This document shows positions 1 to 64,000 of a DNA stretch of 64,000 nt, one piece after another. Made by a program: the position numbers and the translations under genes. Position 1 is the stretch's first letter. Every line of letters starts with the position of its first letter. The stretch is from contig CAIIXF020000007.1 in NCBI GenBank assembly GCA_903813345.2, forward strand, positions 15,174,714 to 15,238,713, given 5' to 3'. Under the pieces are notes generated by a model. It saw nothing but the letters and a program-made list of their open reading frames with translations, did no database searches and had not been told where the DNA came from. Source of the stretch: Owenia fusiformis (Eukaryota; Annelida; Polychaeta; Sabellida; Oweniidae).

Positions 1-1373
1 TCTTTGTTCTCTGCTATAATAACAAAGTCATATAATATTGAGCATTTACTCAATGTGTTCATTCTGTTGAACGAGACAAAGGTAATGATACAATAACATA
101 GCTGTAATGAATCATTTTATGTGGCGTATCAGTTTCATATGATTCTAGTTGCATTATGCACAATACTGATGAATCCACGGTGAAAACCACACAACCAACC
201 AGCGCAAAGAGAAACATTAATCTCTGTCTGCCCCATCTGCCGACTCTCAGACGATGTTATTGCTACTGTGAAGCTCCTCTCTTTCTCACCTCCGTGCAAA
301 TATTAAACCCCATCCCCAAAACCCGAGTTGTTATCGACACTTTACTTTTCCTCATGCTATTTATCATTGTTGGAGTAATGCTGATATGATATGGAGCATT
401 ATCATGCAACAAACACATATAGTTGGATTACTAATCTCAGAATCTGGAACTAGTACAATCATTTTTTGTTTGGTATGATTGTAATATACGAGTAGTACAG
501 TACTTTAATCTCTAAATTTTTATCTATATCTCCATACTTTTTATAATATGAAATGTTATGATATTTTGAGGTATCAGGCTATCAATTAAGCAGAGGGCAG
601 GCAAGTATAAAATTGAGTTTAATGAGTGATAAGCTTTAAGTTTAATGAGATTCCCAAACGTACCTGGTTAAAATTGTTATTATAAAGCTTACATTCCAGA
701 ACATTCTCTTCATTTTACTAAGGAAAATATATTAACATATAATAGCCCATCAGTGATAAAATATGCAAGAACTTATTTCTCATTATACTCATATTTATCA
801 TGATATGGAGATGTATTAGTATCTAACAATGATCAATGTGTATAAATTGTTATTCCACATGTTTATCAATAGAGGAATGATGAGAAAGAGCTAAATATTT
901 TACTAAAAAGTGTTTTATGACACAAGAGATTTGTAATCCATATAAGAAAGGAAATTCTTCAAAGAAGCTGTTCTATTAAAGGCAGCACATTGAAATCATA
1001 AATGAGAAAGTGGATTATCAAATATTAATGCCAATGGCTCTCAAGAGAGGTCATTAAAAAACTATTATGATAAATTACTTGGTTGTTAACCATCTCTTCT
1101 TCATGCATTTTTAAGATTCAAATTGGCAAGAAATTGTAATGAAGATGAGCACGGATCAATAATGTATAGAAGTGGCAACGTTGGTTTTGTTTGCAATGTG
1201 TTTGTTTGGGGTCATTCATTTGCATATTACCTTCAGTTTACTCTCTAGTCCAATAAAGGCTGAGTTACCCTTTTATGGTCAATGAGCCATTTCATTTGAC
1301 AGAAGAACATAAATTCTTTATTTCCCTCTTTGTGTGTTATAGCATTTTTGTATCATTGTTTATTTATTTTCAG
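1..1373. other. No exon recognised; upstream intron of the ALK2-class receptor gene
   Basis: AT-rich sequence that I read in all frames for the missing N-terminal cysteine-rich part of the receptor, without success. The next exon starts at a codon boundary with a cysteine, so the signal peptide and first ectodomain cysteines must be encoded further upstream or in an exon I could not see. A short reading frame at 156-389 ends in a hydrophobic stretch but has no family resemblance and no matching splice sites. Confidence 0.5.
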
Positions 1374-4300
1374 TGTTTTGCTTCCAAGTCTAAAGATGAG
1401 CTGGGACGGGACATCGAGAACTGGGGGTGCTTTGATAAATATGAGCAGGGTCAGTTGAACTGCAGGACTCCTCCATCCAACAGGGTGGCTATTATGTGTT
1501 GTGAAGGAGAGACATGTAACAGTGGCCTGCAGCCTCATTACTTAGAAACACCAGGTATGTGCCCACTAGTCACCCTACATCAGGGGGTTTGTCTTTATCA
1601 TCCCTGAACATTGGCGTTTGTGCCTAATTTTGCTGTACAATGGTTGGTTTTGTGCCTAATATTCAAACCCACATTAGAGGATTTGTGCCTCATGCTTACT
1701 TACAGATTTGTGCCTTATACTTGCCATTTATTAATGGCATGGGGCAAGTATTAATACTCTAATACTAATACTGTCTATGCTTAAATGGCAATAATGGGCT
1801 ATCATATGTGGCTTCATAAATCACACCTGTGTTGTTCTTGTGGTGGCTGTACTCAAGGCAAGTAGTCCCACATCTGCTACTTTTCAATTCGAATAGATAC
1901 CTTTAAATTTATTTATTTGAACTGATTACTTGCATTGCTCAATGCACTTTCTTTGTAATAAACATATCAATTGTTAATGCATGTAGAGACACATGTTCAC
2001 AAGAGATGTTAACATGGTTCATAATGGAGCTACAAATGGAGAAAAAATGTAAATGTCCGATCAAATGTGTAAATTGCGTAGTCCATCAATATATTTATAT
2101 GATAATTCAACATTGATGTGAATAAAAAGCATTGTGGAATAATATCTGTATTGGATAGTATGTAGTTGAATAGACAGATTTATGAATGTTATGACATGGC
2201 AGCTATCTTTCAAATAGTGTTTACAGTGTATCACTCAAGATTGACATACAATAGATATTCAAGTCATATCGCTTTGCATAGAAATGTGTATCGATCTTAA
2301 ATCAGTTGTTACCTTTAATTTATGAATTACAGATGTTTGTATGTTTAACATTATTCTGCAATGCAGAGGAATCCATGCCAGCTTTGATGAGGGTTTATAT
2401 CATTTATAATATATGCCACATCAATGATTTTGGGTGATATCATATTTTCAACAATGAATGGAGACTTCAAACATTTTTTTGAGTGGCTAAAAATGTTATC
2501 ACACAAATCAAATGATATTAGATTTATTCCATAATTTCTCTTGGAATATTTTTCAAAATTGAATATTTTAAATCACCACACATTGGTAGAATGTATACTA
2601 TTAGTACAATATACATTTGCACTAGATATGTACCATTATATCAATACTTGTTTCTCTAATAGCATTCATGATCAGAGGATAATTGTGTATAGACAGGTAC
2701 TTTATATTTGCATGTATTGATAGATTCTATAGTTATAGCTATTTTATATTGATTAGATTTCTGTTGCGAAATTGTTATCCAAATTTCTTTATTTACAGCA
2801 ACTATCCCTGCCAACAACACTCAGATGGTCGACTCCATGCAACTGGCACTAGCCGTCATTGTTCCATTTGTTGCCATGGTGATTATCATCCTGATCATTG
2901 TGTACTGCTGTCGTAGATGGCACAGGCGTCGTATGGATGTCCTCAATGATAGGGAGGCCCAATTGTACCTGTATAATGGGGAGATTCAGGCCACCCAGGT
3001 GGGGGATAGTACACTACAGGATCTGTTTGACCACTCTTGTAGCAGTGGTAGTGGTTCAGGTCTCCCTCTCCTGGTCCAAAGAACTGTAGCCAAACAAGTC
3101 AGTCTTGTAGAATGTATAGGTGAGATATATGTCACTATGAGGACATTTGAAATACACATTATTTATTTGTCTGAAATAATGCTCATTATTTTTCCATTTT
3201 ATACCATTGGTCTCAGCTCTTGCTGGACTTTTGCTTCTTTTTGAAGAAATTTGCTCTTCTTCTTAGTGAGTTCATCAAATGGTGCCATTGACTCTCCAAA
3301 GAGCACACTTAAGTGTATACATTCAAAACTATCTTCATCTTTGTTTCATCCTTCATGTTGCAGCGATACAAATGCAGTTTAAACAAATGTGATCAATAAA
3401 GATTTTGGTCTTGTGTGTTGAAAATAGTCAAGAGTGTTTCAAAATGCATTCACCAAGTCTAGAAACATCCATATGACTCTTTGTTTTGTTTCCAGGTAAG
3501 GGTCGCTATGGTGAGGTATGGAGGGGGACCTATCAGGGAGAAAATGTGGCAGTAAAAATATTCTCGTCTCGAGATGAACAATCCTGGGCGAGAGAGAGCG
3601 AGATATATAACACAGTGCTATTACGTCATGAGAACATTTTAGGCTTTTTGGCGTCTGACATGACCAGTAGGCACTCCTGCACCCAACTCTGGCTCATTAC
3701 ACACTACCATGAACATGGTTCCCTTTACGACTTTCTCACCCGAACAGTATTAGACCGTCAGAGTGTTCTGCGACTAGCACACACTGCAGCTGCCGGATTG
3801 GTTCACCTTCACACCGAGATATTCGGCACCCAGGGGAAACCAGCAATTGCACATCGTGACATCAAATCTAAAAACATTCTTGTAAAGAAAAACTTGACTT
3901 GTTGTATAGCAGATTTAGGTCTGGCTGTCATGCACTCCCAGACCACTAATAAAATAGATATGGGAAGTAACAATAAAGTAGGAACCAAGAGATATATGGC
4001 TCCTGAACTACTGGATGAAACAATGAATCCTGAGTGCTTTGATTCTTTCAAGCGTGTTGATGTATATGCATTTGGCCTGGTGCTTTGGGAGATCACTAGA
4101 AGGTGTTCTATATCTGGTAAGTCAGGTTTAAGCCTTCCCAAGAGCTCAATCTTGTCTATACTCCTCAATTTAGAAATAACTCTTTATTATACTAGCCCAA
4201 GCTCCAGTTGAAAATTGAATTAGAAAATTGCTCCTTGTTTCTTCCTGCTTTCATTTCAAGGATCAAATATAGCCAAACAGCCTTAGTTTGGTTATATTTG

Positions 4301-5733
4301 AGGAATTATGATTTCTGAGCTGTAAAATAATTTATGCTAGTCAGAGGCTAGTGGCTAACTGATGGCAATTGAGCATGGTTGGGTGCAGAATCCAGATGCA
4401 AATTTTGGAATATACCACTTGCTGTTCTAAACAAATCGATTGCTTTCATGAAGGCTTAATTTAGCTCAGTCTGGATGAGAACTTGTTACAATGCTGTTAT
4501 AAGACATATGTTCTATGTTCTGTACGTTTTTTTTTTAAATTCTTGTAATATTGTGGTTTTTGCATGTTTTCTCATCAGTTCTAAAAGTAATTTAAATTCA
4601 ATTTCATCTTTGATAAATGATTTTGACGTTGAATATTTGAGTGTTTTTTTCCCAGTATAAATTACATAGTAACTCCGTGCAACACAATAGTGGCTATTCA
4701 TGATATTTCAAACATTAATAACTTACATTATTCGAAGGTTTAAAAATATTAGTATAGACAATTTTATCTGTTCTTTTCCTCTAGATTTAAGGAATTTATC
4801 AGTAATTTCAAAATTTTAATTTTGCCAACTTTTCACCTGAACAAGGAATTGAACACAGGACCTCATACACCAGATGAATGCACACTACCACTGAAACAAC
4901 TTTGAACAATGTGGTTATATGGACCAATTCAATGAAATAGAAGAATTTGAAAATTTTCAGTTTAAATGATGCTACGTTGGCTGGCAAATGTACCTTGAAT
5001 CTTAGTAGTGCTCACGACTAAAATAGACTGCTGAAACCCCATATATTTTGATATTATTTCATTATATCATTATATATCATGATATCATTATATATTATAT
5101 TATTGCAGGTATTGGTGAAGACTACAAACCTCCATTCTATGACTTAGTCCCCAGTGATCCTAGTTTTGAAGATATGAAAAAAGTTTGTGTAGACGGGCAA
5201 CATAGACCCAGTATACCTAACAGATGGTCAACTGATACAGTAAGTACAACATCCCAATTGTTTTCTTTGGTTATTGCCTCATCAAGGGGGAGACCAGTCT
5301 ATTTTTCCCCTTCAGTTGTTCCTCTTCATATTAGAGGGGGCTCATGAATGACACTTGTTTGAGTTGATTTTGGAAAATCATGATTCATTTTAATTGACTA
5401 GTTTTGTCTGTCATGCATTTCAGGAACATTTTATATGTTGTAACCATGTTAATTATGACAAAATAGTTATTCATCTCGACACAACCTAGCTACCTGTTTC
5501 TTGAATCATGAATGGTTGTACTTTATAGCAGAACATTGATTGGTTGTGCAATAACCTACTTAATCTATGATTGGTTGTTTCAGACATTGACAGCCATGGC
5601 CAAATTAATGAAAGAATGTTGGTACCAGAACCCTGCAGCCAGACTCACAATGTTGAGGGTGAAAAAGACAGTAGGAAAAATGCTCGAAAAAGAAACTGAA
5701 AAAGAACATAGCATCGATATCATTAAGACCTGA
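1374..5733 (+). CDS. ACVR1: Activin/BMP type I receptor serine/threonine kinase, ALK2 (ACVR1) class, 3' five exons
   Basis: Membrane receptor kinase that phosphorylates BMP-pathway SMADs after activation by a type II receptor. Exons are 1374-1554, 2799-3119, 3496-4116, 5109-5239 and 5584-5733; phases join and give 467 codons plus stop. Exon 1374 encodes the end of the cysteine-rich ectodomain (GCFDKYEQG, then CCEGETCNS). Exon 2799 encodes the transmembrane helix ([20 protein letters not shown]), a basic stop-transfer and the GS box ([15 protein letters not shown]). Exon 3496 holds most of the kinase: glycine loop GKGRYGEV, lysine in [19 protein letters not shown] in place of DFG, and MAPELLDE. 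The last exons finish the C-lobe ([13 protein letters not shown]). Tracts such as [14 protein letters not shown] and [15 protein letters not shown] place it nearer ALK2/Saxophone than ALK3/6 or ALK4/5. The position of human ALK2 Arg206 is lysine here (TVAKQ), as in other type I receptors. The first ~50 residues are missing. Confidence 0.93.
4833..4900 (-). repeat. tRNA-derived SINE head in an intron
   Basis: Read on the minus strand, the segment has an A-box-like TCAGTGGTAGTGTGC, an anticodon-arm-like TCAT...ATGA with a 7-nt loop, and a B-box-like TGTTCAATTCC at the expected spacing. It lacks a good acceptor stem, so it looks like a decayed tRNA-derived SINE head rather than a working tRNA. 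It lies in the intron between receptor exons 3496-4116 and 5109-5239. Confidence 0.45.
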
Positions 5734-8580
5734 GAGGAGTTTCATATGTACTCTGCTTGTGCATTATAAATGTCCAGAGGTCCAGGATGTTGCCTCCACC
5801 TGAAGGGTTATCACAGGGCCCCTAGTCCAACCACTGAGAAAGTCTGGACAGATAAGAACCAGAGAACCATGAGTGATTAGTAAACACTAAACAGACATCT
5901 ATGGACTGCTGTAAAACTGTTATAGTAAAGGCAGCCTAGAAAGAACTGTTCAGAGGTAAACAATCTGAAAGGATTCATCTGCACCTGAGGAATACCAAAC
6001 AGTCAGATATTAACCATACTGAAGTTATATGTTAACAGAGACTGGCTAGCTGCTATGTTTTAAGTTACTACCTATATACATGTAGTGTATATGGGACTGT
6101 CTCAGCATTGCACTCCTTGACATCGATCTGCCTGGATGCAACCCATGCACACCAGGTTACAGTTTATGTACATCAGCTAGAGTTCATGTACATAAGCTAC
6201 AGCATGTACATTGACTAGAGTTCTTGTACATCAGCTACCATGCATGTACATTAGCTACTGTGGGCTACAGTGTACCTACAATGGCTACAGTATTTGTAAA
6301 TCACCTACATAGCTTGTACATACGCTACAGTACATGTACATTAGCAGGTTCAGGAAGTGCAAATGTGCAAAGAACAATATCTATAAGTATAGATGGCAGA
6401 ACAGGTGTGATATGCAGGAATACTGCAATTTGGATTCTTTTAGATAACAACACAACTTCCTAACCCATAACAGCCAATATAATGGAATAATGTGGATCTT
6501 CAAATCCTTGATGAATTGAACAACGAACCCTAAGTCAGAAATAGTACAAAAGTATATTAAGAGAATGCTGTAATAGCTTACTTAGGTACAAAACAAATGA
6601 GAAATGATCTGATGTGAGAATCTCCATAAGGCTGTGTGCAATGGTAAAATGTTACTCAACATGCAGTTCATACTAAATAAGAGTTGTGTAATGGTGGGTT
6701 TTGGATATAGGATTTATTTTGAGATATGTATAATTCCTGAAAAGGAGCCCACTATCCAATATCTACCATTAGATAACTGATTTATCCTATACTAAATTAA
6801 TGAAACTAAAGTGATTTACCACAAATAGACAACACCAATAAGTGGGCAATATAATTTTATCTCCAAGGGCTTAGAAAGGGAAACCCTGTTTAAATCATAC
6901 AATCATTTTCTTCACTTTTCTTAGTACCCCCTCTCTTTACTTGCCAAGTGTGAGAAAAAAGTACTGGATATCAGATATGCATACCACATCATACCAAGAT
7001 CTTTTATTTATTCACCATTTTAACAAGCAATTCAACTAAATGTGATGATACCACAGTGGCAACCATTTGTAACATAACTCTGTTGTGTCACACAATGTAA
7101 CATGAATACATTATGAATGAAATGTCCAATGGGGTCATTAAAAGATAGCTTTACCATTCTACAGAACCTATTAATTATAATTTATATGTTTATAAAAATG
7201 TAAAAAATGATATGAATATAAATATGTAAATAAGATCAGAAATAATTCCTCCTCTATGTTTGTAGTGTATAGAGACTTAAATTAAGTACTGAAGTCTATA
7301 GTTTCATGTACAGTTGATTTTCTTCTTGTATATATTCCATAGTTTTGTGAGGGAGTGTAGACCCTGGTGCTTAGAAAGTAGTTGTGCCATAGAATAGAAT
7401 CCTATCTTCCTTACTTGAGATTAAGCATCTATCTTCCATGCAGAGACAGCTTCAATGCTTCTCAATACGTCATACAGATCTGCTATGGTTTTATTCTCAA
7501 TCGACAGATCATTTAATGTTTCAGGATCTTTTTGAGATAGGGAACATTGCTATAAGACTGAAGAAAAAAATCATCAATGCAAAAAGATTTTTGGTCATCA
7601 ATTCAATTCACTCATTTCAGAAAAAACATTTTTTGTCAAGATGCTGAGAAGGTTCAGTCTTTGATATTCTAATGGTCTGTCTGATTTAATACCCTTTTTA
7701 CATATGAGAATATTCATGGAGAATTGACATGAGAAACAGTTAAAAGAAAAATTACAAATAATCCTCTTGTAGAATCCCAATCACAGTTTATGATTCAGAT
7801 CAGACTAGTCTACATGGAATGAGAAATATCATGATATGTATGTATATCAACAGTCATTGTATTCATGATTCATTGTAATAACAATACTACTTGAACTCCC
7901 ACCCTCCCATTACCTCTGCCATGTTAGCTTAAAGGCATACACAGGCAAACTACATCAGGACCTATACCATGTTTTAATAGCCATTATATTAACTCTTAAT
8001 TTCTAAGTTTTGTAATACCCTGTCATTACAAAGTCAATATGTTGCTGTTATACTTGTGGCTTGTACAACCTTGCTGGGACTAAATATAATTTGCCTGTGT
8101 ATATATCTTAGCAATTGTGAAATAATTTATTTCGACCCCTGTATTAATACCTGCATATCTATAATGTATGACTGACTTAATGTATTTGGTAAAAAAGGTG
8201 CACTATTGCTCAAGCATTCATCACACTAGTGTAGTTCAAACATTCTAACCCAGAAATATTTGAGAAAAGTTTGCTCCCAGAATAAATTATTACAATAAAC
8301 TATATGATAATATAGATCTCTGTTTAAATTAGGAACATTTTAGTTAACACGTGTCTGTGGTCAGAATTGTATATAACCTTGAGTGACCTCTCTTGTATAT
8401 ATATCAAATATGAGCATGTCACACTACACACTACATGTTAAACATGTGTCTCTAGAAAGTAGGTCAGTTTATAATTTACATAATGTATCAAAGGGCCATG
8501 GTGGTTTTCTCTAGCATGTTTTGATTGATTTACTAAGTCCCTCAGTCTATCTACTTTACCCTTAATCTAGAGCACTGTGA
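5734..8580. other. 3' flank/UTR of the receptor gene, no further gene seen
   Basis: AT-rich sequence following the receptor stop codon. Part is presumably 3' UTR, but with several AATAAA-like hexamers no polyadenylation site can be assigned. No reading frame here resembles a known family. Confidence 0.5.
6155..6350 (+). repeat. Short-period degenerate tandem repeat (TGTACAT..AGCTACAGT)
   Basis: About eight imperfect units of roughly 20-27 bp built around TGTACAT and AGCTACAGT, about 420 bp after the receptor stop codon and so probably in its 3' UTR. Spacing varies, as in an old minisatellite. Confidence 0.7.
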
Positions 8581-8589
8581 GCTTTTTTA

Positions 8590-9190
8590 AGACTTCGATC
8601 TTATGAGATATGTGACTTTTGAGATGGTGTTACTTGTGACATATTGTGAGACTGGTGTGACTTGTGAGGTATTGTGCCACTTGCGAATTTGGTATGATTT
8701 GGTGGACTTTTGAGATATGTTGTGACTTGTGAGATTTGGTGGATGGTTGAGATATGGTGTGACTTGTGAGATATGTTGTGACTTGTGAGATATGTTGTGA
8801 CTTGTGAGATATGGTGGACTTTTGAGATATATTGTGACTTGTGAGATTTGGTGGACTTTTGAGATATGTTGTGACTTGTGAGATATGATGGACTTTTGAG
8901 ATATATTGTGACTTGTGAGATTTGGTGGATGTTTGAGATATGGTGTGACTTTTAAGATATGTTGCGACTTCTGAGATTTGTTGGATGTTTGAGATATGGT
9001 GTGGCTTTTAAGATATGTTGCGACTTGTGAGATATGGTGTATGTTTGAGATATGGTGTGAATGTCGGGACTTGTGAGATATGGTATTACTTTTGAGATAT
9101 GGTGTGACTTTTGAGATATGTTGTGACTTCTTATATATGGTGGACTTTTGAGATATATTGTGACTTGTGAGATATAGTGGGACTAGTGAG
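8590..9190 (+). repeat. Minisatellite, ~19-bp unit (GTGACTTGTGAGATATGTT)
   Basis: Roughly 30 degenerate units based on GAGATATG.TGTGACTTGT, with variants carrying GGACTTTT or GGATGTTT instead of GTGACTTGT. The C-poor, GT/GA-rich strand bias is strong over the whole 600 bp. Confidence 0.85.
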
Positions 9191-9435
9191 AAGAGTTATA
9201 ACTTTTAACAGGTTGAAAAATAAGGTAGAAGGAAGCGATCCACAACTAGGAACAGCAAATTCCTCATAAAATACTCATTTAAATAAATACCAAGGTGATA
9301 TTTATAAATAATAACTATGCCAAGATATTCTATTAAGTTGACAAAGTCAACCAGCACATTTGATAAACGAATTTCATCAATAATGCTAGACTAATCTATC
9401 ATGGCCCTTAATGTGTCATTGAGACCAACCCAACT

Positions 9436-9535
9436 GAGACTGTCATACTTAACTGCTAATGAACTGAGACTTTCAATGGTTGTAGACTGTCATGCTTTAC
9501 TGCTAATGAACTGAGACTTTCAATGGTTGTCGACA
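9436..9535 (+). repeat. Two-copy tandem duplication of ~49 bp
   Basis: The block containing CTGCTAATGAACTGAGACTT followed by TCAATGGTTGT occurs twice in direct succession with few mismatches. No coding content. Confidence 0.8.
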
Positions 9536-9779
9536 CTTTTTCTCAAACTGTATGTGTTATAGTTGATCTTTCATCTTTAACCTCATTGTAAATGTTATAA
9601 GTATTTCAAATAAAATGTATAAAATCTAAAAACATACATATTATTTTGTGTTCTTTTATTGAATTGATTGTTTGTAGAAGTCTGTAATAAATTTATATCA
9701 CTATTCTATGAACTCTAACTATATTGCAATTGTGAGATCTCTAATAAACTTGAGATCTCTCATATTACAATTTTTACAA

Positions 9780-10001
9780 AGACCCCCCACGAAGTGCGGT
9801 CCTTTGTACCTTATTCCCGACATGAACCAGTAGATCGGTCACGTGACCTAAAGACCGCCTTTATTACCTTATATGGCAAATTGTCAAGGGAACTACTAAG
9901 TCGTCATATGACGCGATTACGGATCGATTGTGTTTCCAAGTAATGTCGTCATGTGACGTAGAACGCATTGTCCGCCATTGCTCTCAATTTTGTCTGAACG
10001 G
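9780..10001 (+). promoter_or_regulatory. CpG-rich promoter-like block with palindromic E-box and CRE-like sites
   Basis: A local rise in CpG in otherwise AT-rich, CpG-poor DNA. It contains the perfect 12-bp palindrome GGTCACGTGACC at 9837-9848 (core GTCACGTGAC, the E-box form bound by USF/TFEB-type bHLH factors), then GTCATATGACG and GTCATGTGACGTAG. A good 5' splice site (GGTAAGCG) follows at about 10001. This resembles a promoter with a short non-coding first exon. No coding gene is attached to it; it could be an alternative IDI1 start or a non-coding transcript. Confidence 0.35.
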
Positions 10002-10211
10002 GTAAGCGTATTTTAACATTTCTGTCATTTTAAAGCCTGATTTTCAGTATTTATAATCGAATTTCACTTCAAATTGATTGTAGAAATGAATAGAATTGTA
10101 ACTTCTTATTTTACTGAATCATTATTCGAGCCAGAAGTGGCTTAAAATCAATTTATGAACTTGAAGAAATTTAGTTACTCATGGTTCAACGCGTTTTTCA
10201 GATGGTTCAAA

Positions 10212-10706
10212 TACTGTAGATTGGGTTAATTTGGCGCTACTTAATTTGGCGATTTTGCCATTTTTGGCATATTGGCGGCTATTTAATTTGGCGGATATGC
10301 AAAAAAATGTTAATGGAATGTTAAACTTACGCTCTGTTTGCGAATTACCATGTAAATGGGCATGTTTGGCTATGTTCATTTTTTCTTTTGAGGACCACTG
10401 GCGATATTCACCACGTTTGTACATTTTTGTGAGATCATCATGTACATTTTACACCTCAATCGATCCTGCTACTTTTCCCTGAGTATAAATGAGTGACTGA
10501 CCAGTTCTGAGCCAATTTATGAGAGACATTTTTTCATATTTTTGGAAAAAATAAACCGGAAGTGACCTAAATACACTGGACGAAATACCCTAGATGATTC
10601 CCGGGGATTTATTCTAAATTTTGGCGGAGATTTATATTGGCGAATTTTTCAATTTCGCCAAATTCGCCAAATTAAAGCGGGCGCCAAATTAACCCAATCT
10701 ACAGTA
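10212..10706. mobile_element. MITE with perfect 26-bp terminal inverted repeats
   Basis: The ends TACTGTAGATTGGGTTAA... and its exact reverse complement ...TTAACCCAATCTACAGTA bound 495 bp, with 26 bp of perfect inverted identity including TTTGGCGC. Inside, TTTGGCG/CGCCAAA motifs recur near both ends. The outermost TA on each side could be a TA target duplication, as in Tc1/mariner-type elements. No transposase is encoded; short reading frames inside are not protein-like. Confidence 0.85.
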
Positions 10707-10764
10707 GTCAACACTGATATATTATGTTCTGTAAATGGTTAGTATGATGCTATGGTGGTCGCAA

Positions 10765-11168
10765 GGAGAGGTACCTAAAGCTCAATGTCTGATAGGAAAC
10801 TAAATTAATCTAGTTTTGAGTTTGACCCCCTCCCCCAAAAAACGTGATCATCGCGGACTTTTCGCGTGTGGACTTTTCGCGTGTGGATTTTCGATTTTCA
10901 TTGGATGTAGGCTACAATGTAGAATTCTAAAAACATTTGACAACAACAGTAGGCACAGCATTTGCAGAAAACATCATTCAGACAAGTAAACTCTTTATTT
11001 TAAAACCATTCAAAAGGAATTCTGATCCGAGTCAAAATTGCACAAAAATTGAAATGTTAAAATTTGTCTGATAGCAAATTGAAATGGCTTTGACCCCCCC
11101 CCCCTTCTAGATTTATTTAGTTTTATAAGCTTATCCGTCGACATTGAACCTTAGATGCCTCCCGCGAG
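10765..11168. mobile_element. Foldback element, family copy 1
   Basis: The left end (GGAGAGGTACCTAAAGCTCA, later AAACTAAATTAATCTAG) is complementary to the right end (CTAGATTTATTTAGTTTTAT, then CATTGAACCTTAGATGCCTC). Poly-C tracts lie just inside each arm at about 10826-10840 and 11092-11104. A single arm of the same family occurs at 18411-18480 (GGGGAGGCATCAAAAGTTCA). Confidence 0.65.
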
Positions 11169-13439
11169 ACTTATGTGACGAGACTGGCTATTACCATCTA
11201 GGCTTCATAAGAACGATAGATTAGCTTTCTAAAAAGGTCAAGATCGGAACTCAAATGAATATAGACTGCCCCAATTCATTTCTTTTTCAGAACAAGAACG
11301 CCAACAACAACAAGATCCTATGCATAAGACCACGCACACCAACAACAAGTGCAACAACAAGGCTTAACGCAAACAATTATAAATGTTATGACAACAAAGA
11401 CATATATTACAAATCAGGTGTGAAATCGGCAAAACTTGGGCTCAGTAGACAATAAAAAAGTTTACTGTAGAAGTGTATATGCTTTACTCGAGTCTCTAGC
11501 TTACAGCTAGACGAAACTTCATTGATTTCGTATGTACTGTGCTACACGCACCTACACGCACCTAGAACTCATTCTTAATAAATTTTATAAATATTTTTAA
11601 GAATATTAATAATATTTAGGATGAAGCGTTGCTTGTCTGGATTTAGATATTTCAAAATTTCATTTCGGAGTTTGACACATGGTGAAATTTTCTCGCTGTA
11701 GCTAAAAATGGCTTCCGGTTCTGGACGTGAATAACATTTGAAATTATTCTCGCTTAAAGAAATCAAATATAACAATAGATTCAGACGGGGATGTGAGCTG
11801 ATGTTCTTCAAATCTATACATAAAGGTATATTTCATATTATTATGCCATATTTACTGTGCGTGTGACACAATGATTTACAATATTTATAATACTAAGGCA
11901 GCTCAATCTTCCTCCTCAAAGCCGGAATATAGAGAAGGCTTTGGACCGAAGTAATATATGCTAAGGTGTCAAGGTATGTATCAAATCAAGAGATCAAAAG
12001 ACTAAAAGCTAAGGTATATTTTGTAACAATAAAGAGGTAAAGCAATACTTTTTTATTACGGTACATGAACCACAAACGTAAATCTATACATTACCGTTTT
12101 CGTTCTGTGAACGTGCTACTTTAAAAACGGAGGAAACGTAATTTGTATGTCTTAAACTTAAAACTGATTTATTTCTTTTCTCTGTTTTATTTTCTATTTA
12201 TGACAAAGTAATAAGAGTGTTTCGACCCTTCTGAGCCGCGGTTTATGTTGCAAGAAGTACTAATACAATAATATTGTATTTAAAAAACTATTAGTATGAA
12301 CTGTGTGAATACATGAAATATCTTCATTGTATAAATGTTGTACAAAGACAGGCAGGAAATGTATTGACTAAGGCCACACATATAAGATATGCTTTTATCT
12401 CATATTTCCAGGGCACGGTAATAATAACAAAGGTCAAGAAGGATGATGTACATTAGAACTTTCCACAGATTCCAAATGATGTCACGACAAGATCCAATGA
12501 GTCAATCAGGGTCTAGATGTCATTCACTAGGGATTTAATTGGACTTTTTGAGATTTGTTGTATATTTTTGGGCTATAAGACGCCACAATATACTGAAATA
12601 TGTGCTTAAGTTACATGAAGAGGAGGGAAAGCCCCAGAGTTTCAAGATGACAGACATAATTACCTCTCTTGCTTACCACCTTCGTTCGTTCGAATTTTCA
12701 TCGGCTAGTTATCAAATACTACACTTCGATGGAATGTTTTAATTGATATAGGCATATTCCGTACACCTTTCTTTATCTTGATGTGAAATGAGAAGCTATG
12801 ATATTGGTTAACACGCCAGAAATGAACATAATATTATTCGAAGCGTATTTCGAAAATTTTGAAACCACCATTGATGACGTCATTTGTTTTTCGACTTTTG
12901 ACCAATCAGCGACCGTGTCATCTTAATACAGATTTACATTATAAGCGTATGTCATCTTTGAACCCTGGTGTTTCTCCCCCTCTGAGTTACATGATTGTTT
13001 TATGTCACTGTGTAGAGATGGTGACATAATGAAGTTTTGTTAGAGTTTATTCGTATATTTAAACTTTTTCTTGGTAATGCAATACTGCATCAAAACACAA
13101 AAAAAACAGATATAGAAATTGTGTTCAAAGTTTGAAAATCTGATTTAAAACCCCTTGCAAAATGTAACATAACGTAAAAGAGCACGAAGCGCTATCTATA
13201 TTGTTCTTGGTAAAAAAGTCATTTACAAAAATAACAATAGAGTTCCTTAAAGCCATGTTGTAAGTAATCCTACCCCAACCCAACCAGTATACCAGTGGCG
13301 CTACATGCTTCTGTGACAATATAACCATTTACTTAATAGATTCCACTAAAAGCAACATTTCACTATCACTCCATCTTTTCCGCCCCTTATACCTAACTTC
13401 GGGTCTTTGTAGTTTTTCAGTAATTTTTTCACTGGATTA
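11169..13439. other. Intergenic, no gene recognised
   Basis: AT-rich sequence with no reading frame resembling a known family. A perfect CRE-like TGACGTCA lies near 12876 but nothing transcribed can be tied to it. Confidence 0.5.
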
Positions 13440-14190
13440 TCTTGTTATCTCTAATATTGGACAGATCTCTTAATATCACAATTCTGAGATCTCTGATATT
13501 ATTGTTCCGATAACTCAAATGTTACAGCTCTGAGATGTCTATTATAAAAACTCAGAAATATGATACTATACAACTTTTATCACAATTCTGCATGCTCATT
13601 GCTGATATCACAATTGTTAGGTCTCTAATATATCACTATTGTGAGATCTGTTACAGCTCTGAGATCTTTGATATCACAACTCCTGAGACCTCTCACAATT
13701 TTGACATGTGTATATAATATCACAATCCTGAAATCTCCAATATCACAATCCTGAAATCTCCAATATCACAATCCTGAAATCTCCAATATCACCAATCTGA
13801 GATCTCTAATTCTACAGCTCTGAGAACTCTAATAAACCAACTCTGAGATCTTTGAAATGACAAAGAAAGAACTATATAGTACTAAAATATGATATGTACA
13901 ACTCCCAATTCTGAAAGCTCTAATATCACCATTCTGGGATCTAATATTGCAATTTTATTTCTATTTGATACTTGGAATCTTTAGTATTATCTTATAACTC
14001 AATGTTCTTTGGATTTATTAGCTATATTACAACTCTTGAGTTCTTAATATCACAATTCACATCTCTATTATCACAATCAGATATTAGGTCAGCTTTGAGA
14101 TTTATATTAGAACTTTTTAGATCTCTTATATTTCAATTCTTGAGATTTCTTATATCAGAACATTGATAATCTAATCTTGCAACTCGGAGA
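13440..14190 (+). repeat. Degenerate minisatellite, ~22-bp unit (ATCACAATCCTGAAATCTCCAAT)
   Basis: About 30 units of the form (C)TGAGATCTCTAATATCACAAT. Several adjacent copies around 13720-13790 are nearly identical, while the flanks are strongly diverged. It ends about 340 bp before IDI1 exon 1. Confidence 0.85.
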
Positions 14191-14464
14191 CCTGTGATAT
14201 TTTGTCACTTAACATTTCGTAGAATGTACTGTTTTTACAAAACTCGGGGGAAAGGTGAGGAGAAATAGAGATTAAGCCCGGGAGGTCAAGCTACACGTTT
14301 TAACAGAGCTTGTAAACGTGTAATTATGATTTTTCTAGGGATTAAAACATTTTCCTAAAACTTTATACTCAATCTTGGAAGGAAATACTTTGGAAGGGAG
14401 TACTTTTATCCCAAGAGACTCCTAGTTCAATACTTTACAAATTATCTTAAAAACGTGAAGCTTA

Positions 14465-14530
14465 ACTTCTCATTTTCGTTCAGTCCACTGGCGTAATCCG
14501 GCAAATTATCATTTCCGGGTTCGTTCAAAT
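14465..14530 (+). promoter_or_regulatory. Probable IDI1 proximal promoter/5' UTR
   Basis: A small CpG-bearing patch immediately before the proposed IDI1 start codon, with ATCCGGCAA and ATTTCCGGGTTCG, both resembling ETS-type GGAA sites on one strand. The start context AAATATGG has A at -3 and G at +4. No TATA box is obvious. Confidence 0.4.
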
Positions 14531-24212
<9,682 letters not shown>

Positions 24213-24319
24213 TTTTATGGACTCTGTTCGTCCATATGCAACTATAAGGGACATTCAAAAAGTTCTGCACTGGAACCCCCAACCTTATTACAAATTCATT
24301 AATATAATTCTAGAAATTG

Positions 24320-24640
24320 TTAAGGTGGCCATTTTGGATTTTCTGTTTTTTCTGCACACCAGGGAAACCATTTGAACCATTCACATTTTCTGGTGTGTTT
24401 CTTTGTATCAAAATCTAGAATTTACTAGTTTTCATGAATTCTAGTTAAGTGTCAAGTCGGCCATTTTGGATTTTCCATCCTAAAGTCTTGTCTGTAATAT
24501 CTAGCTGAACCATTTGATGAATTGATCTGAATTTTTTGGTATGAAATTCTAGAACTGATTAGTTTTTGGGAATTCTGGGTAAATGATGAGATGGCCATTT
24601 TAGATTTGTCGTCCTGAAATCTTGTCTGTAAAGTTTTCTC
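24320..24640 (+). repeat. Degenerate tandem repeat, ~130-bp unit (GGCCATTTTGGATTTTC)
   Basis: Three copies, starting near 24327, 24457 and 24592, share GGCCATTTTRGATTT, then CCTGAAATCTTGTCTGTAA-like text, ...CCATTTGA..., and CTAGAA.TGATTAGTTTT. Two weaker copies lie at about 25740-25990. The array is in the presumed IDI1 3' UTR. Confidence 0.7.
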
Positions 24641-24682
24641 TATGTTTCAACCCAACAGTTTGATTTTAAGTGTGCAAAACTG

Positions 24683-24718
24683 TTCACCATGTGTCTTGTT
24701 TAAAAGACACATGGTGAA
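24683..24718 (+). other. Perfect 15-bp stem, 6-nt loop hairpin
   Basis: TTCACCATGTGTCTT and AAGACACATGGTGAA are exact reverse complements separated by GTTTAA. It sits 470 nt after the IDI1 stop codon, probably in the 3' UTR. There is no T-run of the sort that would make a pol III terminator. Confidence 0.8.
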
Positions 24719-26202
24719 ATTAGTAATAAAATGATTTTGGAATCTTTGGAGGTGAAATGACCCTAGAACCTCTGTTATGGTCAGTTTAGGATGCAGTGTT
24801 TATCCCCTGGGAAATATGAAGATCTCCCAAGAGACTCTGCATATTTCCTTTGTGATAAACCTCGTATCCAAAACCTCCAAGAATTTAACCCTTATATATA
24901 TGTAGAAAGGGTGAAACAACTGAATATCTATAAATTTTATTTAAAAAATAATCTTTGGAAGCTTCCATGCAAAACGTTCTGAAAAATCCTAATTGCTCGA
25001 AATGTGAGAACTGATTTACACCACGAGGATTCTGATAATTAGTCTCTGAACGGCTTGATTAATCTACTTGGACCATACAACAAAGAATTTTGATAGGAAC
25101 CTCTTCTTGGTAGAATTAGGCACTACAGGTCTAAATTAGTTTCATCATATGACATACATTTGCCACAATTTGGAGTTTCATGGACATTTAACAGTACCAT
25201 ATTTGATTTGAAAACTATAATTATTCTGGGTAGCTCTATCAGTACAAAACTGGTCTTCCTTGAGGCCAATATCATGCATTAATGCAAAATAGGAATGATA
25301 ATCTTGCAAATATTAGGTGCAATAGACTATTTATAAGTAGAAATGAGTGATATCATGCTTTACTTAGTATTTTTTCCTTTAAATCTTTGAAGGGTTGGCG
25401 ACCTCCATATTTTTGATAGAGAATCAAAAGAAATTTTAAGTTTACAAACAGTTTTAACTGTCACTATGTATATGTATTTAAAGTATTTTCATAGTACATA
25501 TGGAATAAATACTGTTTTAGTTCCGGATGTACATCATTTATACATGTACAGTATAATTGTACCACTGTAATAAATATTGTATCATACAGATAAATAAAAT
25601 TGATTTCAACTTAGAAATGTATATCTTTTTATTGCACCCTTGGGTGCTATGTTGTGATCAGATTGCCAGGTGAGTGGTTTAGGCACTCCAAATTAAACTT
25701 GTCCTCCCATTTTCAGGCAAACTGTTTCGGGATTAATTTCAGATTTCCAGGGATGTTTTCTTTCACTTTGTATGAAAATCTAAAACTGATAAGATTTTGG
25801 GTATGCTTGGTAAATTTTACGACATTTTAGATTTTCCTTCCTGAAAACTTGTCTGAAGTCTTGTCCACACGTTTCCAGCCAACACATTTGATGAATAGAT
25901 CTGATACTTTTTGGCGCTATTTCTTGGTATGAAACTTTGCAACTGACCAATTTTTTAGTCATTCTGGATAAACTTTTATATAGCCATTATTTAGCCAAAC
26001 CACTTGACAGATTTATTTGAAAATTTCATGGATGCTTCTCAGTAAATTCTTATCACTTTTAACAATATTGTTTACCCTGTGTCTTGCTGAAAATTTGATA
26101 TCTTATTCAAGGTAGATTCCTCATATTGCCCATGTTATATAACCAGTAACCATGAATATTGAAAGTGAAAAACCTCGAGTTTAATTTTAAGAGCTGGTAT
26201 TT

Positions 26203-26208
26203 TTTATT
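26203..26208 (-). terminator. Candidate ICE2 polyadenylation signal
   Basis: AATAAA on the minus strand about 130 nt downstream of the ICE2 stop codon; the nearest canonical hexamer I found. Confidence 0.45.
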
Positions 26209-26338
26209 TCACAAAAAAATAATTTGTACAATTTCAAATCATCTACATGATGAGTGAATAAGTCAAATAATTAAATTCTGTGTCTTTGTATGACATTTTG
26301 CAAATGTTCACACAAATTCTCAAATGATCAGAATGTTC

Positions 26339-29300
26339 TTATTTAGTCTGTAGTTGAGCCTGACCTTTCCCTTTTCTTGCTCTCTTTCTGTTTTTCTTAG
26401 CTTTAGATTTGTTAAGGTTTGTAGGTGTTGGACCTTGAGGATTCTCTGAAATCATCATATGAAGATTTTTTAATGTATTACAAACATTGTGTTCGATAAG
26501 AATGTTTAATATACTGTTTTTATGTACAATGTACATCTAATATATTTATCAAGCTGTTAAAAGGAGACTTTTAAAACTACAAGTATTTTTTTTATATACT
26601 CGTTTATAGCAGTCTTTAAGATACAGAAAACTATGAAATCTCTGCACATTATACAGTATATACAGACATTGTGATAACTCACATGTGATTCAATATTTAC
26701 AATGTACACAAACAGCTCTTGCAAAGTGTATGCATTGATGTTCTCACCTCTGGGTTCAAATGTAGCAGGAATCCGATTATATTTTTTCTGCCAGGGTAAG
26801 AAGGTATTGGGGTCTACAGGTATCCACTGTCTTAAAATAGGGACAACTTTGTCTGTGTATCCCTGATAGCAATGGCGCAGGTCAAATGTTCCGCTGTAAT
26901 AGAAAATTGTACATACCTTGTACTATAAATAGAGAAAGGGAAATCACAAGAAACATCTTTTGTAACACTACAATGGCTTCATTAAGGGTCATTTTCTGAT
27001 TTTTAGAACAATGTAATGATATCAAATTGCAGATGTAATTGCTTATTTCATTCAAAATAACATATGACAGTTGTATTTTAGTACCATGTAGTACATTTAG
27101 TACTTGTAGTTGTAGATTAGAAAATAATACAATATAAGGTAGAGGTGTCACAGGTCAGATATTCTTAGGGTCGGGTCAGAAAAAAGTGTGTGGGTCGGGT
27201 CATTTCGGGTCGGGTCAGAAAAGAGAAAAATGAATTTAATACTAGTAACTGAAATGACTGGGTAAATATGTCGCACATTATAAGACTGTTTAAGCCTGCA
27301 TCACTACATGTTATGCTTTGATAAAGGAAAATGATAGAAACTTAGCATTAAATCGTAGAGAAGAACTGTAAATTATTTTATGTTCCTAATTTCTATCTTT
27401 ACAAGAAATTCCTGAGTGTTCTGACCCGACCCAAATTTGGTAGGTAGCTGTTCGTGACCTGACCCGAGCCTCCTGACCTGAGATTCAGGTTGACTTTGCT
27501 TGGCGTGACACCTCTCGGTATTAGGGTCATTAAAAGGTTCTGTGAAGCCTTTGATAAAAACATTTTGAACAACCCTAAAAGTAAGATACCTTTTCTGTTC
27601 TGTAGATGAGCTTACTGAGCAATGAGGTTCCCCTGCCTCATGGGATAGAAGGTACTCTCCAACTGGCAGTCTATACATGTAGTAAATACAGCAAATTAAA
27701 TTAAGACAAAGATTCTATGATTTATTACTAATAAATGACTAATGATTCTTTCTGATCATTGTTTGAAGACAAATGGTGAAGTGATTGAGGCCTAATTGGC
27801 AATGGAAAGAATAAAATGAAGGTATTTTTGACAGAATACAACAGTGTTGGGCTATAAAGTATATTGATGCATTGTTAACAGTGGTTCTGAAAGACTACAT
27901 AACATAAAGGAACAATACAAGGTAACCTGTTGGAACAGAACCTTAGAAAGCAATACACTATAAGTTGTTTTTTGCAATAAATAACATAAAATTCATCAAA
28001 CTTAAAGTAATAGTCTTTTATGTTGCTTTTATGAGCACTTAACAGTTGATAACATTGGCTACTGATATTTGGGATGACAATACACATCTTGTAGTTGAAT
28101 GCCAATGGCGATGGCGATAGACTAGGATATATTTCAAGCATCCATATACATATATAATTTCGCAATCTATTATGTTCGGATGAAGAAAAGATGAAATGGT
28201 ATCTTCCAAGATCAAACAGTCCCTTCAAGATAAAATGGTTCCAGTTAAATCTAATTGTCCCCCAAGATCTTATGGTTTCTCCCCAACTCTAATGGTATTA
28301 ACAACTCTATGCATTTATTAAGGGTGAATCTGTTTTATAGGTTGGTGAAAGTACACGTAAATAGTTATGAGTTATTTTACATACTTGCTTAGTTTTGAAA
28401 GTATTCCTTGCAATGACTCCACTCCAAGTGATGGGCTGAAAATGTCAATTACCCACCATGCAATCATAAATACATCTCTCAATTCAATATCTAAAGATTA
28501 ATAAAAATAAGACAATGCAAATACCAATATGGTACTAGTATGTTATTAGTGTGTGCCAAATTGCTTTCTAAGTGGCTTAGTTAGGCTAAACCTATGTTGT
28601 GGTAGCTTACTATGAATTGACCCATAGTCATTTTAGATTGATCTATTATCTATTCATTTTTACTTGTCTGCAGTCAAAATAGTGACACGAAAGGGCTAAA
28701 CGGCTTGCACCAAGGTGCGACCGTCAAAAAGATGAGTTTGAAAAATATACATTTTTTTTAAATAATACTTGTAAGTATACAAAATAAGATGCAAATTTGA
28801 TATTGATGTGTAATGATAGTCCATTCGGGTGTGGTAATTTTATGAAAAACAATTATGGTAAAAAATTGGATATTTATGACCTTAAAATGCGATTTCAATT
28901 AAAAAGTTACTGTTGTCAAGGATATTATTCCTACTTTATATAGTCAATGTTTTTTAAATATACCAATAACCATTTCATTAGTTTTTGACAAAGTAAATAA
29001 TTATAGGGCTCACACAAGGATCAACTTTGTTCATAGCATTTTCATATAAAGTGATGTTTTGAAAAAATACGAAGGTAAACTCAATTTTATTTTTTATTTG
29101 TTGAAGAAAAAACAATTATATGTCTTGTTTCGACTGAAAAATCTCAATTCATCGCCCTTGCTTCGCAAGCAGGAGAGTCTACACCAGTACGAAAAAGTCA
29201 TCAAAAAGTTGATCCTTGTGTGAGCCCTACAATTATTTACTTTGTCAAAAACGTATATAATGGTTATTCGGATATATAAAAATCATTTAATAGGTAAAAT

Positions 29301-32300
29301 AGGAAAAGTATCATTGACTTCTGATTTTGAATAAAAAAGTATTACGAGCATATAGTGCATCACTTAGTTTATAGCTTGCAGACAGTGATCTAAGAGGCAT
29401 CATCTTGTAGTAATGGGTGTGACAGTGATGAGACGGGAATTGATTTTATTAATGCAAGTTTTGACAATCCTAGTATTGATGGTTTATTTTACGGACGTCA
29501 TATTAAAAGATACCAATTTGCATTACATCAACATCAAAGAAGTTTTGATTTGTTCACAGATACGTGTCAGAGTGATACCTGTAGCAGTTGCACTAGATTG
29601 ATATACAACAAGATATGTGTGAGCATTCATTGCAACATTTACTTAAGAGTTATAATTTTACTAAATCTGATGGAAGATTAGATAATCTATCTCTTTTGGT
29701 TTATTCAATTTGAATATTACTTTTGCAATAAAGATACCTTAGTTTTGAAACATTAGCAGCAATTTCATTTCAAAAAGATCAGTTTTCAACTTCGTACTAT
29801 GTTTTGTTCATAAAATGTGTATTCAACATAGGTCAAAAGTCAGGGTAATTTCAAGTTTAAAATATCAATATCTAGGATAGTTGGCATTTTAAGACATTTT
29901 GCCGATGGTGTGACCCTTCACAACCGATGATTATGTGACCTGAGGTAAAGATCAACTGAATGGGTGTAGGTAATTTCAAGGTCAATATCTAGCAACTTGG
30001 TGTTTTAAGGCAGTTGAGAACAATTCTGACCCTTGAAAACCGATTATTAGGTGACCTGTTGTCAGGGTCAAGGTCTATAGGTCAAGATCATTTCAAGGTC
30101 ATCAATATCTAAATATTTGGCGTTTTTGGGCTGAGGTTACCCTTTGTGAATCATGAATGTGTGACCTGAGGTCAAGGTTATTTCAAGGTCAAATATCAGT
30201 ATCTAAGTATTTGGTGTATTAAGGCCCTGGTATCTGCTGTGGCCCCCTCATGATAGGGTGACTTCCAAGGTCAATATCTGGCAATTTGGAGTTCAAAGGC
30301 AATTGAGAACAATTGTGACCTTTGGCGACCAATGATTAGGTGACCTGGTGTCAAGGTCATTTCAAGGTCAATATCTAAGTAGTTGGCAAATGTGGGGCTA
30401 CAGTCCTATTTAATGACCAATGATAAAATGACCAGAGATCTATAAGTCAATGTTTATGGATCAAGATCATTTCAAGGTCATAGCCCAATATCTAATTAGT
30501 ATTTGGCGTTTTGGGGCTGAACGTGTTTTTGTGAAAACAATATGATTTTTCTTATGTAAAGTCCGTGTGATAAAAATGATATCATCCAACTTCTTCACTT
30601 GAAAAGAAAAAACGTCATGAATCCCCCTCAACCTTTATTTTTCAACTTATTTTTTATGATTTCATTCTGGTTTGATTCCTTGACAACTTAATGATACACT
30701 ACATGATTTTACTACTATATGTACGGGTATAAGCATCAAATGTGGTGCCACCTGTTATTAATAACATTCGTAAACATAATGCTTGAATGTATCAATAAAT
30801 TGAAATTGAAAATATAAATATTTGAAAATGTATCTGAAATATTATTGATAAGATCCCCACCTTGTCACTTTTTGAAAAATATTAGGTTTATTTTCTAAAG
30901 TATTTTTTGTTAATTCGAATATATCAAAAGTTCTTCTACGCTAATGAATTAACAAATTCTGAAAAGGGGACGGGTATTGAAATGCGATAAATTTAAAAAC
31001 CACAAGTTCCATGTTATTTTCCATTGGAAAAACTCAAACTATCCATTGTTTTCAACATAATTGTGGTCATTGAAAGTTGATATCTCTACTAATGGAAAAG
31101 TTTTAGACCACTTGTTGAATAATATTTTCATGCAATTCAAATAAAAAAGAAGAACCTCTGTTGAGTAAATAATTTCAAAAAAATGTTGAGATGGGTTCCC
31201 CATTCATAGTTTTTTAGATTGTTTGAATGATATTTTTATAATCATTGAGAATTGAATTTTCTTGAAAGATAACATATTGTGTTTTTGAGAAATGTCATAT
31301 TTATATTGAGAAAGTAGTCATGGTAAAATATATGACGATCAGATATCACTTGCCATACTATACCTGGTCCTTTGCCAATTTGAAGTGAATTGTAAAATCA
31401 TATCAGGAGAGAGGACATCCAAATATGAGGTTATTAGTTTAATGACTGCAATCAGTAATCAACAGCCACGAGAGTTACTTTCTCTAGTAATTCTGAATTG
31501 GATCAGTATTGTATTGTATTGTATTGTATAATACGACCATTTAATTCACACTAGTTTCTTCATTTTGCCTGGACTAAAAAATCCCGAATCTGTTTGGGTG
31601 AAATTACCAAATGTGACCAATAATATGAGTATATTTGAGTATTGTCTCTTCACTTTCCAGTCAAAAATGTAAGATTTAAAAATATTTTTACAAATAATTG
31701 CAGTAAAACATGCAAAATATAATGCACATTGGTTATTGAAATGTAAAGATAGTCCATGAGGGTATGGTTATATTATTAAAAACAATTATGGTAAAAATTG
31801 GGTATTTCTAACCATATAATGCTTTTTATTCCAAGTTCAAAGACATTCTTCCTATTTTACCTCTGAAATGATTTTCATACCACCGAATAACCATTATATC
31901 AGTTTCTGGCAAAGTAAATAAGTGTAGGGCTTACACAAGGATCAACGTTTTTTAAGACTGTTTATGTACTTGTATATCCCCTGCCGTTCTAAGAGGAAGA
32001 GCAATGAATTGCGATTTTTCAGTCAAAACAATGAAATAAACACACTCTGTTTATTTTGTTAAACATTTAACAAATAAAATTGTGTTTAACCTTATATTTT
32101 TTCAAAACATCACTAAATATGAAAATATTGAAAATAAAGTTGATCCTTGTGTGAGCCCTATATTTATTTACTTTGCCAAAAATGAATATAATGGTAATTA
32201 AAATATTTTGAAAACATTGAATAGGTGAAATAGGAATATTATCATTAACAACCATGACTTTTGAATAAATATGGTATTTTCAGGTCAGAAATATCTGTAT

Positions 32301-35300
32301 AATTCTTCACAATTATTGTTTTTTATAAAAATGGCCACACGCAAATGGACTATCATACTTATCAATACCAAATTTGCCTCCTATATTGTATACCCATTGC
32401 TATGATTTGAAAAAAATAATTTTTTATCAAACTCATCTTTTTGATGGTTGCACCTTGGTGCAAGCCGTTTAGCCCTTTCGTGTCACCTTTTTGAGTGCAG
32501 ACAAGTAAAAATGAATAGTTGATGGACCAATCTATAATGATAATGGGTCACTTCATAGTAAGCTACCACAACATAGGTTTTTGTGATTTTCTGGGGTTTT
32601 GGCACACACTATATAGGGAGAATAAGTTAGCACTGTTTTTAAGCATGCGAATGTGAGTAAAACGATGGTCTTCCGAGCCTTTACTTTAATAATTGAGTTT
32701 GAAGGTGTAAGCTTACTTTTATAGACAATTTACCTCAGTTATTTTCTGTAAACAAAGCACTTACTTTATATTTCTTGTGCTCAACTAATAATATATTATG
32801 AATAGGTATGTATGTAGTCTTAAAATCAATCATATAAGGAGAAAACCTTACTTGAATGGACATCTTGGATAGATGATGTCTTTGTGCTCTATTTCATCAA
32901 GGATTACAATCTCATTGGTTGTGTTATTTATACGACCTGTCAATTCAAATAAAAAGTTTAAGTCAATAACACTCTGCAATTTGATCATTGATCACTGGAA
33001 TGACCTTAATGATAAAAACAAATCTATCCTATAACATGTATAATTTATTAAAAAATATTTGAAAACTCAGAATTAAATAATTAATTACAGAAGGCACTAG
33101 GACTAACACTGAACTACATAGTCAATTGGCTCTTCCATATGAACACTAGCAAGTATATCTTGGATACCCAGTTTCCTGGCCTCCGTTCAAGTTAAAAGTA
33201 CATGTACAGGAAAACTCATCAACTTGAACACCCCTTGAATATGACCACCTACATAGCCTCTATAGGCTTTCTATAGGTTCTCTATATCTCTATAGCCTGA
33301 ACACGTTTCCTTGAGTCTCTTTTCAATTCCTCCCATTAACTTCCCCACTAGATCCCTCTCTACAATGAACAAATTTTGCTGGGTCTAAGAAGCATTTACT
33401 CTGTAAAGACTTTTGTATTGTGCATTTATCTGAATTGCTAAAACGCTTACCTCTGATAAGCCTAGCAGCAAATTGTTCTCTAATCTTTGTTTTGATCCAG
33501 TCCCGAGAAATCTCACTTGCCGTGCATTGTTCTCCACCAAATATGGTCTGGTACTCCATCTTAGCGCTGAGTTGCACATAGTATGGCTGGAAGTTGAATA
33601 TCAGTATTGAAGTAGGCCTAGCATAAAATATCATAAATCAATGCTAGGCTATGTAGTTATCTCAATAAAACCAGATTTGTATCAGTAACGAAAAGCAAAG
33701 ACCCATTACCAGGTTTATCTTGTAAATTTTTGAATAATCTTAATGAATTTTTGTCAAGCAAATGAAATCTTAAATATTCAACATTAAAAAGTATAGGCCT
33801 AGATATCAAAGTTTCCGCTGACTGATTATCAATAATTGTAAATTGAAAGTATAATCTTCATATCATTAAAATCTAAGGAGTTTAAAATGAAGATATATAT
33901 TCAGCTGGTGTAAAAGGATGTAGTAAAGAATGCAACCATTGCTTGTATCAAATTAATAACTCGTGTACAGGCTTGTGGCTAGCTTTTGCCAATGGGGTTC
34001 AATTTTCAAAAAATTCCAGGATCTGACAACTTTGGCACAAAATCACTTGATACAGGCTTGTGTACCATATTTAATTACTTTCCAATTCTCCCTTTAATCT
34101 AACCCAGCAGGCTCACCTCTTTCCTATACTGTCTGATGAGGCCATGTAGAGCACAGCGAACCATCATGCTGAGGTCACCTAGTTTCCAAAGGCTGTATGT
34201 CAGCTGGTTGTCTGCTACTGAGTGGTAGTTCTCTGCACTCTCACATGTCTCTATTGTGATAGGATCTTGAAATGTACAGAAAATAATACACTCATAATGA
34301 GGCTTATATAGTATACTTGAATTGTCCTTTCGTATTTATGATAAATGTGAAAAATATACATGTATAAACAGGGGCGTCCCCAGGAAAAAAACAACAATAC
34401 ATGTCGTTCTTCTTCTTTTGTCAAAAGCTGTTCATCAAAACAGGACAACCATATATGGGTTGAGACTTATGAGGTATTCCATCTAGTCTAGACCATTTGT
34501 CATATATTTTATCTTTCATTTTAAAATAAAGCAAAGCAAAGTATCTAATACAGAATGCTGATGCGACCACTACAATATGATATTTACCATGTATCTTCTG
34601 CTTGGCTCCCTGACCAGATGTGTCAGTGTCCTGTTTGACACCTTTGGCTGCTTTGTTAGCTCCTAGCTTGTACATCTTCTCCTGATCCAACATGATCTGG
34701 TCCATCATAGAAGACACTGACCCTGTGGCAGGCTCATTCTTGATATCTAAGTATGAACACATTCAAAATTGTAGTACAGTAAAACTGAAGTGGAACAACT
34801 TTGGTACCTCTAAAAAGTGTACCACTTTGGAGGTGTTCCATTTATAGAGGTTTGTTTAACATTAAGTCAATTGGTCTTGGGACTCTGAGAGAAAATTGTT
34901 GCACTAACAAAGGTGTTCCACTTCTAAAGGTGTTCCACTTTACAGGTTTCACTGCACTCTGTTCAGACTCTGTAATAACTGAGACAGGAGAAAGTACAGA
35001 AGCAGAATACAATCCATTGTAATCAATCATGTGTAAAAATGATGTCCTGGAGGTAAATTTCGAATGTACTCTTATTCATAGTTCCCCATATATAGTGTCT
35101 TCGATATCGTCTATGACAACAGAATCTGAATTTGATTAATTTAGAAAGACAACGGCATGTACATATAGGAAGAAGAAATGAACTAAGATCTTAAAATACC
35201 AATATTACACAACATACATATACCTCATACCAATTTACCTTTTTTGATTTGCTTTACTTTTTTCATCTGCATTTTATCTTCTTTAATATTACTATCTTGG

Positions 35301-38300
35301 TTAATTTCACTTGGCTTGGGTTTAGATTTCATGTTAGCTTTCCTATTGGAATCCTGTTGTTGTGCTACATTGTTGTGCTCTGATGCAACGTCAGTGGCTT
35401 GGCCAGGTTGACGCATAGTGCTACGAGTTCTTAAAGAAAAAAGTTATTTAAGGATGCTGTCCAAATGTTGACAGTTGTGGAAAAATGAAGTTCATTTCAT
35501 TGTGGTTTAACCCCCCCCCCACCCTCCATATAACAATATAACATTTGGAGTTGTTCATTTTTTCATGAATATGTGAATAGATGTCTTTGATACGATGAGA
35601 CAACATCTTGTATTGACTTTCTTTCTACATTGCTCATTGAGTCTGAATATACAATATTGTCTTAGATATTGATCTCCCAAAAATAGGCACATTCTTAGAA
35701 TTATCTGTAGCATTCAAAATAATAAACTTCATGTAACAACCATAGTGTTAATTTGTCATCCAATGATTTTACTTTGAGCACAAGGAAAATAAGGTTGATT
35801 GCATAATGTCCAAGTTTGATTTTTTCCCCTGGGGTCTTTTCATGGCACTCTGCATATAGAGAAGATTACTTACCTTCTTAGTGTCTTAACATAGGGCTCC
35901 TCTGCTTCAGTAGTGACATCTACTTCCTGTTGTTCCTTCAAATGTTGTTTTGATACAGACTGTTGCTTTTCACTGGTATTAGAGGAACTCCTCCTCTTTG
36001 GGCTTTTAGATTTGATATCTTCCATCTGTCCTTTAGCTCTACCTCTTGTTACCCTGCCTGGTGATTCGAGAACTTTAGCCACCTTTGGGGATGTCACAAT
36101 ACTCTCTTCATTTGAGTCAATAATCAACATTTCATCATCACTGGATCTACTAACATTAACACCTACAGCTTGCTTCTTGGGTCTACCTCTTTTTCGTGTT
36201 ACTTTTAACTTTGATAACACTTCCTCTTGTGTTAAATTAGCATCCTTTGACTTAGATTTAGTTGGTATGGTTACTGTTTTTTCCGATTTGTCAGGGCTGG
36301 CTGGCGATGGAAGCTCTGATTTAGATGGTAGATCTGGGATTTCTGGAGGGAGGACTGCAGGTTTCCCAACTATTACGGTATAAGTATCCTTCCCAGATTT
36401 CTCTGATGAAGGTGGACTACTCGGGGCATCTGAAAACTTGACAAGTTGTCGCTGTGCCAAAAGACGAGGATCAACAGGTACTTCTAACTCGCTAGTTTTT
36501 ATTCTAGATTTAATGTTTTCAGCCCGTTCTGTCATCTCAGGAGTTTTGTCAATTAGTTTTATTTTCCATTTCATTCTTTCTATTGCTTGTCCTTTGTCTA
36601 TTGCTTGATCTATTGTTTGTCCTTTTTCTATTGCTTCTTCAGATTCACTCCCTTTCCTTTGTTCATTTGGAGCCATTTGCTGTATTTTGATATCCCCATG
36701 GTCAGGTTTAGACTTTAGGTCAGTCCCAAAGGTTTCTAGATCCTCAATTTCAGTACTAAAACTATCAAACAGATCTTCTTCCACCTCAACTTTAGCTTTA
36801 GGCTCAGGTTTGAATGGTTTATCAATGTCCTCGTTAATATCTCTTGGTTTTGCACCAAACCTCTGGTGAACCTTACTACTACTATGGTGAGGGTGGGTTA
36901 TAAGCACCCTCATGGCAAGTTTATTGAATTTTGTCATTTTTTCCCGGTGACTAGGAGTCTTACTCAGGAAGGGCTTATCGATGATGACAACTTTTTTCTG
37001 CACTGATTTTCCATTGACTAAAATAATATAAGTGTTGTGCTAAGTGGTGTGTCAGAATTATATGATGCCAAATACACTGCAACATACATTAAAATTTTAA
37101 AATAAAATAAAACAAGAGTTCAGATGATTTCGTGAAAAATTCAAAAATAAGTAGAAATTAATCTATCAGATGAAATAAACTACCTTTTGTAGTGTATTCT
37201 TTTACCAATAGAGGGAGCATCCATTGCCGGGAGAACTGAGGTGCATTGTTGTCAAGGAGACACTTCAGGCCACTTGAAGATACGACAATATCTGTATTAT
37301 ACTGAGCTAGCAGCTGCTTTATGTTGGGGTCTTTACTACAGGGCTGTACAGAAATAGAATGGGTTATAATGACAATTAAGAATTTCAATCTGGTGAACCT
37401 TTTTGATTAAATCATGATTTTCTATCATTCTTGCAAAAAGGCCATGGAATATTTTGTTCCTAAAAATACAGTGAACTGAAGTTAGTTAAAATAAACAAGG
37501 CTAGGCTACATTAAAAGTTCAATCAAATTCAATACACACTTTATTCATTTATTGTAATCCCTGATCTGTCAGTCATCAAACCATGCCATAATTACATGCT
37601 AACACATGTGCAACTATTGTATGAAGGATAAAATGGATAATAATAAATAAATCAAATTTAAAAACATGCTAGATGTACCTGTTTAACATTGGAGTTTGAT
37701 GGCATCCTGGCTGGGAAGCGTTTGTTCACCTTACTGTAGTCTGTACTACATTTGGGTTTCACCACATCTGACATATTCGGAAGTATGGCTTTGGCACTGT
37801 GACCCTGCATACATGTACATACAATAAATACAGAAGTATACAATGAACTTCAATACAACAATGACTTACTTGACTTACTATTGTAGAATGTATACAAATG
37901 GCATATATCAAATTGGGATCAGGTTTCAAAATGGTTACTAACTACAACAATGTAATGGGTGAAACATTGACACAGGAAAGCAAAAACATGTCAAGATGTT
38001 ATCTGGTTGAAAAAACTGCCCTTCGAAATAAATGCCCATAATGGTTTTTTAAAGCATTTATTTTGAGAAAATCTTGGATAAAACTTACAACAGATAGAAG
38101 TGTTTTTGTATGTTGAAAGGTAACCTCTGCCTTTGCCTTGCTGGTTGGTACAATGGGAATTGTCTCTTTTACTGTGAAGTATTTCCCATAACCCAGCACT
38201 CGGCCTCTCTGGTGCTCAACATACTCCTAATAAACATGAAGATTTTTTTAACCTTTTAAAGATCTTTTTAAAGTAAGTGATGTGACCTAATGGAGTCTGG

Positions 38301-41300
38301 TCCTTTTTAAAACAACAACCCATATATATGAGGTGTCACGGATACCCGATTTTGTTCCGATCCACGGAATTATGCCCTCGGAACGGAACATGGAAGAATT
38401 TCGGTTCGGTTCCGGAACAAGAACATTTTACCCTTTCACAACTTCTGGCCCTTGAATCTCCACAAAACAGCATTTTTCTTTCAATATTTTGTATCAAAAG
38501 AGGTTCATTCTTTTTACTCCTTCTCTTTGAAGAGTTTTGAAGAGCTTTTCGCAACCAAATAGACCTAGATGATCAGATTATTTTAGTCTCCGCAGTCACT
38601 CTGTTCCGAACCGTTCCGAAATTGTTCCGTTCCGAAGCAAAATGTTCCGAAACGAACCGTTCCGATTTTTTTTGTTCCTTGACATCTCTAATATGAGGTG
38701 TGGACCAGACTTCCATTAGGGTATTCATCTCTCAAAATTAATGTAACTTCAAGAAAATAAACAATGAGTAAAGTTTTTTGACAAGTAAATTAGTACAGTA
38801 GAACCTGTGTAAGTGGAACACCCTCCGTTCTGCCAAAAAGCGTTCCACTTAGGAGGTGTTCCACTTACGGAGGTTTTGGGTTCGCGGGAATTTTAACAAC
38901 ACACAAGACTGAACATAGGGTTTATATGTATCACAGAAAATACGATTCTCCATTCATTGCAGGGCAGCTATATACCATTAACTATCCATTTGTTTTACTC
39001 AAAAAGGTATCGGACATTCATAATCCTCCTCATTCTGCCAAAAAGGTTTTCTGACATTTGTAATCCTACTCATTCTGCCAAAAATGTTTTCTGACATTCT
39101 TAATCCTCCTCATTCTACCAGACTCAGGCACAAAGATTTGGCAATTAAGTTTTAAAGACTTGTTCCTACTGCTAATAATTCATTTGTTTTTAACTGACAT
39201 TCTTAATCTTACTTATCAAGTTTGAAACAAACAGCAAGGGGTATTTATTAGAGGTAGCATCACTTGTCCATCTCTACAGGAGGTTAATCCAATTTGATGA
39301 ATGATAATCTTATGAAATCCTTATTCGCTAATTATCAAATTAATTAGTGGTAGCATCACATCTTGATCTACCGGAGGTTAATCCAATTTGTATCAATATT
39401 GAAATTTATGGAAAATTGACTGTTCCACTTAGCAGGTTAATTTTCCGATATGGGGTGTTCACTGTTCAAGTTTGGAGGTGTTCCACTTACAGAGGTTCAA
39501 TTAACATTAAGTCAATGGGATTTTAAAACGGGACTTTGAAAAAGTGTTCCACTTGCGAGGTGTTCCACTTTCGGAGGTGTTCCACTTAGCAGGTTCTACT
39601 GTATAGGGAAAATGGAGCAAATAGGCAATATAAAATCATGTTACAAATATATTATCAAGACCTTTTGAGTATTTATACCTTATCTCCCCATCCCATAATT
39701 GTATTGGTACCCCCCAACACCATAATTGTATTGGATGTGTTCATTGAGGAAAGACTAAGGTACCTGCATGTAAGTGTGTATGCCTGGTGCCATAGATGTA
39801 TAGTCCTTTTCTGCAGCCATAGCATTCTTCTCGGAGTAGCGGAGAAATTCCTCTTGCTCTGGACCGACCTTCATCTGAAGTTCCTGAAAGTGAAAATATA
39901 CAGTAGAATATAAATCTGTGTTTGATGTATGCCTTGCTTGGTAGATTTATAAGTGGCTGCAAAACCTGAAATAAGTAGACAATATCAATATCTAAAAATA
40001 TGTGGAGCATTGAATGTGATATATCTTTTGAATTGTCTTTGTTTCTCTGATTCACTCTTCTATATATGTCTATATCTATGTCCATGTCAATAATCTGTGA
40101 AAGGCTAATAAGCCCACTTAAAGAAGATATATAATTTTACAGTGATAGAATTTGAATAAAATAGAATATGAGCATTAATATTTAAAAGTAACCCCCAGGC
40201 TACTGCATTGACATCTCCCCTATTTACCAGTACCAGTTACTGGACATATTTTAATTTGCATAACTAATAGTAACATAAAGGTGATATGAAAATTGAACCA
40301 CTAAAACAGATGAATATTAAGTTAAAGGGGACTTTCTACTATACCTGCCATGCTACATGTATCTGACCCAAGTGAGCCACCTGGTGGTGAAAGTGGTAAC
40401 TACCTACTCGCATCTGATTGATTTGTGAATATCCAACCAATGGCAGAATTAATTTCTAAGTTGTAATCATATTTTGCAACTGGAAATTACAAACAACATA
40501 CTTGCCAAATATTTTGTTGTGATTTGAATTGAAACCACCCTATCTTCGTTTCCAGAGTTTCTCCCCAGTCCTATACCTTACTTGTAAAAGTACAAGTTTG
40601 TGGATACATATTCCAAATAACTTATATCGAAAGCTCTCTAATGACTTACTCTAAACTTATTGATCTGAACAATCTCCTGTGGACTAGGCTTCTGTGGCAG
40701 GTATGTGAGAAACGTGTTATACAGCTCTATGTAGATCTTCTGCTCTTCCTTAGTGAGAGATGACTTCCGAGGATAAGGGACATATGGCTGGTATAGAGAT
40801 TTGAACACTGTATGTGTCATTTTCTCAACATGGGGAAACTTTGGTGCAAGTTGTTGATGTTGTTGTCCTGGTGTTTTTAACTGTTGAGCAGTTGTCATAG
40901 ATACTGGATGTGTTGATGCTTGATGCACTGTTGGCTTGGATGCTGGTGCTTTATTGCCAATTGTCTTAGATTCTTGTGATTGTTGACCTTTTGTCATGGA
41001 TAGTGGCATTTGTTGAGATGTAACAGAGACTGATTGATCAGTTGTTGGCATAGTAACAGATGATTTTTCTCCTGAGGTCCCCTCAAGCTCAGATCCTATC
41101 TCTACACTAGGGCTGTAAGCATTTCAAATAATTTTCAGATTGTATAATTACATGAACAAGTAAAATATACGAAGAAAATGTCATGAGTTCAAAGAACTAT
41201 AGCCTATATTGCCAGGAGCAAGTCAAGATTTTTGAAATTCTTTATTCGATTCATTTATAATTCAAACATGACCGTGCTATATTTGAATTTCTAAACCAAT

Positions 41301-44300
41301 CAGAATGCAGCATAGGCAATAATGACCGTTCATTATTTCTCCATACAGGCCGATTGTGCTCTATTCTATCTGCTTCTAGGAATCGATGTACATACATGTA
41401 TATTGTGTTGTGTTATGACGTCACATCTTGGAATGGCGAAGCGGCAGAAAATTCTGTTATTCGGTTCGTGCTTTGTACGACATTCTGTCCAACTCATGCT
41501 GAATTTCACCATATTGAATGGTCTATCATTATCTATTCCTTAATTTAAAGGGATGTTTTATACCAACAACTGCATGGTGATATATTAGGTAATAATAATA
41601 AATAACAATATCGAAGTACATCAAATGTACCATACTTACAAAACTTCAGATTGAAAGCCATCACCAGTTAATTCATTGATGACATCAGTTTTCTTTACTT
41701 CACCAGTTAGAGTTCGTAAGGCCTGCTGTTTAGTCTTTGTCTGTGTGGTGGTAGCCCAGGACTTACTAGCAGTTCTGTGTAAGTTCTTGTCTTTGCTATT
41801 TCTTGTCTGATCATTTTGGTTGAGTACCTCTTCATGTTTGGCAATAAGGCTATCTTTAAATGAAATGCTGAGTAATGACTTGTTTAAGGAGTCCCTTGTG
41901 AAGAAGTTGTCTTGGCCATTGAGAGGTGGTTTATTCCTGGAAAAATTATTATAAATGTTATTGCATTACATGTATATTAAGTCGCTGCTACAAGATGTTG
42001 ATGATAAGTATGCGATTAAGGTCCTTAACTGACTATTGAGCAGTCAGTTCACGCATCCTAAACCAATTTTGTCATATTCAATCTCCTTGATACCAGTGAT
42101 TATAATCAAATCATTCATGGAATAAGACATTAAAATTAAATGGCAAATTCATTAATGGCAAACTTTAATGGCAACATATCTTCAATATTTTTAGAAAGAG
42201 CTTTTTAAGGGACTCATCCTCGTTCCTAATTCATTGAGACTTAAAGGATGTACATAACTAACTATCTAGGCCTTAAAAACACTTTAATAGTTATATATAA
42301 CCTAATTCTGAAACATGCAATTCCCACACTTTAATACTGAGATTCAATTATTTGAAAAAATTCCAAAACAAAAGTTTTTTACCTTTATTGACTACAAGTA
42401 TTGACTTGTATTTCAATAAATATATTAGAATAAAGGAGAGTTCATAATGACCTTATGCACTTACAGTTTACTGAAGAGTAGAATATTCAATAGCAAATAG
42501 TTTTGAAGAACGTTACATTTTCTGGTAAATAAACATATTTTGTATGAAATACAGGAAGTTGCCTACCCTTCTCTTGAAAGCCCATGGCATACAGTAGTTC
42601 TATACATTGGCAGGAAATACTTATAATAGAGACATACATGTATTAAACATATATAAAGTGGGGTGCAAAAATAAATCTCAACCCTCAAAAATTGTCACAA
42701 TGAGCTAAATTCTAAATTTCGTGTCTCAAACTCTCCCAAGCGGTAGAAAAATAATTCCTTAAGTAGTATTGCAATACCTGCAAAGTTTCATACCTGCAAA
42801 TGATGGATAAATCCCTACCAAATCAAACGAATGTTTTCATGAATCGCCATGTTTGTGATCCAAGGAGGATTGACTCCCAGAATGCAACATCAGGTAACCT
42901 TATTTACTCGTGACAGATTTCAAAATGGCGGAACGGCATTTTGAAAGCTGACACGTGTAATGTTGCATTCTGGGAGCCAATCCACATTACCACGTAATCC
43001 AGCTCCAAAATCACCTCAACATTTGAAGAGTCGGCATTAACATGTGATTCCACTTCAAATGTTAAGGTTCTTATTTGTCATTATGACCACGAATTCCACT
43101 ATATCTGGACTTACTAGGACGGAGAAAATAGAGCACTGAATACACTGAGGTAAGAATTTATTCCATGTGCGACAGCGGGGTCAACCCAGTTGTCCGAAAC
43201 CCAGTTCTCCGAAACCCAGTTTTCCGAAACCCAGTTGTCCGAAACCCAGTTTTCCGAAACCCAGTTGTCCGAAACCCAGTTCTCCGAAAATTAGGGGATC
43301 TTATTTGAAAAATACAATTTTTTAAACGAATCTCGTTGTCGCAACCTCTGCGAATCACAACATAAAATTGGAATAACGTTGACATCATTGCAAAATTAGG
43401 CTAAATATGCTAAGTCAAGACGTTAATTGTTTAATGTTTAGCCTACGAAAGTTCATATACAGGTGATATAGATGTTCAAACAAACAAAGTTAAATTATGT
43501 TATTCTCATTGTAAAATGGCGTTTACACAACATACATAGATAGGGGTCTACAATTTTTAAACCAATTTTCTTTATGGCCCATGAGCCTTTTTTGAGAGGG
43601 AACAACATTTTTCCAATGGGTGATGAGCGTTCATAAAGGGAAAAATAGCTTTCCCAAGCCAGTGGGCATTTATTTAGTAAGTATTTAGTTATGTACATCT
43701 TTTGAAACCAAAACTTATTCTTCATTTACGTACTCTGTTCGAGAAATAGAGATTAAATTAAAAGGATGAAGTGAGCACATGGCGAAAATGAAACTTCTTG
43801 CGAATGGGAGAACATCCATTTTGATACGAGGACAGCCTGCCTTCGTTTCCAGTTTATCCCAAGTGATTAAGTTATGAATGTTTTGTTCTTTTACGATTTG
43901 ATAGAATACAGAGACTAAGAAATTAAATGCGACGAAATATTTTGACAACGTAGGCTAATATGTATACTGTTTTATTCTTAAAGTACTATAATATGCGTAA
44001 ACTTATTTTATCTGTTTCAAAATGATTCATTTTATTTTGCCTATATAAAAGAGATTGAAGAAGATAAGATAAACTGTTCCGTAATATATATTGTGTTTTG
44101 ATAACCTTTTTTTAGAATCACAATGTAAAATAAATCCCCCGTTCCTGCCATTCTGGTAACGCGTGCAATGGATGCAATTCAAAGTGAGAGAGATCTATGA
44201 ACATCAGAATGCGTCCATGCCATTAATTTGGCCAAATACATGGCATGAAACTGGCCTAAGCTTAGTACGTCTCCCCTTTCTCTGGTAAATTATGACTATA

Positions 44301-44697
44301 TTTTTCGGAGTAATGGGTTTCGGACAAGTGGGTTTCGGAGAACTGGGTTTCGGACAACTGGGTTTCGGAGAACTGGGTTTCGGAGAACTGGGTTTCGGAC
44401 AACTGGGGTGCACCCGCGACAGCATGTAATTTCCATAGCTTTTGTAATTCTTAATGGTTATGTTTTATATGTCTCTGCTTGTAAGAAGCAAGAACTTAGG
44501 TTGCTACCGATAATATTGATTGATCCTTGGAATGTGCACTGAGTGACCAATGTGTGAGTGATGCCCTGTTGTACTTGAATTTTGGTTGTGGAAAAATGGA
44601 ATCATTGCTGATTCCATTTTTAAAAGGAAAACTTTGGTGGGCGATAATAGGGTTTCTAAAGTTTATCACATGCTTACCATTCCTCTGGCCACGCCAT
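26339..44697 (-). CDS. ICE2: Little elongation complex subunit 2 (ICE2/NARG2), complete, 17 exons
   Basis: Nuclear scaffold of the little elongation complex, which supports RNA polymerase II transcription of snRNA genes. Exons in transcript order: 44697-44678, 41936-41640, 41112-40650, 39883-39764, 38226-38089, 37804-37679, 37343-37184, 37017-35874, 35429-35239, 34746-34588, 34250-34117, 33586-33451, 32936-32852, 28435-28385, 27670-27590, 26893-26748, 26445-26339. All phases join, giving 1185 aa (human about 980). Diagnostic tracts: DNFFTRDSLN near the N-terminus, YVPYPRKSSLTKEEQ (human VPYPRFSRFSQREQ), EIEDLETFGTD, then in the conserved C-terminal domain YSLWKLGDLSMMVRC, KMEYQTIFGGEQCTASE, VGEYLLSHEAGE and WIPVDPNTFLPWQKKYNRIP. 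The tail is basic (KSKAKKNRKRARKGKG). The middle (exons 37017 and 35429) is charged and low in complexity, with AT-hook-like KRGRPKK and TRGRAKG. Exon 1 is only 20 coding nt and is inferred from phase, start context and similarity. Confidence 0.92.
27139..27520. mobile_element. Foldback/MITE with TAGAGGTGTCAC ends and GGGTCGGGTCAG repeats
   Basis: Left end TAGAGGTGTCACAGGTC, right end GGCGTGACACCTCTCGG. Inside, GGTCGGGTCAG units on the left face inverted CTGACCCGACCC and GACCTGACCCGAGCC on the right. It abuts ICE2 exon 27670-27590, so its right end is ~70 bp from a splice donor. The element at 38328-38700 has similar ends. Confidence 0.65.
28547..32611. mobile_element. ~4.1-kb composite palindromic element in ICE2 intron 13
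   Basis: Outer ends are TAGTGTGTGCCAAA and TTTGGCACACACTA, with TA at each edge. The outer arms (about 28547-29040, and inverted about 32070-32611) share long tracts such as CTAAACGGCTTGCACCAAGG and GGCTCACACAAGGATCAACT. Two further partial arms lie inside: an inverted one at about 29195-29350 and a direct one at about 31690-31960. The order is therefore arm, inverted arm, ~2.3-kb centre, arm, inverted arm. No transposase recognised. The centre holds a GGTCA-rich tandem array. Confidence 0.8.
29825..30545 (+). repeat. Tandem array rich in TTTCAAGGTCA, unit ~100-140 bp
   Basis: Degenerate units with the order GTGACC(TGAGGTCAAGGT), ATTTCAAGGTCA, ATATCTA, TTTGGCGTTTT, TTGAGAACAATT. TCAAGGTCA or CCAAGGTCA occurs at least six times, at about 29976, 30091, 30182, 30266, 30359 and 30470. 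It forms part of the centre of the 4.1-kb palindromic element. Confidence 0.8.
33970..34070 (+). repeat. Fragment of GTAGCCAG-type repeat
   Basis: GCTTGTGGCTAGCTTTTGCC, GGGGTTCAATTTTCAAAAAATTCCAGG and TGACAACTTTGGCACAAAAT match the better copies at 45190-45310 and, inverted, 47480-47625. Confidence 0.6.
34775..34958. mobile_element. CAGT...AACCTG mini-transposon, copy 1
   Basis: Starts TACAGTAAAACTGAAGTGGAAC and ends GTTCCACTTTACAGGTTTCACTG, inverted. Internal GGTGTTCCACTT units and ACATTAAGTCAATTGG are shared with the copies at 38794 and 47064. It lies in ICE2 intron 9. Confidence 0.75.
38328..38700. mobile_element. GAGGTGTCAC-ended element rich in GTTCCG
   Basis: Left end GAGGTGTCACGGATACC, right end ...TTCCTTGACATCTCTAA (inverted GAGATGTCAAGGAA). 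The left interior has CGGAACGGAACATGG and CGGTTCGGTTCCGGAAC; the right has CCGTTCCGAAATTGTTCCG. The ends resemble those at 27139-27520. It lies in ICE2 intron 4. Confidence 0.6.
38794..39603. mobile_element. CAGT...AACCTG mini-transposon, copy 2 (full length)
   Basis: Ends TACAGTAGAACCTGTGTAAG and CTTAGCAGGTTCTACTGTA are inverted, with TA at each edge, spanning ~810 bp. It has many GGTGTTCCACTT units near both ends and a shared ACATTAAGTCAATGGG. The centre has a threefold repeat around CATTCTTAATCCTCCTCATTCT. Located in ICE2 intron 4. Confidence 0.8.
40320..40435 (+). repeat. Dispersed repeat with a second, inverted copy at 59.3 kb
   Basis: GGGGACTTTCTACTATACCTGCC, CACCTGGTGGTGAAA and GGTAACTACCTACTCGCATC occur here and, reverse-complemented, at about 59312-59410. 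Located in ICE2 intron 3. Confidence 0.7.
42868..42986. repeat. Inverted repeat around GATTG.CTCCCAGAATGCAACAT
   Basis: AGGATTGACTCCCAGAATGCAACAT and ATGTTGCATTCTGGGAGCCAATCC are near-perfect inverted copies 70 bp apart. Probably part of a small foldback element in ICE2 intron 1. Confidence 0.65.
43177..44415. mobile_element. Non-autonomous transposon with 7 + 7 inverted 15-bp arrays and 8-bp target duplication
   Basis: Flanked by GCGACAGC at 43169-43176 and 44416-44423. After a short end (GGGGTCAA on the left, GGGTGCACC inverted on the right) come seven tandem copies of CCCAGTTNTCCGAAA (43185-43289). At the other end there are seven copies of the reverse complement TTCGGANAANTGGGT (44304-44408). 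The ~1-kb interior is AT-rich; its minus-strand frames (43495-43948) show no transposase motif. Element length is 1239 bp, inside ICE2 intron 1. Confidence 0.88.
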
Positions 44698-46021
44698 ACT
44701 CGTTGTTTTACAGATTTATATATGTATTGCTTTATAATTTACAATTAGAACTTAATTCTAGATAACGTAATCCCTACTTAATGCAAGCAGTGACATTTTC
44801 ATATAAATTCAGAATTTTCAATTATCTCCAACTCAACTCTTCAAATGATCTTCAAAATGGAGATTTGTTTGGGAACTTTTAAAAGTAGAATTTAAGTCTA
44901 CAGAACTGCTACTCTCCCTACCCTAACGAGCTGACAGCAAGCTATGTTCATTAATAAACTCCCATCGTGCCTTGAAGCTATCTGCATGGTTGTAAAGATG
45001 ATCATCTTTCCATTGATTCGTCATGTAGTTGTGTTGTAATGGCTCTCTTTTGTAGTAAGTCAGTTTTAGGGCCGGTGGATAAATGACATTATGTTGTGAG
45101 TTAGAAGAGCCGCATCGTAAGTATTTTTAGAAAGTAGAAATAGCTGCTTATCGGGCTGCTTATTACAGGCCATTGTGTGTACACAAGGCAGGCCCGTAGC
45201 CAGGATTTGCCAAGGGGGGGGGTCCGACTTTTTGAAAAATTCCAGGGGGGTTCACTTGTGACAATTTTGGTCCAAAAATGGCATAAATCACTTAAAAGTG
45301 CTCAGAATGGTGAAAAACTGCATGATTTTGAAAGATTTTTTGGCCCGGGGGCCTGCAAGGCAGATGCGTAGCCAGCAATTGTCAAGGCTCAAGGGGGTAC
45401 ATTACTGTGAGCATGGGCTTTCAAATCTAGTTGAAAGCCCATGGTGTGAGTGAAGCAAGCCCCAAAAGACAGGTCAGAAAAGGAGTTCGCCCCAAGAAAT
45501 TTCAAAAAATTTACAATTGTATGTGGTGCATTCTAAGCATTTCAAACTTTAATTTGTTAATGTTTTTTAGCAAATTTTACATAGCTGCTTTTTTGTGGTG
45601 GTGGGAGGTGTGGTCGCACCCATCGCATCCCCGCTAAAACCATACGAAATAATGCAATCAATACGATTGGCAAAGTGAACACACACCATTCTCAATGTTG
45701 TTAATGCAGTGAGTCTAGTATAAAATATTAGATAGATGGTGCTGTGGTCAACTTGATACATTAATAACTTGATAAGTTACTTTTCAAATCAGACTCATTT
45801 AGGACTGTTGTTCAGGATTATAAGTACATGCTTTAGATGGATAGAAATATTTGACGCAAGACGCAGACCTACCACACAAAGCATAAATTTCAGAAAACCC
45901 CTGAACTCACCCATAGCTCAACCAGATTAAACCTGACAGGCCATATTTTTTAATCTGAGTTGAATTGTCTATATAACGTTTAAGGCTTGTTGAACGACAC
46001 ATTTAATCTTAAAAAGTAAAT
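44698..46021. promoter_or_regulatory. Head-to-head intergenic region between ICE2 and GDA starts
   Basis: About 1.3 kb separates the ICE2 start codon (minus strand) from the GDA start codon (plus strand). It must contain both promoters. A repeat of the GTAGCCAG type occupies 45177-45440. A TATA-like TATATAA lies at 45970-45976, 46 nt before the GDA ATG. No CpG island is visible, and I see no other gene. Confidence 0.5.
45177..45440 (+). repeat. GTAGCCAG-type dispersed repeat
   Basis: CCCGTAGCCAGGATTTGCC, a G-run, TTTTTGAAAAATTCCAGGGG, TTGTGACAATTTTGGTCC and AAATCACTTAAAAGTGCTCAG. A second truncated head (GCGTAGCCAGCAATTGTC) follows at 45366. Related copies are at 33970-34070, 47480-47625 (inverted) and, more distantly, 56926-57205. 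Confidence 0.65.
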
Positions 46022-49000
46022 ATGTCAGATGAAACAGAATTTGAAAGTACAAACTTTAAAGTATTTGTTGGAACATTAGTTCACTCAACATGGGACATAC
46101 CAATGGTTATACTAAAAAACAAAGTAATTGGAATAAAAGGAAGGAAGGTAAATATATAATGATATAAATCTAATTTCACAGGTACTACTGTATATATAAT
46201 GGATCAAATGTACTTTAATTACTGTAGCATATAACTGTATATAATATAGAAGACTTCAGCTAGAAACTCCATAAACGTTTAAATTATGAAATTTTTATTA
46301 CTTATACTAATTATTTTAAAATTTAACACTGAGTTGTAATTGGGGTAATATTTATCAAGTTACATGTTGTGTTATTCTTATAATAATAAATGATAACATA
46401 AATAAAATCAAGGCAAATTAACATGATGAGATTAATGTATTTTCTATGATTATCATAATTATATAATTAAATGATGGAAACTGCTAATATTTTTTATATT
46501 TTCATGTTGATATTTATGCAATAATATGGAAGAGTAAAAGGTTCAATGAGATATTTTCCTATTTTTGTGAAAGTTTAGAAGTACAGCGCACCTTAATAAA
46601 CGTTTGGTACAGCATGGGTGCTCTAGAAAATATTTGTCTAAAGAAACTTGCAAACATGATCTTATCATGTTTGATTTCTAGATTTTCTGAGTGTACAACA
46701 AACAATGATTCTTACCATTGTTATAGACTTTAAATTAACACCTGATTAATTATATTTCATAAAATTTCAAAGCATAATATTACTTGGGAAAACATATAAA
46801 GCAATGTTTAAGTAGGTGGTGATATTCAAAACTAATTCTGCCCCCTCCTCCCCCATTTTGATATTATTGTTAATATTGTCACTGAGCATGTTTGATTTAA
46901 AGCTGCGTGTACTTTTAAATATCACTTCATGATCAACTATTTAACATGAAGTAACATGATGATTACATAGTTTTATCACACAAGCAAGAAATGGTATAGT
47001 TAATGATTTATACAATTATAAATAATGCAATCATCGTTTACAAGTCAAGCAGATATACATGTATACAGTGAAACCTGTGAAGTGGATCACTTCTAGAAGT
47101 GGAACACCTCTGTTAGTGGAACACTTTTCAAAGTACCAAGGCCAACTGAATTAATGTTGAACACCTCCTAATTGGAACACTTTTTTAAAGGTACCACTAC
47201 CAAAGGTGTTCCACTGAGACAGGTTTTACCGTTACATTTGTTTCTCTCATGGTAAATAAAAGTGTCAATATACTTGTACATTTTTGTCCTTAAAGAGCTG
47301 TATTGCTTTATTTGAATTATCTGTTTATTTATTACCTTTATCTCAGGATAATCTTTATTACAGTATTATGAGGCTTAATAATAAACACAAAATGATAAGA
47401 CTCGACAGATGTATTTATGACTTGTGAATGAAGAAATATTAAAGTGTTGGTATAGTGGTACCATGATAGTTCTCAGGCCCTTTGCCAAAGGGTGAGATTG
47501 GGGGTTCTTTCAAAATCATGCAATTTTCACCATTTTTAGCACTTTTCAAGTGATTTTGGGCCAAACTTGTCAAATGTGAACCCCTCTGGAATTTTTTGAA
47601 AAGTAGCTGACTACAGGCCTGGTTCTATATCAATTATATCCATTCCTGCATTTACACTATGGTTTCAGGGAAGAATCTGAAAGACCTTGACATCTGTAAA
47701 ATAGACCTTCTATCGAACTACATTTTTGGAATTTCATTCAGATGAATGATTATTAAAACAAAGTTACAAAATTATTGGGATTTAGACCCTTATTTATATT
47801 AAATCATTCGTAATCATTATTGTAATAATACAATAATACAAAATACAATACTAATTAATAATGTTTCAGATTGTGTTTATTGAGGAGGCAGTAAAACTTG
47901 ATGAGCTACAATCTCTCTGGAAGTTCTCAATCAATAATGTGTGTCTACTCTCAGATAGGTATGTGCCCCATAATGATTAATTTGGTTACTTAAAAGCCAG
48001 TTGTTATTGGGGAAAATTTTGTTGCACTTTATTATTTTTATAGTATCATGTCAAAATATCACAATTTTAATATTTTGGACACACATCATCCATTGTATCT
48101 ATCTCAATTTTAGTATTTTGGGCACATATTATTCCTTGTATCTTTCTCAATTTTAGTATTTTGAGCACATATTATTCCTTGTATCTATCTCAATTTTGGT
48201 ATTTTGGGCACATATTATTCCTTGTATCTTTCTCAATTTTAGTATTTTGGGCACATATTATTCCTTGTATCTTTCTCAATTTTAGTATTTTGAGCACATA
48301 TTATTCCTTGTATCTATCTCAATTTTGGTATTTTGGGCACATATTATTCCTTGTATCTTTCTCAATTTTAGTATTTTGGGCACTTATTATTCCTTGTATC
48401 TTTCTCAATTTTAGTATTTTGGGCACATATTATTCCTTGTATCTATCTCAATTTTGGTATTTTGGGCACATATTATTCCTTGTATCTATCTCAATTTTAG
48501 TATTTTGGGCACATATTATTCCTTGTATCTTTCTCAATTTTAGTATTTTGGGCACATATTATTCCGTGTATCTATCTCAATTTTAGTATTTAGGGCACAT
48601 ATTATTCCTTGTATCTTTCTCAATTTTAGTATTTTGGGCACATATTATTCCTTGTATCTATTTCAATTTTAGTATTTTGGGCACATATTATTCCTTGTAT
48701 CCTTATTTGAAGAGTTTTAGAGATATTTTGTATATCAATACATCTATGTTCCTGTACAAAAGAGATATGATTTTCATTTGTAGTCAGTTTCTTATGCCAG
48801 GCTTAGTGGACACTCACATCCATGCATCACAGTATGTCTATACTGGCACAGCACTGGACCTTGGCCTCTTGGAATGGCTGGAGAAATACACTTTTCCCAT
48901 CGAGTCAACCTTTAAAGACCTCAAATTTGCTGAGCATGCTTATACCAAAGCTGTTGTAAGTTGGAAATACTTTTTAAAGGAAAAATACACATGAAAAAAC

Positions 49001-52000
49001 GTTTCTCAAAATTGTCAAGTTTTTAATTCAAAGTCTGCTAAAATACAAAAAAAGTTATTTATGTTGGAAATTAATTTTAAAAGAATGAAGTTACATGGGT
49101 AATTTCATTAAACTATACATGTTTACATAATATGATTTGAAAATTACAACAGAGCATCAAATATAAGATAACAATAAGCTGTTCATAATAGTTTCATATA
49201 ATTGAAGTTTGATTTTTAGTTGTGATCTTTTGACAAAGAGGGTATATGTTAAAACATTAGGTGCATCCAAAATGAAAATAATAGATACATTGATATTAAA
49301 GTAATTGAACTTCAAACATAAAAAGATTGCTGAGAAGGTTATGCTATCCTGACCTTCAAAAATACACTTTTAAGAGATATGGGCAAGGACAAATTATGAA
49401 CATGAAAATTATCAAGTATTTGAATGTCTTATATCAAAGTCCTTTTATCATTGATATGATATCTGACATGAGCCATCTATCAAAATATATTTAACTCATC
49501 TATGGTGTGTATGGGTCTCAAGAAATAGATAACATTGACATTGTCTCTTTAACATTTAATTGTTTGTTCATTAATATATTTACTTATTTTGTTCCAGCAT
49601 AGAGTTGTGAAAAGTGGAACTACTACAGCTTGTTATTTTGCAACCATACACTTACAAGGCACAATTAAACTATGCCAAATTATAAGTAAGTTAATCATAC
49701 ACCTAGAGACTAGAGGTGTGTCCTCCCTCATAAATATGATAATTGACACAAAATCCTATTTGTCATTGCTCGGCCCAGTATTTGAAGCACTTGACTGTTG
49801 TACAGGGTGGGCCAATTCATGTCCATATTTTAAATGTGACAATAACTGTTTTAAAAATAAATAAACTTAACAAATAAATTTGATGCGATGCGTGAATCAC
49901 TTTTGTAATCTTACTGAAATGGGATTGACATTCCAATTCAAGTGCTTGGTACAAGTATACCACGAGACAAAACATATGTTAAAACTTATTTTCATTGGAA
50001 TTTTAACAAATTCATCAACCATAAATTATTATCCACCATGACATAAAACCAATATTCCTGTTTGGGACACATCATGTGTTCCACAATAATGCAACATGTT
50101 GAGTTGTGAACTTACCTATGATGAAAGATTAAAGGGTCACTATTTTAAAGTACTGTGTCTTTTGTAAAAGCATGTACCCTTTTTTCAATTCCAACTTTGG
50201 ACATTTCTGCATTTTAGTTTTTCAACATCTTATGCATTTGATCAGATATGACTATTCTTCTTTTTAAATATTAAAATGAGGATTATTATAAAGAAAGGAA
50301 AACATTGGCATGATAATTGCAAAGATTTCAACATTTAAAACTATGTATTCCTTCTAATTCATTTATAGAGTTAGATAAATTGAATTTGTTATTAATTGCA
50401 GGTGATGTTGGACAGAGGGCGCTAGTGGGTAAGGTGAATATGGACTGTAACAGTCCAGACTTCTACCAGGAAGACTCTACAGATTCCATACAAGACACTG
50501 AAAGGTAAATTAAACACTGACAGATTTTCCTCAAAGTTCTTTGTTATTGTTACTTACTTAAAGAAAACTCACTTTTTCAAAAGCAATTACGGTAAACTGT
50601 AATTTTCTATGAAAAACTTTCTCCCAAAACTGATGTTATATCTCTGGTTTATTCATTCAAATATGACATCAGTTTGACTAAATTTTTAATTTTAAATGAC
50701 GTAAAACAAGATTATTTCTATATGCATCTAGTCTATGAGTTTGTAAAATACTACAAAATCACAGAATTTTGTTTTTAAACACATAGCTACGTGTACATGT
50801 ACCTGCAGAAAAATAATGAATAATATTAATTAATCTACCCAATGAACCCTGGTTTCTATGATTCAACTTTTGCATGATTCACTGAAAAGGTCTATTTCAA
50901 AATTTTATTAAACTTTATCATCAGACTTATCATGTTGATATTTGACAATTTATATTATTTATTTGTTAATCAGTGTTCAGTGTAGTATTATTCGTGTGTT
51001 TTATTCAATCTCTTGTAGGTTTGTTGAGACACTTTTGAATCAAGGTGTAAGTATTAATTAAATCAATTAGATCTATATTTAGTCCTCTTTTTATAACATT
51101 TATTGACATATTGTATCATAACATGCATCATTTGGTGATGTAACTGACATACTCTCAGAAAGAAAATGAACAAAATTTGTTTAAATGCATCTTGGTCAGA
51201 GGGCTTTGCTACTCAGAAGAGTTTCTGTTTTTAGCCCTTTTCTGAATTATTGTATCCATTATTAAATGGCAATATCTGTATTTCTGATCTTGAATTGAAA
51301 TCTGTGCTCTTGGCTCTTTCAGTTTTAAAGACAGTTAGTTAATAAATTGTCTTCTAAAACTGAAAAATGTGAGATGCTTTATCAAGCAAGTATATTTTCA
51401 GACTAAGTCTGTTCCCTTATAGAATGCTAACCTGATCCCAGTGCTCACTCCAAGGTTTGCCCTCACCTGTACACCCAAGCTGATGTCTGCACTAGGGGAG
51501 ATTGCTGCCTCACACAACTTACCTATTCAAGTAAATGAATTTAAATTGACGAGGCATTTAATTAAAATCAAAATGATCATCTTTTTGGAAGCAGATAATT
51601 TGGATTTCTTGCTTTTGTTTAATCTTTAAAGACCCTGCCTTTGGACCTATAGGTTATTTGGGACACATTTGAGCTATTTTGAATTTCTGAAAGTAGACCA
51701 TGCAACACAAGTTGCCATTTGAGTGAGATTGACTATCTGCATTGTAATATTGTAGAGCCATTTGGGTGAGTCCAAGGGTGAACTAGATGCAGTGAGAAGT
51801 ATGCATCCAGGCTATGATAGCTACTCTGATGTCTATGATAAATGTGGCCTGTTAACATCACGGGTAAGAACAGGATGCAAAATTTGAAAAATTCCTATGT
51901 GCAATTGATCATATATAATGTTTCCAATTGACAGGGATAACTGTTAGATGATGTTCCCCTATTTACATTGGAGTAAAACTAATTTTCTGAGGAAAGTTTA

Positions 52001-54857
52001 AATCCATATGACCCTTTACTGCGCTATTGCCACATTCAACAAGTTGTCATGGACAAAAGTTGAGTATGTTTTACAATATTGTACCATTGGATGATTCGTA
52101 TGGATCCATTGGTCCATTTGCAGACTATAATGGCTCACTGTATATACCTGACAGAGGATGAACTGAACCTGTTGAAGACAAGAGGAGTGGGAGTGTCACA
52201 CTGTCCAAACTCAAACACTAGGTATTAATTAATAAACATATTTTATGTACAATGTATAATTTGATCAATTAAAAACAGTAAACGGTAAACTTCAGTGCTC
52301 TAGTATGTTGGTATTAGTAGCAAAGACACTACTGTACCTAAAAATACATCGATGAAAAATAAATTTTGAAATTTCTTTAATAATGCTTTTTTTCAGTATA
52401 CGTAGTGGTCTAATGGATGCCAGAGACATGCTGGATAGAGGGATCAAACTTGGTCTAGGCACAGGTAAAAATATTCACATGGTCTAGGCACAGGTAAAAA
52501 TATTCACATTTACTCTATGAAGCCTAATTTGGCATAATCCATCGCCAATTCATGAGTGCTAAAACTCCACATGGTCATACTATGCAAGCATCTATGCATA
52601 TAATGGATGGTATTTTAGATTAATTATGTTCTCTTCAATAAAAATCATACTGGTATGCAGAAACCAATATGGCATAAACGTGGCAAAAAAGTTTTCCAAA
52701 ATTTCATCATTAACACTTCGTTTTCAAAAAAGTCACATCATTTCACAAAATATATGGAAAAAATTATTTGTTTATTTTTCCGATCAGTGTTCAGTATTAG
52801 GCACTCATGCTTAACTTCTATGTACTCAAGCTAATATCATATGTACTCAAACATAACTTCTATGTACTCAAACTAATTTCATATGAGCTCATACTTAACT
52901 TATATGTACTCATACTTAACTTCAATGTACTCATACTTACCTTCATGTACATGTAAAACAGATGTATCGGGAGGCTACCACCCTTCAATGTTAGATGCCA
53001 TGAGGCAAGCAATACAAGTTTCCAACATTGTTAGTTTTGAGCATCATGAGGGAGAAAACTACAAACCCCTAGACTACAGGGAGGTATTCCGCCTCGCCAC
53101 TCTTGGAGGTAGCCAAGGTATGTTCTGCATAATTCTGTATTAATATACAGGACAAGTAATAGTTCCAAATAATTATTTTTCAATAGTCAATTTCAATGTA
53201 AATCTTAATAGTCCAAGTATATTCCACTTGATTCTGTTTTAATAGTCAAGGTATGTTCCACATAATTCTGCTTAAATAGTCCACATATCTGCCACTTGAT
53301 TCTGTATTGATAGTCAAGGTATGTTCCACATAATTCTGCTTAAATAGTCCACATATCTGCCACTTGATTCTGTATTGATAGTCAAGGTATGTTCCACATA
53401 ATTCTACTTTGATAGTCCACATATATTCCACTTGATTCTGTTTTGATAGTCAAAGTATGTTCCACATAATTCTACCTTGATAGTCCACATATATTCCACT
53501 TGATTCTGATTTGATAGTCAAAGTATGTTCCACATAATTCTGCTTTGATAGTCAATGTACGACTGTTTCAAATAATTTTTTGATTGTCAAGCTGTGCTAT
53601 ATCTAAATAGTCAATGTATGTTTCACATGATTTTATTTTTATAGTCAAGGTTCCATTCATTTTAATTTTTTAATTTTCAAGGTATGTTCCACATTAATTT
53701 ATTTTTATGGTTTTTAAAACAATGCTTTACACATTTAAAATCAAGTTAATACATGTACTTTTGATCATAATCAGTATTGAGCCCCTCCCCTCAAAATTGC
53801 AATTCAATATCTCTTGATTATTTTTCAAATTAAAAATGTCTTTCTTTTACAAACATAATAATGTTACAGCCTTCATTGTTGTGATCAGCATTTGTAACAT
53901 ATTGTTACACTTACACATCCATTTGCAATAACGTAAGAAGAAATGTTCATTAAACGTTACCATGGAAACAGATTTTAATACACTTCAGATTTGTCACATA
54001 ACAATAAATTGAATAGTCAGGATTAGATTCGACTTGAAATTCATACAGTGACTCCTCAATATATGGGCTTAAGGCATCTTTAAGGTTTAGGCAATATTAG
54101 GTATCACATCCTCCTAAGCAGGTGTCCAGAATCTATACCTCTCAAGAAGATATTCTGCTACACTTTGCCATGTTACTGCATAGTTATTGTTTGTGTTTGG
54201 CAGGTTTTTTTGGAGTTCAGCGTCTATCACAAAAGGCAGGTTGTGACATTTTGCATGTCAATGCATTGTTTATACTTGTAGTGCTAAACCTAGAGGACAA
54301 GATAGGTAACTTTGAGGTTGGCAAGGAGTTTGATGCCCTCTTGGTGAATTTTGAAGCCCTGGATTCACCATTTGATGTTTTTGAGAGAGACACCCTTGAG
54401 GACAAAATACAGAAGTTTATATTTTTAGGTAAAGTATTGAGTATGTTAGTGAATTGCTTAGGAAGTCATAGCCTTGCAATAAGTCTCGATATCCTCTTCC
54501 CAATATCTATTATCCCCAGAATGAGGTAAATGAGAAATTTCATATGCATGAAGCAGCAACAAAGGGCGCTGATGCGGTCAAATTACATTTTTCCAAAGCA
54601 AACAGTTGTTTTAGCACCATGCATAGCTCCAGACAAATAAACACAGCTAAATGATGCTTTATTTTGAATAAGGGAATATGCTTGTGAACAGTAAAAATGG
54701 TGTAATCGACGGTTGGTGTTTGGCATTCAGCATCCATCCTCTCTTTCCTTAACATGAATATTCTGTGTTTTTAGGAGATGATAGGAACATTGAAGAAGTC
54801 TACGTTGCTGGGAAGAACATTACATGTAACAATAAATTACATTGCAAGCTTCATTGA
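46022..54857 (+). CDS. GDA: Guanine deaminase, complete, 13 exons
   Basis: Zinc amidohydrolase converting guanine to xanthine and ammonia in cytosolic purine catabolism. Exons: 46022-46147, 47870-47958, 48784-48955, 49598-49685, 50402-50504, 51019-51046, 51423-51530, 51756-51863, 52124-52221, 52397-52464, 52962-53117, 54282-54428, 54775-54857. Phases join to 457 aa (human about 454). The N-terminus reads FVGTLVHSTWDIPM. PGLVDTHIHASQY supplies zinc ligands His83 and His85, LPIQSHLGE His240, TIMAHCIYL His279 and LGLGTDVSGGYHPSMLDA Asp330, all within one position of the human residues. Other hallmarks are SGTTTACYFATIH, HCPNSN, EVFRLATLGGSQ and IGNFEVGKEFDALLVN. The C-terminus (NNKLHCKLH) differs from vertebrates. 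Exon 6 is a 28-nt microexon. Introns 10 and 11 contain copied splice-donor sequence. ICE2 is transcribed divergently upstream. Confidence 0.96.
47064..47233. mobile_element. CAGT...AACCTG mini-transposon, copy 3
   Basis: TACAGTGAAACCTGTGAAGTGG at the left and CACTGAGACAGGTTTTACCGTTA at the right are inverted, with internal GTGGAACACCTC units. Located in GDA intron 1. Confidence 0.75.
47480..47625 (-). repeat. GTAGCCAG-type repeat, inverted copy
   Basis: Reverse complement of the 45190-45310 repeat: CTTTTCAAGTGATTTTGGGCC, TGTCAAATGTGAACCCC and GGAATTTTTTGAAAAGTAGC. Located in GDA intron 1. Confidence 0.65.
48065..48705 (+). repeat. Minisatellite, 43-bp unit x ~15, in GDA intron 2
   Basis: Units of TTTTAGTATTTTGGGCACAT followed by ATTATTCCTTGTATCTTTCTCAA. 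Because 43 is not a multiple of three and the unit lacks stops on this strand, the array reads as a 141-codon pseudo-frame with a 43-residue period; this is not a gene. Units are highly similar, with first-order variants TTTGAGCACA, TTTTGGTATT and TATCTATC. It ends ~80 bp before GDA exon 3. Confidence 0.95.
52451..52508 (+). repeat. 29-bp tandem duplication spanning the GDA exon 10 splice donor
   Basis: TGGTCTAGGCACAGGTAAAA plus ATATTCACA occurs twice without mismatch (52451-52479 and 52480-52508). The first copy contains the exon 10 end and donor (CACAG|GTAAAA); the second gives an identical donor 29 nt downstream. Confidence 0.95.
53105..53700 (+). repeat. Minisatellite, ~35-bp unit, matching the GDA exon 11 splice-donor region
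   Basis: Units of the form ATAGTCAAGGTATGTTCCAC ATAATTCTGCTTTG alternate with ATAGTCCACATATATTCCACTTGATTCTGTTT, making a ~69-bp higher-order period. The exon 11/intron junction itself (AGCCAAG|GTATGTTCTGC ATAATTCTGTATTA) reads as the first unit. Confidence 0.9.
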
Positions 54858-55051
54858 AGAGTGCTCTTTATAAACAATGTAGAATTCTAAAGTGGAAGTT
54901 GTCCCGTAATGATGGTGAAATCCTTAATAGCTCAAAAAACAGAGAAAAAGCCTAGCCTTGGACCAAGGATGACCTTGAAGTCAGTGGACGGTGCATATGA
55001 TAAAGACTACTTCAACGTCCCATGAAAACAGGTCCTATGTACATGTTTTAT

Positions 55052-55787
55052 TTAAAAGGATAGGTATCGATATGGAGAACTGAATTCAACAATGTTTTTC
55101 TCTTAAACCAATCATTGAAAACATTCTGTAAAAAAACATGGTATTTTATGTAATGTTGACTGATTGACAACAATTAAATGCGAAAATCATTTAGAAATAT
55201 TTTATATAACTGTTTTTGTTATCATTTTTTGTTTTTTTTAGTGCAATTGTTTTTGCTCCTTTCTACCAATTCTTGAGAATCAAATATAACGTCTTTCCGA
55301 ACATTGTTATACAACATGTTTTTAGACCTCTCAATATTAAAGTTATACAAAGGAATTTTTGGTTGATTTTAAAAAAGTATTTAAAAAATTGAAACAAAAT
55401 CCCCCCAAAATAGATAAAAATCAAGAAAAACCTTTTATTTCATTAACAAGATACTTTTTTAAAATCAACCAAAATTTCCTTTGTACAATTACAATATTGA
55501 GAGACCTAAACATGTTGTGTTTATGTCGTTTTGTTCCAATGAGGTTCGGAAAGATGTTTCATTTCACTCTGGAAACATGATACCAAGAACAAAACAAGTG
55601 TTTGATGTGTTTTTTAAAACAATATAGATGAAAGTATGTATATCTATTTCAAATTATATTGTTACCATTCAAAAGATGGCCATTAAATTGACAATTTGTA
55701 AGATTTTCAGAAATTTTTGATGACTGGTTTAAGAGAAACGTGTGTTCAAAAAGTTCGCCATATCGATACCCATTCTTTAAAGAAAAC
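55052..55787. mobile_element. ~730-bp foldback 200 bp after the GDA stop codon
   Basis: The left arm begins TAGGTATCGATATGGAGAAC and the right arm ends GTTCGCCATATCGATACCCA. Near the centre, AATTTTTGGTTGATTTTAAA with AAAGTAT faces ATACTTTTTTAAAATCAACC and AAAATTT, and CATGTTTTTAGACCTCTCAATATT faces AATATTGAGAGACCTAAACATG. The arms are ~350 bp and well matched at their outer and inner ends, with a ~30-nt loop. If GDA transcription reads through, the RNA could form one long hairpin. Confidence 0.8.
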
Positions 55788-56329
55788 ATTTATTTTGAGA
55801 TTGCCTAGGAATGGAGGCTAATGGAGTGGCATTTTGTATAAATGTGTGTAATGTTTCACAATACGTGTACAGTTTGTACTTGAACATTATTAATTTATTA
55901 TTCAAAGCATTCCATAGAACACAAGCCCAAAAGGTTGATTGCTCATTTAATTCATGGACGTACATTGTACTTTCTGTTACTAGTAGTCTGTGTTTAATTA
56001 TAGATTAAAAATTGGACAAATAATGGTGGATGGATTTTTTTTCTATGTCGAATCAAGTATTTAGGTCAAGGGTTGGTGCATACATGTAATTAGATTATCA
56101 TTTTACATTGGTTCATATAAATTTAACATTTTAGTGTTTTTAACAATACAGTACAATGGACATGAATTTTACAGGATTTTATCTTGCATATTTAATTTTG
56201 AGATTTCTATAGATTTTACTGTATACTTACTTATACTGCTTACTGAGAGACATAGACTGGTATTAAGATAAGGATAGTCTTTATTATTTTAGTCTTATTT
56301 ATGTATGTAAAGTTGTGCAGACTTGCCTC

Positions 56330-56870
56330 CTTAAATGAAAAATTTGCGCGAGATTTAAAAATATTTGGTACCTTATGGGAGATTTTTCCATAATCCAGTA
56401 GGTTTTGCGGGAGATTTTTGAAAAAACTAGTTTTTACGGAAGATTTTGAAAATTTGAAAAAAACAGGAGTTTTTACGGTAGATTTGAAATAAAACTGTAG
56501 TTTTTGCGAAAGATTTTTTTCAAAAATCCTAAAAAAGCAGAAGTTTTTGCAGTAAATTTGATAAGCAATGGTAGTTTTTGCTGTAGATTTTTGGGAAAAA
56601 CTGGATTTTTTGTGGGAGATCTTTGAAAAAACCTTTTGCATTAGACTTTAGAAAAAATGGGAGTTATGCGGGAGATTATGAAAAAATCGTAGTTCAGTGG
56701 TAGATCTCTGAAAAAAAGTATTTTCTGAGTTTTGATGCTTAATACTTTGATTCTAACAATATAAAATACAGGAGTATACATAGAGAAAACGGTATGGGAG
56801 TTTTTGGGTTTTTTCCAGGAAAACAAAAGTTTTATGGGAGATTCCCGTAAAAAATGGGAGATTGGCAGGT
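56330..56870 (+). repeat. Degenerate tandem repeat (GGGAGATTTTTGAAAAAA..AGTTTTTG)
   Basis: About 13 units of ~35-45 bp with GCGGGAGATTTTTGAAAAAA CTAGTTTTTACGG. A purine-rich and T-rich alternation gives a long minus-strand pseudo-frame at 56240-56641, which is not a gene. Confidence 0.75.
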
Positions 56871-56925
56871 CTGCTATGTATACAATTTGAACAGTATTAA
56901 CTTCTAATATTTATAAGAATATACA

Positions 56926-57205
56926 TAGGCGTAGTCAGGGAGAGGAGGTGCTCCCCCCCATAACTTATAAAAGTAAAACCATTTTATAGAAGAAGAAAAT
57001 AGCTTTAAAATGCTTTATATTTGAAGTTTCTAGCTCTATTTTGAAGAAAGTTACTTCGATTTTTGTAAAATTGAAAACAAATCCTGAATTTTTTGGGCTC
57101 ACTTTATGCTAGATTGCACCCCCCCCCCCCCCTCTGACTGAAAACCCCAAAAAATGTTGGCAATTGCAACCCCCAAAATTGAAAGCTGGCTACGCACATG
57201 ACATA
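56926..57205. repeat. Diverged repeat bounded by GGCGTAGTCAGGG and CTGGCTACGCACATG
   Basis: The ends are inverted versions of the GTAGCCAG motif, enclosing a poly-C run (57119-57132) and ACCCCAAAAAATGTTGGCAATTGC. Distant member of the GTAGCCAG family. Confidence 0.5.
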
Positions 57206-57900
57206 TAAAATATGTATTTTTCAGCTCAAAATATATACACGTGTACATATACAAGTATATGAATAATCTATAAACTAAACTCTTGTGTGCAAGTATTACT
57301 AATTGAAAATCTTCAAAAATCAAATTGCTTCAAGGTTTGTTGAGGCCTACATATGAGTTGTGTTTCAAGCATTTCAAGTGCATTTTTGATTACATGCTTT
57401 TCATAAATCTAGTAATGCAAGTCTTTACAGAGACGTTACAGTCCATGCCCCATTGCTGTCTTTATGGTTTGATTTTAAAGCTTATTTGGCTTGAACTTGA
57501 AGAAAAGTAGACTTAATTATAATCAATAGAATAGTTTCTAAATAAATGAATAAAGCTGACATAATAGATGTCACCCTCGTCATTCTTCATTTTCCTTGGG
57601 CCAGACTGCCATTGGCTTCCATGTTATGAACTTGCAATAGTCATTTAATTCAATTATTTATGAAAAAGTGTTGGTTGAATCTGTCTGACACTCTGATGGC
57701 ATACTATTAGGGATGACCCTGTCAATGTACCTATTGTGATTAATCATGAACGTTTTGGTTGTCAAATGAAAAAAAAAAATTTTGAGAATCTTAGCATTGC
57801 ATCAATGGAGATTTGGCCCAAGTTTTTTTTTTAAACTTCATGGAAAATGATTTAAATGACATAACTCTATAAAATCTCTCAAAGTTGATATTGTGGAAAA

Positions 57901-58696
57901 CTTTTCACTGAATTCAAATATGCTATTAAAAAGAAAAAAGTTAGTTGGAGATCAATAGTGCGAATCTCTTAAAATCACATGAAAAACAAAAATTAGCGAG
58001 ATTTCAAAAGTACTAGTATAATAGTATTATAATATAGTAAATGGAAACTCCTCTATTCGGACATTTATGCATTTATGCATATTTGATCAGATACCTCAAA
58101 CCCTCTTCAGATATTTAAGGGAAACAATGTGATAAATATTGTTTTCATTCCTTTGGTGCCACTTTAACGACCCACACTGTCACTGAAAGTAGGTTGCACC
58201 TTCTACGTCATCAAAATATATTGGTATGAATTCAACTAAATCCAATTCTGATTTAGCCAAACAACGAATCCTAACTGACTATTCTCGAACTATCCTCTTA
58301 ATCATAATCCCATTATTTTTGAGGGGTATTGGTCATGATTGAAAAAGCGAAATCCCCTCCTTAATTCCAACAAATCTTGACATTTCTGCATCTTTATATT
58401 AAATTTTTCTCATTAGATCAGATACTATCTCAATTCCTTTTTCAGAAAATAAGGATTGTGACGAAAATATTGCTTATGCTTTTTAGAAGACTACTTTCAA
58501 CATTTTACACTCTGTTCTTTGCTGCTACCTTTAAGATCAAAACAATTAGAAATGAAGCTTTCAAATCCATGGCTTTTACCATACTCGTTTCCCAGTTTGA
58601 TTTTCATTTTTCCTGAGATTTTAAGAGATTCAGACTTTTGATCTCTAACAACTAACTTTGTTTCTTTTTAATGGCATATTTGAATTCAGTGAAAGC
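57901..58696. mobile_element. Foldback element, arms ~80 bp
   Basis: CTTTTCACTGAATTCAAATATG, TTAAAAAGAAAAAAGTTAG and GAATCTCTTAAAATC in the left arm are matched inverted by GATTTTAAGAGATTC, CTAACTTTGTTTCTTTTTAA and CATATTTGAATTCAGTGAAAG in the right arm. A TTCCAAC...GACATTTCTGCAT block near 58366 also occurs at 50188 in GDA intron 4. Confidence 0.7.
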
Positions 58697-59311
58697 ACAT
58701 CATACCTTGGAAATCCAAGATGGGCTTTTACAGGGAGTTCGAATATCAAATGATTGTTATGTATCAATAGGACATTAACACTGTAGTACGCACTGTAGTT
58801 ATAGTTTAAATGTTAAAATGTTCATGATATGTCATTATTTAGTTCCTAGATATATAGATGAAAGTATCGCTTTGGTTGGACTTAACAATATGGCAGGGTA
58901 TACTATAAATAAACATTATTCTTTATCACTTAAAGGAACAAAATGCGTAAATGAAGTCTCACATTTGATCGTCATAGTATTTCCAATGGATTAATAAGTA
59001 CCTGATCTTTCATTTGACACCAAAAACAGATCAAACAGATCACATCAGAGTTGACACTAGATCATGAAAAAATAATTTTGATCTATCAATTTATATATTT
59101 CAAGTTTTTAGCAATGCCATTGAAAAATGGCATTGTTGTTTGCATTAATTATCCATTCATTTTTGATAGGATTTTCAACCATACGCCATTTTTAATTCAA
59201 GAGTTATTTAAAACATACACTTTGTGAAAAGTGGTAGTTCACTTATTTTGATCTCTGAACTTCAAATGCTGTTTTCTATGCAAGTATTATTTTCACTTCA
59301 GTATTGACCCA

Positions 59312-59410
59312 AATTACCCAAATGCGAGTAGGTAGTTACCAGTTTCACCACCAGGTGACTGATTCGGGTCAATTAACATGGCAGGTATATAAGAACGTTC
59401 CCTTAAACTT
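59312..59410 (-). repeat. Second copy of the 40.3-kb dispersed repeat
   Basis: GATGCGAGTAGGTAGTTACC-like text (ATGCGAGTAGGTAGTTACCA), TTTCACCACCAGGTG and ATGGCAGGTATATAAGAAC are the reverse complement of the 40320-40435 repeat. Confidence 0.7.
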
Positions 59411-60897
59411 GAATATTATCAATTTAAGTGGCTCAATTTTCATATAACCCTTATGTGTCTGATACTTATACTAATGCAAATATATCCAGTGAAGCAAAAT
59501 ATTATCTGTCCACTAAAAGAAAAGATATTTCATTTTTTGTGATTTTATAGCATGGGGTCTATGGGGAATCTCCCCGAGCTAGAAGTGACATTTTCAAAGA
59601 AAATTAATTTTTCAAAGTTAATAAACACTTTTTAAAACCACATTTCTAGATGTAATTTTACATGTAGATTTCAAATATGATATTACTTTGACTGAATTTT
59701 GAATTTTTAATGACGTAAATCAAGATTATTTCTACTCGCATCTGGGTTATTAAAGTTTTTATCATTTGATTGAGTGTGTGAGTAACATGTCTCAAATAAT
59801 ATTTTGTCCCCTTTCCTTCAAATATTTTGCACTGCGCCCGCAAACAATCTGATGCATGGTAATCGCATCTTGATTCACTAGGTTTCAGTTGCTCCTATGT
59901 ATTTAGACCCGGTGGAAAGTGACGATGTGGAAATCATACGATGATCACACGATAAGATACTGCACCTGCCGTCTGGACATCCTTCCAACAACCAACCAGT
60001 ATGTGTCATTTTCTTCATTTGATTTAAATTTTATAATACTAGTATTTGTAATACATCTTAATTTGTGAAAACTTGTATATAAAAGTTATATAAAGTTTTC
60101 ACTTTAGATGTATTCTCGGGCTACTAAGAACTTTTTCATATTTTATCAATATCTTAGCGTATTCAATAGATGAGATGATTGGCCTTTGAAAGAGGTGAGG
60201 TAGATATACAGTAGGTCTCACAAATCTTCTGATATGTAACTATAGGTAGGTATATAACTATTTTCTAAATTAGAATCAAGTTTTATAAATCATTAAGTAT
60301 GCAATATTGAACGATTTTATTACCTTTCAAAATGGTCATGATTACTCAGTCATCCGTAACAATTACATGGTGATCTAGGTATCATCTGATGGAGGATAAA
60401 TTAGGCATTTTACTGCTATTTTTGTATTTCAAAAAAAAAATTGCTTGAAGGATTTGAGTAATCTTGCATTTGGTTGGGTATACTTTTTGTGGACGCCCTG
60501 TAGTACCAGAGGGTGAACACGTCAAGTGCTTAATCATTGAAAAGACACTATTACAAGGGTCAACTTGTCACCTTTACAACATTCAGCATTTTCCATTTGA
60601 CCTGTATGAACACATGGCTTGTCATTCTCTCGTATTTATAGATTTTTACTATTTTACAATGGAATTGATCAGCTTATCGGTTTCATTAGTTTCACTAGAA
60701 TCTAAACATGACCTTGGTTATAATGCAGTTCAGTTATATCAAATAGCGTGTTATGCTCGGCTGAAATTGGACACACCATGTCTGGTTATAGTGTGAATAT
60801 GTAATGTCATACTTTGATATAATATTAAATAATATAATTTTCCATATATGTATAAACATGTTTGAATTGTTTAACAACAACACTTAAATTCATTATG

Positions 60898-61812
60898 TAG
60901 ACGTGTCGCAAAAAGGTGGCGCATTTGTTTTTTAGGGGTATCGCGTGAATGTAGCTTTGATTCCCCGGATTCTAAAATAATATTCTAATTAAAGTTGTAT
61001 ATCATTTTAAAGCTGTTTCGATGAAGTTTTTAGATCAACTACACTCCGTTCACAATTCTTGCGCGTTCTTTTTTAAAAAAGAGTTTTTTACCAAAACATC
61101 TGGCAAATATCCCCTGTTGACACGTTACATTTTGAATTATTTTTCGTCTTTAAACGCTCATAACTCAAACAATATATGACTATTATACTTATTTTTCGTC
61201 TTGATAAAGGTAGATAGAAGTTTTATTTCAAAGGATGAATTTTAGAAAGCGTCCCATATTGTGACGTCATAGAGTCTGAAAAATAGAATCTGTTGACAGC
61301 GACCTTTTCTGCTCATTTTTTTGTTCCTTCAACTTTTCAGGTGTACATTAAACAAAAAATACGAGATCAATTTTTAATAAATCATACATGATTATTTTGC
61401 TCCTAAACTCTAGTTTATTAATAAATAGTTGATTTTGTTCGCAAAAATATGTGTTTTCTGTTGTATGTGGAAAAGTGGAGGACGAAAGGTTTTCAAAATT
61501 CATCAAAATAGGGCTAATTAACGCCATTCGCCTATTTTCAAGCACAGCAACGCGTATATTTATTTCACCTAAAATATCAATTGATTCGTGTTTTATGATG
61601 CTCCTAGCCCATTAACAATATATATATGATATGAGAGTTATTCGTCTAAAATGTTTTGAGATAGAGAGGTAAATGTGGAGGACGAAAGGATTTTCATTTG
61701 TATACATTTTTCTCAAAAACGTCACATTCTACCATGTTAAAAGCGAGGATCCTCTGGATTACGCCACAAAATGTGTAACAATGCGTGCGCGAGCTTTTTG
61801 CGATACATCGTA
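60898..61812. mobile_element. Probable foldback/MITE, ~0.9 kb
   Basis: The left end TAGACGTGTCGCAAAAAGGTGGCGC is matched inverted by the right end GCGCGAGCTTTTTGCGATACATCGTA. CpG-rich ends enclose an AT-rich interior with two direct copies of GTGGAGGACGAAAGG (61466 and 61674). Boundaries approximate. Confidence 0.5.
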
Positions 61813-62004
61813 ATAAACGTGTATACTTTTATAATTTTGTAATAATAAACGGTTATGAAATAGCACGTCAGATATACCAATTATCATTTGTTGTTACATT
61901 TGATTGGGAATTCATGAAATATAATATAATACATCAAAACAAGCATTGTCTTAAAATATTGTTACGGTATGGATAATTGTGTTCTGTGATCACCTTTAAT
62001 CTGG

Positions 62005-62110
62005 TTTGTATTCAATATTTTGATGTTTGTATTCATTATTTTAATGTTTGTATTCAATATTTTAATGTTTGTATTCAATATTTTTTAATGTTTGTATTTA
62101 ATACTATAAG
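62005..62110 (+). repeat. ~21-24-bp tandem repeat (TGTTTGTATTCAATATTTTAA)
   Basis: Four to five copies differing by indels in the T-run, immediately left of family R copy 2. Confidence 0.85.
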
Positions 62111-62119
62111 ACTGCATTT

Positions 62120-62520
62120 TTGTATGCCTGCGGTGCTAGTGAATTGGTAATATTGTAATGAGGTTTCTCCCCAGGTATCACTAAAAAGAAGAATAAGCCT
62201 TGCAGTGCTCATTGCATGCTCGTGTGTTTTCAACAAACAAGCTCATTCAAGCGCACTCACGGCAATTACATAATGTAATTTGTAATGTGTGGGCTCATTG
62301 TTCTTTTTTATCATACCTAATGCCTTGGTCACATTTGCTACGATTTTCACTACGGCGCCCGGCAGATTTCAAGTATTTTGTTCAAAATTGAATACAAATT
62401 TGAACAAAACACTCAATCGGCCGGGCGCCGGCCGATGGATCTGAGCAAATATGACCCAGGCATTAGGGGGAAAATATTATGCAATACTTGCAATGCTGGC
62501 AGTTCAAAAATGAGTCTTAG
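62120..62520 (+). repeat. Dispersed repeat family R, copy 2 (uninterrupted 5' part)
   Basis: Shares with copy 1 GTATGCCTGCGG.GCTAGTGAA, CTCCCCAGGTATCACTAAAA, GCATGCTCGTGTGTTTTC, GGGCTCATTGTTCTTTTT, then GGGGGAAAA and GGCAGTTCAAAAATGAG. CTAGTGAA is present once, so this is the empty-site version of the 15943-17150 insertion. Confidence 0.8.
62316..62467. repeat. 152-bp palindromic core of family R copy 2
   Basis: CCTAATGCCTTGGTCACATTTGCT faces AGCAAATATGACCCAGGCATTAGG. An inner GC-rich palindrome (GGCGCCCGGC / GCCGGGCGCCGGCC) and TTTGTTCAAAATTGAATAC / TTTGAACAAAAC lie within. The sequence is unrelated to the core of copy 1 though it sits at the same position in the repeat. Confidence 0.8.
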
Positions 62521-62877
62521 TCTTGTTTATTAGAGGCGACAAGCTCAAGGTCACAATGTTCTAAAAATAACCTGTTTTTGTACACAAGACTGGTGAGTCA
62601 TATACTTGTGACTTTGGGATATGGGCTAAACAAAACATGTAAAAAACTTTTATAACATTAAATCATGTGTCAAACGCTACATGTGAAGTTAACTGGCAAA
62701 TTTTGCATAGACTAAACTCAAAAGTTGAGTTTACATCATATATAATAAACTCAGTGCGCTAAGAACTACAGGTAAAGTAGTTAACCCATGGCATAAATGG
62801 TAACATGTTATAGAAAGCTACTCAAAGTGTCGAACTGCTAATAGTGGCATGGGGGAGTGTTCCAAATGTGTAGTGTA

Positions 62878-63564
62878 TTATAACTGAGGTAATCCAGCAA
62901 CGATCGAACTTTCAATTCCACATTCATCTTTTCCTCTCAAGATCTTAAAGTAACCTGCAACATAAAGCAATAATTAGTTTTCAAATATGGAGTCCAACAC
63001 AAATGACATTTTCAAACATTTGTGAATTATTATTTCTCAATTGTTACCTTTATCTCCCCAGGTTGGGTTCCATGAGTTAGCAGCCAACCAATATGGGGTT
63101 CCATTCTCCTCTCCCCAACCAAGGATCTTAACAGCATGTCCCTTTAGAGCAGAGCCAGACATATGCTGGTACACACCTGCAAATACACCACTTGTAAGCC
63201 TTATTGCATGATGATGATGTATTAATGAGGTTGACAGATCAAAGTTATCGATGAAGCAAATAATGAAGAGAACCAAACAAGTATTGAAAGGAGTAGAATA
63301 TGACAATATGGCATAACATTTTAGTTTTCCTTTGAAAATCAAGTTGTTAAAATGAAATATCCAGCACTTGCCATAATCTACTCCAAACATACGCTTTTAA
63401 AGTAAATGTTTTAAATTAAAATAATTTCTACCAGCTAATCAACCTACCAGATTTGTAATTTGGGAAGTCAGCGAAAACAGTAAACGAGGCTTCTACTGGT
63501 CCATTGGTCATGATCTCAGTCTGAATATCCTTCACACTGGAACCCACTGTGTATACACTCTTTC
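62878..63564 (-). CDS. CTSB: Cathepsin B-like cysteine protease, C-terminal three exons
   Basis: Papain-family lysosomal protease. Exons in transcript order are 63564-63448, 63176-63048 and 62954-62878, phases joining. They encode [47 protein letters not shown] with the catalytic histidine, [20 protein letters not shown] with the active-site asparagine, and [20 protein letters not shown] followed by LPQL and stop. These match the C-terminal third of cathepsin B; its GGHA is KGHA here. The occluding loop, catalytic cysteine and propeptide would be upstream beyond the window edge (higher coordinates), so partial. Converges on GDA. Confidence 0.93.
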
Positions 63565-64000
63565 CTGGAATATAATATGCCACATTCTGTGTTGTATGAA
63601 TACTATTTGAAATGATTGTGCTCCTATAGACCCTATTAGTCCATTTCATGGCGTAGAATAATGGAAACAACGTCACAACGCATGCGCGTAAATCGACATT
63701 TCATGGTCCAAAGATTTCAATGTAGAGCAGTCTTCATCAAAATTTAAAATCTTAATAACTTTTTAGCAAATAATTTATTTTCTTAGGATTCAACGGATCC
63801 TTGTTAGACCCAACGAAGTGTTCATTTTGATATATAAAACAGCAAAATCCATCCACAGATCTTTCGGCCTTTTAATGATTTAATTTTCGGGATATTTTGC
63901 TAAAATCCCCCATTGGCCGCCATTATAGACTTTGAAAAAACCCAAATCCTCATCATTTCATATCATTCGTTAAGTGATCTAAACAACTCCAATCGCTTAG
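63565..64000 (-). other. Intron of the cathepsin B gene, no exon seen
   Basis: Sequence upstream of the acceptor at 63565 on the minus strand. I read it for the preceding cathepsin exon (occluding loop, CxxGC tracts) and found none before the window ends. Confidence 0.6.

Follow-up and report, generated by a model that had tools for sequence, protein, structure and literature searches.

A probable Mutator-type Foldback transposon with ends of inverted 15-bp tandem arrays in Owenia fusiformis

The window analysed here is a stretch of 64,000 nucleotides of the Owenia fusiformis genome (contig CAIIXF020000007.1, positions 15,174,714 to 15,238,713). Direct reading places in it a 1239-bp element (43177-44415) with 7 + 7 inverted units of 15 bp, 8-bp end motifs and an 8-bp target-site duplication. 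From left to right, the duplication GCGACAGC (43169-43176; 8 bp here, 9 bp in most copies) is followed by end motif A, GGGGTCAA (43177-43184, plus strand), which is also recognised in family copies, and by the left array of seven units CCCAGTTNTCCGAAA (43185-43289, plus strand). The interior (43290-44302) separates this array from the right one, seven inverted units (44303-44407, minus strand), beyond which lie end motif B, GTGCACCC, read inward as GGGTGCAC (44408-44415, minus strand), and the second GCGACAGC (44416-44423). Both ends begin with GGG and their inverted match extends over ~117 bp. Motif A, extended by the CCC that opens the array, contains the palindrome GGGT-CA-ACCC, whose two central bases are unpaired, and motif B with the next CC forms the palindrome GGGTGCACCC. 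Counted inwards from the outermost unit, position N of the left-array units reads G, C, T, G, T, G, C, and mismatches in the right array are confined to its two innermost units (2 and 1). TRF, at a period of 15 bp, counted 7.1 copies in one array (score 186) and 7.0 in the other (score 168), and a unit scan allowing ≤3 mismatches returned seven and seven units. Together with direct reading, these results bear out the exact structure originally described for the locus.

A second element of 1208 bp lies at 15943-17150 between two copies of the duplication CTAGTGAA (15935-15942 and 17151-17158), with ~3 copies of the unit GGACAACTCATCCCCT in its left array (15950-15997, plus strand) and ~9 copies of GGATGAGTTGTCCAGG in its right array (17003-17143, minus strand). 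Its length, 16-bp units and 8-bp duplication are as first described, and the proposed grouping of both elements into one structural class, with short-unit arrays as inverted ends, holds in this genome. The end motifs GGTAACCG and GGCTTACG and the 16-bp unit are common to this element and to L064 and L065, two loci carrying MULE-type genes with interrupted frames (FLYWCH detected by Pfam, the MULE region by tblastn); identity to them is 76-78% over ~535-557 bp, one array included. Because this unit and these ends enclose MULE-type transposase genes, the 15943 family belongs to the MULE superfamily and the element itself is a non-autonomous relative of those transposons. Eleven non-autonomous copies of the family showed an exact 8-bp duplication in eight cases, 7 of 8 letters in two and none in one. 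A window-wide scan for further inverted short-unit arrays returned, besides the 43177 pair, weak 17-bp candidates only; as the 15943 pair was itself overlooked, irregular arrays evidently escape such a scan.

The 43177 element belongs to a large family in the O. fusiformis genome. Its exact two-unit pattern has at least 1759 genome matches versus 0 for the reversed control, so the array is not a product of chance. End motif A with the first unit has at least 235 exact genome matches and end motif B with the first unit at least 138 (100 listed for each end, up to C5 and C9, respectively). Fifty-five copies with both flanks read were compared. They were chosen non-randomly, from 37 of 40 top-listed places (three interrupted matches omitted) and 20 other elements, most of them picked because they were long, from lists of array, interior and end matches; in L046 and L047 one end falls beyond the piece read, and L046 was left out of the sample. 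Motif A on one side and motif B on the other, matching in at least 6 of 8 letters, were found within 8 bases outside the array in 53 of these 55 copies, and the element boundaries therefore coincide with the arrays elsewhere in the genome, as had been anticipated. The target-site duplication was exactly 9 bp in 43 of the 55 and exactly 8 bp in five, with 8 of 9 letters agreeing in two and neither length in five; the 8-bp duplication of the window copy, first taken as the rule, is thus a minority form. Precise ends, together with duplications of exactly 8 or 9 bp at 48 of the 55 sites, confirm that the feature is a transposon and that the arrays are its inverted ends. Arm length is variable, as in Foldback elements: across 53 elements it ranges from 2 to 14 units in arm A and from 3 to 14 in arm B.

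Copies of many lengths share both ends. The five largest copies read (L045, L046, L047, L051 and L057+L058) span 7-13.6 kb. Segments 43177-43386 and 43457-44407 match both ends of several longer relatives at ~80-89% identity, from which we infer that the 1.2-kb form is an internal-deletion derivative. A ~1-kb stretch of L007, considered as element interior, was rejected as a separate abundant repeat nested there. No transposase was found among 58 family loci drawn from the matches listed, and tblastn with three MULE proteins against these loci gave two weak matches only (E 0.04 in L045; E 0.5 in L041). No frames resembling a transposase of the family were found in the five largest copies. Pfam scans, which covered long copies other than L045, detected no transposase of any kind in L046 (1-9999), L047 (1-9500), L057 (from base 1001), L058 (1-3341) or L051 (3300-8289); their output was limited to array translations, weak matches attributable to chance (pentapeptide, extensin, lamprin, Focal_AT) and, in L057, a C2H2-finger frame of 131 aa.

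Elements of array-ended build in this genome that do bear a gene carry a MULE transposase. Seven of the 17 MULE loci read, L064 and L065 among them, lie between inverted 15- or 16-bp arrays, and four more, L082 among them, have one-sided or ambiguous arrays. The Pfam MULE domain scored above cut-off in L059, L060, L061 and L063. The motifs DGTF, DFE, GCxFH and NN..EGxH, which we take to be the D-D-CxxH-E motifs, occur in order in L060 and L061, with three of the four matched in L059 and two in L063. A FLYWCH finger is present in L059, L060, L063, L064 and L065 and was not found in the L061 frame; L059 has a PHD match below the Pfam cut-off (E 0.0012), L060 shows Pygopus-PHD similarity (E 0.0008), and L063-L065 carry a 31-bp minisatellite. 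Target-site duplications of the 16-bp array families measure 8 bp. Several array-ended families with differing units occur here, several MULE lineages each carrying their own 15- or 16-bp unit, and some units share cores, also in reverse (AGTTGTCC). An array of the 43177 unit is absent from all 17 MULE loci read; stray single units with ≤2 mismatches occur in L060, L067 and L068.

In L061, a 15-bp array (2496-2585) has a terminus with which the 43177 ends align in equal inward orientation (z 7.1 and 7.7; 0/5000 nulls); alignment with the array terminus of L068 is weaker (z 3.5 and 4.0; 1.2% and 0.8% of nulls, in a set of 16 comparisons). On its inner side, ~280 bp past the array, L068 carries a MULE fragment, and a second end of this locus was not encountered. 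The matching L061 array points away from the MULE gene of that locus and hence belongs to another element, its link to MULEs depending solely on how closely it resembles the L068 array. Weak similarity to the 43177 ends is seen at the left outer end of the MULE locus in L061 (1.1% and 3.3% of nulls). Comparison with the ends of the 16-bp MULE families stayed at chance level (0.18-0.74 of nulls reach the score), and the 8-mer AGTTGTCC common to the 43177 and 16-bp units runs in opposite directions.

In its anatomy the 43177 element is most likely of an already described Mutator/Foldback kind. Muta5 and Muta1, MULEs of Aedes aegypti, have TIRs of 151 or 145 bp in which a short terminal motif is joined to nine subterminal tandem repeats, duplications of 8 or 9 bp, and hundreds of non-autonomous derivatives; Muta5 has an 8-bp terminal motif and 15-bp repeats, while Muta1 has a 10-bp imperfect palindrome and a variable repeat number and is classed as type 2 Foldback (accessible text of PMC5225508). 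The element in Owenia shares with Muta5 an 8-bp terminal motif, 15-bp subterminal repeats and a duplication of 8 or 9 bp, and with Muta1 a 10-bp palindrome unpaired at its 5th and 6th bases. Unlike both, as far as that text describes them, it has a different unit sequence, an inverted match of ~117 bp, 8 bp as the minority duplication, no known autonomous copy in its family and copies reaching 13.6 kb. Tm1, a Mutator/Foldback family of Meloidogyne, has asymmetric motifs external to its 13-15-bp repeats, whose number varies; it also has unequal arms, a 9-bp TSD, MITE-like members, a GA-rich inner motif and a FLYWCH + MULE (Phantom-like) transposase (PMC3169594, in part). Asymmetric terminal motifs outside variable short tandem repeats, 9-bp duplications, MITE-like members and unequal arms recur here, and transposases with FLYWCH and MULE domains occur in this genome too, whereas unit and motif sequences differ, and the 39 and 22 Tm1 elements in that account compare with at least 235 exact ends in O. 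fusiformis. Rehavkus elements, MULE relatives in annelids and arthropods, are described with a 9-bp TSD, a PHD finger and a minisatellite near the end, and Rehavkus-1_TC with tandem arrays of a 164-bp unit in its inverted termini (excerpts of PMC6446971, PMC10218199). By description only, the MULE proteins of this genome resemble them in their weak PHD matches and nearby minisatellites, and differ in having a FLYWCH domain and in the 164-bp unit length of Rehavkus-1_TC. Searching the literature for the array unit strings gave one unrelated match and nothing else. Sea urchin TU elements are of modular length and have an 8-bp TSD and inverted repeats whose outer domain is a 15-bp tandem array. 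A literature search found no paper on these TU elements. The Tetris report, in its accessible text, merely cites a sea-urchin foldback element (PMC4079207).

We regard the 43177 element as probably a non-autonomous cut-and-paste Mutator (MULE) transposon of type 2 Foldback build. MULE families make duplications of 8-11 bp, mostly 9 (PMC5225508, PMC3169594 and PMC6446971, in part), a range into which the exact 9- and 8-bp duplications of the family fall; most arthropod MULEs have G/C in their first three bases (PMC13359780, in part), a pattern to which the GGG ends of this element conform. These duplications, the Muta5-, Muta1- and Tm1-like anatomy, and ends resembling an array type beside a MULE fragment together indicate that the family probably belongs to the MULEs. 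Array ends could instead have arisen convergently in a Foldback-like element of another superfamily, of P-element/Galileo type or Merlin. Galileo and Tetris of Drosophila have a Foldback build (PMC3573991, PMC4079207), Galileo shows array-bearing ends in the P superfamily (accessible parts of PMC3573991, PMC3688188), and the 58 loci of the 43177 family yielded no transposase of its own. Galileo units are described as ~210-220 bp long as against 15 bp here. Duplications are 7-8 bp in the P superfamily, for which 9 bp is atypical, and can be 8-9 bp in Merlin. The resemblance of the terminus to the 15-bp array type beside a MULE fragment also argues against such an origin, which we consider unlikely.

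The equal arms of the window copy were originally read as the product of copying or homogenisation between the two arrays. Its 7 + 7 units agree with this, as do pooled data from 53 oriented elements, in which A and B arm lengths are correlated (rho 0.42, p 0.002), equal arms are slightly in excess (13 observed against an expectation of 7.8, an excess seen in 3.1% of shuffles) and inner-aligned unit variants of the two arms are slightly more alike than shuffled ones (0.561 vs 0.516; 1.9% of shuffles). Within size classes, however, the arm correlation is not significant (1.2-kb copies: rho 0.15, p 0.39, n=35; long copies: rho 0.39, p 0.10, n=18), nor do the variants of one element's arms show clear excess likeness (for 1.2-kb copies, 41.5% of shuffles reach it when aligned from the outside and 8.2% from the inside; for long copies, 87.8% and 13.7%), and the companion at 15943 has 3 and 9 units. 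The claim is not sustained, and a homogenising process seems very doubtful; with no correlation between arm lengths among the 1.2-kb copies, the 7 + 7 match is apparently a coincidence.

Membership of the hAT superfamily, also proposed originally, would have a hAT transposase make the 8-bp target duplications typical of that group. The window copy and four more of the 55 have exactly such duplications. Exactly 9 bp in 43 of 55 copies does not fit this rule, however; no hAT domain occurred in the scanned parts of the long copies, and the gene-bearing elements of like build carry MULE transposase. We rejected the hAT reading, now highly improbable, on the 9-bp duplications. Arrays and interior are repetitive, as in a satellite-flanked repeat or segmental duplication, yet precise ends and exact duplications at 48 of 55 sites refute that reading, leaving it a negligible probability.

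As a Mutator element, the 43177 transposon would be moved by a MULE transposase supplied in trans, which may bind repeatedly along the 15-bp arrays as putative binding sites, pair the two ends and cut at the palindromic end motif; insertion would proceed by an 8-9-bp staggered cut. The two arrays may gain and lose units separately from one another, with replication slippage or unequal exchange as the probable mechanism, and the 1.2-kb form may have arisen by internal deletion from a parent of ~10 kb or larger with shared ends. For such putative multiple binding sites there is a precedent in Galileo, for which one near-end binding site was footprinted and further sites lie in the end tandem repeats (PMC3688188, in part). 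More speculatively, and with a chance we put well short of even, the arrays could form a co-evolving lock-and-key in which every transposase recognises a unit of its own, the 43177 family and other non-autonomous families persist through many unit copies, and switching or inversion of units founds new families. If so, unit sequence would predict the pairing of transposase and family.

These results correct the superfamily of the element from hAT to, probably, Mutator. Known previously from mosquito and from root-knot nematode, array-ended MULEs prove abundant in the 498-Mb genome of this annelid as well, where they form several families with different units, copies of up to 13.6 kb and, for some, transposase genes. 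O. fusiformis is thus a good system in which to ask whether the efficiency of transposition is set by the number of end repeats, and how arrays evolve together with their transposases.

Direct reading of the window bore out the original description of a transposon at 43177-44415. This 1239-bp element (the 43177 element) carries inverted arrays of seven and seven 15-bp units with short end motifs outside them, GGGGTCAA at the left (end A) and, read inward, GGGTGCAC at the right (end B), and is flanked by the 8-bp target-site duplication GCGACAGC at 43169-43176 and 44416-44423. Once the array start is included, both ends contain a 10-bp palindromic motif, GGGT-NN-ACCC, whose two central bases are CA, unpaired, at end A and GC, paired, at end B. 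The proposed structural class, with short-unit arrays as inverted ends, is real.

With the whole element as query, the 498-Mb genome (525 contigs) yielded 678 candidates; among the best 40 of these 678, which were scored, 36 places including the window's own match at least about 1,100 of the 1,239 bases at 92-100% identity, and four matches are interrupted. The exact two-unit pattern of the array has at least 898 + 861 genome occurrences, and its reversed control has no exact match in the same genome. End A with its first unit occurs exactly at least 235 times and end B with its first unit at least 138 times. When A and B ends were paired by eye among the matches listed, the shortest span was about 0.7 kb and the longest 13.6 kb. 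In longer copies the two ends of the window element are both present (about 80-89% identity to it), and additional sequence typically lies between its positions 210 and 281; comparison of copies of 2.1-13.6 kb suggests that they go back to a single parent, about 10 kb or more in length, through many internal deletions. An open frame of 131 aa with C2H2 zinc fingers lies within the 13.6-kb element (L057 8537-8929, minus strand) and is possibly captured host sequence. Another 43177-type element contains a nested repeat of roughly 1 kb (L007, about 2684-3666), found at 93-96% identity at >20 other places.

Nine bp is the rule for the target-site duplication of this family, and the window copy is among the few with 8. 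Elements read numbered 57, of which 55 were usable (one end of L047 lies outside the piece; the right end of L046 is not in its piece, and the right unit counted there by script is spurious). In 43/55 the duplication is exactly 9 bp long and directly abuts the element at either side, in five it is exactly 8 bp (the window copy, L022, L026, L031 and L057+58), and in two it matches at 8 of 9 positions (L023, L043). That leaves five elements: L004 and L039, each with one terminus not recognised, L016, L042 (7 of 9) and L045. The 8-bp duplication was thus not borne out as a family feature.

The equal arms had been taken as a sign that both are copied or homogenised together, which family-wide comparison does not support. 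In the 53 elements that have a single end of each type, the A arm comprises 2 to 14 units and the B arm 3 to 14. Left and right array lengths are correlated across the pooled set (rho 0.42, p 0.002) but not significantly so once it is split by size, with rho 0.15 in one class (n = 35, p 0.39) and 0.39 in the other (n = 18, p 0.10). Equal arms number 13 where 7.8 would be expected, an excess that 3.1% of shuffles of the pooled set attain. At the variable unit base, the two arms of one element are no more alike than shuffled arms when aligned from the outside; aligned from the inside, they show a slight excess likeness in the pool (1.9% of shuffles), and within size classes 8.2% and 13.7% of shuffles attain it. 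Because there is no significant within-class correlation and no clear likeness of arm variants, the seven and seven units of the window copy are most simply explained by chance. Among arrays with five or more units (49 per end, units counted up to three mismatches), mean mismatches are 1.57 in the innermost and 0.08 in the outermost unit at end B, and 0.16 and 0.02 at end A. Since innermost end-B units carry more mismatches than outermost ones, array turnover at this end seems to be located nearer the outside.

The second array-ended element of the window (15943-17150; unit GGACAACTCATCCCCT, ends GGTAACCG / GGCTTACG) is a non-autonomous member of the Mutator superfamily (MULE). It has the same unit and ends as loci L064 and L065. 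Both of these loci contain an interrupted FLYWCH-MULE gene in their interior and share 76-78% identity with the window element over 535-557 bp, one array included. Exact 8-bp duplications flank 8 of 11 non-autonomous copies of this type (ten plus the window's); two match at 7 of 8 positions and one has none.

A Pfam search of the genome for the MULE domain found eight places, and protein searches added more. In 7 of the 17 loci read, a MULE gene or remnant lies between inverted 15/16-bp arrays (L059, L060, L061, L064, L065, L067 and, with only two units on one side, L066). Arrays are one-sided or ambiguously arranged in four (L068, L080, L081 and L082, the last with its MULE remnant just outside the main inverted pair), and absent or in trace only in six (L062, L063, L079, L083, L084, L085). 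Open frames at L059 and L060 (617 and 599 aa) have FLYWCH and MULE domains above Pfam cut-offs. By eye, exact 8-bp duplications surround L059, L060, L064, L066 and L067, and none was seen at L061 or L065. A 31-bp minisatellite of 8-16 copies adjoins the FLYWCH-MULE gene in three related loci (L063 4858-5105, L064 1982-2474, L065 2293-2570) and is reminiscent of that described in Rehavkus. Also adjoining the L063 MULE gene is a 328-aa open frame (5388-6371, plus strand), which by eye we take to resemble a mariner-type transposase.

No transposase was found within 43177-type copies by tblastn of three MULE proteins against 58 family loci or by Pfam searches of parts of long copies. Ten 41-base end sequences were compared in 16 pairs. 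The 43177 ends match the terminus of a 15-bp array at L061 in the same inward orientation (z 7.1 and 7.7, 0/5000 nulls); this array faces away from the L061 MULE gene and is therefore part of another element. Its terminus nearly equals, by eye, that of the L068 array. The match of the 43177 ends to the L068 array is weaker (1.2% and 0.8% of nulls, with 16 pairs compared), and a MULE fragment lies about 280 bp beyond this array on its inner side. The 43177 ends also show a weak similarity to the left outer end of the L061 MULE locus (1.1% and 3.3% of nulls) and none to the ends of 16-bp families (18-74% of nulls reach the score). These comparisons are suggestive, and no proof, of a link between the 43177 family and MULEs. 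The predicted hAT membership did not hold up against the 9-bp duplications, and the element probably belongs to Mutator instead.

Translated repeats, compared by eye, show that the arrays which end the L061 MULE locus on the right (6428-6757) are of a type also present inside a 7-kb 43177-type element (L045 6655-7042), which suggests that one array-ended element has inserted into another. Four short arrays elsewhere in the window, at 34897-34939, 38842-38874, 39544-39587 and 47079-47126, have units of 16-17 bp and a core resembling GTTCCACTT; two of the four have an inverted partner 7.6-8.3 kb away, and they are perhaps the ends of yet another such family. At another genome site (G000 C12:26717803-26718326), matches to the L068-type 15-bp array recur every 60 bp along about 0.5 kb, which gives the impression of a transposon end on its way to becoming a satellite.

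The literature offers several precedents. Mosquito long-TIR MULEs have 9-15-bp subterminal tandem repeats in 10 of 12 families; Muta5 has nine 15-bp repeats, an 8-bp terminal motif and duplications of 8 or 9 bp, and Muta1, which is mobile in yeast and is termed a Foldback element of type 2, carries an imperfect palindrome of 10 bp whose fifth and sixth bases do not pair (PMC5225508). Tm1 of root-knot nematodes combines 13-15-bp repeats, asymmetric terminal motifs and 9-bp duplications with a FLYWCH-MULE transposase (PMC3169594), and Rehavkus, known in both annelids and arthropods, is characterised by a PHD finger and by a minisatellite that precedes one of its ends (PMC6446971). For Galileo, additional binding sites have been located in the tandem repeats of its ends (PMC3688188). 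Given these precedents, the 43177 element most likely represents a new family of a kind already described, and its arrays may, by the same precedent, be transposase-binding sites.
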